60,507 nucleotides of DNA. Origin: a virus. The position numbers were made by a program, and so were the translations under genes. The DNA is taken from positions 1 to 60,507 of the IMG/VR virus record IMGVR_UViG_3300030118_003585. One strand, 5' to 3'. The notes under the pieces were generated by a model. That model saw only the letters and a list, made by a program, of their open reading frames with translations, searched no databases and was not told the DNA's origin. Positions 1-60,507 of the stretch are shown here, one piece after another; position 1 is the stretch's first letter, and every line of letters begins with the position of its first letter.

Positions 1-25
1 AAGAAAAATACAAATACTAACTGTT

Positions 26-121
26 ATGGAGCAAAGATCACGTTTTGGTAAAAAACCTGAACAAGCTCGTATAGCTAAAGCTTGCAAAAACTCAATACGA
101 AGAAAAAATGCCAAAAAGTAA
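26..121 (+). CDS. 31-residue basic protein, unknown function
   Basis: A short frame with ATG at 26 and TAA at 119 encodes 31 residues, about a third of them Lys or Arg. It overlaps the start of the next gene by 14 bases, which is how genuine neighbours are packed in this genome. No domain is recognisable. The two following proteins are also small and strongly basic, so a nucleic-acid-binding or virion-packaged role is possible but not shown. It is short enough to be fortuitous. Confidence 0.45.
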   Translation: MEQRSRFGKKPEQARIAKACKNSIRRKNAKK

Positions 122-359
122 AGTTAAAGGTGGAGGTACTAGAAAAGTTTGTTTGCCATATGCAAAATACAAAAGCATGAGCAAAGCAGAACGTCAGAAA
201 GTTATAAACGCTAAACGTGCTGCTGCGGCTAAAGGAAAATACAGAAGATCTAGTAAATCAAACGTTAAGGGTGCAAGAAAAAAAGGTGCTACATTACGAG
301 ACTGGTTTGAAAAAGAAAACTGGGTAAATATTGCAACAGGTAGGCCTTGCGGAGAATAA
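108..359 (+). CDS. Small Lys/Arg-rich protein (83 aa)
   Basis: An 83-residue, very basic protein whose middle is Ala/Lys-rich (residues 29-50) and probably helical. The C-terminus carries a distinctive ENWVNIATGRPCGE segment, resembling the conserved tail of small basic proteins in marine phages and some large eukaryotic viruses; that similarity is from memory. It starts inside the preceding 31-residue gene and is followed, one base after its stop, by another basic protein. I infer a late, nucleic-acid-associated or virion-internal role. No enzymatic motif is visible. Confidence 0.7.
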   Translation: MPKSKVKGGGTRKVCLPYAKYKSMSKAERQKVINAKRAAAAKGKYRRSSKSNVKGARKKGATLRDWFEKENWVNIATGRPCGE

Positions 360-360
360 T

Positions 361-657
361 ATGAGTAGATTAGATAAATCAAAAATGAAGTGTAACGTTC
401 CTAGACGTTCACCTAAAGCTAATAAGAAAAAAGTTGTAAAAGCTTGTTCTGGTGGTAAAGAAAAAATTATACACTATGGACATAGCTCATATGGCCACAA
501 CTACTCATCTGCTGCACGTAAAAGTTTTAGAGCAAGACACAAGTGTGGCCAAGCAAAAGATAAATTATCTGCCAGGTACTGGGCTTGTAAAGATCTATGG
601 GCCGGTAAAGGCGGTAGTAAAAAATCTAACCCTAAAGGTGTTAGGGGTAAATATTAA
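361..657 (+). CDS. Small Lys/Arg-rich protein with Gly-Tyr-Gly-His core (98 aa)
   Basis: ATG at 361 directly follows the previous stop, so I prefer it to the upstream in-frame TTG at 331. The protein has about 98 residues, with a conserved-looking core around residues 33-80 (KACSGGKEKIIHYG, then YGHNYSSAARKSFRARHKCG, then ARYWACKDLWAGKGG). Three Cys plus several His could bind a metal, but the spacing is not a classical zinc finger. The core resembles a family shared by marine phages and large DNA viruses (from memory). The end overlaps the converging minus-strand gene at 641-784 by 17 bases. Confidence 0.75.
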   Translation: MSRLDKSKMKCNVPRRSPKANKKKVVKACSGGKEKIIHYGHSSYGHNYSSAARKSFRARHKCGQAKDKLSARYWACKDLWAGKGGSKKSNPKGVRGKY

Positions 658-784
658 CTAATAGTTTTTTAATTTTATCCTTTACAGTTTTATTTTTCTT
701 GATAACAAAATCACCAATATCTTCGGTGTTTAATTTACTTCCTACATATAGATGATTTACTTCTTTAAAATAATCATCATTCAT
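641..784 (-). CDS. Hypothetical 47-residue protein, last gene of the minus-strand operon
   Basis: ATG at 784 (minus) and TAA at 641 give 47 residues rich in Lys and Asp. It begins 8 bases inside the end of the upstream gene (777-959), the tight overlap common on this strand, and runs 17 bases into the converging plus-strand gene. No domain or motif is recognisable. It would be the promoter-distal end of the operon beginning near 6837. Confidence 0.5.
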   Translation of the reverse strand: MNDDYFKEVNHLYVGSKLNTEDIGDFVIKKNKTVKDKIKKLLVNIYP

Positions 785-959
785 TATTTGAAGATAACTC
801 TTCTTTTTCTTCATTTGTATTTTTTGTTAAAACTTCTCCATCTGGATCTATAACTGTATAACCATAACCTGTTAAAACATTTATAGCTTTTTCTATATCT
901 TCAATTTTTTGTTTCATTTTTATTCTATATGACTCAAATATTTCGTTGTGTATTACCAT
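777..959 (-). CDS. Hypothetical 60-residue acidic protein
   Basis: A 60-residue frame with an amphipathic N-terminal helix (residues 5-30) and an acidic, Asn/Glu-rich C-terminus. The middle (YGYTVIDPDGEVL) reads like a small beta hairpin. I do not recognise the family. It lies in the same direction as its neighbours, 11 bases after the 971-1132 gene, within a run of very small genes at the distal end of the replication operon. Confidence 0.55.
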   Translation of the reverse strand: MVIHNEIFESYRIKMKQKIEDIEKAINVLTGYGYTVIDPDGEVLTKNTNEEKEELSSNNE

Positions 960-970
960 TTTATTTAATT

Positions 971-1132
971 TTATTTATCTAATATTATTGCGACGTCTAT
1001 AAACGGTATGTAAAAAACATGTACTGTTTTATCATACTCTTCATAGGTTCTGAAACCTATTAAAAAACCTGGGTAAAACCCAAAGCTTATTTCCCAATTT
1101 TTACCGCCCTTGTCTATTGTATTTTTTGACAT
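971..1132 (-). CDS. Conserved phage hypothetical protein (53 aa, WEISFGFYPG motif)
   Basis: ATG at 1132 and TAA at 971 encode 53 residues with the segment NWEISFGFYPGFLIGFRTYE near residues 13-32, then a hydrophobic strand and FIDVAIIL. From memory this pattern recurs as a short conserved protein in many tailed phages, with no known function. The alternating hydrophobic pattern suggests a small all-beta fold rather than a membrane helix. Its first 32 bases overlap the end of the upstream gene in another frame. Confidence 0.65.
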   Translation of the reverse strand: MSKNTIDKGGKNWEISFGFYPGFLIGFRTYEEYDKTVHVFYIPFIDVAIILDK

Positions 1133-1238
1133 AATTTTTACTTGATTTTAATCGGCTAGTTTTAGATTTAGCATGTACACCAGGTCTTTTCTTTTTATGT
1201 TTTTTTCTGTATACTGCTAGATTAATTTTTTTAGCCAT
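1101..1238 (-). CDS. Small Lys/Arg-rich protein (45 aa)
   Basis: A 45-residue basic protein (ATG at 1238) with the segment HAKSKTSRLKSSKNY at residues 22-36. I recall close relatives as tiny basic proteins in marine phage genomes. More than a third of its residues are Lys or Arg, so RNA or DNA binding is likely on composition alone. It overlaps the end of the nuclease gene upstream by 8 bases and the start of the next gene by 32. Confidence 0.65.
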   Translation of the reverse strand: MAKKINLAVYRKKHKKKRPGVHAKSKTSRLKSSKNYVKKYNRQGR

Positions 1239-1689
1239 TTATTCTACTTAATTTAATTTTATTTACTACATCATCACACTCGTTTTGATTTTGTGGTTTA
1301 AATAATTTATAATTTGGAAACTGTTTGCTAACTAATAATTTAAATAACTTCCAACGCATTGGAAAACTTTCATTAGCCCTACCTTTACACTCTATTATAA
1401 AATCATCACCAATAAAATCAGGAGTATATTTTATAGGTAATATCCTTTTGCTACCCCTGTTTTTAAAAACGCCTTTGCCATTTGACATACGTTCAAAGCT
1501 TTCATTATTAAAATGAAAACCATTTACTAAAACAAAAGTTTCACCTTCGTATTTAGATTTTATTTTTGCTTTTTTTAAAGCACAATACATATATTTTTCT
1601 AACCCTGATGCAAATTTAATACCATCGTAGGTTACTTTTTTAGATGCTACAGGCCCTCTTTTTTTTCTTTTAGCGTAATTCACCCTCAT
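1231..1689 (-). CDS. PD-(D/E)XK endonuclease, DUF1064/resolvase-like
   Basis: The catalytic signature is in the C-terminal half: YTPDFIGDDFIIECKG, where the Asp of PDF and the ECK (E-x-K) are the metal-binding and catalytic residues of PD-(D/E)XK nucleases. A conserved basic N-terminus precedes FASGLEKYMY, typical of the phage DUF1064/Holliday-junction-resolvase-like group. I chose the ATG at 1689 because it limits overlap with the upstream gene to 20 bases; an in-frame ATG at 1725 is possible. Likely substrates are branched or damaged phage replication intermediates, or host DNA. It lies downstream of nucleotide-metabolism genes in the replication operon. Confidence 0.75.
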   Translation of the reverse strand: MRVNYAKRKKRGPVASKKVTYDGIKFASGLEKYMYCALKKAKIKSKYEGETFVLVNGFHFNNESFERMSNGKGVFKNRGSKRILPIKYTPDFIGDDFIIECKGRANESFPMRWKLFKLLVSKQFPNYKLFKPQNQNECDDVVNKIKLSRING

Positions 1690-1951
1690 AATTAGAGTGT
1701 TTATTACCAACCAACGCTGTTGCATAAGCTGGTTTTTTTAATTCTTCAATACATTTTTTAGCCGCTTCAATATATAATAATGCGTCCATTATTTCTTCTT
1801 GGACATCTACTAAAAAGTCCATAAGATCTTTGTCTTTATTATCTACTTCTTGCATCATAGTAGCTCCATATTTAGCTTGCCCTTTTAAACTTCTTTCGTC
1901 TATTTTTTTAAGTACTGCATGTACTATTTCGTCTTTAGTTTTTATTTTCAT
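1670..1951 (-). CDS. Probable all-alpha NTP pyrophosphohydrolase-like protein (93 aa)
   Basis: A compact helical protein: a KGQAKYGATM segment near residue 24, then DLMDFLVDVQEEIMDALLYIEAAK. The E-x-(2-3)-D pattern in EEIMDALLY is what all-alpha NTP-pyrophosphatases (MazG/dUTPase superfamily) and phage dATP/dGTP diphosphohydrolase-like proteins use to hold Mg2+. It could trim non-canonical or excess dNTPs or alter host nucleotide pools. It starts 17 bases inside the end of the GIY-YIG/MazG fusion gene, so two members of one superfamily may be co-translated. Assignment is by motif only. Confidence 0.55.
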   Translation of the reverse strand: MKIKTKDEIVHAVLKKIDERSLKGQAKYGATMMQEVDNKDKDLMDFLVDVQEEIMDALLYIEAAKKCIEELKKPAYATALVGNKHSNYEGELR

Positions 1952-2750
1952 CTTTTATAAATGTTCCGTTAATTATTTTACCTTTTCTATTTTTAATTTC
2001 ATTATATGCTTGAGCAATACAGTCTTCAATATAATAATTTTTTAACCTAGCTAAGTTTGTTAACACAACAACAATATCGCCTATTGCATCTTGTATTTCA
2101 TGTTCATCGTTTTCTAACAAAGCTTTTGAAAGCTCACCAACTTCTTCAACTAATTTAACTAACTGTGTTTTAGGATCACCTTTTTCATATATACCTTTTT
2201 CTTTAGCCCAGTTACGTATTAACGCAAATAAATCTCTATGCGCAGGTACTACATCATAATCTTTTACTTCTATATTTTTTATAGCTTCATTTTGCATTGT
2301 GTTACTTGTTTTATACCACTCTTTTAAAGCTTTATTATACACAAAACATCTGTTATCAGTAAATTGTGATTTTTTAGCATTAGTTAAAAGCCAATTTATT
2401 GTTTCAGTATTTAATTTATACTCAATATTGTCTTTAGAGTACCACGTATGATCTTCATGCATTTTTAAATACTCTTCAAGATTATTAATACTTACTGGAA
2501 ATGTTGTTGTTTGTTCTGTTGTGTTGATTTTCATGCGGTTTTTTCTTACATTTTTATATAACGTTTTATCTATTCTATATTGATATTGTTTTTGTAATTC
2601 AATTTCTTTTTCTGAAACTAAGTTAATATCATTTGTTTCTAATAATATTTCATATTCATTTTTTTTATACCCTTGTATTTTTTCTACCCTAATTTTAGGG
2701 TTAGTTGTAACACCTATTTTTTTGCCTGGTATATGATAAATATAATACAT
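1935..2750 (-). CDS. Fusion protein: GIY-YIG-like nuclease domain + MazG NTP pyrophosphohydrolase
   Basis: Residues 1-70 look like a compact GIY-YIG fold: MYYIYHIPGKKIGVTTNP supplies the paired Tyr/Gly motifs, followed by the arginine of IRVEK and a Glu-rich helix (SEKEIELQKQY). Residues about 75-150 look like a DNA-binding linker. Residues about 160-262 are a MazG domain: LVKLVEEVGELSKALLE, then EIQDAIGDIVVVL, with the expected Glu/Asp metal ligands. MazG enzymes hydrolyse NTPs or ppGpp-like nucleotides. The pairing could couple nuclease and nucleotide-pool functions. Both halves are clear in pattern; activity is untested, and the GIY-YIG half is degenerate. Confidence 0.7.
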   Translation of the reverse strand: MYYIYHIPGKKIGVTTNPKIRVEKIQGYKKNEYEILLETNDINLVSEKEIELQKQYQYRIDKTLYKNVRKNRMKINTTEQTTTFPVSINNLEEYLKMHEDHTWYSKDNIEYKLNTETINWLLTNAKKSQFTDNRCFVYNKALKEWYKTSNTMQNEAIKNIEVKDYDVVPAHRDLFALIRNWAKEKGIYEKGDPKTQLVKLVEEVGELSKALLENDEHEIQDAIGDIVVVLTNLARLKNYYIEDCIAQAYNEIKNRKGKIINGTFIKDENKN

Positions 2751-3395
2751 TTAATTTATTTTGTTATTATACAAGTGCAAGTTGTGTGCAAAATGATAAT
2801 ATGTGCCAACTTCAATATTTAACTTCTCTGCAACATATTTTTGTAATTGGCTAAAGCAGTACTGATCGTTACAAAAGCCATACCAGAGGTCATTAGAACG
2901 CATTACAGCGGCCATATTTAACTCATTATTTAATATTGTAAATTGTACTGCGTATGTACATGGTGTATCATAATCATAATCTAACATCTCTTTACCGTCA
3001 TAAATACTAATAGCTGCTTGCCTTGTGTTTGGTTTATTCTTTAATAAATTAATAACTCTATTTAATTGATCTTCTCTTCTCCATTGCCAGCCGTAATTAG
3101 AGTTTACATTACCATTTGGGAAAGCCATTTTTTGCCATATTGGCGGTACTTTACCATATATTTCACCTAGTTTTTTAATATTTCTATCGCCTGAAATATA
3201 CCATTTCCACTCGGCGTTTGCATAGCTTAATTTCCAAGCTCTTTCTTTATTTGTTATTGCATTAGCTAATGGATTATATATTGTGAAACCAACATTAAAC
3301 AAAGCTTTTGTATCACCATATTCTACGCCTTCAAGTATAATTTTATCTAAAAAATACTCATAAGCTTCGTTAGCATTATAAAATTTAGTCTTCAT
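2751..3395 (-). CDS. Thymidylate synthase family enzyme (dUMP methylase or dCMP hydroxymethylase)
   Basis: The ThyA-type core is visible: a catalytic-cysteine segment DTPCTYAVQF (near residue 142), MRSNDLWYGF (phosphate-binding Arg-Ser and the conserved Asp), and a terminal HNLHLYNN matching the nucleotide-binding His/Tyr region. At 214 residues it is shorter than bacterial ThyA (about 264) and stops soon after the HLYNN motif. In ThyA an Asn after the RSxD motif selects uracil, and dCMP hydroxymethylases carry Asp there. Here the local sequence is GFCND, so alignment could place either residue. The substrate is therefore unresolved. It lies one base from the MazG fusion, in a nucleotide-metabolism block. 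Confidence 0.75.
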   Translation of the reverse strand: MKTKFYNANEAYEYFLDKIILEGVEYGDTKALFNVGFTIYNPLANAITNKERAWKLSYANAEWKWYISGDRNIKKLGEIYGKVPPIWQKMAFPNGNVNSNYGWQWRREDQLNRVINLLKNKPNTRQAAISIYDGKEMLDYDYDTPCTYAVQFTILNNELNMAAVMRSNDLWYGFCNDQYCFSQLQKYVAEKLNIEVGTYYHFAHNLHLYNNKIN

Positions 3396-3651
3396 TTAAT
3401 CTTTTATTATAATAGTACGTATAAAATTCATACATCTTTTGCCATATAATATTTCTTCTATATTTTTCTGGCGATTTATATTTTTTATTATTTATTTTTA
3501 TTTCTATTGACCATTTATCATTAAGTTTTGTTTCAGGAAAAATAATAATATTGTTCCGTAAACACCATAGTCTAGCTTCAATCTCTTCATTTGTAGGATC
3601 GTATTTACCATAATTAATTGTATTACTACCACGGTAATTCTTTTTCCTCAT
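3385..3651 (-). CDS. Conserved phage hypothetical protein (88 aa)
   Basis: An 88-residue basic protein with a YGKYDPTNEEIEARLWCLRN segment (residues 14-33), followed by a strand-rich middle (WSIEIKINNKKYKSP) and an aromatic tail rich in Tyr/Trp. From memory this is a recurring accompaniment of replication genes in marine phages; its function is unknown. It overlaps the C-terminus of the primase-helicase gene by 26 bases and the start of the thymidylate synthase gene by 11, so it is probably translationally coupled to both. Confidence 0.65.
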   Translation of the reverse strand: MRKKNYRGSNTINYGKYDPTNEEIEARLWCLRNNIIIFPETKLNDKWSIEIKINNKKYKSPEKYRRNIIWQKMYEFYTYYYNKRLNED

Positions 3652-5341
3652 CTGATATTATAGGTACAAATCTACCTGATCTTGGCTCCCATGTAAAATA
3701 AGCTTCTGCTCCATTAATACCTAAGTTCTGAAATTTTACTTTTAGAACTTTGACTTTTGTTGTTTTAGCTTCATAATCTCTATGTATTAACAAACCGTGA
3801 TAACTAGCATCATACCACTCGCCACCACCTTTGATGTTGTACATGTTTGGTTCGTCAATTTTACCTTTATCATTTTTATACATTTTTGTAGGGTGTGCTA
3901 CAATAAAAACTACAACATCGTATTTTTTACAAAATGTTTCAATTTTTGTTAAATACTCCATTGTATATTTGTTTATATCTTCCGTTTTAGCATTAGTATC
4001 TCTTATTTTATTATAAGGATCTATTACTAAACATTTAATACCTTTTCTTTTTACAAGCTCTGCACCTTTTGTTAAAACGTTCTCTAAACTAAACCTTTCC
4101 ATATTTAAAAAATAAAAGTTATTGTTTATATGATCTTTTATTTCTTTCCATTTATCACCGTCTATGTCAGATTTATTAGGCATGCCACCCCATATTTTTC
4201 TAAGTATTTTGTGTATATGTAAATAAATAGGTGCGTTTTCAGGGCTAGCAAATGCTGTTTTCCAACCATATTTCTGATTATAACCTATAACCATCTGATC
4301 TACAAAATCAGATTTACCAGAGCTTGGTATACCAGTGACAGTTATAAACTGTGCTGTATAAGTTGAAAATATTTTATCAAAGTTTTCTAAACCGACTTGA
4401 AAACCTGGTTTAAAACCATGCTTTACAAAATCAACAACTTGGTTTTCTATATCATTAAATGTAGTTACGTTTTCTAGTGGTACAGGTTTTGCAGAGTTTA
4501 ATATGTTAGCTAACGCGTCTTTACCATAAAGTAATAAATACTCGTTTGCATCTTTTGCTTCTTTAAAATCAAGTGTATAGCAAAACTCTGCGCCTAATCT
4601 TCTAATTAATTCTTTTTGTAAAGCTTTACCTGCTTTATCAGTGTCTAATGCTAAATATATTTTTTCTTTGTCAGTAAAATAATCAATACAATTATCTAAA
4701 TAATCTAAGTTGTTATTATTTATTGTTGCTCCATTTGGTACTGAAACTGAGTTTTTTAAACCAGCTTCATGAAAAGCTAAAGTATCAAGCTCACCTTCAG
4801 TTATTATACATGTGTTATAACCAACTATACTATTAACGTTATAAAAAACTTTTTCTGCTCCTTTATATAGCTTAAAGTTTTTTCTACCATCTCTATATTT
4901 AATATTTACAAGCTCATCACCAACAATATAGTTAAAGTTAATTGTGTTTACTTTTTTATTTACTTGTGGCATAAATTCAATGCTTTCAGTAATGTTAAAA
5001 TCATTTAATGTTTTATATGATATTTTTCTTTTCTCAAACCAGTTGTAAACTTTTTTACTTAATTCTTTTGGATCCTGAACATTAATTGCAGCAGGTTTAT
5101 TATACTCTTTGTTTGATTTACCTTTCCTTTGGTATGTATGAAGTTGATATGTTGTATTACAGTTGTGGCAAGTGCCTAAGCCAGTTTCCCAATCATATGA
5201 AGAACATTTAGCTTTACGGTTTTCGGGTTTTCTTTCGTGAGAACATAGTGGGCAAATGCCTTGTGATTTACCCACTTCAAGTCTATATTTGTTAAACTCG
5301 TCTATTAAAAAACCATTTATCTCAGTCTGGTTTACACTCAT
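3626..5341 (-). CDS. Twinkle/T7 gp4-like primase-helicase
   Basis: A 571-residue replicative primase-helicase. Residues about 29-62 hold a Cys-rich zinc-binding segment (CPLC ... CHNC). A TOPRIM domain follows: ITEGELDTLAF near residue 176 (catalytic Glu) and LALDTDKAG near 226 (Asp pair). The C-terminal half is a RecA/DnaB-type helicase with Walker A TGIPSSGKSDF near 335, Walker B CLVIDPYN near 435 and a sensor His in VAHPTK near 481. It would unwind the fork and prime the lagging strand. It sits just downstream of SSB and the recombination pair. No phage DNA polymerase is seen, so it presumably works with a host polymerase. Confidence 0.92.
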   Translation of the reverse strand: MSVNQTEINGFLIDEFNKYRLEVGKSQGICPLCSHERKPENRKAKCSSYDWETGLGTCHNCNTTYQLHTYQRKGKSNKEYNKPAAINVQDPKELSKKVYNWFEKRKISYKTLNDFNITESIEFMPQVNKKVNTINFNYIVGDELVNIKYRDGRKNFKLYKGAEKVFYNVNSIVGYNTCIITEGELDTLAFHEAGLKNSVSVPNGATINNNNLDYLDNCIDYFTDKEKIYLALDTDKAGKALQKELIRRLGAEFCYTLDFKEAKDANEYLLLYGKDALANILNSAKPVPLENVTTFNDIENQVVDFVKHGFKPGFQVGLENFDKIFSTYTAQFITVTGIPSSGKSDFVDQMVIGYNQKYGWKTAFASPENAPIYLHIHKILRKIWGGMPNKSDIDGDKWKEIKDHINNNFYFLNMERFSLENVLTKGAELVKRKGIKCLVIDPYNKIRDTNAKTEDINKYTMEYLTKIETFCKKYDVVVFIVAHPTKMYKNDKGKIDEPNMYNIKGGGEWYDASYHGLLIHRDYEAKTTKVKVLKVKFQNLGINGAEAYFTWEPRSGRFVPIISDEEKELPW

Positions 5342-5343
5342 TG

Positions 5344-5670
5344 TTAAAATGGTAGATCGTCGTCTTGTTTAACTTCATTAGTTTGTCCTGATTTTTTTGA
5401 CCAGTTTGTTGTTACTGGATTATCATTTCTACTAGCAACAAGTTGACCATTATCCCAAACAACTTTTGCATTACCTAAATATGTTTTAGTTTCTTTAGCT
5501 TCTCTTTCATCTTTTGTTTGTGCAACAGTAACAGGACCGTCATTACCAAACTGATCCGGTTCATCGTTTAAAGTTATTGTTATAGGTAAATACTTACCTT
5601 TTTTACCGTCGATAATTTTATCTTTAGGTATTGCAGTTAAATTTATACTTGTGTTTATAATTTGTGCCAT
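5344..5670 (-). CDS. Single-stranded DNA-binding protein (SSB-like)
   Basis: About 108 residues from the ATG at 5670, chosen over an upstream in-frame ATG at 5745 because it follows an A/T-rich leader and minimises overlap with the exonuclease gene. The N-terminal two thirds is strand-rich, consistent with an OB fold. The C-terminus is acidic and ends KQDDDLPF, the hallmark SSB tip (DDxxPF) that docks partner proteins. It lies directly between exonuclease and primase-helicase, the expected place for a phage SSB. Role: coating ssDNA in replication and recombination. Confidence 0.8.
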   Translation of the reverse strand: MAQIINTSINLTAIPKDKIIDGKKGKYLPITITLNDEPDQFGNDGPVTVAQTKDEREAKETKTYLGNAKVVWDNGQLVASRNDNPVTTNWSKKSGQTNEVKQDDDLPF

Positions 5671-5680
5671 ATTATTTAAT

Positions 5681-6412
5681 TTATAATGTTTGTGTTTCAA
5701 AATACTGATCTGCCTCAAAACCTTTTGTCTTGTAAAACAAATCATAAATTTCAGTTGCTTTTACAACTTTATCTTCTCCAGACATATAAAATTCTGAACT
5801 GCACTCAAAGAGTACTATTTTACCTGTTGGTTTATCTATTGCTATAAATAACATATCATAACCAAAAAGCTTCATGTATATATATGCTTGTGAGTCGTAA
5901 TTATATCGTTTAGCGCTATACCTAAAATTAGATATATCATTTGTAGTCTTCAGATCAATTACTAATTTTTCATCGTGATTTATTATATCAGCTTTACCTT
6001 TCCAATAATTATCGTAAAGCATTGCTAAACCAGGTGCTTCGTGTTCTACTAAACCTTTGTTAATCAAGTGATTACAAGTTTCATTGTTTAATAGTTTTTC
6101 TGATAGTTTTTCTATGTGGTCAACTTCATGTTGTAATAAACAAAGTTCGCCACCAGACATTTCTTTATATAACTTCGTGTTCCTAGTTGCTGAAGGTATT
6201 ACTAGGTATTTTTTAAGCTTATCTGGCTCTAAAATAGCTGTGTGAAAATATCCACCAACTAAGAACGCCGAAGTCTTTTGTTGTTCTTCGTGTAATGCCG
6301 CTGGGTTTGTAAATAAAGTTTTTATATTACTATTACTTAAAAACTTCTGACCAAACTTGCCATAATAGTTTTTATCATCTTTAAGCTTTTCTAATGCTTG
6401 TTTGATGTTCAT
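5681..6412 (-). CDS. RecE-like PD-(D/E)XK exonuclease
   Basis: A 243-residue protein with the motif series of phage RecE/Cas4-type exonucleases: FLVGGYFHTAILEPD near residue 50, GKADII near 137, VIDLKTTND near 150 (catalytic D-x-K) and YDSQAYIYM near 171. These enzymes resect double-stranded ends to expose ssDNA. The gene immediately upstream (6412-6837, sharing its boundary base) has annealing-protein-like features, so the two probably form a RecE/RecT-style recombination pair handed off to the downstream SSB. Length fits phage RecE-type proteins rather than full RecB nucleases. Confidence 0.8.
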   Translation of the reverse strand: MNIKQALEKLKDDKNYYGKFGQKFLSNSNIKTLFTNPAALHEEQQKTSAFLVGGYFHTAILEPDKLKKYLVIPSATRNTKLYKEMSGGELCLLQHEVDHIEKLSEKLLNNETCNHLINKGLVEHEAPGLAMLYDNYWKGKADIINHDEKLVIDLKTTNDISNFRYSAKRYNYDSQAYIYMKLFGYDMLFIAIDKPTGKIVLFECSSEFYMSGEDKVVKATEIYDLFYKTKGFEADQYFETQTL

Positions 6413-6837
6413 TACAACTCTTGTGTATTAATTTTTTTAAACCTAGATGTATCTACAAAGTCTTCTGATTCATCTTGTCCAAATACACCAAGCGCGTAAA
6501 AACCTGTTAGCTTTAAAACTATACGTGACATTGCACGTTTTTCAGCCATAGCTAAAACATAACTTTGTCTACAGTTTTGTTCATTTGTTTCACCGTATGT
6601 TTGTATGTTACGATTATTCCACGATGCAGTAGCTTTTACAGCTGCAGATTTACCTGGATTATATTCTTGTAAATCATACTCAATATCTATATCAGCTAAA
6701 GCTTGTATTTTATCAATACCAGATCTCCTTATAATAGTCCAACCTTGTGGACTTTTAAACGTGTCTTCAGCTACTAAACCATATTTTTTATATAAGCTGT
6801 TTAGCATTTCAGAACGTTTTTGACTAGTTTTTTCCAT
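6412..6837 (-). CDS. Probable single-strand annealing protein (Rad52/Sak-like)
   Basis: A 141-residue protein whose conserved-looking core is a beta-rich segment (AAVKATASWNNR, near residues 64-75) followed by a helix SYVLAMAEKRAMSRIVLKL and TGFYALGVFGQDES. The (A)EKRAxSR...L...G helix resembles the RAxxxxG helix of Rad52-type annealing proteins and recurs in phage proteins next to RecE-like exonucleases. The fold assignment is therefore partly contextual. It is the first gene of the replication operon, with a good promoter-motif copy (6854-6883) starting 16 bases upstream. Confidence 0.55.
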   Translation of the reverse strand: MEKTSQKRSEMLNSLYKKYGLVAEDTFKSPQGWTIIRRSGIDKIQALADIDIEYDLQEYNPGKSAAVKATASWNNRNIQTYGETNEQNCRQSYVLAMAEKRAMSRIVLKLTGFYALGVFGQDESEDFVDTSRFKKINTQEL

Positions 6838-6853
6838 AATTTAATTTTAATAT

Positions 6854-6883
6854 ATTATATTGTTTACTTTGTATTATATCTGT
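6854..6883 (-). promoter_or_regulatory. Early/middle promoter motif copy 1
   Basis: Reading on the minus strand: ACAG, then a TACAAAG element, then TATAAT exactly 20 bases after ACAG. The TATAAT lies 16 bases before the ATG at 6837, and the motif overlaps the stop codon of the sigma-factor gene. It is one of eleven copies with the same architecture, all in the same orientation and each just upstream of a gene. Confidence 0.75.
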
Positions 6884-7614
6884 TAATTAATAAAGTCAAT
6901 TATAAAATCACTATCAACAGTGTTTATTAATTTTTCAATAGCTTCTTTTTTAATTTGTGATACTCTTACAAAATCAGAACTACCAACTATATTTAGCAAC
7001 CCAGCTATTTTTTTAGCAGGTAGTTTATCACAGTCAAGACCAAAGCTCATACGCACGACATCATATTCTTTATCATTTAAATGTGTTTTCATTAAAGATA
7101 AAATGTATTTGTTAAGTATATTAATATTATACTCTTTTGATTTATCTTCGACATCTTTTGTCTCATCTATGTTTTTAAAAACAGAATTAAAAAACATTTG
7201 TACCATTTTACGATCTTCACCACTTTGTTTACGCAACTCATTTAATTTATGTTCTGGTATACGTATACCCCCTCTGTTTGTATCAACTGCTCTTCTCACT
7301 GCTCCGTTTATTCTTTTTTTTATAAAACCCTTAATCTGTCTTTCATATTCGTCTTGAGAGTTCATTACTGTCCAGTCAAGCCGATCCAAAGCTAATATTA
7401 AACCTATATTTGCTTCTTGCATTATATCCATTATGTTCATAATACCTGATGCTTTATCAGAAACTGAAAAGCTGCGCGCAATTGTCTCTGCAAAAGGTAT
7501 TAATGTTATTATTAGTTCTTTTCTAGTGTAGTCTTTCCAAGCTTTTTTTTTAGGCAAACAATTTTTTAAATCACGTTTGTATTTGATATAGTTTGCTAAA
7601 TTGTAGCTTTTCAT
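6883..7614 (-). CDS. Phage RNA polymerase sigma factor (sigma-70 family)
   Basis: A 243-residue sigma-70-like protein. Region 2 is recognisable in IMDIMQEANIGLILALDRLD (about residues 61-80), with the following helix IKKRINGAVRRAV and a basic RIPEHKLNEL region-3-like stretch. Region 4 is represented by LNDKEYDVVRMSFGLDCDKL and an HTH ending RVSQIKKEAIEKL. It would redirect host RNA polymerase core to phage promoters. It overlaps the upstream HTH regulator gene by 44 bases. The repeated ACAG-N20-TATAAT motif is the obvious candidate target, but that link is inference. Confidence 0.85.
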   Translation of the reverse strand: MKSYNLANYIKYKRDLKNCLPKKKAWKDYTRKELIITLIPFAETIARSFSVSDKASGIMNIMDIMQEANIGLILALDRLDWTVMNSQDEYERQIKGFIKKRINGAVRRAVDTNRGGIRIPEHKLNELRKQSGEDRKMVQMFFNSVFKNIDETKDVEDKSKEYNINILNKYILSLMKTHLNDKEYDVVRMSFGLDCDKLPAKKIAGLLNIVGSSDFVRVSQIKKEAIEKLINTVDSDFIIDFIN

Positions 7615-8233
7615 TTAGTGTTGTTTTTTCATTTTTAAGGCTTTTTTCCATATTTCTATATATTGTTCTTGTTGATACTTTTAAATATTCAGCAAGTTTT
7701 TTTATGGTAATTTTATCGCCATTATCATGAATATACAACATTATTTCATAAATATCACTATTGCTAACACTGTTTTTCCTACCTATTAAGCTACCGCTTA
7801 TTTTTAATTTTTCTATAACACTTAATCCAGTACCTTGTTTAAATATTATTTTTCTTAACCTATTTTTAGGTGCTTTATCAAATGTTTCAACTAAAACTTC
7901 TTTGATAATATTATCTATAATTTCTTCTTTAAATGTTATAGTTACAAAACCATTTTTTACGTTGGTAATGTATTTTATAATTTTTTTATACATGTCATCA
8001 TCGAGATCAAAATATGGATTATCCATGTTTAAATAATAAATAGTAAACATGTGCCATTTTAAAGATTTATAACTTGTAATCATACTTTTTGAGTGAAACA
8101 AATTATAAAACTGGTATGTTCCTTGCTCAAAAAACCAACCCCACCAATAAACTTCTGTAGGTTTATCGCTTATAGGTTCTTGTCTAGTTATAACTTTTAA
8201 ATTGTTTAAATATTCTAATCTGTTATGTGACAT
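7571..8233 (-). CDS. HTH-containing regulator (220 aa)
   Basis: The C-terminal 45 residues form a clear helix-turn-helix: GDKITIKKLAEYLKVSTRTI followed by YRNMEKSLK, matching MarR/DeoR/crp-like or sigma region 4 HTH patterns. The N-terminal 110 residues are Trp/Tyr-rich (VYWWGWFFEQGTYQFYNLF) and unlike any domain I recognise. It is immediately upstream of, and overlaps, the sigma-factor gene, so it may partner with or regulate that sigma factor. Upstream lies a minus-strand terminator (8268-8327), meaning it needs its own promoter or read-through. Confidence 0.65.
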   Translation of the reverse strand: MSHNRLEYLNNLKVITRQEPISDKPTEVYWWGWFFEQGTYQFYNLFHSKSMITSYKSLKWHMFTIYYLNMDNPYFDLDDDMYKKIIKYITNVKNGFVTITFKEEIIDNIIKEVLVETFDKAPKNRLRKIIFKQGTGLSVIEKLKISGSLIGRKNSVSNSDIYEIMLYIHDNGDKITIKKLAEYLKVSTRTIYRNMEKSLKNEKTTLNEKLQFSKLYQIQT

Positions 8234-8267
8234 AAGCTTTTATACTCTACCTATTGTCATACTTTAT

Positions 8268-8327
8268 ATAAAAAAAGATCCCCCTCGAACTATGGATATA
8301 AATAAGAAGGTCGTCGAGGAGGATCTT
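8268..8327 (-). terminator. Rho-independent terminator downstream of 8349-8615
   Basis: A 14-bp inverted repeat (8275-8288 with 8314-8327, one G-T wobble) surrounds a 25-base loop and, on the minus strand, is followed directly by a run of seven T (8276-8270). Strand and position fit termination of transcription coming from 8615 and beyond, separating the small-gene array from the sigma/replication operon. Confidence 0.8.
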
Positions 8328-8348
8328 AATAAACAACTAACTAAATTA

Positions 8349-8615
8349 TTAACCCTTCTTACTAATATCGTTTGATAATCTTTTTAATCTTTCTTGCACT
8401 CTATCTATTTTAGTTTTTATTAATGCAGCTTTTTCATATTGTTCAGATGACTCATACAAATTTAATAATGTGTGAAGTCTTGCCATCTCACCTAATAATT
8501 CTTCTTCTAAAGCTTCTACAACAAATTCTTCTTTTTGTTTTTGTAAAAGTTTTTTAACTATATATTCTGCTAGCTTGTCTAGCTGATCATCAGTAATATT
8601 AATGTTTTCGGACAT
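8349..8615 (-). CDS. Helical protein with UVR-like motif (88 aa)
   Basis: An almost entirely helical, charged 88-residue protein. Residues about 42-75 (EMARLHTLLNLYESSEQYEK, then AALIKTKIDRVQERL) resemble the UvrB/UvrC interaction (UVR) helical hairpin, a two-helix dimerisation module. The resemblance is by pattern only and a plain coiled coil is equally possible. It is the last gene before the strong terminator at 8268-8327. An 8-bp inverted repeat with a 9-base spacer sits over its start (8614-8638). Confidence 0.55.
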   Translation of the reverse strand: MSENINITDDQLDKLAEYIVKKLLQKQKEEFVVEALEEELLGEMARLHTLLNLYESSEQYEKAALIKTKIDRVQERLKRLSNDISKKG

Positions 8616-8638
8616 TAGTGTTTGCTATACACACTAAT
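8614..8638. repeat. Perfect 8-bp inverted repeat over the start of 8349-8615
   Basis: ATTAGTGT (8614-8621), a 9-base spacer containing GCTATAC, then ACACTAAT (8631-8638). The left arm overlaps the ATG of the downstream gene (start at 8615, minus). It could be an operator or a translation-blocking hairpin. The spacer and right arm share TTTGCTATACACA with the repeats at 15.1-16.3 kb. Confidence 0.5.
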
Positions 8639-8662
8639 ATACTATATTTTTTTCTTATTTCA

Positions 8663-9127
8663 CTAATTATACAGATCAGGTGTTTCAACACAATACATAG
8701 CTACATCTTCCCACTTACCATATTTAACATCATTATTAACTAATAAGTCAATACTATTTTTATATCTTTTATTCATAACGTCTTGTACTTTCCAATAACC
8801 ATTGTACTTACCAACACCCGTTATGTAAACTATACTACCAAAAGGATAATCATCAAGTAAATCTCTAGATACAGCTAACCACCGATGCTCATATGGTTTA
8901 TCTTTTGTTATTTTAGCGCCTGACGCAGTAATCAATGGTGTATCATCTGTTTGCATTGGCACCGCGTTGTATACTGTTGCTGTTAATAAATAATTGTTTT
9001 TAAAACAATATCTAACTTCGATAGGCGGATAATTACACATATCAGAACACCAATCAGGAATAAATTGTTGTGCTTTATTAAAATAGCTAACAAGCATTAT
9101 TATTAGCGATATAATCATTTTATTCAT
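8663..9127 (-). CDS. Secreted 3D/double-psi beta-barrel protein (cell-wall active)
   Basis: A 154-residue protein with an N-terminal signal peptide (MNKMIISLIIMLVSYFNKAQ) followed by two Cys, then a domain resembling the 3D/RlpA-MltA double-psi barrel: LLTATVYNAVPMQTDDTP, ITASGAKI, RWLAVSRDLLDDYPFGSIVY, YWKVQDVMNKRYKNSIDL. The conserved Asp residues (DLLDDYPFG, VQDV, SIDL) are those of lytic-transglycosylase-type 3D domains. It would act in the periplasm on peptidoglycan. Its presence in the early region rather than a lysis cassette is odd. It overlaps the next gene upstream (9124-9306) by four bases. Confidence 0.7.
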   Translation of the reverse strand: MNKMIISLIIMLVSYFNKAQQFIPDWCSDMCNYPPIEVRYCFKNNYLLTATVYNAVPMQTDDTPLITASGAKITKDKPYEHRWLAVSRDLLDDYPFGSIVYITGVGKYNGYWKVQDVMNKRYKNSIDLLVNNDVKYGKWEDVAMYCVETPDLYN

Positions 9128-9306
9128 TTTATTAAATTTAAGTTTAACTCTTTAGCTACATAGTTAATATGTTTTTGAGTTGTAACACTCCAATAACCAT
9201 GCTGTATTAAATTAGGATAATCTATTGTTGCAACATGAGTACTATAAGAATATATATCATTATTAACTCTTGTTAAGTTTTGTTTATATCTATTAAATTT
9301 TTCCAT
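9124..9306 (-). CDS. Conserved phage hypothetical protein (60 aa)
   Basis: A 60-residue basic-aromatic protein with the segment YSYSTHVATIDYPNLIQHGY then WSVTTQKHINYVAKEL. From memory short proteins with this pattern (THVATI ... WSVTTSKHINYVA) are frequent in marine and enteric phages, with no known function. It sits between the secreted 3D-domain gene and 9309-9536, with an ATGA-type overlap with the former suggesting translational coupling. Confidence 0.65.
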   Translation of the reverse strand: MEKFNRYKQNLTRVNNDIYSYSTHVATIDYPNLIQHGYWSVTTQKHINYVAKELNLNLIK

Positions 9307-9308
9307 AA

Positions 9309-9536
9309 TTAATCAAGTGTGTTTAATTCATGCTCTACGATTCCACGCGTTACTTTAATAAATTCAAGCGCTACGTCGTTTAAATACTTATCTCGTAACG
9401 GTGAGTTTTTATATTCTTCTTTTATTGCGTAAACGCTTTGCTCATAAGTTATAAGCTCCTGATCTAATTTTGCTAGCAGCGGCGGAACCTCTGCTTTATT
9501 ATAAATTGGAATATGTTTTTTATTATAATTTTTCAT
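9309..9536 (-). CDS. Hypothetical 75-residue protein
   Basis: A 75-residue protein that looks helical, with a YNKAEVPPLLAKLDQELITY segment near residues 12-31 and a charged second helix. I do not recognise a family. It starts 3 bases inside the end of 9533-9745 and is followed two bases later by 9124-9306, consistent with one polycistronic message beginning at the promoter copy at 10111-10140. Confidence 0.5.
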   Translation of the reverse strand: MKNYNKKHIPIYNKAEVPPLLAKLDQELITYEQSVYAIKEEYKNSPLRDKYLNDVALEFIKVTRGIVEHELNTLD

Positions 9537-9745
9537 GTTTTTGTTTCCATTAAAAAAAGTAAATATTCATATATTATTATTCTTTCATGCCACCATTTTT
9601 TAGCTTGGTTGTTTTGCGCTTTAGTTAAAAACATAGTGTCTTTATAGTTTTTTAATGTAAGCTCAGCTTTAGTTTTTCTTGCCATTAAAAAATCAAACGC
9701 TTTACTGTGTGTCGACTCTTTCTTCATTTTTTTTCTCATTTTCAA
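9533..9745 (-). CDS. Hypothetical basic helical protein (up to 70 aa)
   Basis: Up to 70 residues, Lys-rich at the N-terminus, then a helix-like ARKTKAELTLKNYKDTMFL and a Trp-Trp-His-Glu segment near residue 51. Several N-terminal Met codons (9745, 9739, 9727) make the start uncertain; the latest one would shorten the overlap with the upstream gene from 44 to 26 bases. No known domain. Confidence 0.5.
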   Translation of the reverse strand: MKMRKKMKKESTHSKAFDFLMARKTKAELTLKNYKDTMFLTKAQNNQAKKWWHERIIIYEYLLFLMETKT

Positions 9746-10094
9746 TTTTACATATATCTAAAAAAGCTTGTTCGTATAATTCAGCTAAATTTGAATCTGA
9801 TCTCTCATCAAGCTCATCATCAAAATATATATAACCACCCATCATATTTTCTATAACTTCTATTATGTCGTCATACCATGAGTCTTCATAGTAACAAACA
9901 TTATCACAAACAGAAAACTCATGTGTTGAAGTTTTTGAAATATAAACTTCATAACCATCTCTTGTTGATTCTCTATAATATAAATGTGTAGCTGCGTACC
10001 AATCATTAGTAATTTCTATATTCCAATAATCTAAAACAGCTTTTTCTAGACTTTGAAAGTCCATTTTAACTAATTGTTTTTCAGTATATTTCAT
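9702..10094 (-). CDS. Hypothetical acidic protein (130 aa)
   Basis: A 130-residue acidic, aromatic protein with a beta-rich centre (ATHLYYRESTRDGYEVYISK) and a run of Tyr/Glu/Asp (CYYEDSWYDDIIEVIENMM). The acidity could suggest a DNA mimic or protein-binding inhibitor, but nothing specific supports that. It is first in its operon, with promoter copy 10111-10140 placing TATAAT 16 bases before its ATG. Confidence 0.6.
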   Translation of the reverse strand: MKYTEKQLVKMDFQSLEKAVLDYWNIEITNDWYAATHLYYRESTRDGYEVYISKTSTHEFSVCDNVCYYEDSWYDDIIEVIENMMGGYIYFDDELDERSDSNLAELYEQAFLDICKIENEKKNEERVDTQ

Positions 10095-10110
10095 ATTGTT
10101 AATTTTATAT

Positions 10111-10140
10111 ATTATATAAGTTACTTTGTATTAAGACTGT
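10111..10140 (-). promoter_or_regulatory. Early/middle promoter motif copy 2
   Basis: Minus strand: ACAG, then TACAAAG, then TATAAT 20 bases after ACAG. TATAAT is 16 bases before the ATG at 10094. The motif overlaps the 3' end of the small membrane-protein gene at 10131-10244. Confidence 0.75.
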
Positions 10141-10244
10141 AAACTGTTTACTACCCATATTAATACCATGCATATTACAAACAACTTAAAAGTTAAATTA
10201 AGTAGTTTAAATATTTCTTCTTCGTCTTTGTTTCTTCTATTCAT
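10131..10244 (-). CDS. 37-residue single-span membrane protein
   Basis: ATG at 10244 and TAA at 10131. The first 11 residues are charged (MNRRNKDEEEI) and residues about 13-33 form one hydrophobic helix (LLNLTFKLFVICMVLIWVV). This composition is unlikely by chance in such an A/T-rich frame and suggests an inner-membrane peptide. The stop codon lies just inside the promoter motif of the next operon. Function unknown; small phage membrane peptides can act in exclusion or lysis control, but nothing here distinguishes these. Confidence 0.5.
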   Translation of the reverse strand: MNRRNKDEEEIFKLLNLTFKLFVICMVLIWVVNSLQS

Positions 10245-10253
10245 AATAAAAAA

Positions 10254-10328
10254 AATAAAGTGTGACAAAAATTACCCGAACACCTCGTGTGCTCTACCAA
10301 GTAATGAAAACCCATGCCACACTTTATT
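10254..10328 (-). ncRNA. 75-base three-stem structured RNA candidate
   Basis: A nested structure: an outer perfect 11-bp stem (10254-10264 with 10318-10328), a middle 5-bp stem (10271-10275 with 10301-10305) and an inner 6-bp stem (10278-10283 with 10289-10294) with a 5-base loop. The inner stem has one pair that is G-U on the minus strand but A-C on the plus strand, favouring a minus-strand RNA. It begins two bases after the stop codon of 10330-10698 and the outer stem runs into a T-rich tract, so it could also terminate that transcript. Class unknown. Confidence 0.55.
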
Positions 10329-10329
10329 A

Positions 10330-10698
10330 TTACAGTACAAATTCTTTAAAAACAGCTTTTTTACTTTTTGCCATTAAACCGTCTTCAAAAGCTATGGTTA
10401 GTTTTTTACCACCTACGTTCCAGATGTTTGCTATGTTTCTACTATATGACTTATCTCTTTTCCAATCATATATTGTAAACACATTATCGCCTTGTTTTAA
10501 TACCCACTCATAATTTACTTTCTGATCCATTGACTGTCCTAAAATAGGTTCGCCAAACATTTTAACTAGATCATTATAAGTGACATTACACACATAACCT
10601 AATTTAAACGTTCCTGTTGTTATTTTAAACGCCTCTTCTTTTGTCTGTACTTGTTTAAGTTTTTTTAAACCTTTAATTACATTATTAATTCTATTCAT
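10330..10698 (-). CDS. Conserved phage hypothetical protein (122 aa)
   Basis: A 122-residue alpha/beta protein. The middle reads VTYNDLVKMFGEPILG, then a strand-rich part (YEWVLKQGDNVFTIYDWKRD) and IWNVGGKKLTIAFEDGLMA. Proteins with the pattern TYxDLVxxFGEP...xEW...TIYxW occur in many phages (from memory), function unknown. It is flanked on both sides by structured non-coding elements: the ornate RNA candidate upstream and the three-stem RNA immediately downstream. No copy of the repeated promoter precedes it, so it may depend on transcription through the ornate RNA. Confidence 0.65.
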   Translation of the reverse strand: MNRINNVIKGLKKLKQVQTKEEAFKITTGTFKLGYVCNVTYNDLVKMFGEPILGQSMDQKVNYEWVLKQGDNVFTIYDWKRDKSYSRNIANIWNVGGKKLTIAFEDGLMAKSKKAVFKEFVL

Positions 10699-10728
10699 AA
10701 CTTATATTTGTGCTCACTCTGTATTTAC

Positions 10729-11217
10729 ACGGGCTTGTGACCGTCCTTGGCTACATTAAGCACGAGTTAGACAATGTATAGACATTGTAAGGTCTAGCTA
10801 ATCGGTTATCCCGCTTAATCTCGATAGCTTGCTGTAGTGTTCAACCACTATTCTCAAGTATTACTACTCATTGAATAATCATATCTGATTACAACAGTCT
10901 GGCTAACCTCAATAGCGTGAGGTGTTCCTTACCATCAGCCAGCTTCATACCTATCATAGAACAATCTATATCGTTCGTAGTAATAGACCTTAATCACTCT
11001 CAGTATATCTCTGATTATCATACTTATATTTATAAGCACGTCGTCTAGATGACTGAGCAACCCCCTACCCCTTGTTCTCGCAAGGCTTGTTGGGTACTAA
11101 CTCTTCGGTAGGTTTGCAACCCTACCTACGCATATATAAAAGTTGCGGCTGCCAGCCAAAAAATAAATATGAAAAATTCTCTACAGTATAAATCGCACGT
11201 AGAACAGCAGCCACAAC
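10729..11217 (-). ncRNA. Large ornate non-coding RNA candidate (about 490 bases)
   Basis: No gene-like frame fits this 520-base gap, which is visibly more G+C-rich than its surroundings and packed with perfect hairpins: 11107-11126 (6 bp), 11070-11085 (5 bp), 11023-11036 (5-6 bp), 10906-10923 (6 bp) nested inside 10899-10904/10937-10942 (6 bp), 10876-10891 (6 bp, 4-base loop), 10835-10850 (5 bp), 10771-10788 (6 bp), 10729-10744 (4 bp). An 11-bp helix (11142-11152 with 11207-11217) closes the upstream part and contains one G-U pair only if the minus strand is the RNA. Large phage RNAs near tRNA-like genes (GOLLD, ROOL) are an analogy, not an assignment. Confidence 0.55.
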
Positions 11218-11221
11218 TATA

Positions 11222-11518
11222 TTACTTTTTAACTTTATCTAATAATTTTTTTCTCATTTTATCTAGTTCTCTCCAACTATAAAACAGATCATCACCCCAA
11301 TGCATATTCCATGGTGTTATGTTAAGTGCATCACACTTACCTAATATTTTTTCTCTTAACAACCTTGTTTCGCTTATTGTTAACTCCCAATAATTAGCTT
11401 TTGCAAGAGCTTCTTTTATTTCGTTTTTTTCATACTCAAAAGTTTTTTTAGATGCCAAAGCTTTTTCTAGCTTTTTAATTAAACCTTTTCTGAGTTTTTG
11501 TTCTAAATTTTCAAACAT
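11222..11518 (-). CDS. Hypothetical helical protein (98 aa)
   Basis: A 98-residue charged, mainly helical protein (LRKGLIKKLEKALASKK, then KEALAKANYWELTISETRLL) with a Trp-rich C-terminal part (ITPWNMHWGDDLFYSWREL). No family recognised. Promoter copy 11530-11559 lies directly upstream (TATAAT 11 bases before the ATG), and the ornate RNA candidate begins five bases after its stop codon, so both probably share one transcript. Confidence 0.55.
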   Translation of the reverse strand: MFENLEQKLRKGLIKKLEKALASKKTFEYEKNEIKEALAKANYWELTISETRLLREKILGKCDALNITPWNMHWGDDLFYSWRELDKMRKKLLDKVKK

Positions 11519-11529
11519 ATTTTTATTTT

Positions 11530-11559
11530 ATTATATTATTCACCTTGTATTAAGTCTGT
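11530..11559 (-). promoter_or_regulatory. Early/middle promoter motif copy 3
   Basis: Minus strand ACAG-N20-TATAAT, with the central element read as TACAAGG. TATAAT is 11 bases before the ATG at 11518. The motif lies within the 3' end of the small gene 11536-11649. Confidence 0.7.
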
Positions 11560-11649
11560 AATATCGCAGTGCTCATAACAGCACGAACATATTGGTGATG
11601 TGTATAGCACTTGTGCATTACAGCAGTCACTTAATTGTATATTACTCAT
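11536..11649 (-). CDS. 37-residue Cys-rich, probably zinc-binding protein
   Basis: ATG at 11649, TAA at 11536. The sequence has LSDCCNAQVLYTSPICSCCY followed by EHCD, i.e. two CC pairs plus further Cys/His that can form a single treble-clef or ribbon-type zinc site. Very similar tiny proteins (LSDCCGAxV...ICxxC) recur in tailed phages, from memory. It overlaps 11646-11807 by four bases (ATGA-type). The promoter of the next gene is embedded in its coding sequence. Confidence 0.65.
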   Translation of the reverse strand: MSNIQLSDCCNAQVLYTSPICSCCYEHCDITDLIQGE

Positions 11650-11807
11650 TTCCAATTTTTACAACATCTATCACTAATCCAATAATCACCGTACGGATCA
11701 GCTACATTATACTCTGATAACAAACGTCTAGCTTCGTTAATTGTTTCAGCTTCATCTAACGTTTCGTTACCAGTAGTGTTATTAAACTTATAATTTATAT
11801 AAAACAT
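11646..11807 (-). CDS. Hypothetical small protein (53 aa)
   Basis: The ATG at 11807 gives 53 residues; the frame stays open upstream only because it runs through the tRNA-like element, so the longer version is rejected. The protein has EAETINEARRLLSEYNVADP then YGDYWISDRCCKNWK, with an aromatic/Cys C-terminus. Proteins ending in YxISxRxCKxW are common in phage small-gene arrays (from memory). It follows the tRNA-like element by 14 bases and is coupled to the zinc-binding peptide downstream. Confidence 0.6.
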   Translation of the reverse strand: MFYINYKFNNTTGNETLDEAETINEARRLLSEYNVADPYGDYWISDRCCKNWK

Positions 11808-11821
11808 TTCTTTATAATTTG

Positions 11822-11895
11822 AGGACGTGGCAGGAGTCGAACCTGCGTCTGGCACCTTTGCTTACGCCGAGGTTGCCGCCAACCATTTCACGCCC
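11822..11895 (-). tRNA. tRNA-like element: acceptor stem and T-arm intact, anticodon arm unclear
   Basis: On the minus strand a 7-bp acceptor (11889-11895 with 11823-11829, one G-U) is followed at the right distance by a perfect 5-bp T-stem and TTCGACT-type T-loop (GCAGGTTCGACTCCTGC). The total of 73 bases matches class I tRNAs. The middle 40 bases do not give a clean cloverleaf: the best anticodon-like arm is GGCGT/GTGCC with an 8-base loop and no U before the would-be anticodon. An alternative is a 7-bp stem (GGC-ACCT/AGGTGCC) with a 12-base loop. No CCA is encoded. It may be a degenerate tRNA or a tmRNA-style tRNA mimic. Confidence 0.5.
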
Positions 11896-11900
11896 ATAAA

Positions 11901-11945
11901 GGAGGTAGCGGTACGCCGCGCGTTACTGTTACTGCCACTACCTCC
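11901..11945 (-). ncRNA. Unit C: 45-base hairpin element
   Basis: A perfect 8-bp stem (11901-11908 with 11938-11945, GGAGGTAG/CTACCTCC) encloses an inner GCGG/CCGC hairpin with a CGTA loop and the segment AGTGGCAGTAACAG, which resembles AGTGGTAACAG in unit A. It lies six bases from the tRNA-like element and one base from unit B, suggesting one processed or folded transcript. Confidence 0.5.
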
Positions 11946-11946
11946 G

Positions 11947-12042
11947 TCGTTAAGTTAGTGTGGTAGGCGCCCGTTTACACTTGCTGGGTTTACGCCAGTA
12001 CATGTACGCTGCCTCGACTTATAACCTCCTATTTCTTAACGA
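11947..12042 (-). ncRNA. Unit B: 96-base structured element, homologous to unit A
   Basis: It opens with TCGTTAAGAAATAGGAG and closes with CACACTAACTTAACGA, so the ends form an 8-bp stem identical to that of unit A. Inside are TAAGTCGAG, a CTGG/CCAG hairpin, a GTAC palindrome, an AGTG/CACT stem and GGGCGC. The 17-base 5' and 16-base 3' blocks are identical to unit A while the interior differs in sequence and length. This is what a duplicated structured RNA would look like. Only two bases separate it from unit A. Class unknown. Confidence 0.55.
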
Positions 12043-12044
12043 TT

Positions 12045-12129
12045 TCGTTAAGTTAGTGTGATCATTGCGCCCTGTTACCACTACTTTAATAAGTGCAGCT
12101 CGACTTACAGATCTCCTATTTCTTAACGA
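12045..12129 (-). ncRNA. Unit A: 85-base structured element, homologous to unit B
   Basis: It is closed by the 8-bp stem TCGTTAAG (12122-12129) with CTTAACGA (12045-12052). Interior helices are TAAGT/ACTTA with an 8-base loop, and TAGTG/CACTA enclosing GTAACAGGGCGC. The TAA stop codon of the upstream gene (12123-12386) is inside the 5' strand of the closing stem, so the RNA starts exactly where the gene ends. Interior segments TAAGTCGAG and GGGCGC are shared with unit B. I considered a tRNA on either strand and found no T-arm. Confidence 0.55.
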
Positions 12130-12386
12130 TGACTATAATAATATTCTTCAGAAGCTATGTCTACTATTTCTCGTTCTATGTTATCAAGGGTGTCTTGATT
12201 CATATAGCTTAATAACTCCGCGTATTCATTCCTATGCACTCCATTAATTCTAACTGCCTCATACTCAACATCATAGGCGCTCGGTGTATCACGATCACCT
12301 TCTGAATAAAAATACTTATAGTCTATTTCTAAATCAATATTACCTATAGTATACTCTAATGTTCCTTGAACGTGTTTGCCTACCAT
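12123..12386 (-). CDS. Conserved phage hypothetical protein (87 aa)
   Basis: An 87-residue acidic, strand-rich protein: GTLEYTIGNIDLEIDYKYFY, then SEGDRDTPSAYDVEYEAVRI, then a helical C-terminus ending EEYYYSHR. The pattern xYxxGDRxTPxxYxxxxExVxxN recurs in small phage proteins of unknown function (from memory). Its stop codon is part of the closing stem of RNA unit A. It starts 7 bases inside the end of 12380-12595. Confidence 0.6.
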   Translation of the reverse strand: MVGKHVQGTLEYTIGNIDLEIDYKYFYSEGDRDTPSAYDVEYEAVRINGVHRNEYAELLSYMNQDTLDNIEREIVDIASEEYYYSHR

Positions 12387-12595
12387 TTATCTATCCTTTT
12401 AAGTAAATTATCATAGGTTATATCCTCTAATAAACTAAACTCTTCTTGCGTTAATTTATCTGACCAAGCGCTATAACTTAAATCATTGTTTATAGTTTTG
12501 TATATATACTCAGCTATATTACTTTCAAGCTCATCTAAGAACATCTTGTACTCTTTTGAGTTTGTAATTTGGTCATCTTCAATTATTTTGTTCAT
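12380..12595 (-). CDS. Hypothetical acidic helical protein (71 aa)
   Basis: A 71-residue, predominantly helical acidic protein (MFLDELESNIAEYIYKTINN, WSDKLTQEEFSLLEDI). No recognised family. It is first after promoter copy 12612-12641 (TATAAT 16 bases before the ATG) and overlaps the next gene. The transcript from this promoter would run through RNA units A-C and the tRNA-like element. Confidence 0.55.
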   Translation of the reverse strand: MNKIIEDDQITNSKEYKMFLDELESNIAEYIYKTINNDLSYSAWSDKLTQEEFSLLEDITYDNLLKRIDKW

Positions 12596-12716
12596 TTTTT
12601 AATTTATTATTATTATACTCTTTACTTTGTAATCTATCTGTATTACTAAGTAATCTACGTATTTCTCTATTACGTTTTATTGCGTGTAGCATTTGTCTTT
12701 CTTTCCTATGCCTCAT
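12579..12716 (-). CDS. Hypothetical 45-residue basic protein
   Basis: ATG at 12716 and TGA at 12579 give 45 residues: a strongly basic N-terminal helix (MRHRKERQMLHAIKRNREIR) and an Asn/Lys-rich tail. It overlaps the upstream gene by 11 bases and the downstream gene by 17, as real neighbours do here. The tail is encoded by the promoter motif of the next gene, so the frame could be fortuitous. Confidence 0.4.
   Translation of the reverse strand: MRHRKERQMLHAIKRNREIRRLLSNTDRLQSKEYNNNKLKNEQNN
12612..12641 (-). promoter_or_regulatory. Early/middle promoter motif copy 4
   Basis: Minus strand ACAG-N20-TATAAT with central TACAAAG. TATAAT is 16 bases before the ATG at 12595. It lies inside the small basic frame 12579-12716. 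Confidence 0.72.
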
Positions 12717-12948
12717 CTTCATATTCTTCTCGTTCAAGCTCATCTGCGTGTTCTTGCCATCTATCTAATGCTTCTTCTATTTCTCTTTCCATACACACAA
12801 TACTTTTAGCGTGCATCAAAAGATCTCGTAACGCATCAGCTTCATAATCAGACATGTCAACACTCATTTCACCGTTTTCAATTGCATGTACACAATCTTC
12901 TAAATCGTCCGCTGTATTTTCAAAGCGGCAGTAACTCATATTACCCAT
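12706..12948 (-). CDS. Conserved phage hypothetical protein (MSYCRFENT family, 80 aa)
   Basis: An 80-residue acidic protein beginning MGNMSYCRFENTADDLEDCV. The MSYCRFENT start is, from memory, widespread in phage and some bacterial small proteins; its function is unknown. The rest is acidic helices (ENGEMSVDMSDYEADALRDL) ending with a Glu-rich tail. Translation could begin at the second Met (MSYCRF). No promoter copy lies directly upstream, so it is probably transcribed with 12965-13159. Confidence 0.65.
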   Translation of the reverse strand: MGNMSYCRFENTADDLEDCVHAIENGEMSVDMSDYEADALRDLLMHAKSIVCMEREIEEALDRWQEHADELEREEYEDEA

Positions 12949-12964
12949 AGTTTTAATTATTTAA

Positions 12965-13159
12965 TTATTTACGCCTCCAAGATTTATGAACTAATTCAGA
13001 TAGCTCTTGGCTAACTATTTGAATTGTATTACCCGTCTTGTGTTCAATGATAGGTACATAGCTATACGTTTTGACTGTTGAACAGCGAACACACGTTCTG
13101 TAACCATAGTTTAATCTGGCTTGCGGTATTGTTACACCGCATCTACAATATTTATTCAT
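12965..13159 (-). CDS. Small zinc-ribbon protein (DksA/TraR-like finger, 64 aa)
   Basis: Residues 5-26 read CRCGVTIPQARLNYGYRTCVRC: a CxC then a CxxC after a linker containing IPxARL. This is the arrangement of the single zinc finger in DksA/TraR-type regulators, which bind the secondary channel of RNA polymerase, but the coiled-coil domain is missing. The remaining part is a short strand plus amphipathic helix. A promoter copy (13166-13195) is so close that the ATG would sit at about +1. Confidence 0.6.
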   Translation of the reverse strand: MNKYCRCGVTIPQARLNYGYRTCVRCSTVKTYSYVPIIEHKTGNTIQIVSQELSELVHKSWRRK

Positions 13160-13165
13160 ATATAT

Positions 13166-13195
13166 ATTATATACTTAACTTTGTATTGAATTTGT
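13166..13195 (-). promoter_or_regulatory. Early/middle promoter motif copy 5 (possible leaderless start)
   Basis: Minus strand ACAA (variant of ACAG), N20, TATAAT, with central TACAAAG. Only six bases separate TATAAT from the ATG at 13159, so a transcript would start at or within a base or two of the start codon. Confidence 0.7.
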
Positions 13196-13199
13196 AATT

Positions 13200-13274
13200 T
13201 TATATGCGCGTTACTATGTATAGCATTACGCTATATAAATAACAAGCTAATATGTATATTATTACATTTTCCAT
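13200..13274 (-). CDS. 24-residue hydrophobic peptide
   Basis: ATG at 13274, TAA at 13200. The whole peptide (MENVIIYILACYLYSVMLYI and four more residues) is one membrane span with a short acidic start and a basic end, i.e. typical topology. The ATG directly abuts the stop codon of the upstream gene. It is very short, so expression is uncertain. Confidence 0.35.
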   Translation of the reverse strand: MENVIIYILACYLYSVMLYIVTRI

Positions 13275-13418
13275 TTAATCTAGTTTAAATTTAGAAGCGA
13301 CATCTCTTATTTCTTGTCTATCATAACTGTCAAGTCCTGGTTTTTGAGCCGCGTACTGTCGGAGTACATAGTGTACAAATAAGCAATCGCTTTTAGTTAG
13401 TTTTACTGAGTGTTCCAT
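13275..13418 (-). CDS. Hypothetical 47-residue protein
   Basis: ATG at 13418, TAA at 13275. The 47 residues contain SDCLFVHYVLRQYAAQKPGL (a helix) and a second amphipathic helix (SYDRQEIRDVASKFKL). Two helices of this kind suggest a small helical protein. It starts two bases after the stop of 13421-13675 and is followed without gap by a membrane peptide frame. Confidence 0.5.
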   Translation of the reverse strand: MEHSVKLTKSDCLFVHYVLRQYAAQKPGLDSYDRQEIRDVASKFKLD

Positions 13419-13420
13419 GC

Positions 13421-13675
13421 TTAATCGTATTTGAATACATTTTTTTCACTTGTAACCATCCACTCACAATTACTTATTGAGTGATCTAAAAACGTTAAAA
13501 ATTCTTCAACGCTTTCATTATCTGGGCTCCAGCCGCTATATCTATAAACTCTACCTTCTGTAAAATCAAGAACAAAAACATATGTTTTCTTTGGTTTGAC
13601 AGGTCTAGGTATAGGCGGTGGTAGTTGAGCTAATTCATGTAGCTCTTTTGCTTCTTTACTTACTTTGTTTTTCAT
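13421..13675 (-). CDS. Hypothetical 84-residue protein
   Basis: A helical N-terminus (KEAKELHELAQ) leads into a proline-rich linker (PPPIPRPVKPKK) and a strand-rich C-terminal half (TYVFVLDFTEGRVYRYSGW, then ESVEEFLTFLDHSISNCEWM). The Pro-rich linker is unusual in this set of small proteins and could be a docking segment. Family unknown. It overlaps the upstream gene by four bases (ATGA-type). Confidence 0.55.
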   Translation of the reverse strand: MKNKVSKEAKELHELAQLPPPIPRPVKPKKTYVFVLDFTEGRVYRYSGWSPDNESVEEFLTFLDHSISNCEWMVTSEKNVFKYD

Positions 13676-13926
13676 AACTCGAATAATCTTAATGTTGATT
13701 CACCTAACAGTCTATCATAATGATTTAGCTTGTCTGCGTGCTCACACATAAACTCGTCTAATGAAGCTAAACTTAGTGATATATTATACCTGTTACACAT
13801 TGCTGTCATGTAGTCTCTTGCAACTTCATGATATATGTCTTCAGCTTTTAATAAAGCATCTTCAAACCTTTTAGAATAATGTGACAAAGGTTTTATGTAT
13901 AGTCTTTTAGTATCTGTATTTTCCAT
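13672..13926 (-). CDS. Hypothetical helical protein (84 aa)
   Basis: I place the start at the ATG at 13926, preceded by the TTAAATAAT-type leader seen before other genes here. An in-frame ATG at 13941 lies only six bases after the promoter TATAAT. The 84 residues are helical (HYSKRFEDALLKAEDIYHEV, then ARDYMTAMCNRYNISLSLAS) with a LDEFMCEHADKL segment. No recognised family. Confidence 0.55.
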   Translation of the reverse strand: MENTDTKRLYIKPLSHYSKRFEDALLKAEDIYHEVARDYMTAMCNRYNISLSLASLDEFMCEHADKLNHYDRLLGESTLRLFEL

Positions 13927-13947
13927 ATTATTTAATTTCATATATAT

Positions 13948-13977
13948 ATTATATTCATTACTTTGTATTTGTTTTGT
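13948..13977 (-). promoter_or_regulatory. Early/middle promoter motif copy 6
   Basis: Minus strand ACAA (variant of ACAG), N20, TATAAT, with central TACAAAG. TATAAT is 21 bases before the preferred ATG at 13926. Confidence 0.72.
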
Positions 13978-13983
13978 AACACT

Positions 13984-14214
13984 TTATTGTGCCCATGGGT
14001 GATTATCATTAAAATCTTTTTCTTGCACTTGCTCACACAGATCAGTAAACAAGTCTAGTTCAGTCTCGCCATCTTCCAAGTCACACTCATTATGAACAAA
14101 CTCGTAAATGTGTATAGCAACTGCCGCCCAACCATCGGCGTCAAGTCGATCTACAAAGTATTGTAGTGTTTCGTCTCTCCAAACAAATCTTTTATTATTT
14201 TTTTCTTTTTTCAT
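13984..14214 (-). CDS. Hypothetical acidic protein (76 aa)
   Basis: A 76-residue acidic protein: WRDETLQYFVDRLDADGWAA, VAIHIYEFVHNECDLEDGET, then a tail rich in Asp/Glu. Strong acidity with regular hydrophobic positions suggests a compact helical protein, possibly a protein-binding inhibitor, but this is only composition. It starts 20 bases within the upstream gene. Family unknown. Confidence 0.55.
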   Translation of the reverse strand: MKKEKNNKRFVWRDETLQYFVDRLDADGWAAVAIHIYEFVHNECDLEDGETELDLFTDLCEQVQEKDFNDNHPWAQ

Positions 14215-14416
14215 AATATAACTCTTTTAATAAATCTTCTAATCGTTCTACGTTAGTATGTTTTAATCTACTATCAAACCAGTCTTGTTTTACTATATTG
14301 TTTTTTAATGCGTAGTCAAATATTATATTTTCATTATTAATATTTTCTTCTGTACCCCAATAATTAGTATCAGAAAGGTTTTTAATTTCTTTGTTTGTAA
14401 ACTTTATTATATCCAT
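14195..14416 (-). CDS. Hypothetical 73-residue protein
   Basis: A 73-residue mixed-charge, mostly helical protein with NLSDTNYWGTEENINNENII near the N-terminus and RLKHTNVERLEDLLKELYYE at the C-terminus. No family recognised. It overlaps the downstream gene by 20 bases and follows 14422-14640 by five bases, indicating the same transcript. Confidence 0.5.
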   Translation of the reverse strand: MDIIKFTNKEIKNLSDTNYWGTEENINNENIIFDYALKNNIVKQDWFDSRLKHTNVERLEDLLKELYYEKRKK

Positions 14417-14421
14417 AGTAT

Positions 14422-14640
14422 TTAACTTAAATATTCTGGAAACCTTTTTAAAGCTTCTTCAAACTCTGATTCATGTATAAATGTAAAACCTTTTAAGTTG
14501 AACCAGTTTTTTATAGGATTATCTACACTGTTATTATTAAATCTTCTTGGCAACTTGTGTATTTGAAAGCCGAAGAATTTATTGTGTTTGAATTTAATGT
14601 AGGGTATTTGCTTGTATGTAGTATATTTAATTTTAGTCAT
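14422..14640 (-). CDS. Hypothetical basic protein (72 aa)
   Basis: A 72-residue basic and aromatic protein (YTTYKQIPYIKFKHNKFFGF) with a short acidic helix at the C-terminus (HESEFEEALKRFPEYL). First gene after promoter copy 14663-14692. No recognisable domain. Confidence 0.5.
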   Translation of the reverse strand: MTKIKYTTYKQIPYIKFKHNKFFGFQIHKLPRRFNNNSVDNPIKNWFNLKGFTFIHESEFEEALKRFPEYLS

Positions 14641-14662
14641 AATTTAATTTTTAGATATTAAT

Positions 14663-14692
14663 ATTATATATTTTACTTTGTATTTAATTTGT
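14663..14692 (-). promoter_or_regulatory. Early/middle promoter motif copy 7
   Basis: Minus strand ACAA (variant of ACAG), N20, TATAAT, with central TACAAAG. TATAAT is 22 bases before the ATG at 14640. The motif overlaps the 3' end of the next gene upstream (14673-14894). Confidence 0.72.
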
Positions 14693-14894
14693 TTAAGTGA
14701 TTATATCTTTTAATTAACATTGGTTCTATAATTTCCATCATAGAAGAAGTTGATGTTATACCAGATTCAAATAGAGTTTTTATAGTAAATTGTATAAAAG
14801 GATCCACACCACCATCTTTATCACATGGTGCATACTCAAAAAAGGTATATGTAAATTCATCAGTTAGTTTATCTTGAAATTCAGTATAATTCAT
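14673..14894 (-). CDS. Hypothetical acidic protein (73 aa)
   Basis: The ATG at 14894 is chosen because the frame upstream of it runs through the promoter motif at 14917-14946. The 73 residues start MNYTEFQDKLTDEFTYTFFE and include YAPCDKDGGVDPFIQFTIKT, then helical SSMMEIIEPMLIKRYNHL. Family unknown. Its 3' end overlaps promoter copy 7. Confidence 0.55.
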   Translation of the reverse strand: MNYTEFQDKLTDEFTYTFFEYAPCDKDGGVDPFIQFTIKTLFESGITSTSSMMEIIEPMLIKRYNHLNKLNTK

Positions 14895-14916
14895 AGTATT
14901 ATTTTTAATTATATAT

Positions 14917-14946
14917 ATTATATACATCACTTCGTAATATAACTGT
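14917..14946 (-). promoter_or_regulatory. Early/middle promoter motif copy 8
   Basis: Minus strand ACAG-N20-TATAAT; the central element is altered (TACGAAG). TATAAT is 22 bases before the ATG at 14894. Confidence 0.7.
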
Positions 14947-15030
14947 AAAAGGGTATTACTTGTTTAGTATATGATTTGAGGTAGAGGGGTTTTATACATT
15001 ACCTCTAATTGTGTAAAGTTTAAAAAAAAC

Positions 15031-15075
15031 TGTGACATTAGGTATAGATATAGGATAGTAGAGGCTAGTGTCACA
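15031..15075 (+). repeat. 11-bp inverted repeat, hairpin favoured on the plus strand
   Basis: TGTGACATTAG (15031-15041) pairs with CTAGTGTCACA (15065-15075) around a 23-base purine-rich loop; one pair is G-U on the plus strand and A-C on the minus. It sits in the 220-base gene-free stretch 14947-15164, which also holds GAGGTA/TACCTC pairing near 14980-15005, TTACTTTACC direct repeats at 15085-15110, and the repeat and hairpin listed next. Confidence 0.45.
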
Positions 15076-15110
15076 CTTACTTTGCGTTACTTTACCTTAC
15101 TTTACCTCGC

Positions 15111-15132
15111 TTTGCTATACATGCTATACACA
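15111..15132. repeat. GCTATACATGCTATACACA repeat, copy 1
   Basis: TTTGCTATACATGCTATACACA, internally a duplicated GCTATACA, found almost identically at 15476-15495 and 15855-15876 and in half-length at 16251-16262 and 8620-8632. Each full copy lies between a gene's stop codon and the promoter of the next gene. Confidence 0.7.
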
Positions 15133-15151
15133 CTCTGCATAAAACAGAGTG
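15131..15151 (-). terminator. Hairpin after gene 15165-15401
   Basis: CACTCTG (15131-15137) pairs with CAGAGTG (15145-15151) around a 7-base loop. On the minus strand it follows the stop codon at 15165 by 13 bases and precedes the GCTATACA repeat. There is no T-run, so it may be a processing or stability hairpin instead of an intrinsic terminator. Confidence 0.4.
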
Positions 15152-15164
15152 CATATCACTATAA

Positions 15165-15401
15165 TTACTTACTTACTGCAAAGTCTCTAGCAAAAGTAGG
15201 GACATTATTAGTAGCAGTGTATGATTTATATTTAATGAAGCAGGGCATTGAATCAAGTTTTGCTTTATTTGCTTTATATACTTCATCATGATTATAAGTA
15301 TACACTTTACCACTTTTGTTTGTAAAGTTGATAGTAATTCCTTTGCCAATTAAGTTTTTTCTTATGACAAATCTTTTAGTATTTAATGTATTATTTTTCA
15401 T
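15165..15401 (-). CDS. Small basic protein, paralogue of 15924-16172 (78 aa)
   Basis: Start at the ATG at 15401, after promoter copy 9; the longer open frame runs through that promoter. The protein has TKRFVIRKNLIGKGITINFT, then VYTYNHDEVYKANKAKLDSM, then YKSYTATNNVPTFARDF. The same blocks, with only conservative changes, occur in 15924-16172, so the two are tandem paralogues separated by an unrelated gene. The beta-strand-rich pattern suggests a small all-beta protein. Function unknown. Confidence 0.65.
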   Translation of the reverse strand: MKNNTLNTKRFVIRKNLIGKGITINFTNKSGKVYTYNHDEVYKANKAKLDSMPCFIKYKSYTATNNVPTFARDFAVSK

Positions 15402-15422
15402 ATTTATAAAATTTATGTAGAT

Positions 15423-15452
15423 ATTATAGTTAGTAACTTGTATTGTATCTGT
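15423..15452 (-). promoter_or_regulatory. Early/middle promoter motif copy 9
   Basis: Minus strand ACAG-N20-TATAAT, with central ATACAAG. TATAAT is 21 bases before the ATG at 15401. Confidence 0.75.
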
Positions 15453-15475
15453 TTTCTTCACTTCGCTTACAGAAG

Positions 15476-15510
15476 TGCTATACATGCTATACACAGCGCC
15501 TCACGGCGCT
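15476..15510. repeat. GCTATACATGCTATACACA repeat, copy 2, plus hairpin
   Basis: TGCTATACATGCTATACACA (15476-15495) abuts a perfect 6-bp G+C-rich hairpin AGCGCC/GGCGCT with a 4-base loop (15495-15510), located 17 bases after the stop codon of 15528-15788 on the minus strand. Same order (gene stop, hairpin, repeat) as copy 1. Confidence 0.65.
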
Positions 15511-15527
15511 ATGCTTGTTAAATTATA

Positions 15528-15788
15528 TTAAGATATTAAACCACCTTCACGCTCGATGATGTAATCAACTGATTCACCAATGCTTGGCTCATACTCAAAT
15601 TGTTTTGTAGTTTGCTTGTTAAAGTCAAATACAAATAATTTATCACTACCAACTTTTACCTCAGAAGTAAACGATAATACTTCTAATTGAGGTGAAGTGT
15701 TTGGGGTAAATACTATTGTAGTATTATTTAATTTAATATAATTTATATTAAAGTAATTTAAGTGGTTTGTAAGATTATTTATAGTCAT
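15528..15788 (-). CDS. Hypothetical protein (86 aa)
   Basis: An 86-residue protein with Asn/Thr-rich strands (NTTIVFTPNTSPQLEVLSFT, SDKLFVFDFNKQTTKQFEYE) and an acidic helix at the end (GESVDYIIEREGG). No family recognised. It lies between two paralogous genes and has its own promoter copy (15813-15842), a one-gene transcription unit. Confidence 0.55.
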   Translation of the reverse strand: MTINNLTNHLNYFNINYIKLNNTTIVFTPNTSPQLEVLSFTSEVKVGSDKLFVFDFNKQTTKQFEYEPSIGESVDYIIEREGGLIS

Positions 15789-15812
15789 ATTTATTAATTT
15801 AAAGTTATGTAT

Positions 15813-15842
15813 ATTATATAAAGTAACTTGTATTTATTCTGT
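15813..15842 (-). promoter_or_regulatory. Early/middle promoter motif copy 10
   Basis: Minus strand ACAG-N20-TATAAT, with central ATACAAG. TATAAT is 24 bases before the ATG at 15788. Confidence 0.75.
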
Positions 15843-15854
15843 TCACTCTACCGT

Positions 15855-15920
15855 TTTGCTATACATGCTATACACAGCAGGCCTTTCGACCCGCTGCGCT
15901 TCGCTCGCTAAGCAATGAGC
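15855..15920. repeat. GCTATACATGCTATACACA repeat, copy 3, plus G+C-rich hairpin region
   Basis: TTTGCTATACATGCTATACACA (15855-15876) is followed by a G+C-rich stretch up to 15920 with overlapping imperfect hairpins (for example CAGCAGG with CCCGCTG, one mismatch) and GCTC/GAGC pairing. It lies just after the stop codon of 15924-16172 in the minus direction, the same arrangement as copies 1 and 2. Confidence 0.6.
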
Positions 15921-15923
15921 TAC

Positions 15924-16172
15924 TTATTTAATAAGTAACTCTCTTGCGAATGTAGGAACATTGTTTGTAGCTGTATATGACTTATACTTTTTGAAGCAGT
16001 TCATATTATCAAACTTTGCTTTGTTAACTGAATAAACTTTATCATGATTGTATGTAAAAGTTTTATTGTCTTTATTTGTAAATTCAATTATTACATTTTT
16101 ACCAATTAGATTTTTTCTGATAACAAATCTTTTTGTTTTTAAAGTTTGAGTTTTATTATTATTATTTTTCAT
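15924..16172 (-). CDS. Small basic protein, paralogue of 15165-15401 (82 aa)
   Basis: An 82-residue basic protein sharing TKRFVIRKNLIGK, FTYNHDKVYSVNKAKFDNM and YKSYTATNNVPTFARE with its paralogue at 15165-15401. The N-terminus is Asn-rich (MKNNNNKTQTL). It is the first gene of the minus-strand region next to the divergent intergenic zone, with promoter copy 11 upstream, and so is likely among the earliest expressed genes. Function unknown. Confidence 0.65.
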   Translation of the reverse strand: MKNNNNKTQTLKTKRFVIRKNLIGKNVIIEFTNKDNKTFTYNHDKVYSVNKAKFDNMNCFKKYKSYTATNNVPTFARELLIK

Positions 16173-16209
16173 ATTTATATTATTTAATTAATTTAAAATT
16201 TATATATAT

Positions 16210-16238
16210 ATTATATAAAATACTTGTATTATTTCTGT
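16210..16238 (-). promoter_or_regulatory. Early/middle promoter motif copy 11 (19-base spacer)
   Basis: Minus strand ACAG-N19-TATAAT, with central ATACAAG; the only copy with 19 rather than 20 bases. TATAAT is 37 bases before the ATG at 16172. The half repeat TTGCTATACACA begins 13 bases beyond it (16251). Confidence 0.72.
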
Positions 16239-16453
16239 TTTCAGGCAGACTTGCTATACACAGTAATATAGTGTAAAGTAAAAAGGTAAAAGTTTATAGT
16301 AAAATTTAGTAATTTAGGGGGTGGTGGGGGTAAAAAAATATGTTTTGTGTTTTGTAGTATTTCTGTAAAATACAGGTATAACACTCAACTTCCCTATATC
16401 TTATGCTTAAAAAACACACTTAATAATTTAATTTTTTTTGTAATAATAAATAT
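16239..16453. promoter_or_regulatory. Divergent intergenic region with G-rich tract and possible late promoter
   Basis: A gene-free stretch between the minus- and plus-strand halves. It contains the half repeat at 16251-16262, an A-rich stretch with GTAAA repeats (16271-16305), a G-rich tract GGGGGTGGTGGGGG (16317-16330), a GTATTT/AAATAC hairpin (16357-16373), and on the plus strand an ACAG followed 19 bases later by TATATC (about 16373-16401). The last partly echoes the early promoter geometry. It is a candidate for late-promoter and replication-origin functions; neither is proven. Confidence 0.4.
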
Positions 16454-16696
16454 ATGGCAAAACAGAAACTTAGTAAAAAAGCACGCATAGCTAAAAAGAA
16501 AAGAGATCTTGCTTTTGCATTAACTCCACGAAGACGTAAAATGAAAGCAGAAAACCAAAGAAAAAGGCGTGCAGCTAAGAAAAAAGGACTTAACATAAAA
16601 GGAAAAGACTACGACCACAATACCAATAGTTTTGTATCAGTTAAAAAGAACCGCAGTGGTCACGGTAGAGGTACAAAAAAATACAACACAAAATAA
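16454..16696 (+). CDS. Small Lys/Arg-rich protein (80 aa)
   Basis: An 80-residue protein with about 40 per cent Lys/Arg in its first 50 residues (KKARIAKKKRDLAFALTPRR) and a C-terminal KGKDYDHNTNSFVSVKKNRS segment. It is the first plus-strand gene, six bases before the giant fibre gene. The composition suggests nucleic-acid binding, perhaps packaging with virion DNA. I recall relatives in marine phages; no function is known. Confidence 0.65.
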   Translation: MAKQKLSKKARIAKKKRDLAFALTPRRRKMKAENQRKRRAAKKKGLNIKGKDYDHNTNSFVSVKKNRSGHGRGTKKYNTK

Positions 16697-16702
16697 ACAT
16701 GT

Positions 16703-19700
16703 ATGGCTAGAATAAGCAATTATGCTTTTGATACTAACGTAAATAGGCAAGATTTTGTTTTTGGTACTGATAGTTCAACTAACGGTACTAAGAACTTTAA
16801 ATTTGTAGATCTTACAGAGTTTTTTGCACAGCAACAAGAGATATTAGGCAATAAGTTTGCATATAAATATATTAGTGTATCTGATTATAGTAATCTTGCA
16901 GCTGCAGAATTAAGCTTTAATGTCACAACAAGTACTGTAAACTTTTCTGCAATAACAGATATTTACATATATAAGATCAACGCACACGCTGTAGATATAG
17001 AAGCTTATTTAACAGAAATAAAAACCGCAGGTGGTGCACTTACTATATTCAACGGTGCTCAAACTACATCATTTGGTGTATTTAAAATAACTAATATATC
17101 ATCGCATAGCACAAATGTATTAAGACTACAAGTAACAGTAATATCTAAAAATGGATCAATACAAGATAAAAATCTGGCAAATGTATCATTTATATCTCCA
17201 AGTAGCGCAAGTATATTCACAGGCGTAACAACTACAACATCTTCACAATTAACATTAACAAACCCTAACGGACCGGTTGCAACACTTGATATTGTAACAG
17301 GTGCCGTATCTAATAACGGGTCGGGCCTTGCTACGCAAGCGCAAATAAAAAGTTATGTTGATTCACAAATAACAGCACAAGATTTAGACTTCCAAGGTGA
17401 TTCAGGCGGTGCGTTAAACATTGATCTTGACTCTGAAACATTAACTATTACTGGTGGCAGCGGTGTATCTACAGCGGGTAGCGGTAATACTATTACTATT
17501 AATGTAGATCATGATGCAATAACTAATTTTGTAGCTAATGAACATGTTGACCATACAGCAGTGTCTATAACAGCTGGTAATGGTTTAACAGGCGGCGGAA
17601 CTATAGCTTCTACAAGAACAATAGATGTAGGTGAAGGTACAGGTATAACTGTTAGCGCAGATGCAATATCTACTAATGATAGCGAAATAGTTCATGATAA
17701 TTTAAGTGGATTTGTAGCTAATGAGCATATTGATCACAGCGCAGTAACATTAACTGCAGGAACAGGTTTATCAGGTGGTGGCGATATAACAGCTAATAGA
17801 ACATTTAATTTAGCTAACACGTCTGTAACCGCTGGATCATACGGTAGCGCAACAGCAATACCAACATTTACTGTAGATGCACAAGGTAGATTAACGGCTG
17901 CTGGTACTGCATCTATATCTACATCATTTACAATATCAGATGGCTCAACTACTGATTTAGTTAATACTAGCGAAACATTATCTTTTGTAGGAACTACAAA
18001 CGAAATAGAAACTGCAGTAACAAATAATCAAGTACAAATAGGTATTGTAACTAACCCAACATTAACTGGTAATACAACGGTAACAGGAAGTTTAGATGTT
18101 GCAGGAGTAATTAAATTTACTGGTGGCTATGTATTAGATTCAGTACACAGCTTGAGATTAGATTCTGCCGCAAGCCAACCAATTACATTTAGTGTAGCAG
18201 ATAGTGAAAAGATGCGTTTAACATCAACAGGTAATTTTGGTATTGGAACAACAACCCCGGCGTATAAAATTGATATATCAGGTAGTTTAAGAGCAACAGG
18301 CGAAAGTACATTTACATCTAATTTATTGTTTCCTGATAATTCTAGAATAAAACTAGGGACTGGCCAGGATCTAGAAATATTCCACGATGGCAATAGTGTT
18401 ATTAGAAATCAAACTGCTGACTTATTTATTGATAATTATGCTGATGATGGAGATATAAAATTTAGGACTGATGATGGCACTGGTTCTCAAACAGAATATA
18501 TGAGACTAGATGGAGGTTCAACAAACATTGTATTTAGTAAAGATTTATTCCTTAATGATAATGTTAATTTAGGTATGGGTAATGGTGGTGATTATGCACA
18601 ATTTCATGATGGCACCAATACTTATTTATCAAATGGCACTGGAGATTTTTATATAAGAAATCAAGCAGACGACAAAGATATTATATTTCAAGCTGATGAT
18701 GGTAGTGGAGGTAATACTGCTTATTTAAGATTAGATGGTTCTGACAGTATGATGAAGGCTCATAAGAAATTAAGATTTTTAGATACTGTTGAAGCTGCTT
18801 TTGGTAATAATGATGACCTAAAAATATATCACGATGGATCAAATTCTTATGTTTATGATGCAGGTACAGGCGAATTAAGATTGAATTCTGATAACGCAGT
18901 AAGAATAAGAAAACACGACAATGAAACTATGGCATTGTTTACTGTTAATGGTTCTGTTGACTTATATTACGACAATAGTAAAAAGTTTGGAACTACATCA
19001 GATGGAGTTACAATTACAGGTAGTCTAAGTGCTACTACTGAATCTTTTTTCTATGGTGGCTTTTTAGTAACAGATACAAAAATAGGTAAATTTGGAACAG
19101 GTGGAGATTTACAAATATTCCATAACGGTAGTAATTCATTTATAACAAATTTTACAGGTAATCTTACAATTACAAATGAAGCAAACGATAAAGATATTGT
19201 ATTTAAATCTGATGATGGATCTGGAGGGTTTACTGAATATTTAACTCTTGATGGAAGCGCTGAAAAAATATTGATGCATAAATCAACAGTTTTTACAGGT
19301 GGTGGTATGGATTATGGTGTTGACGGTACTGGTGCAGATGTTATATTTTACGGAGATACTGCTGGTAGAAATATGAAGTGGGATCAAAGCGAAGATCATT
19401 TATTATTTACGGATAATACTAAATTAAAACTTGGTACAGGTGGAGACTTAGAAATATATCACGATGGTAGTAATAGTAATTATATCAGATCTACAACTAG
19501 CGATATATATATTAGAAATGAAGGTGATAATGATAGAATATTTATTCAAGCTACAAATAGCAGCACGTTAGCCAACTATTTAACTATTGACGGTAATGTA
19601 GCACTAACAAAATTTCATAAAAACACAAAGCACACAGATAGTATAAAAGCTACTTTTGGCGATAGTTCAGACCTAGAAATATATCATAATGGGAATGATT

Positions 19701-22700
19701 CAGTTATTGATAATTTAACAGGTGACTTATATATTTCTAACAAGGCAGATGATAAAGATATTATATTTAGAGGCGATGATGGTAGTGGAGGATTTACTGA
19801 ATATCTTAGGCTAGATGGCAGTAATACGAATATGGTAGCGTCTAAAACTATTTTATTTTCTGATAATGTAAAAGCTAGTTTTGGTAATAATGAAGATTTA
19901 AGGATCGTACATAATGGAACAAATACAGAATTTAATAATTATAATGGAGGTGTAAATTTTGTTCAACACCAGACTGATGGTGATATGGCATTTTATGCTG
20001 ACGGTGGTTCTGGTTCTGCTGTAGAATATTTTAGGTTAGATGGTAGTCAAACATCTATCAGAATGAAACGTATTACTAAATGGGACGATAACATCAAGGC
20101 TACTTTTGGCGATAGTGGAGATTTAGAAATTTATCATGATGGCAGTAATAGTTATATTAACGAAACAGGTACAGGCGGTTTAAAAATACAAGCTAGAGAT
20201 GCTATAACATTAGAAGACGGCACTACAGGTGAAAATTATATTTATATGCAACGTGATGGTAAAGTTGAACTTTACTATGATGGTTCTGCTAAATTACAAA
20301 CTACAGCCGGCGGAATAGATATAACAGGAACACTAGATACTTCAGGCACTATTGTTTCTACAGGAGGTAATATTAGAGTTGGAAGTGATACTGGTAAGTT
20401 TTTAGCAGGAGCATCAAATGATTTACAAATATATCATGATGGTTCTAATAGTTATATTCAAGATGCAGGTACAGGAAGTTTAATTATTGAAGGCACTACA
20501 TCAACACAAATTAAAGGTAGCGTTTTTGTTATTTTAAGATCTTTAGCAGGTGAAAATATGCTTATTGGTAATGCAAATGGAAGTGTTGATTTATACTATG
20601 ACGCCGTTAAAAAATTAGAAACAACAAGTACAGGTGCAACTGTAACAGGAGACATATTAGCTACCGCTGGAAATATAACATTAGGAACAGATAGTGTTGC
20701 TGGTAACGTTTTAACACCAAGCGATGTTTTAGCATTTACAGTAGATTCAAATAGTAATACAAGCGGTACACCAAATATACAGTTTAAAGTTGGTTCAAGT
20801 GAAAAGATGCGTTTAACATCAGCAGGTAATTTAGGCATAGGCACAGCAAGCCCTAACAGAGAACTTCACGTCATAGGACAGGTTGCAATAGACAACTCAA
20901 CGTCTCCAACAGCAGGTTTTTTAATTACAGGCGATGGTACTTCCAATAAAATTTATTCAAGAGTTGCAAATAATAGTAGTACTGCACATGAATTAGAGTT
21001 TATATTAGGTTCAACTACTGCTTTAACAATATTTCCAGATTTAGCTGCAACTTTTGCAGGTAATGTTACAGTTGGGGGTAACCTAATTGTCAATGGTACA
21101 ACAACCACGTTAAATACACAAACAGTAGAAGTTGAAGATAATATATTACAATTAAACACAACTCAAGGATCACCAGATACAGCTACAGCAACCACATCTG
21201 GTATATCTGTATATAGAGGTAACGGTGTTACACAAGCAAGCTTTATATTTGACGACGCGGACGATACATGGGATTTATCAAATAATTTAGTTATAGAAAA
21301 CACAAGTTCTACTACAAATGATTCCGTTAGCGTATTAAATTTAAAAAGTTTATCTTCTGGTACAACCGCAAATGGCTTTGGTGTAGGTTTAGGGTTTTTT
21401 ACTGAAAACTCAACATATTCTACAGTTAATGAATTAGGTAGGATAGAAGTTGTAGAAACTTCGGAAGTTAATTTGCATGATAAAATGATTTTTTATGTTA
21501 AGCATAATAATGTGCTTGCTGAAAGATTAAATATAACTGGTACAGGTTCAAATTTTGCAAGCAGTGTAACAGCTAAATCTTCTGGATCAAACATAGATGA
21601 AATATCACTAATACATTCTGGTAATACTGTAAAAATAGCTTCATTAGGTCAAAGCTCCGGACACGGTAGTCTAACATTAAGGAATAATAGTGGCGTTGAA
21701 ACAATTTCTGCGTCAACAGATGGAACTGACAGTACAATAAATAATGGTACAGGAAACCTACTTATACAAAACACAGCTAATGATAAAGATATAATATTGA
21801 AGTCAGATGACGGATCGGGCGGAACTACAGAATATTTTAGGTTAGATGGTGGAAACACAAATATTATAGTTTCAAAAGAAATGAGGTTTGGTGATGGTGT
21901 TCAAGCGCAGTTTGGCGCAAGTAACAATCTACAAATACAACATAACAGTGCTAATGGCTCAATAACAAATGCAACAGGCGATTTAACAATACAAAACAGT
22001 GCGGATGATAAAGATATTATATTTAGAACTGATTCTGGCGATGGTGGTACGACTGAATATTTTAGATTAGATGGTAGTGCAGAAAGAAATGTAGCATCTA
22101 AAGAAATAAACCATATAGATAATGTTTATGCAACTTTTGGTACAGGTAGAGATTTAAGATTAATACATGATGGCTCTAATAGTTTCTTTGAAAGTTATAA
22201 TCATAATTTATATATAGATCAAAACTTCGATGATGGAGATATAGTATTTAGAAATGACAATGGTTCAGGCGGTAAAACTACTTATATGACTATTGATGGT
22301 GGAGATGAATTAGTTAAGTTTTCAAGGGGCACTAAACATGCTGACAACGTAAGGGCGCTTTTTGGTAGTGGTTCTGATTTAAATATTTATCATGATGGTA
22401 ATAATTCGATTATTGATAACAATGCAGGAGATATAATTTTAAGATGTGATAGTGATGACATAAAAATATTAGCAGAAGATGATATTGTATTAAGAGATAA
22501 TGATGATAGTACAAATTTTATACATTGTATCAATGGTGGTGCTGTGAAATTATATCATAATGGTAGCGAAAAGTTTGAAACACAAAATACAGGTGTAAAA
22601 GTAACAGGTAATATTACTGTATCATCAGGCGTTGCTATTTTTAATGATGGCAATGGAATAAACTTTGGAAATAGCGATGCAAAAATCTATGGTTCAACTG

Positions 22701-25700
22701 GTACTGGTATACAATTTAATGCAGGTGGTTCAGAAGCAATGCGTCTTAATCAATCTGGTAATTTAGGAATTGGAACAACCTCACCTACGTCGCGTTTAAC
22801 GGTAAAAAGCACTGCAGTTGCTTTAGCAAACCAACCATTAATAGTAGCTAATTTTGATGGAACAGGAACAGACGGTTTAGCATTAATATCTGTAGATCAT
22901 ACAACAGTTAGTACCGCTGCTGCTTTAGGTGCTGGTATAAGATTTAAAACAGGTGATGGAACAACTGGTTCTAACACAAAACCTGGTTATATATTTATGC
23001 AAGGTGCTGGTAATAGTGATATAAAATATATAGCGCCAAGAGCTCATGCTTTTTATGTCGATCATCATGATGATGACTTAACAGGCACAACTTATACTGA
23101 TTATGGTACTTTATCGTTAACATTAAATGAAAATGCTTCTGCAACTTTTGCAGGTAAAATTATTGGTCAAAAAGGTATAGAAATTACTGGTGGTACTATA
23201 GCAAGTTCAACAGCGGTATTACATACAAATAATGTCATTTATTTTAGAGGCGGTAGTAATGGTTTGTTTTTACAAAATTCAGATGGTAGTGATGGTATTT
23301 TTATTGCAAATGATCACATTAAATTTGAAACAGGGAGTTCAGAAAGAATCCGTATTAATTCTTCAGGAAATGTTGGTATTGGAACGACAAGCCCTTCAGG
23401 CGCTTTACACGTGTATAATGGAACATCAGAAAGATTTTTAATTACTGGAGATGTACACGTTCAAGGTTCAACTGATTTAAATATTAATGGAACAAGTAGA
23501 CGATTAAGTTTTACAGCTGGAAGTGGTACAATAAGAACTACAACTGGTAATAGTTTAATACTACAAACAGACAACACTGATGGAATTGTAATTGATGGTT
23601 CTACACAAAAAGTGGGAATAGGAACTGCATCGCCTCAAAATAATTTACATATCTTTAGTGCCGGCAATGCAGAATTAGTATTAGAGCGCAATAGTGGAGC
23701 CGAAATATTACTGCAAGCTCAATCATCAGCAGGTGTAGTAGGAACTCAAACAAATAATGATTTAGATTTAAAAACTAATTCTACTACTAGGATAAGAATA
23801 AAAAATAATGGTAAGGTAGGTATCGGAACAACTTCACCGGGCTCTGAATTACATATAAAACAGGGAGATGACAGCGGTTTTGACGGCGGTTTAACTATTG
23901 AAAGAAGCGCTAATACACAAAAAGTTCATATAGGCATGGATGGTGGTGCTGTTAATTTTAACAGCCCTGATGGTTTAAGTTATAAATTTAGAAATAATAG
24001 TACAGAAAAATTTACTATAGATGGTTCAGGCAATGTAACAGCAAGTGGGTCTAGTAGTTCTTTTGGTACAGGTAATAGCGGTACTTTTATTACAAGCGAT
24101 ACAAATAACTATCCAAGAATTACAATACATCAAGCTAGTGCTCAATTAGGATTATTTAGATCAGGTAATGCTGTTGGAGGTATGTATATAGGCGGTAATG
24201 AAACTGGTTTCCGTATATTTACAGACTCTTTTGCCGAAAAATTTCATTTAGATCAAAGCGGTAATGGAACCTTTGCAGGTTCTGTTTTTACACAATTTAT
24301 AAAAAGTAACTCATCAGTTAGGATTGATATTGATAGCGATAATAACCAAACAGATAGATCATTTTTAATTAGCAAAGACAACGCTGGTACTGAATTGATG
24401 AGAGTTAATGAAGATGGGACTGTTGGTATTGGAACAAGTTCACCTCAAGCTTTATTACACCTTACAGGTACTGGATTACAAGGAGTGCAAGCTTGGTTTG
24501 GTAATGGATTTATAAATAATTCAAATTACCATTATGATTTTGCTAGAGTTGGTTTTTCTGTTCAAGCTACAGATGGTTCTGATACAGGCGCAGGATTTCA
24601 TTTTAATACAAGAAATACAGCAAACAGCAACTGGATGCACGGATATATATATCAACCTCAAAACGGAGGTATAGCGTTTGGTACAGGTGGTGCTGGAACT
24701 ACCTTAGCAACAGAAAAAATGCGCTTAACATCAACAGGTAGTTTAGGAATCGGAACTTCATCTCCTGCTCAAAAATTAGATGTTGAAGGTAACACTAAAT
24801 TAGATTTCAGTTTAATTGGTAGAGGTTTTAGGTCAGCAAATAGAGGTGAATTACATTTAAATGCAACCGGCGCAGATGATGTTGCTGAAATGTTTTTTGG
24901 TCATGGTTCTGGTCATACTGAAGGAAATATTAGATGGGGTATTTCAGACAGAGGTAATTCTAATGGTCAATTACACATTTATCAGGGTCCAGCTTTAGGT
25001 GGTTTTCATCCATTAATGACGTTTAAATCAAGTAACGATTGTGTTGGGATTAATGTAACAGCACCTACTATAAGATTAGATGTTAATGCAGACGCGAGTG
25101 ATAGTGTCGCAAGGTTTACATCAACAGATTCAAATGCAAGAATATTAATTGCAGACGTTGATGATACAATGTACGTAGGTACACAATCAAATAAATTTTA
25201 TATAGGTGCTAACGATAGTGCAACATCTGGTAATTTAATTATTGATACTTCTGGAAACGTAGGAATCGCAACTACTTCGCCTTTGCATAATTTACAAATA
25301 GGTACAGCAGCTACAAACGGTAGTTATTCAATGATGATAGAAGGTAATTTTGGTAATGATGCGTTAGCTTCTAATCCTAGATTAAATTTAATTGACACTA
25401 ATTTTGGAATTACAGCTGGAAAATATGGTAGTGGAACATCAAATGATGCATTAGGAATTTTTGCATATCAAGGCAGTGGAAGAGGTATAATATTTGGCCA
25501 TACAACAGCAGGCACAACTACACATTTAAAAGATATGCGCCATGATATGTTTATAGATGGCGGAGATGGTGATATAGGTATCGGAACGACTACGCCTAGT
25601 ACTAAGCTACACGTGTACGGAACTTTTGATCCTGACGACGCTTTAGGTTATGTTCATATAGAAAATGCTAGTACAACATCGGGCAACCAATCAACAAACG

Positions 25701-26437
25701 CAGCACTAACTATTAAAAACCATCACGGCACGTCTCAATTTATGCAATGGGAAGAAAATGGTTTAAGAATTGGTAGTAGAATTACAACAAATTCTGGAGC
25801 TGGAGATGTTTATTTTACAGCTGGAGCAGATAGTGTTAAAATGGTTTTAAAAGCCTCAGGAAATGTAGGAATCGGAGAAACAAATCCTGATAATAAACTT
25901 CATATTAAAGGCGGCTCAACTACTAGGTTAAAAATAGAAAGTTCTGGTTCTAATACAGGTGTTTTATTAACTGAAAATGGTTCAGATAAATGGAGTGTAG
26001 CAAGTGTTTCTGGTGGTTCTTTTCAATTATTTTCTGAAGCCGCATCTACAACTAGATTTGCTATTGATACTTCAGGTAATGTAGGAATTGGAAATACAAG
26101 CCCATCACAAAAACTTCACGTTACAGGTTCTATATTAGCATCAAGTGATGTTGTAGCTTTTTCAGATAAAAAATTAAAAGAAAATATTAAAACTTTAGAT
26201 GGTTCTAAAGTATATGATATGCGCGGTGTTAGCTTTACTAGAAAAGATACTGGTAAAGATAGTAGCGGTGTTATAGCGCAAGAGATACAAAAAATAGCAC
26301 CAGAATTAGTAACTGATAATGATGGTACATTAAGTGTTGCATACGGTAACCTTACTGGATATTTAATTGAAGCAGTTAAAGAGTTAAAAGCTGAAATAGA
26401 AGAACTTAAAAAACATAGTTGTGATTGTAAAAAATAA
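16703..26437 (+). CDS. Giant tail fibre/appendage protein with C-terminal S74 chaperone-protease (3244 aa)
   Basis: The first 150 residues are unique (probable virion attachment). Then come repeats of two kinds: about twelve of the form DLEIYHDGSNSYI, most followed by DKDIIFRSDDGSGG-like and EYLRLDGS-like segments, and about twelve of the form NVGIGTTSPxxxLHV. These read as beta-helical or trimeric beta-rich fibre repeats. The C-terminus from about residue 3153 (FSDKKLKENIKTLDG, GVIAQEIQKIAPELV, YLIEAVKELKAEIEELKK) is the intramolecular chaperone of endosialidase family (peptidase S74). It directs trimerisation and cleaves itself off just before the Ser of the Ser-Asp pair. Role: host recognition. 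Confidence 0.9.
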   Translation: MARISNYAFDTNVNRQDFVFGTDSSTNGTKNFKFVDLTEFFAQQQEILGNKFAYKYISVSDYSNLAAAELSFNVTTSTVNFSAITDIYIYKINAHAVDIEAYLTEIKTAGGALTIFNGAQTTSFGVFKITNISSHSTNVLRLQVTVISKNGSIQDKNLANVSFISPSSASIFTGVTTTTSSQLTLTNPNGPVATLDIVTGAVSNNGSGLATQAQIKSYVDSQITAQDLDFQGDSGGALNIDLDSETLTITGGSGVSTAGSGNTITINVDHDAITNFVANEHVDHTAVSITAGNGLTGGGTIASTRTIDVGEGTGITVSADAISTNDSEIVHDNLSGFVANEHIDHSAVTLTAGTGLSGGGDITANRTFNLANTSVTAGSYGSATAIPTFTVDAQGRLTAAGTASISTSFTISDGSTTDLVNTSETLSFVGTTNEIETAVTNNQVQIGIVTNPTLTGNTTVTGSLDVAGVIKFTGGYVLDSVHSLRLDSAASQPITFSVADSEKMRLTSTGNFGIGTTTPAYKIDISGSLRATGESTFTSNLLFPDNSRIKLGTGQDLEIFHDGNSVIRNQTADLFIDNYADDGDIKFRTDDGTGSQTEYMRLDGGSTNIVFSKDLFLNDNVNLGMGNGGDYAQFHDGTNTYLSNGTGDFYIRNQADDKDIIFQADDGSGGNTAYLRLDGSDSMMKAHKKLRFLDTVEAAFGNNDDLKIYHDGSNSYVYDAGTGELRLNSDNAVRIRKHDNETMALFTVNGSVDLYYDNSKKFGTTSDGVTITGSLSATTESFFYGGFLVTDTKIGKFGTGGDLQIFHNGSNSFITNFTGNLTITNEANDKDIVFKSDDGSGGFTEYLTLDGSAEKILMHKSTVFTGGGMDYGVDGTGADVIFYGDTAGRNMKWDQSEDHLLFTDNTKLKLGTGGDLEIYHDGSNSNYIRSTTSDIYIRNEGDNDRIFIQATNSSTLANYLTIDGNVALTKFHKNTKHTDSIKATFGDSSDLEIYHNGNDSVIDNLTGDLYISNKADDKDIIFRGDDGSGGFTEYLRLDGSNTNMVASKTILFSDNVKASFGNNEDLRIVHNGTNTEFNNYNGGVNFVQHQTDGDMAFYADGGSGSAVEYFRLDGSQTSIRMKRITKWDDNIKATFGDSGDLEIYHDGSNSYINETGTGGLKIQARDAITLEDGTTGENYIYMQRDGKVELYYDGSAKLQTTAGGIDITGTLDTSGTIVSTGGNIRVGSDTGKFLAGASNDLQIYHDGSNSYIQDAGTGSLIIEGTTSTQIKGSVFVILRSLAGENMLIGNANGSVDLYYDAVKKLETTSTGATVTGDILATAGNITLGTDSVAGNVLTPSDVLAFTVDSNSNTSGTPNIQFKVGSSEKMRLTSAGNLGIGTASPNRELHVIGQVAIDNSTSPTAGFLITGDGTSNKIYSRVANNSSTAHELEFILGSTTALTIFPDLAATFAGNVTVGGNLIVNGTTTTLNTQTVEVEDNILQLNTTQGSPDTATATTSGISVYRGNGVTQASFIFDDADDTWDLSNNLVIENTSSTTNDSVSVLNLKSLSSGTTANGFGVGLGFFTENSTYSTVNELGRIEVVETSEVNLHDKMIFYVKHNNVLAERLNITGTGSNFASSVTAKSSGSNIDEISLIHSGNTVKIASLGQSSGHGSLTLRNNSGVETISASTDGTDSTINNGTGNLLIQNTANDKDIILKSDDGSGGTTEYFRLDGGNTNIIVSKEMRFGDGVQAQFGASNNLQIQHNSANGSITNATGDLTIQNSADDKDIIFRTDSGDGGTTEYFRLDGSAERNVASKEINHIDNVYATFGTGRDLRLIHDGSNSFFESYNHNLYIDQNFDDGDIVFRNDNGSGGKTTYMTIDGGDELVKFSRGTKHADNVRALFGSGSDLNIYHDGNNSIIDNNAGDIILRCDSDDIKILAEDDIVLRDNDDSTNFIHCINGGAVKLYHNGSEKFETQNTGVKVTGNITVSSGVAIFNDGNGINFGNSDAKIYGSTGTGIQFNAGGSEAMRLNQSGNLGIGTTSPTSRLTVKSTAVALANQPLIVANFDGTGTDGLALISVDHTTVSTAAALGAGIRFKTGDGTTGSNTKPGYIFMQGAGNSDIKYIAPRAHAFYVDHHDDDLTGTTYTDYGTLSLTLNENASATFAGKIIGQKGIEITGGTIASSTAVLHTNNVIYFRGGSNGLFLQNSDGSDGIFIANDHIKFETGSSERIRINSSGNVGIGTTSPSGALHVYNGTSERFLITGDVHVQGSTDLNINGTSRRLSFTAGSGTIRTTTGNSLILQTDNTDGIVIDGSTQKVGIGTASPQNNLHIFSAGNAELVLERNSGAEILLQAQSSAGVVGTQTNNDLDLKTNSTTRIRIKNNGKVGIGTTSPGSELHIKQGDDSGFDGGLTIERSANTQKVHIGMDGGAVNFNSPDGLSYKFRNNSTEKFTIDGSGNVTASGSSSSFGTGNSGTFITSDTNNYPRITIHQASAQLGLFRSGNAVGGMYIGGNETGFRIFTDSFAEKFHLDQSGNGTFAGSVFTQFIKSNSSVRIDIDSDNNQTDRSFLISKDNAGTELMRVNEDGTVGIGTSSPQALLHLTGTGLQGVQAWFGNGFINNSNYHYDFARVGFSVQATDGSDTGAGFHFNTRNTANSNWMHGYIYQPQNGGIAFGTGGAGTTLATEKMRLTSTGSLGIGTSSPAQKLDVEGNTKLDFSLIGRGFRSANRGELHLNATGADDVAEMFFGHGSGHTEGNIRWGISDRGNSNGQLHIYQGPALGGFHPLMTFKSSNDCVGINVTAPTIRLDVNADASDSVARFTSTDSNARILIADVDDTMYVGTQSNKFYIGANDSATSGNLIIDTSGNVGIATTSPLHNLQIGTAATNGSYSMMIEGNFGNDALASNPRLNLIDTNFGITAGKYGSGTSNDALGIFAYQGSGRGIIFGHTTAGTTTHLKDMRHDMFIDGGDGDIGIGTTTPSTKLHVYGTFDPDDALGYVHIENASTTSGNQSTNAALTIKNHHGTSQFMQWEENGLRIGSRITTNSGAGDVYFTAGADSVKMVLKASGNVGIGETNPDNKLHIKGGSTTRLKIESSGSNTGVLLTENGSDKWSVASVSGGSFQLFSEAASTTRFAIDTSGNVGIGNTSPSQKLHVTGSILASSDVVAFSDKKLKENIKTLDGSKVYDMRGVSFTRKDTGKDSSGVIAQEIQKIAPELVTDNDGTLSVAYGNLTGYLIEAVKELKAEIEELKKHSCDCKK

Positions 26438-26912
26438 ATTACATAAAGATGTTTTGGCTTGGGAAATAGAAGTAGATGATTTAAATATTGATGTAGAAAA
26501 TTTAGATTATAAATTACAAAACGGTAAAATATTTAAAAAAATTAATACAAGATTTGAAAATAATAATCAAGATTTAAAAAATAAGATATTTAACAAGCTA
26601 GATATTGATTATATAAAAAAACAAATACCTGAATATAAAGAAATAAACATACATATATTTAAAGATTTACCTGGTTTTAAGTTATGGCCACATTTAGACC
26701 GAAAAGATCACAAAGGTTTTATTGTAATAAACTTAACAGATAATATAGACTCAACAGAATTTTTAGATTTTGATGAAAAATTATTAGCTAAAAGCTCTAA
26801 TAAAAAAAACAAAGGAGTTTTTCATATTTTATGGAAAAAACCATATTGCTTGCACGCAATAGAAAATACTAGTAACAAAAATAGATATACAACAATAGCA
26901 TTTATTAAATAA
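26421..26912 (+). CDS. 2OG-Fe(II) oxygenase-like protein (163 aa)
   Basis: The pattern LWPHLDRKDHKGFIVINL gives the HxD iron ligands (near residue 93), with the distal His in YCLHAIENTSNKNRY and an Arg eight residues later suited to 2-oxoglutarate binding. This is the double-stranded beta-helix dioxygenase arrangement. Start is GTG at 26421 inside the fibre gene; no in-frame ATG follows that would keep the domain. Position between fibre and appendage genes suggests modification of a virion protein or surface sugar, an inference. Confidence 0.55.
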   Translation: MIVKNKLHKDVLAWEIEVDDLNIDVENLDYKLQNGKIFKKINTRFENNNQDLKNKIFNKLDIDYIKKQIPEYKEINIHIFKDLPGFKLWPHLDRKDHKGFIVINLTDNIDSTEFLDFDEKLLAKSSNKKNKGVFHILWKKPYCLHAIENTSNKNRYTTIAFIK

Positions 26913-26914
26913 TT

Positions 26915-27385
26915 ATGGCAGTACCAGCATCAGGAACGTTATCTATGCAAGACATTGCACAAGAAAGATTAAATAGCACTTACGGAAGCGGAAGTGTATC
27001 TGGGCCTATATCTATGTATAACTTAGTAAATGGCGGAAATACAGGCGGTGCAGTAACTTCAGGTAACACTTATCCAGCTGTAAATACTGGATGTACACCA
27101 AACCCGGCAACTAGAGGATCATTACAGTTAACTGCAGTTAGAGATGATATGGGAACGGATTCTCCTGTAACATTGTATTATAGCGCGGGTATTGGAGATG
27201 CTAGTAATTTGCAAGTAGGACATATATTATATAGTGATAGTAATTTAACTACACCTGTAGATTTAACTTGTGCTTTACAAACAGGCTCTTCAGCTACTAC
27301 AACTATTTGTGGAGCTGGTGATGTTGCTGGATGTATTGATACTAATTCTAGCGGTGTTATAACAAATTTAGGATCATGCCAGTAA
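26915..27385 (+). CDS. Virion appendage/fibre-associated protein (156 aa)
   Basis: Starts MAVPASGTLSMQDIAQERLN and continues Gly/Ser/Thr-rich, with six Cys in the C-terminal half. The opening SGxLSMxDIAxE...YN is, from memory, a common start of phage tail appendage proteins. The last ten bases overlap the next gene, which shares the YKMSDFYGY type of motif and terminal Cys. Likely surface-exposed and part of the receptor-binding apparatus. Confidence 0.6.
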   Translation: MAVPASGTLSMQDIAQERLNSTYGSGSVSGPISMYNLVNGGNTGGAVTSGNTYPAVNTGCTPNPATRGSLQLTAVRDDMGTDSPVTLYYSAGIGDASNLQVGHILYSDSNLTTPVDLTCALQTGSSATTTICGAGDVAGCIDTNSSGVITNLGSCQ

Positions 27386-27675
27386 GTACTCCTTATAAAA
27401 TGTCCGATTTTTACGGTTACGACCAGGATTGTTCAACGTTAACAAGTTTTACATCAGCAAATGCTGAATCAGGTTTAGAAGGCTGTAATGAAACATTAAA
27501 TCAAACTTATTATCACGACGGCTCAGGCGCAAGGCCTGTGGCTAACGACACTGTTTATACAGATTCAGCGGGAACAACGACTATTTCTAATGGTGTTTAT
27601 AGATTAGATAATAATACTAAATTTTCAGTATTTGGAGGATCAGGTGTAGTGGCTACTGTAGATAGTTGCAGTTAA
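27376..27675 (+). CDS. Small virion appendage protein (99 aa)
   Basis: A 99-residue protein beginning MPVSTPYKMSDFYGYDQDCS, then Thr/Gly/Asn-rich strands and four Cys in total. Composition and overlap with the preceding gene suggest that the two once formed, or act as, a single appendage chain. No enzymatic motif. Followed by a 60-base A/T-rich gap before the next gene. Confidence 0.55.
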   Translation: MPVSTPYKMSDFYGYDQDCSTLTSFTSANAESGLEGCNETLNQTYYHDGSGARPVANDTVYTDSAGTTTISNGVYRLDNNTKFSVFGGSGVVATVDSCS

Positions 27676-27736
27676 ATTAAATAAAAAAAGTAAAAAATAT
27701 GTAATAATTAATAAATAAATAGTAAATTTAAAAAAC

Positions 27737-28054
27737 ATGGCAATAACTTATAAATGGAACATATATGCGGTAGATGCGCATGTATCTCACGAAGGTAAAT
27801 CTGATGTTATTTATACTGTTCATTACGGTTTAAATGGATCAGAAGGTGATCATAGCGACAATATGATCGGAACTTATTCTTTAGAATATGATAAAGACAA
27901 TTTTAAAGAATATGCTGATTTAAAACAATCAGATATAATTGGTTGGCTAGAAGCAGGTTTAGATGTAGATGCTTTAAAAGCAAATATTAAAAATGACATA
28001 GATTTAAAAAAGAACCCTGTTTCTAAAACATACCATAATCCTTTTTCAGAATAA
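27737..28054 (+). CDS. Conserved phage protein, DUF7936-like (105 aa)
   Basis: A 105-residue protein of the form MAITYKWNIYAVDAHVSHEG, IYTVHYGLNGSEGDHSDNMI, then DIIGWLEAGLDVDALKANIK and a terminal KKNPVSKTYHNPF. This matches my recollection of the DUF7936 pattern of small phage structural-region proteins (AITY.W ... V.AHYR ... IGWV...L). Function unknown; usually near tail fibre genes, as here. Confidence 0.65.
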   Translation: MAITYKWNIYAVDAHVSHEGKSDVIYTVHYGLNGSEGDHSDNMIGTYSLEYDKDNFKEYADLKQSDIIGWLEAGLDVDALKANIKNDIDLKKNPVSKTYHNPFSE

Positions 28055-28077
28055 ATAAACAATAAAAATTAAATAAA

Positions 28078-28323
28078 ATGGCAATAAATAAAATTAAAGA
28101 AGAAGAGTTAAAATCTTTGCAAGAAAAAGTTGGAATACAACAAAATTTACAATCACAAGTAGGTCAATTAGAACTACAAAAGTTTTTTTTACTAAATAGT
28201 GCAGCTAAAAATCAACAAGATTTATTAGAAGAGCAAAAAAAGTTAGAAGAAGAATATGGTAAAGTAAATATAAATCTTCAAGATGGTAGCTACGAAGAAA
28301 TCGAAGAAAAAGAAGAAAAATAA
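28078..28323 (+). CDS. Small coiled-coil protein (81 aa)
   Basis: Almost entirely heptad-like helix: EEELKSLQEKVGIQQNLQSQ, VGQLELQKFFLLNSAAKNQQ, DLLEEQKKLEEEYGK, then NINLQDGSYEEIEEKEEK. Similar short coiled-coil proteins ending VNINLxxGxY are frequent in marine phage structural regions (from memory). Possibly a virion assembly factor. A strong terminator follows 10 bases after its stop. Confidence 0.6.
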   Translation: MAINKIKEEELKSLQEKVGIQQNLQSQVGQLELQKFFLLNSAAKNQQDLLEEQKKLEEEYGKVNINLQDGSYEEIEEKEEK

Positions 28324-28333
28324 TTTTTGGTAC

Positions 28334-28360
28334 ACTACATTAACACGTGATGTAGTTTTT
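28334..28360 (+). terminator. Rho-independent terminator before groEL
   Basis: A perfect 7-bp stem ACTACAT (28334-28340) / ATGTAGT (28350-28356) with a 9-base loop containing CACGTG, followed by TTTT. It separates the fibre module from the chaperonin genes, implying a separate promoter in the 19 bases after it or deliberate attenuation. Confidence 0.7.
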
Positions 28361-28379
28361 ACATACATATTTAAATAAA

Positions 28380-29948
28380 ATGGAATTTAATAACCCGAGT
28401 CAAATCGTAAAAAATTTGTCTTTTGGTAATGAGGCAAATGCAAAAATAATAGAAGGTGTTGAAACGTTAACTAATGCCGTTAAGTCAACACTTGGGGCTT
28501 CTGGTAAGTGTGTTATATATGAAGACGCAAGAGGAAAACCAGTAATAACAAAAGACGGTGTAACTGTAGCAGAGTCTGTTATCCTAATGGATCCTGTCAA
28601 GAATATAGGTTGTACACTTATAAAAGAAGCCGCTAGCAACACTGTTAAAGAAGCAGGAGATGGCACAACTACAGCAACTGTACTGGCTTATCATATATTA
28701 AAATTAGCTACAGAGCAAAAGCAAGAAAATAATTTAAGAATTATAAAATCTGGCATCGATACTTATTTAGAAAAAGTAATTAAGTATTTAAATAAAAGCT
28801 CAAAAAAAGTTGTTGGTAAAATGCTTGATCAAGTTTCTACAATTAGCTGCAACAATGATAAAGTTTTAGGTAATATTATATCAGAAGCTTATAAAGTTGT
28901 AGGTAAAAATGGTGTAGTTTTAATGGAAGAATCACAAACTGAAGAAACATACTTTGAAACAGTAGATGGTGTACAGTTTGATAGTCCATTAAAATCACAA
29001 CATTTAGCAACAAATGAAGATAAAGATAAATCTATATTAGATAATCCTTATATATTAATTGTTGCATCACCTATACCTAATATAAGAAAGATACAAGCTG
29101 TACTAGAGCATACTATAAAAAACAAAAGATCTTTATTAATTGTTGCTAATGTAGATCAACAACCTACAGCTGCTTTAATGACAAACAAAGTAAAAGGTAA
29201 TATTAAAGTTAATATTATAGATTTACCAGGTTTTGGTTCAACAAAAAGAGATACATTAGAAGACTTAGCTTGTTTGACAGGAGCAAAAATAATCGATGAA
29301 CAATTAGGTGATGATTTAGATTTAATACAACCTGATGTTTTAGGCGAAGCTTTAAAAAGTGTTACAGATAATAAAAATACTGTAATTACAATAAATGAGG
29401 TACCTGACATAGCTACAGAGCGTATTGATTTAGTTGAAGAAAAAATTAAAAAAGAAAAAGATCCGTTTATAAAAATAAAACTAGAACAAAGACTAGCAAT
29501 GTTATCAGGATCTGTCGGTATTGTCAAAGTAGGAGCTAATAGCAAAATAGAATTAAAAGAAAAAAAAGACAGAGTTGAAGATGCTATTTATGCTACTAAA
29601 GCCGCTTTACAAGAAGGTATTGTTGCAGGTGGTGGTGTTGCTTTGTTAAACGCATCGGAAAAAATTAAAGCAGTAAACGTAGGTGAAATGGTATTATCAG
29701 AAGCTATAAAACAACCATTTTATACAATTATAAATAATGCTGATATTATACCACCTATAAAACTACAACCTAAAAAAGGTATAAATGTAGTAACAGGAGA
29801 TGTTGTAGATATGATAAAATCTGGAATTATAGATCCAGTATTAGTTACAAAAACGGCTTTAAAAAACGCTGTTAGCGTTGCTAAAACCATAATATCTGCA
29901 GACTGTGTAATATCAAATAAAAGAGTTGAAGAAGATGCAAGCAGTTAA
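28380..29948 (+). CDS. groEL: GroEL-type chaperonin (522 aa)
   Basis: A full-length group I chaperonin. ATP-site residues are all visible: TKDGVTVA (near residue 58), AGDGTTTATVLA (near 90) and RVEDAIYATKAALQEG with GIVAGGGVALL (near 400). The apical domain is divergent from bacterial GroEL and slightly shorter. The C-terminus ends NKRVEEDASS without the Gly-Gly-Met tail that lines the bacterial cavity. It would fold phage capsid or tail proteins inside a host or hybrid ring. It overlaps the GroES gene by 14 bases. Confidence 0.95.
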   Translation: MEFNNPSQIVKNLSFGNEANAKIIEGVETLTNAVKSTLGASGKCVIYEDARGKPVITKDGVTVAESVILMDPVKNIGCTLIKEAASNTVKEAGDGTTTATVLAYHILKLATEQKQENNLRIIKSGIDTYLEKVIKYLNKSSKKVVGKMLDQVSTISCNNDKVLGNIISEAYKVVGKNGVVLMEESQTEETYFETVDGVQFDSPLKSQHLATNEDKDKSILDNPYILIVASPIPNIRKIQAVLEHTIKNKRSLLIVANVDQQPTAALMTNKVKGNIKVNIIDLPGFGSTKRDTLEDLACLTGAKIIDEQLGDDLDLIQPDVLGEALKSVTDNKNTVITINEVPDIATERIDLVEEKIKKEKDPFIKIKLEQRLAMLSGSVGIVKVGANSKIELKEKKDRVEDAIYATKAALQEGIVAGGGVALLNASEKIKAVNVGEMVLSEAIKQPFYTIINNADIIPPIKLQPKKGINVVTGDVVDMIKSGIIDPVLVTKTALKNAVSVAKTIISADCVISNKRVEEDASS

Positions 29949-30189
29949 TAATTTTGTTATTATAGAAAGAATAAAAGAAAAAAGCAAAACCGCAAGTGGT
30001 TTTATAATTGATAGCGCAAAAAAAGAAATACGATATTTAAAAGGCAAAATAGTCAGCGTTGGTAATATTACTCAAGGTCTCAAGGTAAATGATATTATAT
30101 ATTACGATAAACACGCTGGTCACTCTGTAGAAGTTGATAGCCAAGTTTTTTGCGTTATAAAACAACAAGATGTTGTTATAGTTTTATGA
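29935..30189 (+). CDS. groES: GroES-type co-chaperonin (84 aa)
   Basis: The ATG at 29935 gives 84 residues, slightly shorter than bacterial GroES (about 97). Features: VIIERIKEKSKTASGFIIDS, where SGFII corresponds to the mobile loop that contacts GroEL, then GKIVSVGNITQGLKVNDIIY and YYDKHAG, and a terminal strand. It overlaps groEL (order EL then ES, reversed from the usual bacterial ES-EL order). It caps the folding chamber of the phage GroEL, and possibly of the host one. Confidence 0.85.
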   Translation: MQAVNNFVIIERIKEKSKTASGFIIDSAKKEIRYLKGKIVSVGNITQGLKVNDIIYYDKHAGHSVEVDSQVFCVIKQQDVVIVL

Positions 30190-30626
30190 TTATATCACCA
30201 GCTGATATAAGAGAATTACAAATATTAAAATACTATAGATTAGTCCGTAAATGGGCTTGTAAAAGCTACAGTTTAAAAGAAGCTGATCTAGAACTTTTAA
30301 TATATCTTGATTGTGTAAACAGGTTTACAATAAATGATTTTAAAAATGCTGTTTATATTTACAGTTGGGATAAAAAACGTTGGGATCGTTTGCGTCAAAA
30401 TGGTTGGGTAGATGTATGGAGACATAGAAATAGAACTACTATTAAATATTCTATTTTTAAAACTTCATATAAAACTAAACAGTTGATAAATAGAATTTAC
30501 AGGATTTTATTATCACAAGAAGACGTACCAACTTCTGATAAAAATATATTTTACAGAAATAAAACGTACACGGACAAAGTTTTCAATAAAGCTTTAAATG
30601 ATATGATAAATGATAAAAATAGATAA
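30186..30626 (+). CDS. Winged-helix-like conserved phage protein (146 aa)
   Basis: The ATG at 30186 overlaps the GroES stop codon (ATGA), giving 146 residues. A helical core (WACKSYSLKEADLELLIYLD, FTINDFKNAVYIYSWDKKRW) is followed by RLRQNGWVDVWRHRNRTTIK. The helix-turn-helix-wing look (recognition helix then RHRNRT turn and strand) resembles a MarR-type winged helix. The C-terminus ends FYRNKTYTDKVFNKALNDM, well conserved in memory among marine phages. It may regulate late genes; unproven. Confidence 0.6.
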   Translation: MIISPADIRELQILKYYRLVRKWACKSYSLKEADLELLIYLDCVNRFTINDFKNAVYIYSWDKKRWDRLRQNGWVDVWRHRNRTTIKYSIFKTSYKTKQLINRIYRILLSQEDVPTSDKNIFYRNKTYTDKVFNKALNDMINDKNR

Positions 30627-30656
30627 AACAAAGTTAAACCTTAAAAATTAGAAATT

Positions 30657-30743
30657 ATGCCTTACAATTATAAAAGTAGTTCTAAAAAAAGTGGTAGTAA
30701 AAAAACCATGAAAAAGAAGTCAATGAAAAAAAAGAAAAAATAA
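30657..30743 (+). CDS. 28-residue polylysine peptide
   Basis: ATG at 30657, TAA at 30741. The 28 residues are MPYNYKSSSKKSGSKKTMKK followed by further Lys/Ser/Met; half are Lys. First of three consecutive tiny basic genes spaced by one to two bases. Probably DNA- or RNA-binding, perhaps carried in the virion. Confidence 0.5.
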   Translation: MPYNYKSSSKKSGSKKTMKKKSMKKKKK

Positions 30744-30744
30744 T

Positions 30745-30858
30745 ATGAAAAAGTTATCTCCAAAACAAAAGAAGATAGCTAGAGCAGCGCACCCGTACGA
30801 TAAAATTACGGGTGCTGACTTCGCTGTCTTACGCAAGAAAAAGAAAAAAAGAAAATAA
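30745..30858 (+). CDS. 37-residue basic peptide
   Basis: ATG at 30745, TAA at 30856. MKKLSPKQKKIARAAHPYDK then ITGADFAVLRKKKKKRK. The defined central motif (AAxPxDKITGADFxxLR), which I recall from other marine phages, argues that it is a real conserved peptide rather than a low-complexity frame. Function unknown. Confidence 0.6.
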   Translation: MKKLSPKQKKIARAAHPYDKITGADFAVLRKKKKKRK

Positions 30859-30860
30859 TT

Positions 30861-30953
30861 ATGGGTTATAAAAGTGACGCACAAAGGAAAGCCGTGTGGG
30901 CTTCTCGTAATGAAAAGAAAAAAAAGAAAAAACGTAGAAAAAAGAAAAAATAG
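30861..30953 (+). CDS. 30-residue polylysine peptide
   Basis: ATG at 30861, TAG at 30951. MGYKSDAQRKAVWASRNEKK followed by ten Lys/Arg. The N-terminal GYKSDAQRKAVWAS is conserved in my memory of similar phage peptides and precedes a basic tail. Third member of the tiny basic gene trio; next gene begins two bases later. Confidence 0.55.
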   Translation: MGYKSDAQRKAVWASRNEKKKKKKRRKKKK

Positions 30954-30955
30954 TT

Positions 30956-32104
30956 ATGGCAAATGGCTCATTGTTTAACGGTAAAAGAGATCCAAGAAAT
31001 AAAATTAAAAACTTATTTCCTACTAATAATGCTGTAGTTGATAACACAAATATTAGAAGAGTTTCTTTTAATAAAATGTTTACAGAAATAGATAAAGAAA
31101 AAATAAAAATCAACGAAAAATTAATAAAAGAAATAAGATCTGATAGAGCTCCAATAAATATGCCTGACTATAAAAGAGACAAAGCTATATATGATGTCGT
31201 AAACAAAAATGTTTCTTTTAATGTTGATAATATTAAAGTAAATGGCAAATTAACAAGTAAAGGTACTGATTCAATCACTAAATTATATTCTGGTATGAAT
31301 ATGAAAGCTTTTGATGATAGACAAATACAAATGGCTAAAGATTATGGTATTAAATATAGCACTAGTGTAGATAATGCAACTTTAGGTTTTCAGAAAAATC
31401 AAACAATAAATTTAGCTAAAGTTAGAAATAAGCTTTTTGATGAACAATACAGTGAAGAAGATTTACAAAAATTAATAAATTTAGAAGGCTATGGACAAAA
31501 CTTTCGTAGCGTTGCAGCTTTAAAAGCTGAAGTTTATAAAACACCAGTTAAGATAACAAATTTAAATTATGGGTTATTTGGACAATTAAGAAGTAGTAAA
31601 GATGTTAATCCAACAAACACTAACTTTATCAGTCGCATGGATATAAGTGATCAATTTTATAGTAAAAAAAATAAAACTTTTAATACTAGTCTTGATCAAA
31701 TATTAATACATGAAACAGCGCATAGCATGGGATCAGGCTACGCGTACCCAATGATAGAATATGCAAAACAAAATTTTGGTGTAAAAGGTGATTTTAAAAA
31801 TTATTTAAAAGGTTATTTTTATTCTGGTAAAGACAAATCTGGTGAATTATTTGCAAGATATAATCAGGCTAAATCATATTTTAGAAATAATAAAAACGCT
31901 GATCCAAATAAACTTTATATGACAATGATAGATTTACATAAAAAATTTAATAAAGACAAAAGTATACCTTTAACTAATGTTGTTGGTCAAGATTTAATTA
32001 GTTATGGCGAAACAACAGAATTTTTGCTAGGTAAAAATTTATATACTAAAATGCCAACAATGCAAGATGCAAAAAATTTAAGTAAACTTATAAAAGAATT
32101 TTAA
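30956..32104 (+). CDS. Putative zinc metallopeptidase-like protein with HETAH motif (382 aa)
   Basis: Residues about 252-260 read LIHETAHSMG, a HExxH zincin signature followed by Ser-Met-Gly. A possible third ligand is the Glu in PMIEYAK about 13 residues after the second His. The rest is basic and helical. The N-terminal 130 residues look disordered and charged. A virion-associated toxin or protease (for example acting on the capsid scaffold or host cell wall) is a plausible reading. The motif could also be coincidental in a structural protein. Confidence 0.5.
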   Translation: MANGSLFNGKRDPRNKIKNLFPTNNAVVDNTNIRRVSFNKMFTEIDKEKIKINEKLIKEIRSDRAPINMPDYKRDKAIYDVVNKNVSFNVDNIKVNGKLTSKGTDSITKLYSGMNMKAFDDRQIQMAKDYGIKYSTSVDNATLGFQKNQTINLAKVRNKLFDEQYSEEDLQKLINLEGYGQNFRSVAALKAEVYKTPVKITNLNYGLFGQLRSSKDVNPTNTNFISRMDISDQFYSKKNKTFNTSLDQILIHETAHSMGSGYAYPMIEYAKQNFGVKGDFKNYLKGYFYSGKDKSGELFARYNQAKSYFRNNKNADPNKLYMTMIDLHKKFNKDKSIPLTNVVGQDLISYGETTEFLLGKNLYTKMPTMQDAKNLSKLIKEF

Positions 32105-32105
32105 A

Positions 32106-32276
32106 ATGAAATCAAGAGGACTTGGAGATACAATACATAAAATAACAACAGCTACAGGTATAAAAACTGTAGTAGATATGGTAAGTGAAGGTTTAAATAT
32201 ACCATGTGGTTGTGAAGCTAGACGTAAAAGATTAAACGAAATAATACCTTATGAGCAAAGAAAAAAAGAAGTTTAA
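32106..32276 (+). CDS. Small conserved protein with Cys-Gly-Cys motif (56 aa)
   Basis: ATG at 32106, TAA at 32274. MKSRGLGDTIHKITTATGIK, then TVVDMVSEGLNIPCGCEARR and KRLNEIIPYEQRK. The GLGDTIxxxTxATGIKxxVD...CGCxxRRxxLN pattern recurs in marine phages beside holin genes (from memory). CGC plus a basic helix might bind metal or nucleic acid. It overlaps the holin gene by 26 bases, so coupling is likely. Confidence 0.65.
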   Translation: MKSRGLGDTIHKITTATGIKTVVDMVSEGLNIPCGCEARRKRLNEIIPYEQRKKEV

Positions 32277-32709
32277 AGACACAAAAGTTGGTAAATTTTT
32301 AAGTAAAGCTGCACCAGGTATATTAGGTACTGTTGGTAACGTTTTGCCAGATAATGGCGTGCTTGGTGTTGTCAAAAATTTAATAAGCAAAGATGAAACA
32401 ATGCCTGTCGAAGATAAAGAAAAAGCAATGAAGCTTTTAGAAATGGATATTGTAGAAATGCAAGAAGTTTCAAAACGTTGGGACAGCGATATGAAGTCAG
32501 ACTCATGGTTAAGTAAAAACACACGGCCGATGAGTTTGATATTTTTAACAATATCTATGATTTTATTAATTTTACTTGATAGCTTTGAGTGGAGCTTTAG
32601 TGTATCAACCGGGTGGGTCGATTTACTTCAAACACTTTTGGTTACTGTTTACGTAGCCTATTTTGGTTCTCGAGGCGCTGAAAAGTTTCAGACAATTAGG
32701 AATAAATAA
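32251..32709 (+). CDS. Holin, 3TM-type (152 aa)
   Basis: An N-terminal amphipathic, soluble part (VGKFLSKAAPGILGTVGNVL) leads to helices around residues 92-112 (MSLIFLTISMILLILLDSF) and 122-142 (VDLLQTLLVTVYVAYFG), preceded by WLSKNTRP, the hallmark of the 3TM holin family. The holin permeabilises the inner membrane and releases the endolysin at lysis. The endolysin itself is probably the gene that begins at 60463, so lysis genes are split. Confidence 0.75.
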   Translation: MSKEKKKFKDTKVGKFLSKAAPGILGTVGNVLPDNGVLGVVKNLISKDETMPVEDKEKAMKLLEMDIVEMQEVSKRWDSDMKSDSWLSKNTRPMSLIFLTISMILLILLDSFEWSFSVSTGWVDLLQTLLVTVYVAYFGSRGAEKFQTIRNK

Positions 32710-32716
32710 AATTAAA

Positions 32717-32935
32717 ATGAATTTAATAAGAAAAATAAGTATAGGCAGAGACTATAAAGATGATGCTATGCACTATGCTGTAGGACAAGAAGTTTATGGT
32801 GGTCATACAATATCTGACATTGTTGAAGATAATGACAAATATTCTATATTTATAAAAAAAGGTAATGAAGTTTTACCATGGAAACAATTTAATAAAAACA
32901 TGGCTATATCTGTAGAGTTTAATTTAAAGTACTAA
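32717..32935 (+). CDS. Conserved phage hypothetical protein (72 aa)
   Basis: The ATG at 32717 is chosen over an in-frame upstream codon inside the holin gene. MNLIRKISIGRDYKDDAMHY, AVGQEVYGGHTISDIVEDND, then IFIKKGNEVLPWKQFNKNMA. Strand-rich, a possible small beta-barrel. I recall similar proteins with xIRKISxGxDYK...MHYxVGQ between holin and terminase in marine phages. Function unknown. Confidence 0.65.
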   Translation: MNLIRKISIGRDYKDDAMHYAVGQEVYGGHTISDIVEDNDKYSIFIKKGNEVLPWKQFNKNMAISVEFNLKY

Positions 32936-33531
32936 TGAAAGGACTTTTTTGTTTTATAATTAAACCTAAAAACGGTAGATATAATAATACTAAAAAAGTA
33001 GGCGATGTTGATTTAATTTTAAATACAGAAATACAAAATCATAATTTTGTAAATCGTACAGGTATAGTTTTAGCTACACCTATAAACATGCCTAGTGAAA
33101 TACAAGTTGGAGATGAAGTAATTGTTCATCATAATGTTTTTAGAAGGTTTCATAATGTGCGAGGTATTGAAGTTAATAGTACATGTTACTTTGATGAAGA
33201 CACTTATATTGTTTACATAGATCAAATATTTATGTATAAAAGAAATAACCAATGGTTTAGCTTAGACGATTATTGTTTTGTAAAACCAATAAAAAATGAA
33301 CAAGAATATAGTATGTTAAAAGAAGTTTGGTTAAAAGGTATTATTAAATATGGTAATAAAAATTTAGAAAAAATAGGTTTATATAAAGGCAGTAAAATAG
33401 GTTTTTCACCAAATAGTGATTATGAATTTATAATTGATAATGAAAAACTATATAGAGTTAAAAACGATAGTGTAACTATAAACTATGGACATAAAGAACA
33501 AGAAAAAGAATATAATCCAAGCTGGTTATAA
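32935..33531 (+). CDS. Putative GroES-fold-like protein (198 aa)
   Basis: The segment NRTGIVLATPINMPSEIQVG followed by DEVIVHHNVFRRF and STCYFDEDTYIVYIDQIFMY has the layout of a GroES-type beta-barrel (strand, IVL-like loop, GDEVIVH strand). The flanks are otherwise unlike bacterial GroES. This would be a second co-chaperonin-like protein in a genome that already has a GroEL/GroES pair. The remaining 80 residues are Lys-rich with SIxFSPNSDYEF. The assignment is tentative. Confidence 0.4.
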   Translation: MKGLFCFIIKPKNGRYNNTKKVGDVDLILNTEIQNHNFVNRTGIVLATPINMPSEIQVGDEVIVHHNVFRRFHNVRGIEVNSTCYFDEDTYIVYIDQIFMYKRNNQWFSLDDYCFVKPIKNEQEYSMLKEVWLKGIIKYGNKNLEKIGLYKGSKIGFSPNSDYEFIIDNEKLYRVKNDSVTINYGHKEQEKEYNPSWL

Positions 33532-33757
33532 AGCTGTTGATGAATTAATAAAGGTTGCAAAAGAACCTATAGTAGATACAGAAGACGATGTATCTGCAGA
33601 TCGTTTAAAAAATGCGGCAGCTACAAAAAAATTAGCAATATTAGATGCTTTTGAAATATTAAATCGTATAGAAGAAGAAAATAGTATTTTAGAAAATAAA
33701 CCAATAGCTAATAATACGAAAACGTTTAAAGGTTTTGCAGAGAAAAGATCAAGATAA
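33485..33757 (+). CDS. Probable small terminase-like or packaging-associated protein (90 aa)
   Basis: A 90-residue charged helical protein (AGYKAVDELIKVAKEPIVDT, DVSADRLKNAAATKKLAILD, AFEILNRIEEEN). It ends on the base where the large terminase gene begins (ATGT overlap), the usual place for a small terminase. No HTH is visible, so the call is mainly positional. Similar DxxADRLKNAAATKKxAIxDAFEIL proteins occupy this position in marine phages, from memory. Confidence 0.5.
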   Translation: MDIKNKKKNIIQAGYKAVDELIKVAKEPIVDTEDDVSADRLKNAAATKKLAILDAFEILNRIEEENSILENKPIANNTKTFKGFAEKRSR

Positions 33758-35964
33758 TGTATAAGCAAAATCTATATAAAATTATAAAACCGATTAAAAT
33801 AAATACAGTCAATAGACTTAACAAAAGTAAAAAGTGGAAATATGGATATAATAAAGAACACGATATTATCGTTATATCAAAAACTGGTAAAATTGGTGAA
33901 ATATATGAAATACAAAATTTACGTATTGCTTTACCTAAACCCGAAAGCGTATGTAAAAAGTATAATAAGTGGCATAAAGAAATATATCCAAAAGAGTTAA
34001 AAAATTTAAAAAGTATTTTTGACTGGAAAGATTTACCACAAAATTACAAAGACAAGTGGCATACTTATATTGACACAGAGTTTACAAGACGTGAAGAAGG
34101 TTATTGGTTTTATAATAAAAATAAACCTACTTATATTACAGGTACTCATTACATGTATTTGCAATGGGCTAAAATAGATGTAGGTAAACCAGAGTTTAGA
34201 GAGGCAAATAGGTTGTTTTATATTTTTTGGGAAGCTTGTAAAGCAGACCATAGATCATATGGTATGTGTTATTTAAAAAATAGACGTTCAGGTTTTTCTT
34301 TTATGGCTTCTTCTGAAGTTGTAAATTTAGCAACAATATCGTCAGACTCAAGATATGGTATATTATCAAAATCAGGTGCTGACGCTAAAAAAATGTTTAC
34401 TGATAAAGTAGTACCAATATCTGTTAATTATCCGTTTTTTTTTAAACCAATACAAGATGGTATGGATCGACCAAAAACAGAATTAGCTTATAGAGTACCT
34501 GCTTCTAAGTTTACTAGAAAAAAACTTTTAACAAATGTCAAAACAGAGGAGCTAGAAGGACTAGATACAACAATTGATTGGAAAAATACAGGTGACAATA
34601 GCTACGATGGAGAAAAATTAAATTTATTAGTACATGACGAAGCTGGTAAATGGGAAAGGCCAGAAAATATTTTAAACAACTGGCGAGTAACTAAAACAAC
34701 ATTAAGATTAGGTAGCAGAATTATAGGTAAATGCATGATGGGTTCAACTAGTAATGCATTAGATAAAGGTGGTGATAATTTTAAAAAACTTTATAATGAT
34801 TCTGATGTAACTAAACGTAATGCAAACGGCCAAACTAAAAGTGGTTTATATAGTTTGTTTATACCAATGGAGTGGAATTATGAAGGTTTTATTGATGAGT
34901 ATGGTATACCAGTATTTGATAACCCAAAAAATATGACAAAAGGCCCTTATGGCGATATTATAGATGTTGGTGTTATACAACACTGGCAAAATGAAGCTGA
35001 AGGTTTAAAAAATGATCAAGATTCATTAAATGAATTTTATAGACAGTTTCCAAGGACAGAAGAGCATGCTTTTAGAGATGAAACAAAAAATAGTATATTT
35101 AATTTAGTTAAAATATACGAGCAAATAGATTATAACGAAGGTATAAACACTACAAATGTTGTTACTAAAGGTAATTTTCAATGGTTAAATGGTATAAAAG
35201 ACACTGAAGTAGTTTTTTATCCTGATTTAAATGGTAGATTTTTAATATCTTGGGTGCCTAGTAATAGTTTAACAAATAGAATTAAATTTAAAAATGGTTT
35301 CAAATATCCTGGTAACGATCATATTGGCGCTTTTGGCTGTGACTCTTACGATATATCTGGTACTGTTGATGCAAAAGGATCAAAAGGGTCCTTACATGGA
35401 TTAACTAAGTTTTCTATGGAAGACGCGCCTATAAATAGTTTTTTTTTAGAATATATTGCAAGACCACAAACTGCAGAAATATTTTTTGAAGATGTTTTAA
35501 TGGCATTAGTTTTTTATGGCATGCCAGTTTTAGCAGAAAACAATAAACCTAGACTTTTATATTATTTAAAAAGACGAGGTTATAGAGGTTATTCAATGAA
35601 TAGGCCAGATAAATTAATAAACAAACTATCAATTACAGAAAGAGAGATAGGTGGTATACCAAATACAGGCGAAGATATTAAACAAGCTCATGCAGCTGCA
35701 ATAGAGACTTATATACAAGATCATGTAGGTTTAAAAAGTGATAATACTTATGGTAATATGTATTTTAATAAAACTTTAAATGATTGGGGTAAATTCGATA
35801 TTAATAAAAGAACAAAATTTGATGCTACAATAAGCTCAGGTTTAGCAATTATGGCTTGTAATAAACATAAATACACGCCAAAAGCAATTAAACAAACAAA
35901 AAAATTAGACTTTGGTTTTAAAAAATATAACAACAAAGGTTTCATATCAAAAATAATAGAATAA
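33757..35964 (+). CDS. terL: Terminase large subunit (735 aa)
   Basis: The ATPase domain has a variant Walker A around residues 171-180 (YLKNRRSGFSFM), Walker B VHDEAGKW near 291, and the coupling motif MMGSTSNAL near 328. The nuclease part begins FGCDSYDISGTVDAKGSKGS near 526 (metal-binding Asp). It packages DNA into the prohead. The altered Walker A (RRSGFS rather than GxGKT) is a feature of a phage terminase subgroup. Followed directly by portal. Confidence 0.88.
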   Translation: MYKQNLYKIIKPIKINTVNRLNKSKKWKYGYNKEHDIIVISKTGKIGEIYEIQNLRIALPKPESVCKKYNKWHKEIYPKELKNLKSIFDWKDLPQNYKDKWHTYIDTEFTRREEGYWFYNKNKPTYITGTHYMYLQWAKIDVGKPEFREANRLFYIFWEACKADHRSYGMCYLKNRRSGFSFMASSEVVNLATISSDSRYGILSKSGADAKKMFTDKVVPISVNYPFFFKPIQDGMDRPKTELAYRVPASKFTRKKLLTNVKTEELEGLDTTIDWKNTGDNSYDGEKLNLLVHDEAGKWERPENILNNWRVTKTTLRLGSRIIGKCMMGSTSNALDKGGDNFKKLYNDSDVTKRNANGQTKSGLYSLFIPMEWNYEGFIDEYGIPVFDNPKNMTKGPYGDIIDVGVIQHWQNEAEGLKNDQDSLNEFYRQFPRTEEHAFRDETKNSIFNLVKIYEQIDYNEGINTTNVVTKGNFQWLNGIKDTEVVFYPDLNGRFLISWVPSNSLTNRIKFKNGFKYPGNDHIGAFGCDSYDISGTVDAKGSKGSLHGLTKFSMEDAPINSFFLEYIARPQTAEIFFEDVLMALVFYGMPVLAENNKPRLLYYLKRRGYRGYSMNRPDKLINKLSITEREIGGIPNTGEDIKQAHAAAIETYIQDHVGLKSDNTYGNMYFNKTLNDWGKFDINKRTKFDATISSGLAIMACNKHKYTPKAIKQTKKLDFGFKKYNNKGFISKIIE

Positions 35965-38382
35965 ATGGCAAAAACACCAACAAAAGGCATATTTCCTAGT
36001 CAAGCTGTTAGCGATGTTGAGAAAATGGATCCTCAATATGGTTTACAGGTTGCAAAAGCTATAGAGTCTGAGTGGTTTAAACGCGACTCAGGTAGTTCTA
36101 GGTATTATGCTAATAGAGATAATTTTCATAGATTAAGATTATATGCAAGAGGAGAACAAAGTATACAAAAATATAAAGATGAATTATCTATAAACGGTGA
36201 TTTGTCTTATTTAAATTTAGACTGGAAGCCAGTACCTATAATACCTAAATTTGTAGATATAGTAGTAAATGGTATATCAGAACGTATGTATGATATAAAA
36301 GCATATTCACAAGATCCATCAGCTTTAAAACAAAAAACTGAATATGTAGCAAATTTACAAAGAGACATGCTTAACAGACAGTTGATAGAAAAAATACAAC
36401 AAACGTTAGGCGTTAATACTCGAAGATCACAAACAGATTATATACCTGAAAATGATGAAGAGTTACAATTACATATGCAACTTAATTACAAGCAGTCTAT
36501 AGAAATAGCAGAAGAGCAAGCTATAAATAACGTTTTCGACTATAATAAATATGAATTATTAAAGAAAAGACTTGATTATGATTTAACAGTAATAGGTATA
36601 TCAGCTGTTAAAAATAGTTTTAATACTGCAGAAGGTATAAAATTAGAATATGTTGATCCTGCCGATTTAGTATATTCTTATAGTGACTCACCTTATTTTG
36701 ATGATATATACTATGTAGGTGAAGTTAGAAAAGTTAGTATAGTTGATTTAAAAAAGCAGTTTCCTAATTTAACTGATGAGTATATAAATAAAATACAAGG
36801 TTATGGTAGTAATGCTTTAATGATAAATAAAAGCTATAATACTAACGATGATAATGATAGAAATTATGTTTATGTTTTATATTTTGAGTATAAAACTTAT
36901 GAAAACCAAGTATATAAAATAAAACAAACATCTACTGGTGCAGATAAAGCAATTAAAAAAACTGATACTTTTAATCCACCAAAAGACGCAAGATCACGAT
37001 TTGAAAAAGTTAATAGAAGTATAGAGTGTTTATATGAAGGTGCAAAAATAATAGGTTCAGAGGATATGTTAATGTGGAATAAAGCAATTAACATGACAAG
37101 ACCTAAGTCAGATACTACAAAAGTGCAAATGAGTTATAATATAGTTGCGCCTCGTATGTACAAAGGTAAAATAGAATCTCTTGTTAGCCGTATGACTAGT
37201 TTTGCAGATATGATACAGTTAACACATTTAAAATTACAACAAGTGTTATCACGTATGGTACCTGACGGTGTATTTTTAGATGCTGATGGTATTGCAGAAA
37301 TAGATTTAGGTAACGGTACTAATTATAATCCACAAGAAGCTTTAAACATGTATTTTCAAACTGGTAGTGTTATAGGTAGATCAATGACACAAGACGGTGA
37401 TTTTAATAATGCAAGAGTACCTATACAAGAGCTTAGAACAGGCGGTGGTAATAATAAAATTGGTCCATTAATTAATTCTTATAATTATTATTTACAAATG
37501 ATGAGAGATGTTACTGGATTAAATGAAGCAAGAGATGGTACAACACCAGATAAAAATGCTTTAGTAGGTTTACAAAAATTAGCAGCGGCTAATAGTAATA
37601 CTGCTACAAGACATATATTACAATCAGGTTTGTATTTAACACTAAAAACAGCAGAAGCAATATCATTACGTATATCGGATGTTTTAGAGTTTTCTAATAC
37701 TTCAAACGCTTTTATAGCTGGTATAGGTAAATTTAATGTTGCTACGTTAAGAGAAGTAGCAGAATTACATTTACATGACTTTGGTATATTTTTAGAGTTA
37801 GCACCTGATGAAGAACAAAAACAATTATTAGAAAATAATATACAACAAGCTTTAGCTCAAAAAAGTATACATTTAGAAGACGCTATAGATGTTAGAGAAA
37901 TTAAAAATTTAAAACTTGCAAATCAACTTTTAAAATTAAGAAGAAAAAGAAAACAAGCTGAAGATCGACAAGTAGCTTTACAAAATATACAAGCACAGTC
38001 TGAAAGTAATGCTAAAGCTGCACAAGCAGCCGCTACTGTTGAAATGCAAAAAGAACAAGCGCTAGCACAAACTAAAGTACAAGTAAACAAAGCGCAGCAT
38101 TTATTAAATGTAAATATGCTTGAAAAAGAAGCAATGATTAAAAAAGAACTTATGATACACGAGTTTGAGCTTAATTTAAAGCTTAAACAAATGGAATTAC
38201 AAGTAATTAATAATAAAGATACGATGAAAGAAGATCGTAAAGATAAAAGAACAAAAATACAAGCTACACAACAAAGTGAGCTTATAAACCAAAGGCAAAC
38301 AGGCAAGCCACCAAAAAATTTCGAGTCGGCTGGTTTTGATAATCTAGGCGGTTTTGGTTTAGAACAATTTGAGCCTAGATAA
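35965..38382 (+). CDS. Portal protein (805 aa)
   Basis: An 805-residue protein in the expected place after terminase. The core contains a long helical stem region (QLTHLKLQQVLSRM, residues about 417-430), VTGLNEARDGTTPDKNALVG and LQKLAAANSNTATRHILQSG, typical of podoviral-type portals in marine phages. The last 150 residues are a Gln/Lys-rich coiled coil that could line the portal crown and reach inward. It forms the dodecameric entry for DNA and the base for head-completion proteins. Confidence 0.8.
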   Translation: MAKTPTKGIFPSQAVSDVEKMDPQYGLQVAKAIESEWFKRDSGSSRYYANRDNFHRLRLYARGEQSIQKYKDELSINGDLSYLNLDWKPVPIIPKFVDIVVNGISERMYDIKAYSQDPSALKQKTEYVANLQRDMLNRQLIEKIQQTLGVNTRRSQTDYIPENDEELQLHMQLNYKQSIEIAEEQAINNVFDYNKYELLKKRLDYDLTVIGISAVKNSFNTAEGIKLEYVDPADLVYSYSDSPYFDDIYYVGEVRKVSIVDLKKQFPNLTDEYINKIQGYGSNALMINKSYNTNDDNDRNYVYVLYFEYKTYENQVYKIKQTSTGADKAIKKTDTFNPPKDARSRFEKVNRSIECLYEGAKIIGSEDMLMWNKAINMTRPKSDTTKVQMSYNIVAPRMYKGKIESLVSRMTSFADMIQLTHLKLQQVLSRMVPDGVFLDADGIAEIDLGNGTNYNPQEALNMYFQTGSVIGRSMTQDGDFNNARVPIQELRTGGGNNKIGPLINSYNYYLQMMRDVTGLNEARDGTTPDKNALVGLQKLAAANSNTATRHILQSGLYLTLKTAEAISLRISDVLEFSNTSNAFIAGIGKFNVATLREVAELHLHDFGIFLELAPDEEQKQLLENNIQQALAQKSIHLEDAIDVREIKNLKLANQLLKLRRKRKQAEDRQVALQNIQAQSESNAKAAQAAATVEMQKEQALAQTKVQVNKAQHLLNVNMLEKEAMIKKELMIHEFELNLKLKQMELQVINNKDTMKEDRKDKRTKIQATQQSELINQRQTGKPPKNFESAGFDNLGGFGLEQFEPR

Positions 38383-38403
38383 AATATTTAATACTATTAT
38401 ATT

Positions 38404-39594
38404 ATGTCAGAAAATAAAAACGTTGCTGAAGCAGCAGTTGATGAAACTCCTTCAGTACAAGAAACAGAAACAAAATTAGCAAAAGACTCTGGAACAGTTG
38501 TTGAACAAGACGGAGTTTATAAAGTAGATTTAACAAAAAAACCAGATCAAAATGCCGTTCAAGAGCAAAGCACAGATGAGGTACCTGTACGCGACGAACC
38601 CGAAGCTAGCGAAAAAGTGGTCGAAAAAGTACAAGAACAGGAAGAACCTACCGGAGAAAGTCAAGAAGAAAAAACGATAGAGCTAGTTAATGAAGAGTCT
38701 GTTGAAGAAAAAACAGAGCCTACAGAACAAAAAGTAGAAGAAAAAATACCTGAACCACAAGTACAACTACCTCCGGGTGTTGACAAACTTGTAAGTTTTT
38801 TACAAGAAACAGGTGGTAGCATGGAAGACTATGTAAGATTAAATCAGGACTTTGATAGTTATGATGATAGCACTTTAATATCAGAATACTATAAACAAAC
38901 AAAGCCACATCTAAACATGGAAGAAATAAATTTTTTATTGGAAGATAAATTTAGTTACAATGAAGATGAAGATGATCCAATAAATATTAAACGTAAAAAA
39001 CTTGCTTATAAAGAAGAAATAGCAAGTGCTAGAAATTATTTATCTAGTCAAAAGAATAAATATTATGAAGACATAAAATCAGGCGCTAATGCTTCACCAG
39101 AAGTAAAAGAAGCCTTAGGTTTTTATAATAATTATAAAAAAGAACAGGAAGAACTAACTGTTCGACAGCAAAAATTGGCTGAACATTTTAAAAACAAAAC
39201 AAATAATCTTTTCAACGATAATTTCAAAGGTTTTGATTTCAAAGTAGGTGAAAATAAATATAGGTTTAATGTTAAAGATGTTCAAAGTACCAAGGAAGTT
39301 CAAAGTGATATTTTAAAAACATTTAAGACGTTCTTAGATAAAGATAATATGCTTAACGATGCCAAAGGTTATCATAAAGCTTTATTTGCTGCTAGAAACG
39401 CTGATAGTATTGCGAGTCATTTTTATGAACAAGGTAAAGCAGATGCAATAAAACAAATATCTGCAGAATCTAAAAATATAAACATGGATCCAAGACGTGC
39501 TGCTCAAAACAATGAAACTACTGGTTTTAAAGTTAGAGCATTATCTGGCGATGATAGTTCAAAATTAAAAGTTAAAATAAGAAAATCAATTTAA
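38404..39594 (+). CDS. Scaffold/capsid assembly protein (396 aa)
   Basis: A very acidic N-terminal half (Glu/Gln/Val repeats, QEQSTDEVPVRDEPEASEKV), then helical coiled-coil segments. It has no enzymatic motif and lies between portal and capsid, the classic scaffold position. Typical scaffolds are acidic, helical and lost during DNA entry. The basic C-terminus (KVKIRKSI) could contact capsid protein. Confidence 0.7.
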   Translation: MSENKNVAEAAVDETPSVQETETKLAKDSGTVVEQDGVYKVDLTKKPDQNAVQEQSTDEVPVRDEPEASEKVVEKVQEQEEPTGESQEEKTIELVNEESVEEKTEPTEQKVEEKIPEPQVQLPPGVDKLVSFLQETGGSMEDYVRLNQDFDSYDDSTLISEYYKQTKPHLNMEEINFLLEDKFSYNEDEDDPINIKRKKLAYKEEIASARNYLSSQKNKYYEDIKSGANASPEVKEALGFYNNYKKEQEELTVRQQKLAEHFKNKTNNLFNDNFKGFDFKVGENKYRFNVKDVQSTKEVQSDILKTFKTFLDKDNMLNDAKGYHKALFAARNADSIASHFYEQGKADAIKQISAESKNINMDPRRAAQNNETTGFKVRALSGDDSSKLKVKIRKSI

Positions 39595-39605
39595 AAATTT
39601 AAAAT

Positions 39606-41027
39606 ATGGCAATTACATTAGGTAGTGGAGGCGTAGTCCCTTCACCAGTCAAACAAGCTGCTTCTAGTAATTACTTAAATTTCCACAACGGTGACGGAAC
39701 ACCTGTTACTGACTGGGCACAACAATATCTACCAGAGCTTTATGCTGCTGAAGTAGAAAAGTTTGGTAACAGATCAGTATCTGGTTTTTTAAGTATGGTA
39801 GGCGCAGAAATGCCGATGGCTTCAGATCAAGTTATTTGGTCAGAACAAGGCAGACTACATTTACATTATACAGGTGCTACTTTGGGTGCAGACTCAGGTG
39901 GCGCTAACACAATAACAGGTTTAACAAGTCATGCGATCAGACTTAACGATTTAGTTGTTATTGGTGACGATGAGTCAGAAGTAAAAGCAATAGTTACTGC
40001 AATTCCAAATGCTAACTCAATTACAGTAAAATGTTTGAGCAATAGCACTGGTTGTAATGATGCAGGTATAACTACAGTAGCATCTAAAACTAAACTATTT
40101 GTTTTTGGTTCTGAGTTTAAAAAAGGTACGGTAGGACAAACAGAAGCAATTGAGCCAAAGTTTTTATCACTAACAAATAAACCTTTTATCATTAAAGATT
40201 TTTATAAAGTTTCAGGTTCTGATGCTAGCCAAATTGGTTGGGTTGAAGTAACAGGTGAAGGTGGTCAATCCGGTTTTATGTGGTACTTAAAAGCAGAAGG
40301 TGATACAAGAATGAGATTTAATGATTATTTAGAAATGTCTATTATTGAAGCTGAAAAAGTTGTTAATACTAATATTTCTGAAGCAGAAGGATCTGAAGGA
40401 TTATTTGCAGCGATTAAAGACAGAGGTCATTTTAATTCTGAAATAGATAACACTGGTAGTGGTGCAGCTGCAGCTAACTTAGCAGATTTTGATGCTATGT
40501 TAAAAAAGTTGGACAAACAAGGTGCTATTGAAGAAAACGTAATCTTTGCAAATAAAAGCTTATCATTAACTATTGATGATATGCTAGCAGGTATTGGTAA
40601 TGCTGGATATTCAAATGGTACATCTTTTGGTGTATTCCAAAACTCTGAAGACATGGCGTTAAATTTAGGTTTTTCTGGTTTTAGAAGAGGTGGTTATGAC
40701 TTCTATAAAACTGATTGGAAATACTTAAACGACGCAGCAACTAGAGGTATATTTGATGCTGATGGCAACGATACTTTTGTAAGAGGCGTAGTAGTACCAG
40801 CAGGAACTTCAACTGTTTATGATCAAGTTATCGGTAAAAACTTAAAAAGACCTTATCTACATGTTAGATATAGAGCTTCTGAGTCTGATAGCAGAAAAAT
40901 GAAAATTTGGGTTACTGGTTCTGTAGGTGCAGCAACTTCTGATCTAGACGCTATGAATGTACATTACTTATCTGAAAGATGTTTAGTTGTACAAGGCGCA
41001 AACAACTTTGTATTAATTAACGGTTAA
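39606..41027 (+). CDS. Major capsid protein (473 aa)
   Basis: A 473-residue protein directly after the scaffold and followed by a strong terminator, as expected for the most abundant virion protein. The first part is PVKQAASSNYLNFHNGDGTP and VTDWAQQYLPELYAAEVEKF; later segments are beta-rich (FKKGTVGQTEAIEPKFLSLT) with a VVVPAGTSTVYDQVIGKNLK stretch near the end. It looks like a HK97-fold capsid in order and size, although the fold cannot be proven from the sequence by eye. Confidence 0.8.
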   Translation: MAITLGSGGVVPSPVKQAASSNYLNFHNGDGTPVTDWAQQYLPELYAAEVEKFGNRSVSGFLSMVGAEMPMASDQVIWSEQGRLHLHYTGATLGADSGGANTITGLTSHAIRLNDLVVIGDDESEVKAIVTAIPNANSITVKCLSNSTGCNDAGITTVASKTKLFVFGSEFKKGTVGQTEAIEPKFLSLTNKPFIIKDFYKVSGSDASQIGWVEVTGEGGQSGFMWYLKAEGDTRMRFNDYLEMSIIEAEKVVNTNISEAEGSEGLFAAIKDRGHFNSEIDNTGSGAAAANLADFDAMLKKLDKQGAIEENVIFANKSLSLTIDDMLAGIGNAGYSNGTSFGVFQNSEDMALNLGFSGFRRGGYDFYKTDWKYLNDAATRGIFDADGNDTFVRGVVVPAGTSTVYDQVIGKNLKRPYLHVRYRASESDSRKMKIWVTGSVGAATSDLDAMNVHYLSERCLVVQGANNFVLING

Positions 41028-41039
41028 TACTTGTTAAAA

Positions 41040-41076
41040 TAATGCTAGCCCCTGTTAATTCAGGGGTTTGCATTAT
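41040..41076 (+). terminator. Terminator after the major capsid gene
   Basis: A double-stem hairpin: TAATGC/GCATTA outside and CCCCTG/CAGGGG inside with a TTAATT loop, then a T-rich TATTTTAATT. It starts 12 bases after the capsid stop. It would end or dampen transcripts so that capsid is made in excess. Confidence 0.65.
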
Positions 41077-41103
41077 ATTTTAATTATTATATATTATTTT
41101 ATT

Positions 41104-41856
41104 ATGAAAGAAACTAAAGAAAAAAAGAAAAAAGACACATGGGTACTTAAAGATCGTATCTATATGTTAAAAAACAATGTATCTCCAGTAACATATACTA
41201 TTAAATCAAAAAATATTTATTGGTTTGATGAAGAAAAAGGTTACGAAAGAGAACTAAAATATACGGTAAATCAAAAAACACCATTTGTAGATGAGTTCAA
41301 AGGGCCAGAAACATTAGGTCATGTTATTTTTGAAGATGGTGTTTTAAGAGTGCCAAGAGAAAAACAAACATTACAAAAACTATTAAGCTTATATCACCCT
41401 AAAAGAAACATACTTTTTTATGAGTATGATCCTGAAGTAGAAGCTAAAGACGAAGTAGATATTATAGAACTAGAAATAGAAGCTTTATTATTAGCAAAAC
41501 AAATGGAATTAGCACAAGCAGAAGCTATAGTAAGGGTAAACGTTGGCTCTGAGGTGTCTAAGATGACATCTAAAGAGATTAAACGTGATTTATTAGTATT
41601 TGCTAAAAAAGATCCTGAGTTGTTCTTAGAATTAGCTAATGACGAAAATATTGAATTAAGAAATATTGGTATAAAAGCAATAGAACAATCAATTATTACG
41701 TTATCGCCAGACAGAAGAACAATAAATTGGGCTAGTACAAATAAAAAATTAATGACAGTACCTTTTGACGAAAACCCATATTCAGCATTAGCTGCGTGGT
41801 TTAAAACTGATGAAGGTGTTGAAGTTTTAAAAACTATAGAAAAAAAGCTAGCATAA
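41104..41856 (+). CDS. Virion structural-region protein (250 aa)
   Basis: Start at the ATG at 41104; an earlier in-frame ATG at 41068 falls inside the terminator region. Residues 1-130 include TWVLKDRIYMLKNNVSPVTY and HVIFEDGVLRVPREKQTLQK, then a coiled coil (VDIIELEIEALLLAKQMELA). The repeated LFLELANDENIELRNIGIKA helical region resembles conserved head-associated proteins of marine podoviruses. Possibly a head-decoration or completion protein. Confidence 0.6.
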   Translation: MKETKEKKKKDTWVLKDRIYMLKNNVSPVTYTIKSKNIYWFDEEKGYERELKYTVNQKTPFVDEFKGPETLGHVIFEDGVLRVPREKQTLQKLLSLYHPKRNILFYEYDPEVEAKDEVDIIELEIEALLLAKQMELAQAEAIVRVNVGSEVSKMTSKEIKRDLLVFAKKDPELFLELANDENIELRNIGIKAIEQSIITLSPDRRTINWASTNKKLMTVPFDENPYSALAAWFKTDEGVEVLKTIEKKLA

Positions 41857-41861
41857 ATTAT

Positions 41862-41886
41862 AGCGGTTAGGCCGCTTAATTGCGGC
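41862..41886 (+). repeat. Two mutually exclusive hairpins
   Basis: AGCGG/CCGCT (41862-41876) and GCCGC/GCGGC (41871-41886) share the CCGC segment and cannot form together. They lie between two structural genes. They could give termination/readthrough control or just form an imperfect terminator; there is no T-run. Confidence 0.45.
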
Positions 41887-41911
41887 TTAATCCTATATAA
41901 TAAATAAAAAT

Positions 41912-42649
41912 ATGGCTATAAACGTAAATTCAGTATACAGAACAGTTTTAACAATTTTAAATAAAGAAGAAAGAGGAACATTAACACCAGATGCTTATAA
42001 TAGATTAGCTAGACAAGCTCAAATTGAGTTATTAGATAAAGCATTTTATGATTATAATAGAGCTATTTTAAAAATTAATGCTGGTGGTGCTGTAGATGAA
42101 TATGGCGATATTGAAGAAAAAATTACAGATAAAATAGATCCATTTTATAAAGCATCAGATATAACATTAACTAATGGCTTAGGTACATTACCAACTGATA
42201 TTTATAAAATAATTAAAATTACAATTACTAACAAAACAATAGAACTAGAAAGAGTTAACAAACATAAACTTTCATATTTATTGTCATCTCCACTAACAAA
42301 ACCTAGCGCATCATTTCCAGTTTATTATGTTAGAGCAAACCCAAGCGCAGTACAAGACATAATAGTTGAACCAGCTTTTACAGATCAAAGTTGGACACTA
42401 GGTGATTTAAACATAGAATATATTAAAAAACCAACTGCACCTATATGGGCATTTACAACTGAATCAGTTAGTGGTGTAAATACTAAAAGACACGACGCAA
42501 CTAATAGCGTAAACTTTGAATTACATCCAACAGATGAACCAGATTTAGTAACAAAAATATTATCATATTTAGGTGTGATATTAAAAGATCCAGCCTTATT
42601 ACAAGCTGCATCGCAAAAAATTCAAAATGACTTTATTAAAGAACAATAA
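41912..42649 (+). CDS. Head-tail connector/neck-type protein (245 aa)
   Basis: A 245-residue protein beginning MAINVNSVYRTVLTILNKEE and RGTLTPDAYNRLARQAQIEL. It has a beta-rich middle and a C-terminus with VNFELHPTDEPDLVTKILSY, LGVILKDPALLQAASQK. The pattern NFELHPxxExxLVxKIL is, in my memory, characteristic of a tail-connector/adaptor protein of marine phages. Its stop overlaps the next ATG. Confidence 0.55.
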   Translation: MAINVNSVYRTVLTILNKEERGTLTPDAYNRLARQAQIELLDKAFYDYNRAILKINAGGAVDEYGDIEEKITDKIDPFYKASDITLTNGLGTLPTDIYKIIKITITNKTIELERVNKHKLSYLLSSPLTKPSASFPVYYVRANPSAVQDIIVEPAFTDQSWTLGDLNIEYIKKPTAPIWAFTTESVSGVNTKRHDATNSVNFELHPTDEPDLVTKILSYLGVILKDPALLQAASQKIQNDFIKEQ

Positions 42650-43761
42650 TGGGATTATTAGATAACAAAACAGATCAGTCGTATTACGCAGGTTCGCAGA
42701 ACTTTACGTATACAAGTGGTAATCAAACATTTACTTTATCAACATTGAGCCCGATGCCTACACTAGCAAGCGAGTTTAATGTTTTCATAAATGGTTTAGT
42801 TACAAGTAGTTCTAATATAGCTTATAATAATTCTAGTAAAGTTGTAACAATATCTAACGTTACATTAAGCGCAAATGATCTTATAACAGTTACTTTAAAA
42901 TCAAAAGTATTTGGTACTTATAGATATATATCATTAGTTGATATTATAAATAACTATATGATAGCTTATGTAGGTAACGGTAAATTAATTAATAAAGCAA
43001 GAAGAAGTGATGTTTTATTTCATGCAAAAAGAGGTATACAAGAGTTTGCTTACGATATTACAAGAGTAGAAAAAATACAAGAAGTTGAAGTTGGACCTAC
43101 ATTATCAATACCTATGCCAAAAGATTATGTTAGTATAGTTAATATTTCATGGGTTGACCTAGCTGGTATAGAACATCCAATACCTAAAGGTAGAATAACA
43201 TCAAAACCATCAGAAGCAGTTGCACAAGACAGTGATTTTAATTATACGTTTGACGCAGATGGCAACTTAATTAAATCAACATCATTAACTAGTGAAAGGT
43301 TTAAAGACTTTAACAATGGCACATTAACACATGCTTATACAAATGATGACTACTTTTTTAATCAAGAGTTTCCTGAAGAAAAATTAATAGAGTCAGGTAA
43401 AAGGTTTGGTGGTGAACCTGAATTAATGAATCGTAATGGTATATATATTATTGATGAAGCAAATGGTACAATAAACTTTAGTAGTGAAATAAATGAAAAA
43501 CTAGTAAACATAAGATATATATCTGATAGTTTAGGTAGTGATGCTGAAATGAAAGTGCACAAGTTTGCAGAAGACGCAATATACAAATATATTAGTTTTA
43601 GTTTAGCTAATACAAAAGTAGGTTTACCAGAGTATATTATTAATAGATTAAGAAAAGATAAACGAGCTGCAATGCGTAATGCTAAAATTAGATTATATGA
43701 AATAAGTTTATCAGAGATTAATCAAACCATGAAAGGTAAAAGTAAACATATAAAACATTAA
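42649..43761 (+). CDS. Tail tubular-type / adaptor protein (370 aa)
   Basis: A 370-residue structural protein. Its N-terminal 80 residues are beta-rich (NFTYTSGNQTFTLSTLSP, VVTISNVTLSANDLITVTLK) and resemble the small beta-sandwich often found at the start of T7-like tail nozzle adaptors; the remainder is mixed. KVHKFAEDAIYKYISFSLAN precedes a basic C-terminus. In order and size it fits a tail adaptor or tubular protein A. Confidence 0.5.
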   Translation: MGLLDNKTDQSYYAGSQNFTYTSGNQTFTLSTLSPMPTLASEFNVFINGLVTSSSNIAYNNSSKVVTISNVTLSANDLITVTLKSKVFGTYRYISLVDIINNYMIAYVGNGKLINKARRSDVLFHAKRGIQEFAYDITRVEKIQEVEVGPTLSIPMPKDYVSIVNISWVDLAGIEHPIPKGRITSKPSEAVAQDSDFNYTFDADGNLIKSTSLTSERFKDFNNGTLTHAYTNDDYFFNQEFPEEKLIESGKRFGGEPELMNRNGIYIIDEANGTINFSSEINEKLVNIRYISDSLGSDAEMKVHKFAEDAIYKYISFSLANTKVGLPEYIINRLRKDKRAAMRNAKIRLYEISLSEINQTMKGKSKHIKH

Positions 43762-43764
43762 TAA

Positions 43765-46700
43765 ATGCCGGATATTAAAAATACCTTTGTAAAAGGTAAA
43801 ATGAATAAGGACTTAGATCCTCGTTTAATACCGCCTGGAGAATATTTAGAAGCGGTAAATGCTTATATATCCAAAAGTGAAAAAAGCGACGCTGGCACAG
43901 TACAAACAATATCAAGCAACACGCAAGTTGCAAACGTAAGAGGTAGCGGTGTAACTGGTACTTTTTTTCCAAGAACAGATTATGGATCTAGTGGTAACGA
44001 CTCATTTGGTACAGCTATACGTTTTGAAACAATAGGTTATTATGTAGATGAAGAAAATGATTGTGTATATTGGTTTATAACTAGTTATCCAGGTATTGAC
44101 TCAGGTTTTCATAGAGCAAAATTAAATACACACGACTGTGGTATATTTAAATATGATTTAAGTAGTGGATTAACTACTGTAGTTTTAAAAAGCGTATACT
44201 TAAACTTTGCTAAGTCACATCCTATAATACATGTAAATAAAATAGATGATTTATTATTTTGGACTGATAACTTAAATCAACCGCGTGTATATAATTTAAC
44301 TTCTAATTATTTACCTTATAGCAGTGTTAATGGTGGTAATTTAGAAGATCAATTAAGTGTAGCAAAACTTGCACCATATTTAGCACCAAGATTTTTAACG
44401 CCAAAATATATTTTACAAACTAACGGAACAGTAAATAACTCAACTACCGTAACAATAGACGCTCCACCTTCAGATTTAGCTACTGATTTATCTGCAGGTG
44501 TTAAATTTTTAGTAAGACATGTAGCTATAGATGATGATGTAAAAGTAGTAAGTGTTTCTGGTACTAATAATACAACATTAACATTAAATAAAGCTATAAC
44601 GTTAACAAAAGATGATCAAAAACTAACATTAGTAACTGGTTCAATGATAAACAGTACTGATCAAAGTATTGATAATAAATATATAAAAGAGCGTTTTGTT
44701 AGGTTTTCATATAGATATAAATTTGCAGATAATACTTTTTCTACTTTTGCACCGTTTTCACAAATAGCTTTTATACCAGCACTTGGTACTTTAACAGATG
44801 ATTTACAAAAAGAAGCATATCAAACTACAAAGCTTAATACTTTTGTAAACAATGTAAATCAACTAGAACTTGAGCTAATATTACCTTCTAATAGACCATT
44901 TTTACATTATCATATAAAAGAAATAGAAATATTAATTAAAGAGTCTGATGACTTAGCTGTAAAAGTATTAGATACAATAGATGTATCAGAAAATCAAAAT
45001 GCTACTTCAGGCGCAATGTTTGATTTACGTAAAGATGTATCAACTATAACTGCTGGCGCTATAGGTTCAACTAAATTAAAAGCATACATAAACAATATAA
45101 ACGAGTCTGCAAATGCTGATAATAGTTTATTTAATAATAGACAAACTGATCTTTATTATGTTTATAGATCAGAACAAGGTTTTAAAACGTTACCAGAAGC
45201 ACAAACATTAAGAACTTTTGATAAAGTACCTACAAAAGCTTTAGCACAAGAAGTATCAGGTAACAGAGTTATATATGGTAATTTTACAACAGGTAAAGTT
45301 TTACCAACTATAGATTATGTTGTTAGCAGTGGTTTAAAAAACAATGATGATGAATTTTTGTATGGTGAACTACCTAGACATACTCTAAAACAAAATAGAA
45401 CTTATGTTGTTGGTGTAGTATTAGCTGATCGTTATGGAAGACAGTCACCAGTTTTATTAGCAAAAGACTCATCTTCGTCGCTTTTACATCGTAGAGCATC
45501 TAAGTCTGATACTTGGCCAGGCGATTGTTTAAAAATTACATTTAACGATATTATAGCGCCAACTAATCAGCTTTATGACTATGGTACTTATGATACTATA
45601 AATCCTTTAGGTTGGTACTCATATAGAGTTGTAGTGAAACAATTACAACAAGAATATTATAATGTATACACGCCAGGCGTAACAATATACCCTTCAAGTT
45701 CAACAAATGCAGGTTTTGGTTATTTAGCTTTATACGGTGACAATATAAATAAAATACCAAGAAACGAAATAAACCAAAATTTAGATATTGATTTAGCAAC
45801 TAGTAATGTTAAACTACATGGTATAGTAGAAAACAAAGATCAAACAGGTTTACAAACATCAGAACACTCAATAATTAGTATTGGTAAATTAAAAGATTTA
45901 GGTATACCACAAGCAGACCAAGATGAATTTTTTGGTGGCACTGGCGTTACTGATGGTGATGCTAAAAATTATTTGTTTGCACAAATGAAAAATGATTTTG
46001 GTGAGTTACATAGTGTAAATGCTAATAATGCTGATGATAACTTAGCTGTTTTTGAAACTGCACCATTTGAAAGTAAAATAGATATATTTTATGAAACATC
46101 AACATCTGGTTTAATAAAAGATTTAAATACTAAAATATTATCAGGTACATCTAATATACCATTTGCTGCTAGTCTAAGTGCTACAAGTTTTGCTGAAAGT
46201 GCTACAGAAAATAGTTTTTTAGCAAACTTAGTTATAAAAGATAATGCAGACAATACTTTAAGTAATTCAAGTCATAGTTTAGCTGTAACAATAACTTCTA
46301 TACAAAGAAGTAACAGCCCTGATCCTGGCACGCCATTTAGTTTTACATTAGATAATGGTGTGTATAAATTAAAATTACTAACCGCACAACAGTTTTTAGG
46401 TACAGGCAAAAATATATTTACAATTAATTTTACAGCAACAACTTCAACAGGTTCTGCTAATTTTTCTTTAGACGTAAATATAACTAATGTAGCTCCTTCT
46501 GCTTTTAATAATGCTACACCATCAAATACAAGTACAGCTAATATAAGTTATACTCCAGGTGTTACAGGTACTTTAACTACAGTAAACGTAAGTGGTGTTA
46601 TAAAAGCGATAAACGGTAGTAGTAGCACATCAAAACAAACAGAAAATTTAACTTTTTCTAAACTAAGTGGTAGTGCAAAAGTTGATGTTAGTTCTGCAGG

Positions 46701-47340
46701 AGTAATATCACTAAACACAGCTATAGGCTCTACAGAAGCAACAAATACATTTGTTTTAAGAACTACAGATATTGGAGGTTTAACACACGATTTAACAGTA
46801 AGTTTGGTTTTGGGTACGACAAATTATATTGAAATAAATACTACTTGTGGTGGTACAACTACACCTAGATTTAATTTTTATGATTTATGTTATGGCGGTG
46901 ATCAAGGAGAACAAGGTGATAAAGAACAATATGAGTTTGTACCAAGTGTACCATGTATTGTAGAAATAAGTGGTGCCTGTAGTGGTAATTTTCAAAAATT
47001 TACTTCAAATAACACAGAGAGAACACACAATAGTCCACAAGTAAATCCTGCGCCTGCAGCTGAAATATTCGAGTCAATACAGGTAAGTGGTACAACAATT
47101 TTACAATTAAGTGATTTAGGTAGCGCTCCTAATAATTCTAATAATGAATATAGGTTTTTCTATAGACCAGGTACTGGAACTACAGCAAACGCAAGTAACT
47201 TTAATGTAACAATAAACAGCGTTGTATATACATTGATCGTAGGTGCAAACGGTAGAAGTATATTTACACCTATAAAATTTTATTTAGTACCAGTAGCTAA
47301 TTTAACAACAACACAACATACTAATTCACCATTAAGTTAA
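43765..47340 (+). CDS. Tail nozzle/stabilization protein (1191 aa)
   Basis: A long beta-rich tail protein. Near residue 12 is GKMNKDLDPRLIPPGEYLEA, a common start for the tail nozzle (stabilization) protein of marine podoviruses. The C-terminal 350 residues contain several Thr/Ser/Asn-rich cadherin- or Ig-like repeats (SLDVNITNVAPSAFNNATPS, TGTLTTVNVSGVIKAINGSS) suited to a surface-exposed role. Likely forms the tail tube opening together with the next gene product. Confidence 0.65.
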   Translation: MPDIKNTFVKGKMNKDLDPRLIPPGEYLEAVNAYISKSEKSDAGTVQTISSNTQVANVRGSGVTGTFFPRTDYGSSGNDSFGTAIRFETIGYYVDEENDCVYWFITSYPGIDSGFHRAKLNTHDCGIFKYDLSSGLTTVVLKSVYLNFAKSHPIIHVNKIDDLLFWTDNLNQPRVYNLTSNYLPYSSVNGGNLEDQLSVAKLAPYLAPRFLTPKYILQTNGTVNNSTTVTIDAPPSDLATDLSAGVKFLVRHVAIDDDVKVVSVSGTNNTTLTLNKAITLTKDDQKLTLVTGSMINSTDQSIDNKYIKERFVRFSYRYKFADNTFSTFAPFSQIAFIPALGTLTDDLQKEAYQTTKLNTFVNNVNQLELELILPSNRPFLHYHIKEIEILIKESDDLAVKVLDTIDVSENQNATSGAMFDLRKDVSTITAGAIGSTKLKAYINNINESANADNSLFNNRQTDLYYVYRSEQGFKTLPEAQTLRTFDKVPTKALAQEVSGNRVIYGNFTTGKVLPTIDYVVSSGLKNNDDEFLYGELPRHTLKQNRTYVVGVVLADRYGRQSPVLLAKDSSSSLLHRRASKSDTWPGDCLKITFNDIIAPTNQLYDYGTYDTINPLGWYSYRVVVKQLQQEYYNVYTPGVTIYPSSSTNAGFGYLALYGDNINKIPRNEINQNLDIDLATSNVKLHGIVENKDQTGLQTSEHSIISIGKLKDLGIPQADQDEFFGGTGVTDGDAKNYLFAQMKNDFGELHSVNANNADDNLAVFETAPFESKIDIFYETSTSGLIKDLNTKILSGTSNIPFAASLSATSFAESATENSFLANLVIKDNADNTLSNSSHSLAVTITSIQRSNSPDPGTPFSFTLDNGVYKLKLLTAQQFLGTGKNIFTINFTATTSTGSANFSLDVNITNVAPSAFNNATPSNTSTANISYTPGVTGTLTTVNVSGVIKAINGSSSTSKQTENLTFSKLSGSAKVDVSSAGVISLNTAIGSTEATNTFVLRTTDIGGLTHDLTVSLVLGTTNYIEINTTCGGTTTPRFNFYDLCYGGDQGEQGDKEQYEFVPSVPCIVEISGACSGNFQKFTSNNTERTHNSPQVNPAPAAEIFESIQVSGTTILQLSDLGSAPNNSNNEYRFFYRPGTGTTANASNFNVTINSVVYTLIVGANGRSIFTPIKFYLVPVANLTTTQHTNSPLS

Positions 47341-47345
47341 TAATT

Positions 47346-48686
47346 ATGGCAACAACAATAGACATAGGATATTTTAATTCTTTTTTTATACAAAGTGCTG
47401 CTAGCTCAGATGATTGGCATGTAGAAGAAAGTAGAATAAAAGGTGAGTTTAATGGTGTAAGTGTAGATCTTGGTGTTAGAGCTTATGTAATAGATGAAAC
47501 GTTTTCAGAAGAAACAAGAGGTAATGCAATGATATTTTCTGGTATATATAATAGTAGAACAGGAGTAAATAAAACAAACGAGTTTTCTGTTGCTGAAAAT
47601 ATTACAAAAGCAGTAGACTCTGCAAATGGCACAATACAAAGGTTATATGCTGAAGACACAAACTTATTAATATTACAAGAAGACAAAGTAAGTAAAGCTT
47701 TAATAGACAAAGACGCAATATTTAGTGCAGAAGGCGGTGGTACAGTAACTAGTACTAATGTTGTTATCGGACAAATAGTTCCTTTTCCAGGTAAGTTTGG
47801 TATTAGTCAAAATCCAGAAAGTTTTGCTGCATATGGTGCAGATAAATATTTTGCCGATAGAAACAGAGGTTTAATTATAAAATTAAATAATCAAGGCGTT
47901 ATACCTATATCAGAATTAGGTATGCGTAGTTTTTTTAGAGATGAATTAAAAGATGCTGTAAGAATATCTGGCGGTTATGATGGTTATCATAAAATGTATT
48001 TTGTAACTATAGCACAAAACGATAATACTTATAAAACATTAAGTTATGATGATAGTGTAAAAGGTTGGACATCTTTATATACGTATAATCCTAAGTTTTC
48101 GTTTAGTTTAAACAATAATTATTATAGCATTAGAGCTGATCTTGGTGTTACATCAGATTTTGTAAGAACAAATATATGGAGACATTATGATACTACTAGT
48201 AGTAGTTTTAATCAGTTTTATGGAGTTGCACCAGCCGCAACAACTATAGAATTTTTTGTAAACGCTAATAGTAATAATAAAAATGTATTTAAAAATATTT
48301 GTTATTATGGTACAGATTATTGGTCAGTTGAAACAATTAGAACTAACACAGACTCTTTTAATAGATTTTTAGATAGTGGTTTGTCAATAGCTAACTCTAA
48401 AACAAGCATTGGTAATGCTTATGTAGCTGACTCTGTATTTTATAAAAAAGACAATAAATATTATGCTGACATATATAATAACACAAATATAAAAGAAGGT
48501 GAAATATATGATCCAGCACATTTTGACCCCGCAGGAACAACTAGATTACAAACAGATGTTACAGGTGTAAAAGGTAATTATTTAAAATTAAAATTTAGTA
48601 CTGGAACAAATACAGCAGCGCATGGTGGCGAAGGTCCACAAGAATTATATAGTGTAGATACTAATGTATCTCAGATGTACAATTAA
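47346..48686 (+). CDS. Tail structural protein (446 aa)
   Basis: A 446-residue mainly beta protein with YGADKYFADRNRGLIIKLNN, GMRSFFRDELKDAVRISGGY and TLSYDDSVKGWTSLYTY. These bladed, Gly/Tyr/Asp-rich segments resemble propeller-like or nozzle components of podoviral tails. It starts six bases after the 1191-residue protein and probably forms part of the same assembly. No catalytic motif. Confidence 0.6.
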   Translation: MATTIDIGYFNSFFIQSAASSDDWHVEESRIKGEFNGVSVDLGVRAYVIDETFSEETRGNAMIFSGIYNSRTGVNKTNEFSVAENITKAVDSANGTIQRLYAEDTNLLILQEDKVSKALIDKDAIFSAEGGGTVTSTNVVIGQIVPFPGKFGISQNPESFAAYGADKYFADRNRGLIIKLNNQGVIPISELGMRSFFRDELKDAVRISGGYDGYHKMYFVTIAQNDNTYKTLSYDDSVKGWTSLYTYNPKFSFSLNNNYYSIRADLGVTSDFVRTNIWRHYDTTSSSFNQFYGVAPAATTIEFFVNANSNNKNVFKNICYYGTDYWSVETIRTNTDSFNRFLDSGLSIANSKTSIGNAYVADSVFYKKDNKYYADIYNNTNIKEGEIYDPAHFDPAGTTRLQTDVTGVKGNYLKLKFSTGTNTAAHGGEGPQELYSVDTNVSQMYN

Positions 48687-48701
48687 AAAAATTTAAATTA
48701 T

Positions 48702-49103
48702 ATGCAATTTAATATAAGGAAGCTAGAAGTATCTGATCTTGATACTTTAAAAGCTTGGTGGGCAGCATATCCAGACTGGGGTGCACCACCTGTAGATATG
48801 TTACCAGGTAATGGTACAACAGGTTTTATAGTAGAACACAAACAAACACCTGTAGTTGCAGGTTTTATTTATTTTACTAACGCTAAAGTTTCTTGGTTAG
48901 AGTGGATTATATCTAATCCAACTTTTAAAAATAAAAAAGAAGCTATATTTTTATTAATAAATACAATAGAAAAAGTGTTAAAAGAAAAACAAACAAAGTA
49001 TGTGTTTTCTATATGTAGAAATAAAAATTTAAAAAAATATTTTAAAGAATTAGGTTACCATGTAGATGATAAACCTTCTTATGAAATTATAAAAACAATA
49101 TAA
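48702..49103 (+). CDS. GNAT-like acetyltransferase (133 aa)
   Basis: A 133-residue protein with the GNAT pattern: FNIRKLEVSDLDTLKAWWAA, GFIVEHKQTPVVAGFIYFTN, and a WLEWIISNPTFKNKKEAIFL segment followed by a YVFSICRNKNLKKYFKELGY end (motif B region). The usual Q/R-x-x-G-x-G/A acetyl-CoA motif is not obvious, so activity is uncertain. Such genes are inserted among structural genes in several marine phages; it may modify virion or host proteins. Confidence 0.6.
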   Translation: MQFNIRKLEVSDLDTLKAWWAAYPDWGAPPVDMLPGNGTTGFIVEHKQTPVVAGFIYFTNAKVSWLEWIISNPTFKNKKEAIFLLINTIEKVLKEKQTKYVFSICRNKNLKKYFKELGYHVDDKPSYEIIKTI

Positions 49104-49106
49104 GAT

Positions 49107-49883
49107 ATGGCAGGAGCAACAGCAATAGCAGCAGGTTTTGGCGCTGCAACAAATATATTTGCGGCAGGTTCTTCAGCATCAGCTGCAAGAAGAGCTAGAG
49201 CCGACGCTAGATATAGACAAAATCAAATAAGAGCATTAGAAAACAATAGACAAGACATAATTGATCCTTTTGCTAGTATACAAGATTTAAGTGGTATGAT
49301 AGATAACCCATTTGATAATTTACAAGTTGGTACAAGAGCCGCAGAGTTTCAAGCTTCAGAAACAGATTTAGCTTTGAGCACAGCGTTAGACACTTCAACT
49401 ACATTAGGTTTTGCGTCTGGTGGCGCTACAGCAATATCTAGAGAAGCTGCTAGAAGTAAATTAGGCATAGCTGCAAATATTGAACAACAAGAGTTACAAA
49501 ATGAAAGATTAAGAGCACAAGGAGCTTTTGAAGCAAATAGATTAAGGCTTGGTGAATTAGCAAGAGTACAAGGTGCTAGAGCACAAGGTGCAATGTTCAT
49601 GTTTAACACACAAGAACAAAGAGATATGCAAAGGTTAAATAGGTTAGCTGGTTTTCAACAACAAGCACAACAAAACGCCATGAGCGGTCAAGCCGGTGTG
49701 TTTTCTGCACTAGGATCACTTGGTGGCGCTGCGTTAAGTTTTGCAGCTAATTATCAAGCACCACAAACAAACACAGGTACAGGGTTTGATTTTCAACCGA
49801 CATTAACTTCTACACCACAAATAAACATACCACAAACAAACCTTGGTTTAATGAACCCTAGTTATAATAATCCATTAACTTAA
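49107..49883 (+). CDS. Internal virion protein, Ala-rich (258 aa)
   Basis: An Ala/Gln-rich, mostly helical protein: an N-terminal hydrophobic segment (MAGATAIAAGFGAATNIFAA) followed by a long coiled-coil/helix region. It resembles podoviral internal (ejection) proteins such as T7 gp14: small, with a hydrophobic N-terminus and helical body. It is the first of three genes (258, 669, 2195 aa) that form the likely ejection set. Confidence 0.65.
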   Translation: MAGATAIAAGFGAATNIFAAGSSASAARRARADARYRQNQIRALENNRQDIIDPFASIQDLSGMIDNPFDNLQVGTRAAEFQASETDLALSTALDTSTTLGFASGGATAISREAARSKLGIAANIEQQELQNERLRAQGAFEANRLRLGELARVQGARAQGAMFMFNTQEQRDMQRLNRLAGFQQQAQQNAMSGQAGVFSALGSLGGAALSFAANYQAPQTNTGTGFDFQPTLTSTPQINIPQTNLGLMNPSYNNPLT

Positions 49884-49889
49884 TAAATT

Positions 49890-51899
49890 ATGGGAGCATA
49901 CGATAATCCACAAATATTACAAACACCTAATTACGGTGAAATTTACAACAGAAGTTTTTGGAACAGCTATAACTCTTTAGCACAAGTATTTGCTAGAATA
50001 GAAGAAAGAGATAGAAGAGCTGTAGCAGAAAAAAGACAAACAACAAATGATATTATAAATTTTAGAAACTCTATTAATAATATTAGAGCAGGCGATGCAA
50101 CTTTGCAGTTACAAACTACAGCTATGGGTTTAGTAGACGGTTTAAATACATGTTTAACTAGTAATAGTACAACTGCAGAACAAAAAGAAGCTTGTAGATT
50201 AGACGCAAACAAAAAAGTAAATCTGTTAGATGCTGTTGGAAAAACTATAGGTGCTAAAAATAAAGAACTAAAAAATGTAATATTAAGTGGTTATCAACGT
50301 AATCCTGATTTAATAGGTCTAGGTCAAGCATATGAAAATGGCGCGTTTAGATTTAAATTTAATGGTGATGATCTTGAAATATACTTTCAAACACGTAATG
50401 AAGATGGTGCATTAGTAAATAGAGCAGTAGATACGCAATGGCTTGCAGATGCTGCTAATTATGATTTTAATGACATGTATAATACTAATGAACTTAATGA
50501 AAAATTAGAAAGTTTATTAAGAAGTAAAATAATACAAACAACTGAAGGTGTAACAACAGATATGGGAAGTACATCAGTTATAGTAGAAAAATGGAAAGAT
50601 GGTTATGATGATATAAATACTAGAAAAAATGGTTTAGTAAATAATTCAAATCTAAACAACTTAGATGATTTACAAATAGGATCAATTTATGTTGATTATT
50701 TATTAAAAAACAAATTAATATCAAAAGATGATAAAGGTGTTATTAATGATGAAAAATTAATAAACATTATAAGAGCAAAAAACTTAGATAAAAGCGTTGA
50801 AGAAGATTTAATTAAAAATATTTCTAATGGTTTTGTAGAAACTATAATTAGTGACAAAAATGGTAACGCTGTAAATACAGCTCAAGTTTTAGGCACATAT
50901 GTAAAACAAAAATTAATAGATGATGCTATCGATAAAGTACAATTACAAACTTTACCTAGAAGTAATATAGTTGATAGTAGGACTACTAGTATAACAGCGC
51001 TTGAAAGAAGAAGCAACGAACTTATTAATAAAATTGAAGGACGTACAGAACAACAAAACTTAGATGATTTAACACAATATTATTTAAATGAAGGATTTAC
51101 TGTTAATACAGATCCTAAAAATCCAGGATTTTTAATAGTAAGCGCTAGCGAAGAAGTAAATGGTAAGGTCGTTTCAGTACCAAAGGATACAATAAATATT
51201 TCAGATGCAGCAGGTATCAACGAAACTTTAGCTACTGTTGTTTACGGTGATAAAGGTGCTAGTGATTATTTTAGAAATATACAAGCTGAAGAAAGAAGAA
51301 GACTAAGTTCTGTAATGGTAAATCAAACACAAGAAGTACAACGACAACAAGAAGTACAACAATTACCTGAGCTTGATAGATTATCACTTGCTGATGCAGA
51401 GTTAGAGTTACAAGAAAACATATCTATTATAAATCAAATTGATAATTATGATAAAAACAATATTGAGCCTGGACAATTTGGTATAAATGCTAATAGACAA
51501 GATATAGTAGAATTATCTAGCTTTTTACCTGCAGATATTATTGATCCTAATCTTGATAAAACATTTATTAATGTTAACAAAATAAGAAATTATAAAAATA
51601 AATTAATTGAAAGGAATAAACAATTACAACAAGTTGTAAGTAAAAGAAAAGTTTCAGATATAGATATACAAAACGACATTGATAATAAAACATCACAGAT
51701 AAACGATTTAAAATCTATAACAGAAAGTGAACAGTTTAAAACTTCTAGTTTTTATAATTACCAAGGTAAAAGAGTTAGAGGATCACGTATTTTACAAGTT
51801 ATAAAACAACTTGAAAACGATATAAAAGATTTACAACAAAGACAAGGCGCTCGTTTAACAAGAGGTGAAAACAACGCTAATCAAGAATTTAACATATAA
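49890..51899 (+). CDS. Internal/ejection-type virion protein (669 aa)
   Basis: A 669-residue helical protein with long Asn/Gln/Lys-rich coiled coils, notably VMVNQTQEVQRQQEVQQLPE and LEAEL-type segments. No enzymatic motif is seen. By order it corresponds to the second podoviral internal core protein (T7 gp15-like), which bridges the periplasm during DNA ejection. Its 3' end is two bases from the following giant gene. Confidence 0.6.
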   Translation: MGAYDNPQILQTPNYGEIYNRSFWNSYNSLAQVFARIEERDRRAVAEKRQTTNDIINFRNSINNIRAGDATLQLQTTAMGLVDGLNTCLTSNSTTAEQKEACRLDANKKVNLLDAVGKTIGAKNKELKNVILSGYQRNPDLIGLGQAYENGAFRFKFNGDDLEIYFQTRNEDGALVNRAVDTQWLADAANYDFNDMYNTNELNEKLESLLRSKIIQTTEGVTTDMGSTSVIVEKWKDGYDDINTRKNGLVNNSNLNNLDDLQIGSIYVDYLLKNKLISKDDKGVINDEKLINIIRAKNLDKSVEEDLIKNISNGFVETIISDKNGNAVNTAQVLGTYVKQKLIDDAIDKVQLQTLPRSNIVDSRTTSITALERRSNELINKIEGRTEQQNLDDLTQYYLNEGFTVNTDPKNPGFLIVSASEEVNGKVVSVPKDTINISDAAGINETLATVVYGDKGASDYFRNIQAEERRRLSSVMVNQTQEVQRQQEVQQLPELDRLSLADAELELQENISIINQIDNYDKNNIEPGQFGINANRQDIVELSSFLPADIIDPNLDKTFINVNKIRNYKNKLIERNKQLQQVVSKRKVSDIDIQNDIDNKTSQINDLKSITESEQFKTSSFYNYQGKRVRGSRILQVIKQLENDIKDLQQRQGARLTRGENNANQEFNI

Positions 51900-51901
51900 T
51901 T

Positions 51902-54900
51902 ATGAATGAATTTTATCTAGTCAATGGGCAACTTTATGAAGTGTCGCCCGGTGGCAAAGAAGCATTTTTACAAAAATTTCCAAATGCTGTATTACAAGAA
52001 CAACAAGAACAAGTAAAGACAGCAGGAGTCGGCATGGGTGCGGCTGCTCCCACAGAGCTAGCACCCAATATGGTATCAAACTTGGACGCTGGTTTATCGG
52101 TATATCAAGAACCTGAGCTTGGTGTTTTTGAGTCAATAAAAAATTCATTTTCTAACTTTGGTAGAGACATTGTAAAAATAGGTGAGTTTTACACAGGTGA
52201 GTCTGCGGCCATGGATCTTGCAAGCGCAGCTTTATTTGATGAAGTTTTTGGTGAACAAGCTGTATTAAACTTAGATGAAAAATATGGCAAAGACAGTTGG
52301 CTAACTCAAGGTATAGGTTTAGATGAAATATTAGATGCAATACCAAGGTATAGAGAACAAGAAGCTTTACGTAAGCCAACAATAGCAATTACAGACGCTA
52401 TTAGCGAAGGTGATGTAGGTGGTGTTTTAGCAGGTGTTGTAAACTCTGTTGTAAACGCAGCAGGTTCTATAGCTTATGGTATATCAACTTTAGGTGCAGG
52501 TTATGCTTTTGATTTTATGGCTGAAAATTACATAAACTATAATCAAGCAAGAGCAGACAGATTAGGTACGAGTTTAGAAGAGCTTATTGTTGAAGAAAAA
52601 GATGCAACATGGGCACCTGCATTATTAGGTGTTAGCCAAGCTTTGTTAGAGCGTATAGGTATTGGCAAAATGACTGGCTTATTATTAAGAAGTACAGGCA
52701 AAAGTGTTTTTAGGGATCGTATAATGGACGTTTTAAATACTGGTGTAACAGAAGCTATAACTGAGTGGGGACAATACGGTATAAAAGAAGGTAATAAAGT
52801 ATTAGGTGAAACTGAAGACGGCTTAGAAGCTAGTAAAACAGCTATATACAGAATGTTTACAGAACAAGAGTCATTAGAAAGTGTATTACAAGGATTTTTA
52901 GGCGGTGGCGGTATAAAAGGTGGTAGATATGCTTTAAAATCATCTAATGCCGTTAGAACTAAAGAAGAGGCAAACGAAATAGACAGAAATATTAGTGCTT
53001 TAGTTAAAAATAAAAAAGTACTTGAAAACACAAATGATGAAAATACTATAGCAATAGCAGAACAAAACATAGAAACAGCAAAACAAAATATTGCAGGTTT
53101 AGTACAAAGATCAAATGACAGAATTAAAAATTTAAGCGAAGAAGAACAAAAAAAAGTAGCAGAAATAAATGATCAAGCTGTAAAACAAGTTGAAAAAATA
53201 AACGAATTACAAGATAAGTTTAAAGCTAAAAAAATAACTAAATCAGCATACGAAATTGGTCTTGACAATGCTAAATCAGAATTTAAAAATAATTTACTTA
53301 AAATTAGAGGAGTTTTACTTAAAAACCAAACAGCTAAAGGTAAAGTTAGTTCTAGTATAAGGTTTGGTAAAGCTTGGGCTAAAGCATTAAATATACCAAC
53401 TACGACAGCAAAAACTAACAAAGAGTTTGCAGAACTACTTAACTTAGATGAAAAACAAGCCGCTAATATAGGCGGCGTTTACAGAAACGGACAAGCCGTT
53501 TTTAATCCAACAAGCGCATCAAACACATTTCAAATAAACATAGGCGCACACGAAATTTTACACCCAATACTTAATTCACAAATAGGCGATGCAGTACAGC
53601 AGTCTAAATTTGTTAAAGGTTTTAAAAAGCGTTTAACAACTAGGCAAAAAGCTGAGATGGATCGTATTATGGAAAGTAGAGGTTATGGTATAGACAGTGG
53701 TAAATATGATACAGAATATTTAACTGTTTTTTCTGATGCTGTAGCTAATAAGCAATTACCATTAGACAAAACATTAACAGAGCGTATAGTAGATTACATT
53801 AAAAAGTTCTTTAAAATGTATGACATGGAAATAGGTTTTGATAACGCAGATCAAGTTTTTAATTTTATAAATGAGTTTAATAAAAGCTCAGAAAGTGGTG
53901 AAGTGTCTGCTAACTTATTAGATGCTATTGATACATATAAACTACAAAAAGAATTAAATCAAGATAATTTACAATTAAGTAAAGATGATAGTTCAAACGT
54001 TGGTGATTATGAAACTAAAATAAGTAACTTAAATAAAAAAGTAGACAACATAATACCAAGAGCAAAAAACAAAAAAAGCGGTAAGTTTGAATATATTATA
54101 AGCCAAAACGATTATAACACAGAGTACGTGTCTGATGTATATGAAGCGTTAGTTAATGGTAATATGATTGATGCTTTATTAACTAAAGGTAAGTTTTTTA
54201 AAACAAAACAAGAAAGAGCACAGTTTTTACAAGAAATAAAAACAGAGGACAGAAATAACTTAACAGATATAATATTTAAGTTTAACCCAGAAAAAAACAA
54301 TAGTTTAATAGGTTGGATAAACTCACAGTTAAGGTTTACTAGATTAGAATCATATAAAGATCAAACAAACAAAGACATGACAACTTCATTAGATATTGAA
54401 GCGGGTGAGATCGGTGCTGTTAGAGAAATATCAACCACAGAAGATTATGATTTGTTTGAAAACGAGCTTATATATTCTGCTAAAACTTCTGAAAAAACAA
54501 ATAAAGACATTAAAATAGATTTATCACAAACATTTGGTATACAAGATAAAATAACAAAAAACACAAAAAGTTTTTTAGAAAGTCCTGAAAGCAAAAATGT
54601 TAAAGATCTAACCTTTGCTAATACTCCTATAGATATTGCTGTAAACGAAATAAGCGAAATAACTGGCGTGCCTGTTAAAAAAATAGTTGATTTAGGTGTT
54701 AACTTGTCAACTAGTCAATATATTTCTGGTAGAGATTTTATATATGATTTTATAGAGGATATTGCACAAATATTACCTTTAAGAAATTATGTAAGTAAAT
54801 TCAAAGATCAACCTGCTCCTGATGATTTACTTGGTAGTTCTATATTATTACCAAAAAAATTAATAAACGATGAAAAGTTTGGTTTACACTTATATAGCGT

Positions 54901-57900
54901 AAAAGGTCCAGAGGTTAGCATGAAAGGTAGAGATCCTAATATTATAACAAGATTTTTACCTGAAAACCATTTAACGATGGTTAACGGTGAAATAAGGTTA
55001 TCACCAGAATTTAAAAAACAATTTACTAGACTTATTGGTTTAGATGAAAATGGTAATCCTTTACCAAGAGACGCAAAAGGTGATAATTTTAGTGGTAGAA
55101 GTCCCGAAGCGCAAAGAGTAAAATCTTTATTAAACTTTTTATCAAGGGTAATTAGTAATACAGCTATAAGGCAAAATATTTTAAATAGTGGTATTGATCC
55201 TGCAACCGCACAAAGTTTGGCAACTAGGATAGCTGCAGGTAAAGGTCCATTACAGTTAAGTCAAGCTGAAGATTATGGTAACATAAAATTAAATGAGTTG
55301 ATCAAAATGTACAACGAACAACAAGACTTTTCAAGGTTTGCTGTTGTAACATTTAATAAAGATGAGCTTAGAGAATTTGCAAAAGAAACACTTAACATAG
55401 ATATAGACAAACGAGATGTTTACAGAACTTTTGTAAAAGGTAAAACTACTATTGATGATAAAGTAGCTACAGGTTATTTTTATAATCAGTTAATGGAAAC
55501 AAGAAAATATCAAAAAGATTTTTTAAGCTTTTTACCTGATATATTTAAAGACAATAAAAACTTAGCGTTGTCTATAGCAGGTTTTAACGGTATAAATACA
55601 CTACATAACGATACACAACAGTTATATAATTCTACTGATATAGTATTATTAGATGGTGATTTAAATGTTATTAGAGATAAAAGGATAGAAAATTTAGTTG
55701 AAAAAGATGGAACTTTAAAAAAAGGTATATCAATTAAAAAACTAAAAGCTAACAATATTTTAAAAGAAAGCGATTTAGAAATAATTGATGATTTAAATAA
55801 CTATTTGAAAAAACAAAAAAATACTAAAAACATACCTTTATTAATTAAGTTAAAAACAGTATTAAATGATCCTACTATAAAGCTAGACACAAAAGAGCAA
55901 CAAATAAAATTATTTAAAGATCAAAATATTAATAGAGTTATAATGTATAACTTATTAAATCAATATAAAATGGCTTATATAAAAGCCGGTAATACAGAAC
56001 AAGAAAGAAAAAATAGATTTTTGTTTATTGCAAAAACTTTAAAATTTGATACTACCAGTATTGATGGTGTTGGCTCGTTAGGTTCATTAGATTTTACAGT
56101 AATAGATCCTAATGACGATGTATCTTTAGAAAATTATGATACAGTTGGTACTATAAGTAAAAATTTGCTACATAACATGTTTTTAGGCCAAATGCCAATA
56201 TTTGAACCTGGTGATTTAAAAGCTGGTTTTGTGCCGCAAAGTATGTTATCTGTAGCACCTAATATTAGTGCGCAAGAAAAAATAGATATAGTTAAAAGAA
56301 ATACACAAGATAAAAACCAATATAGCCAAGCAGAAGACTCTAAAAATAAAAAGGTAGAACCTATTAATAAATTTGATTTACCTGCTTTAACTAGGCAAAT
56401 GCAAGATATATTATCTCGTAAGGATAAAAGATATAAGCCTGGTGAAGACTTAGATGAAGCAACAGCTAAAAACTTAGCTAATGACAGGAAAAAAAGCTTT
56501 AGTATTATAGCACCAGAAGCAGATGACTTTGTTGGTTTATTATATAGATTTTTAGGCAAAGGTAAACAAGGAGATAAAGATTTACAGTTTTTCCAACAAC
56601 ATCTTTTATTTCCTTTTGAAAGAGCTATGTATAAGCTAAATCAAGCAAGAGTTGGTACTAGCAGAAAATATACTACGTTAAATAAAGAATATAAAGATGT
56701 AAGGTCAAGATTAAATAAACCTATTGGTATTAAAGAATTTACAGTTGATCAAGCGTTAAGAGTTCATATGTATATTAACAACTCTGGTGGTATACCAGAC
56801 TTCCAAAAATTAGTAGGTGATAGTATTAGTTTAGATAATATAAGGGCTTTACATCTTGCTGTTTTAAGAGACAAAAGGTTAAAATCTTATGCAAAAAATT
56901 TAGGTCAGTTAACTAAAACACAAGCTTTTTATCTTCCGCCTGATGGTAACACTTGGCTTGTAGATAATATAGATTCAGATGTTAATAGAAGTATTGAAAA
57001 TTTAAGAAGGGCAGATTTTTTACAAACATTTAATAAAAATAAAGCTGAAATATTTGATAAACAAAATTATAATAGAATAGAAGCAACTTATGGCAAAAAG
57101 TTTGTTAATGCGTTAAGAAATATATTAACTCGTATGGAAACAGGTTCGTCTTTTGAACAAACAACAAATTATGAGTTAAAAAATATTTTAGACTGGATGC
57201 GACAGTCTGTTGCTGTAACAATGTTTTTAAATACAAGATCTGCTGTGTTACAAACAATATCTATGGTAAACTTTATAAATTGGGGTGATAACAATGTTTT
57301 TAAACAAAGACCGTTTAGTCCTCAATGGAATAAAGATTTTATATATTTATTAAATTCTGACTTTTTAACAGAAAGACGAGAAGGTTTAAGAGCAGATATA
57401 TTAGAACAAGATATTGCAGAAATAGCTGCTGATACTCGTACTGGTTGGCGAGGTAAAATGAAACAATTGCATTTTAAATTATTACAAAAAGGTTTTATTT
57501 TTACTAAATACGGTGATAGTTTAGCTATTGCAACTGGTGGTGCTAGTTTTTATAGAAATAGGATTAATACTTATTTAAAACAAGGCAAAAGCCAAAACGA
57601 CGCAGAAAGACAAGCTTTTTTAGATTTTCAGCAAATAGCTAATGAGTCGCAACAGTCAGCTAGACCAGATCGTTTATCAGCACAACAAACAAATGAAGTT
57701 GGTAGAATATTTTTAGCTTTTGCAAATACACCAATGCAGTATAGTAGATTAGTAGTAAAAGCAGCTAAAGATTTAATAGCAGGTAGAGGTGATAAAAAAA
57801 CAAATATTAGTAAAATGATATATTATGGTGCTGTACAAAGTATAATATTTAATTCCTTGCAACAAGCTTTGTTTAAATCATTTTTAGAAGATGAAGAAGA

Positions 57901-58489
57901 TAAAGAAGATGAAGACATGAAAGAAAGAGTTGCGTTGACCGCTGAAAGAACTGTAACTTCGTTTTTAATAGGTTTAGGTTTAAAAGGTGTATTAGTTGCT
58001 GGTTTAGGAAAAGTTATAAAAGGTTTAATTGAAGATGTTAAAGATGGTAAAGATGCAGATCAGATGACAAGAGCAACAATGCTCGAAATAGCTAATATTG
58101 CTCCTGCTTTTGGTATCAAAATGAGCCAAGTAAATACAGCAATAAGTCAAGCTTATTATAATAGAAATTATATAGATAAAATAGGTTTATCATTAAGTAA
58201 TCCTATATTGGATATAGTTGGTAGTACAGCTTCATTAGCAAATATACCTTTAAATAGACTTATAAATAAAACTAGAAACATTGAAGCTATATTTGATAGT
58301 TCAAATGATAATTGGCAAAGGATAGCTGTTGCTTTAGGTTGGAACAGGTGGAACGTTGGTATTGAAGATAAAGAATTAGAACAAGCAAAACAAGAATATG
58401 CTATTGAAAGGAAATTATTAAAATCTGGATCATCAAGACGTAGTATGAGGCGTAGAACTACAAGAAGATTAGGTACTCGTAGAAGGTAA
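51902..58489 (+). CDS. Giant internal/ejection protein with HEILH motif (2195 aa)
   Basis: A 2195-residue protein. Residues about 470-560 include NTFQINIGAHEILHPILNSQ, a HExxH zincin signature followed by KKRLTTRQKAEMDRIMESRG. The remainder is helical, with the C-terminal 500 residues (TMFLNTRSAVLQTISMVNFI, LAFANTPMQYSRLVVKAAKD) typical of marine podovirus large virion polyproteins. The extreme C-terminus is Arg-rich (SRRSMRRRTTRRLGTRRR). In position it matches the largest T7-like internal protein (gp16), which there has a lytic transglycosylase; here a metallopeptidase-like domain may replace it. Confidence 0.7.
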   Translation: MNEFYLVNGQLYEVSPGGKEAFLQKFPNAVLQEQQEQVKTAGVGMGAAAPTELAPNMVSNLDAGLSVYQEPELGVFESIKNSFSNFGRDIVKIGEFYTGESAAMDLASAALFDEVFGEQAVLNLDEKYGKDSWLTQGIGLDEILDAIPRYREQEALRKPTIAITDAISEGDVGGVLAGVVNSVVNAAGSIAYGISTLGAGYAFDFMAENYINYNQARADRLGTSLEELIVEEKDATWAPALLGVSQALLERIGIGKMTGLLLRSTGKSVFRDRIMDVLNTGVTEAITEWGQYGIKEGNKVLGETEDGLEASKTAIYRMFTEQESLESVLQGFLGGGGIKGGRYALKSSNAVRTKEEANEIDRNISALVKNKKVLENTNDENTIAIAEQNIETAKQNIAGLVQRSNDRIKNLSEEEQKKVAEINDQAVKQVEKINELQDKFKAKKITKSAYEIGLDNAKSEFKNNLLKIRGVLLKNQTAKGKVSSSIRFGKAWAKALNIPTTTAKTNKEFAELLNLDEKQAANIGGVYRNGQAVFNPTSASNTFQINIGAHEILHPILNSQIGDAVQQSKFVKGFKKRLTTRQKAEMDRIMESRGYGIDSGKYDTEYLTVFSDAVANKQLPLDKTLTERIVDYIKKFFKMYDMEIGFDNADQVFNFINEFNKSSESGEVSANLLDAIDTYKLQKELNQDNLQLSKDDSSNVGDYETKISNLNKKVDNIIPRAKNKKSGKFEYIISQNDYNTEYVSDVYEALVNGNMIDALLTKGKFFKTKQERAQFLQEIKTEDRNNLTDIIFKFNPEKNNSLIGWINSQLRFTRLESYKDQTNKDMTTSLDIEAGEIGAVREISTTEDYDLFENELIYSAKTSEKTNKDIKIDLSQTFGIQDKITKNTKSFLESPESKNVKDLTFANTPIDIAVNEISEITGVPVKKIVDLGVNLSTSQYISGRDFIYDFIEDIAQILPLRNYVSKFKDQPAPDDLLGSSILLPKKLINDEKFGLHLYSVKGPEVSMKGRDPNIITRFLPENHLTMVNGEIRLSPEFKKQFTRLIGLDENGNPLPRDAKGDNFSGRSPEAQRVKSLLNFLSRVISNTAIRQNILNSGIDPATAQSLATRIAAGKGPLQLSQAEDYGNIKLNELIKMYNEQQDFSRFAVVTFNKDELREFAKETLNIDIDKRDVYRTFVKGKTTIDDKVATGYFYNQLMETRKYQKDFLSFLPDIFKDNKNLALSIAGFNGINTLHNDTQQLYNSTDIVLLDGDLNVIRDKRIENLVEKDGTLKKGISIKKLKANNILKESDLEIIDDLNNYLKKQKNTKNIPLLIKLKTVLNDPTIKLDTKEQQIKLFKDQNINRVIMYNLLNQYKMAYIKAGNTEQERKNRFLFIAKTLKFDTTSIDGVGSLGSLDFTVIDPNDDVSLENYDTVGTISKNLLHNMFLGQMPIFEPGDLKAGFVPQSMLSVAPNISAQEKIDIVKRNTQDKNQYSQAEDSKNKKVEPINKFDLPALTRQMQDILSRKDKRYKPGEDLDEATAKNLANDRKKSFSIIAPEADDFVGLLYRFLGKGKQGDKDLQFFQQHLLFPFERAMYKLNQARVGTSRKYTTLNKEYKDVRSRLNKPIGIKEFTVDQALRVHMYINNSGGIPDFQKLVGDSISLDNIRALHLAVLRDKRLKSYAKNLGQLTKTQAFYLPPDGNTWLVDNIDSDVNRSIENLRRADFLQTFNKNKAEIFDKQNYNRIEATYGKKFVNALRNILTRMETGSSFEQTTNYELKNILDWMRQSVAVTMFLNTRSAVLQTISMVNFINWGDNNVFKQRPFSPQWNKDFIYLLNSDFLTERREGLRADILEQDIAEIAADTRTGWRGKMKQLHFKLLQKGFIFTKYGDSLAIATGGASFYRNRINTYLKQGKSQNDAERQAFLDFQQIANESQQSARPDRLSAQQTNEVGRIFLAFANTPMQYSRLVVKAAKDLIAGRGDKKTNISKMIYYGAVQSIIFNSLQQALFKSFLEDEEDKEDEDMKERVALTAERTVTSFLIGLGLKGVLVAGLGKVIKGLIEDVKDGKDADQMTRATMLEIANIAPAFGIKMSQVNTAISQAYYNRNYIDKIGLSLSNPILDIVGSTASLANIPLNRLINKTRNIEAIFDSSNDNWQRIAVALGWNRWNVGIEDKELEQAKQEYAIERKLLKSGSSRRSMRRRTTRRLGTRRR

Positions 58490-58520
58490 AAAAAATAAAA
58501 AATACGTAATTATTAATAAT

Positions 58521-59705
58521 ATGGTAAAGAAACTTTTAATAACGTTATTAGTGTTATTTACACTAAACATCAACTCACAAGAAAAAAAAGGTATATTTAA
58601 AAGCGTTTATGACGAACTATTTAAATATGGTACTTTTTACATAGCAGGTAATGTTGGTAATGCTTACGAAACTCAACGTAAAGATTATTTTATAAGAACA
58701 AACCCTGAAAACTTATACGATATACCACAAGTTATTGACGAAACAATATATCACCCATTTGATTATAGGTATGGTATTGGTTTGCGTAAACTAGCAAGAT
58801 TTGGTTATGAAGATAAACCTAATTGGTATAACGGTACAGAAAATAATATAGCTTTATCAGCGCCTACATCAGCTGTAAAAGGTTTTGAGTATTTAATACA
58901 CTGGGAAAAAGAAAGAGAAAGATCTGAAGAGTTTATAAATTCTAGATTTTTTATTAGACATACAGGTAAATACCACATTGTAAAACTAGAACAAAGAGAA
59001 CAAGGTAATGTTGGTTTTAAATATCAATCAGCTGAGTTAAGAGCAAGACTACCAATAGGTAAAAAGTTTAGTATATCAGCAGGTGCTATTTATAGAACAC
59101 ATCAAAAACCTTATGGCTATAATCCTATAGAAATTTGGTTAAACGAAGAAGATGATCAAGGTAATGCTTTAAATCCATGGTACAGTTTAGGTTTTGAATA
59201 TGGTTATGATGATATATTTTATCAATCATATGATGAGTTAGGTAATCAAACTTATGACTGGTATTGGATAGATCCAGACGGAAACATAGTAGCTTATACT
59301 GATAGACAGTTTAGAGATTTGGTGTTTGGTGAGTTAATGAATAGATATAACAACGAAATATGGGACGCATTAGATCCTTATGCTGAAGTTGCTCCTGTTG
59401 TTGGTTTTGATTTTTATCATTATAAAAGTAAATTCTGGTTACATGCATTTGCTAACTGGATATTACCGTATCACAAATATGTAAAAGGCGACGAAGACTT
59501 TAGTTATTTAAATAGAAACAACTGGGGCCTTGGCGGTTTGAAAAAAGATTCACAACCAGAACAATGGGACGATTATCAAGCAGGTTTGATGTTTGGTTGG
59601 AAAGTTACAAAATCAATTGGTGTATTTATTGAAGGTGAATATACTAAGTTTTGGGACTCAGAAATTTACAACAGTAATGTTGGATTAAATATAACATTTA
59701 GATAA
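58521..59705 (+). CDS. Outer-membrane beta-barrel-like protein with signal peptide (394 aa)
   Basis: An N-terminal signal peptide (MVKKLLITLLVLFTLNINSQ) precedes a region rich in Tyr/Trp/Phe with alternating polar and hydrophobic strands, and the protein ends SNVGLNITFR, as beta-barrel outer-membrane proteins often do. It has no Cys. Expression late in infection would place it in the periplasm or outer membrane of a Bacteroidetes host. Possible roles include receptor masking (superinfection exclusion) or virion release. Also possible: a structural protein that merely has a secretion-like N-terminus. Confidence 0.6.
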   Translation: MVKKLLITLLVLFTLNINSQEKKGIFKSVYDELFKYGTFYIAGNVGNAYETQRKDYFIRTNPENLYDIPQVIDETIYHPFDYRYGIGLRKLARFGYEDKPNWYNGTENNIALSAPTSAVKGFEYLIHWEKERERSEEFINSRFFIRHTGKYHIVKLEQREQGNVGFKYQSAELRARLPIGKKFSISAGAIYRTHQKPYGYNPIEIWLNEEDDQGNALNPWYSLGFEYGYDDIFYQSYDELGNQTYDWYWIDPDGNIVAYTDRQFRDLVFGELMNRYNNEIWDALDPYAEVAPVVGFDFYHYKSKFWLHAFANWILPYHKYVKGDEDFSYLNRNNWGLGGLKKDSQPEQWDDYQAGLMFGWKVTKSIGVFIEGEYTKFWDSEIYNSNVGLNITFR

Positions 59706-59715
59706 AATTAAAAAT

Positions 59716-59754
59716 ATGTGTGAATTATGTCAAGGTCATTGCGGCCTTTGTTAA
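59716..59754 (+). CDS. 12-residue Cys-rich peptide
   Basis: ATG at 59716, TAA at 59752 gives MCELCQGHCGLC: four Cys as CxxC-x3-CxxC plus a His. It lies in the 58-base gap between two genes, has an A/T-rich leader like other genes here, and is separate from both. It could bind a metal ion. It may be a real micro-peptide or chance. Confidence 0.4.
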   Translation: MCELCQGHCGLC

Positions 59755-59763
59755 TATAAAGTA

Positions 59764-60048
59764 ATGGCAACTGAATTAAACGAAAATACAAAATTAACTC
59801 TTGACCTTAAGACAATAGGTATGGTTATCGCAGGCACTGTCTCACTTGCAAGTATGTGGTTTGTTTTGCAAGGTGATATTGCAGAAGCAAAAGAACTTCC
59901 TAAACCAGAAATATCAAGAACAGAGTATGATTTAAAAGACGAATTAATAAGATCAACTATATTAGATACTCAAGATGATGTTGAAGACATTAAAGAAAAA
60001 CTTGATAAGATCGATGAAAGGTTGTATGAAATACAAAAACAAAGATGA
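59764..60048 (+). CDS. Membrane protein with coiled coil, spanin/holin-like (94 aa)
   Basis: A single hydrophobic segment (TIGMVIAGTVSLASMWFVLQ, residues about 17-36) precedes a charged coiled coil (DTQDDVEDIKEKLDKIDERL). This type II topology resembles inner-membrane spanins, or a holin accessory protein. It lies directly before thioredoxin-like and endolysin genes, i.e. in a lysis-related cluster. Its stop overlaps the next gene's start by four bases (ATGA). Confidence 0.6.
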   Translation: MATELNENTKLTLDLKTIGMVIAGTVSLASMWFVLQGDIAEAKELPKPEISRTEYDLKDELIRSTILDTQDDVEDIKEKLDKIDERLYEIQKQR

Positions 60049-60452
60049 GATATATATTATTACTGTTAGTTTCAAGTTTATATACACAAGTAGATGTACC
60101 TGATAAATATTGGTTAGATGATACAAACTTTGAAGACGTTATAAGTGATTCAAGCGCTTTTGGTGACGATAACAGTGATACAATAGTTGTTGAATTTTGG
60201 GCTGAATTTAATGCTGATAATTGCTTAGAAGAGTGGCAAGATATTAAAAACGCTAAATATTATAGGGTTGATATAGAAAAAGCACCTAAAGCAAAAAAAG
60301 AATATAGAGTACGTATGGTACCGACTATATTAATATTTAAAGAAGGAAGCGTTGAAACAAGTTTTAAAGCAGGTTTAGATTTATCTTTACCAACAGACAT
60401 AGCAGAGTTACAAGAAACTATTGATGAAATAAATACAGCTTCTGCTTTTTAA
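60045..60452 (+). CDS. Secreted thioredoxin-fold protein lacking CxxC (135 aa)
   Basis: A putative signal peptide (MRYILLLLVSSLYTQVDVP) precedes a thioredoxin-like core: TIVVEFWAEFNADNCLEEWQ (where WCxxC would be, only one Cys remains), YYRVDIEKAPKAKKEYRVRM and the cis-Pro loop VPTILIFKEG. Without the redox pair it cannot act as an oxidoreductase, so a binding or scaffolding role is likely. The gene sits between the spanin-like and endolysin genes. Confidence 0.65.
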   Translation: MRYILLLLVSSLYTQVDVPDKYWLDDTNFEDVISDSSAFGDDNSDTIVVEFWAEFNADNCLEEWQDIKNAKYYRVDIEKAPKAKKEYRVRMVPTILIFKEGSVETSFKAGLDLSLPTDIAELQETIDEINTASAF

Positions 60453-60462
60453 ATAGTATATT

Positions 60463-60507
60463 ATGAAAAATATTAGCGAACACATTACTTATAAAGAAGG
60501 TGTGTAT
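60463..60507 (+). CDS. Start of endolysin (M15-type peptidase), truncated by window end
   Basis: ATG at 60463 begins MKNISEHITYKEGVY, which matches the opening of phage peptidase M15 (D-Ala-D-Ala carboxypeptidase-like) endolysins (xISEHITYKE...). Only 15 residues are visible, so the catalytic His/Asp motifs cannot be checked. The location next to spanin-like and thioredoxin-like genes is consistent with lysis. Confidence 0.55.
   Translation, partial: MKNISEHITYKEGVY

Follow-up and report, generated by a model that had tools for sequence, protein, structure and literature searches.

A structured phage RNA of about 380 nucleotides with a putative twister ribozyme at its 3′ end

The stretch of DNA analysed here (the window) is the whole of the virus record IMGVR_UViG_3300030118_003585, 60.5 kb in length. 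Its terminase, portal, GroEL and structural proteins match known PHROGs. Compared by terminase, the named relatives are an uncultured podovirus (62% identity) and, at ~45%, phages of Flavobacterium, Cellulophaga and others; the host is probably a marine member of the Bacteroidota. A single ORF of 3244 aa (16703-26437, plus strand) comes first among the large genes in the rightward run. The region of interest lies between two small ORFs on the minus strand, one of 98 aa (11222..11518), for which no relative was seen among the viral contigs searched, and one of 122 aa (10330..10698). Between them (10699-11221), neither strand has an ORF of at least 60 aa, and the G+C content is 0.38-0.41 versus ~0.25-0.32 in the flanks, as an earlier note on this DNA had said in describing ~490 bases that lack a gene-like frame and are richer in G+C than their surroundings. 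We report that window 10710-11135 (minus strand) is a structured non-coding RNA of ~380 nt.

Folded on its own, the minus strand reaches -152.8 kcal/mol, compared with -129.8 +/- 6.0 for 100 dinucleotide shuffles, none of which folds as well (z -3.84). The plus strand gives a similar value (z -3.82), so folding energy leaves the strand unsettled, and it is the alignment of relatives, described below, that settles it.

At its curated cut-offs, Rfam finds nothing in the window. Relaxing the threshold to E up to 10 brings up a twister-P1 match, a weak tRNA-Sec match and a chance microRNA match, and nothing else. The twister match (RF03160, 10711-10762, minus strand) covers the full model (1-68 of 68) with 56.2 bits (E 2.6e-11, or 1.1e-12 on a shorter stretch); it surfaced only with permissive thresholds, the gathering cut-off of the family being 67.2 bits. 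The scores are 54.8-56.2 bits in the window and in contigs L011, L015, L019, L022 and L004, and every member checked falls below 67.2 bits. In the alignment to the model, stem P3 is absent and the remaining consensus is kept, including UAA, CGGUC-CAAGCCCG, GUAAA and GAG. We regard 10710-10763 as very probably a twister lacking P3, not as a curated member of RF03160. The earlier note had ended the RNA at 10729, a position inside this ribozyme, which extends to ~10710; the twister, which that note overlooked, is the most concrete step toward a mechanism. Twisters cut within the conserved UAA and leave a 2',3'-cyclic phosphate. By the position of this UAA, we take the cut to fall between U10758 and A10757.

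Relatives were collected with sequence patterns. A pattern of the twister core matches 24 viral contigs. The window RNA can be aligned with the ~400 nt preceding the twister in four of these, L011, L015, L019 and L022, and in part also in L006; a stricter pattern taken from the 5′ end of the RNA only finds exactly L011, L015, L019 and L022. A twister pattern that includes the shared P1 sequence added L107, which is divergent along the entire RNA. A relaxed pattern of the 5′ half, containing no twister letters, matches 15 viral contigs, and in 15 of 15 a twister lies ~350-430 nt downstream. The same pattern has six matches in cellular genomes, none with a twister, and R1, the covariance model of the 5′ domain, matches none; we consider these six to be chance matches. 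In total, IMG/VR contigs supplied 15 more relatives of full length and so, with the window, 16 RNAs, of which 13 are close to each other (the sampling is uneven). L127 and L128 were left out because their 3′ ends lie near the end of the contig and the RNA is not whole. At every member locus, the 5′ domain and the twister end of the family are each present once.

One member, L120, comes from a close phage, whose portal is 77% identical to that of the window. The L011 phage is crAss-like by its portal, and its terminase is only ~23% identical to that of the window; most relatives are assigned to crAss-like phages, members beside L011 being placed by the RNA and not all by their genes. Among 40 relatives of the window terminase (TerL, 75-79% identical; contigs of 10-69 kb, many of them fragments), R1 has no match beyond two at chance level (~14 bits). 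R1 was used here because the Rfam twister search of 45 TerL relatives returned no match, and its control likewise none. The lack of R1 matches in these 40 suggests that the RNA is patchy and not essential to the group as a whole; by these comparisons, it would span a large phage distance and yet be patchily distributed. No relatives were found via the two flanking proteins. A DNA similarity search of named phages with the window region gave none either; searches with L011 or L120 matched gut phages at the twister core alone, apart from a chance match.

RNAalifold returns essentially one fold for the 13 close members, for 14 and for all 16. In the alignment of 16 sequences (A1), the 125 pairs of this fold hold in 95.6% of cells, compared with 36-45% when the partners are slid, these pairs being counted on the same alignment from which the structure was derived. 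Sixty of the 125 pairs change on both sides; such changes occupy 204 cells versus 64 in shuffles, and none of 500 shuffles has as many. The alignment is faulty at one helix for the window and L120. The divergent L107 keeps 102 of 108 pairs, and pairing survives in 31 of its 34 doubly changed pairs; in slid controls it does so in about half. Between the window and L120 (82% identical), all 149 pairs of the joint fold are kept, with 8 compensatory changes, 13 one-sided changes and none broken. Under a null that preserves the tree and the substitutions per branch, the number of pairs with E <= 0.05 is 12 of 124, compared with 0-2 for slid structures. An all-against-all covariation test, underpowered with 15 distinct sequences, finds one column pair below E 0.05, and its structure-targeted version was used instead. 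The paired cells include 257 G-U and 16 A-C, which identifies the RNA with the minus strand, in line with the earlier inference. Pairs covary over the whole fold, the long-range closing helix included. The proposal of a long structured RNA, possibly of a new class, is thus borne out by homologues in phage contigs, by a covarying fold and by the lack of an Rfam family for the body.

The body of the RNA, read 5′ to 3′ on the minus strand, is the homologous region of A1 and measures ~378 nt up to the predicted cut (10758..11135); its 5′ end is approximate, set where similarity between members begins. Upstream of it is a separate 5′ hairpin (11142..11217) with a helix of 11 bp (11217-11207 / 11152-11142) that is present only in the window and L120, the latter having compensatory changes at 11214/11145 and 11209/11150. 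The earlier note had recognized this helix and its single wobble pair (11213/11146) correctly and had taken it for the closing helix, a role that belongs instead to the conserved helix 11103-11097 / 10770-10764. In this conserved helix (helix 2), the 5′ strand GAGUUAG (11097..11103) pairs with the 3′ strand CUAACUC (10764..10770) in 100% of cells, two pairs change on both sides, and the column pairs 35-439 and 37-437 are among those with E <= 0.05 under the tree-preserving null. The 3′ strand directly abuts the twister, whose P1 starts at the next base (A1 columns 441/442).

Before the closing helix stands a 5′ hairpin with an 8-nt loop (11107..11125; helix 1), whose stem covaries (column pair 15-24, E 0.0002). 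Its loop holds the self-complementary hexamer UUGCAA (11114-11119) and reads N-UUGCAA-R in 16 of 16 members, an invariance that is partly built in, as 10 of the 16 came from a pattern containing TTGCAA; the six members found independently of this pattern also carry it. Since UUGCAA is its own reverse complement, the sequence suggests a candidate kissing loop that would pair two copies of the RNA. A pairing of this loop with that of the 3′ hairpin (UUGUAA in L011) was considered and rejected, as it is missing from other members.

Within the closing helix, the 5′ domain (10991..11094) is a multi-arm structure of helices 3-8 on which R1 is based, and it includes a GUC-AUCUA-GAC hairpin at 11053-11043. 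The central domain (10789..10990) comprises several hairpins (helices 9-16) and, in the joint fold of the window and L120, is enclosed by helix 10990-10983 / 10796-10789. It is the most variable part of the RNA, and its length differs among subfamilies; in L114 and L119 it is longer, with a replaced arm and ~40 extra nt, which points to modules being exchanged within the RNA. The closing strand is immediately preceded by the 3′ hairpin ACAAUG-UCUAUA-CAUUGU (10771..10788; helix 17), in which four of four pairs change on both sides somewhere and which has the strongest covariation signal (column pair 419-432).

The twister that forms the 3′ end (10710..10763) shares in this covariation. Its stems P1, P2 and P4 (helices 18, 19 and 20) are 100% paired with compensatory changes, and column pairs 445-495, 450-488, 451-487 and 462-475 reach E <= 0.05 under the tree-preserving null. 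Eight of the 15 contigs matched by the relaxed 5′-half pattern have a variant core, ACUGGUC...CCCAGU, with stem P4 changed on both strands. The letters of the core loops are mostly invariant and so would yield no covariation for the two core pseudoknots. P1 is nearly constant in sequence (GUGCUU/GUGUUU/GCGCUU).

No known family accounts for the body. GOLLD and ROOL, which the earlier note had named for comparison, have no match at their gathering scores, nor at E up to 10 in 10000-12600, and none in L011, L015, L019 or L022 at E up to 0.5. The models of OLE, RNase P and group I introns, which the same note had listed, give no match either, and neither do those of group II introns, tmRNA and 6S RNA. 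Judged by these searches, the RNA belongs to a new family, with a body absent from Rfam and a twister match in the last 52 nt.

The RNA has no fixed neighbour gene. It is directed away from the terminase (window, L011 and L107) or from the portal (L120). The ORFs that follow it belong to seven unrelated families and those that precede it to at least nine. The twister is followed by the start of an ORF at a distance of 12-41 nt in most members and of 12 nt in the window, where it is the 122-aa ORF; the homologue of this ORF in L120, 47% identical over 81 aa (E 1e-24), is found 5′ of the RNA. These unrelated neighbours, and the homologue on the other side, suggest that the RNA works in trans and is probably not a cis-regulator; trans action is the most likely reading, drawn solely from the neighbouring genes. 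A Bacteroidota-type promoter was not found before the RNA on the minus strand, and sigma-70-like sites occur there at near chance level.

Several other elements lie nearby. The tRNA-like element that the earlier note placed 600 bases away (11823-11898, minus strand) turned out to be a tRNA-like end, with a 7-bp acceptor stem and a T arm (UUCGACU loop), no normal D or anticodon arm and no ARAGORN call. L120 also has such an end, at 7395-7500 (plus strand), which lies ~80 nt before its large RNA and whose acceptor stem differs by compensated changes. Beside the tRNA-like end of the window, two tandem G+C-rich units of ~90 nt (11947-12130, minus strand), bounded by CGTTAAG...CTTAACGA, are possibly another structured RNA. 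Just upstream of the large RNA, three members have a short hairpin with ACCACACTYGGTAA and a covarying outer stem (L011 1497-1510, L111 6274-6287 and L117 4833-4846, all minus strand). An element with CTAAGCARGAAGAYAAACTG occurs just before the RNA in L116, before a twister in L020 and elsewhere in L118.

Phages also carry twisters apart from the large RNA. Among the 24 phage contigs, most of the other twisters follow a stop codon by a few nucleotides and stand between tandem ORFs, without such a body, which suggests that phages use twisters to split operon transcripts. The human gut phage MT835475.1 (L130) has two of them ~410 nt apart (2986-3476), each between tandem small ORFs. In L004 (6884-7719, plus strand), a Pistol ribozyme (52 bits, above its cut-off) is followed by a small ORF, ~370 nt of non-coding sequence and a twister; this non-coding stretch probably represents another RNA, unrelated to the first, that ends in a twister.

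The reading that we consider likely is that these large, structured phage RNAs form a new family, act in trans and are released at the 3′ end by a ribozyme of their own. The main rival is a natural allosteric ribozyme acting in cis, in which a riboswitch-like body would sense a signal, the closing helix at P1 would switch the cut, and the downstream genes would be controlled. The architecture invites this idea, as an almost unvarying P1 follows the closing helix with no nucleotide between and an ORF begins shortly past the twister in most members. Riboswitch classes, however, keep to a gene set, whereas the ORFs downstream here are unrelated, and the many phage twisters that lack a body imply that the ribozyme needs no sensor; we judge regulation of this kind unlikely. 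A still less probable account sees the body as a mere stabilizing or insulating structure of a polycistronic early mRNA, with the twister as a generic intercistronic cutter and the RNA itself without function. The general use of twisters between phage genes fits such operon splitting, but a structure of ~380 nt whose loops are invariant, and whose long-range fold persists across a large sequence distance, exceeds what a stabilizing hairpin would need, and it is always this body that stands in front of unrelated genes.

Circularization was also considered: an RNA cut at its 5′ end as well could be closed into a stable circle if an RtcB-type ligase joined that end to the twister-made 3′ end, the principle of the engineered Tornado system. 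The chemistry is established, in that RtcB-type ligases use the 2',3'-cyclic phosphate left by twisters; the closing helix brings both ends together, the ligase could be that of the host, and in L004 the Pistol ribozyme lies ~720 nt before the twister. Yet a known ribozyme at the 5′ end is absent in every member tested, and no RtcB was found in the record of the window or in six related records by a search whose control was positive in nine genomes. The sequence between the two ribozymes of L004 is not purely non-coding, since it holds an ORF. On account of this ORF and the missing RtcB, we rejected a natural Tornado circle as the main reading. We regard a circular RNA as very improbable.

For the trans-acting, self-released RNA, we propose the following course. 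The RNA would be transcribed from the minus strand within a run of small genes pointing away from the packaging genes. The body would form one closed unit with its ends joined by the closing helix, and the directly adjoining twister would fold and cut at the predicted site. The RNA would keep the cyclic-phosphate 3′ end, and the downstream mRNA would begin with a 5′-OH and the remainder of the twister and, in the window, would carry the 122-aa ORF. Once freed, the RNA would most likely act in trans during infection, possibly as a dimer or larger assembly held by the UUGCAA loop. More tentatively, the self-trimmed ~380-nt RNA may form RNA-only oligomers via UUGCAA and influence host or phage gene expression in trans, and the twister would be the enzyme dedicated to maturing it; we hold this fuller version to be possible but doubtful.

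GOLLD and ROOL build RNA-only cages, and kissing loops join their copies (PMC12286853). Like them, the RNA described here is large, complex, non-coding and carried by phages; it has a palindromic loop, seen in its sequence, where they have kissing loops, and a tRNA-like element nearby where they have tRNAs. They are analogues in kind, not relatives: our RNA matches neither in Rfam, is ~380 nt long compared with more than 800 nt in many GOLLD members, and ends in a self-cleaving ribozyme. For the 3′ end, HDV-like theta ribozymes follow gut-phage tRNAs and have been proposed to make 3′ ends by removing tRNA trailers (PMC10879173). There too, a self-cleaving ribozyme comes directly after a phage non-coding RNA, and the hosts are mostly Bacteroidota; here the ribozyme is a twister and not HDV-like, and what it would trim is no tRNA but a large RNA of new fold. 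The theta ribozymes are a precedent for the trimming that the twister would perform at the 3′ end of the large RNA. The twister itself resembles RF03160 in its full-length match at the 3′ end, its conserved core letters and its covarying P1, P2 and P4, and differs from it in lacking P3, in scoring below the curated cut-off and in being joined to a closing helix. The literature searched, which covered a limited set of journals and is therefore weak evidence, holds no description of a twister joined without a gap to a large conserved RNA. The kind of RNA, a large phage RNA, is known; the form, with a 3′ end made by its own twister, appears to be new.

Ribozymes that cut themselves often lie close to phage genes, and bacterial twisters are associated with such genes for a reason that has been described as unknown (PMC10085705). 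A twister tied to a conserved large RNA across distantly related phages would have a direct job, that of making the 3′ end, and the oligomer reading, if true, would give a phage twister a concrete biological role. The small set of large phage RNAs, GOLLD and ROOL among them, would gain a family.
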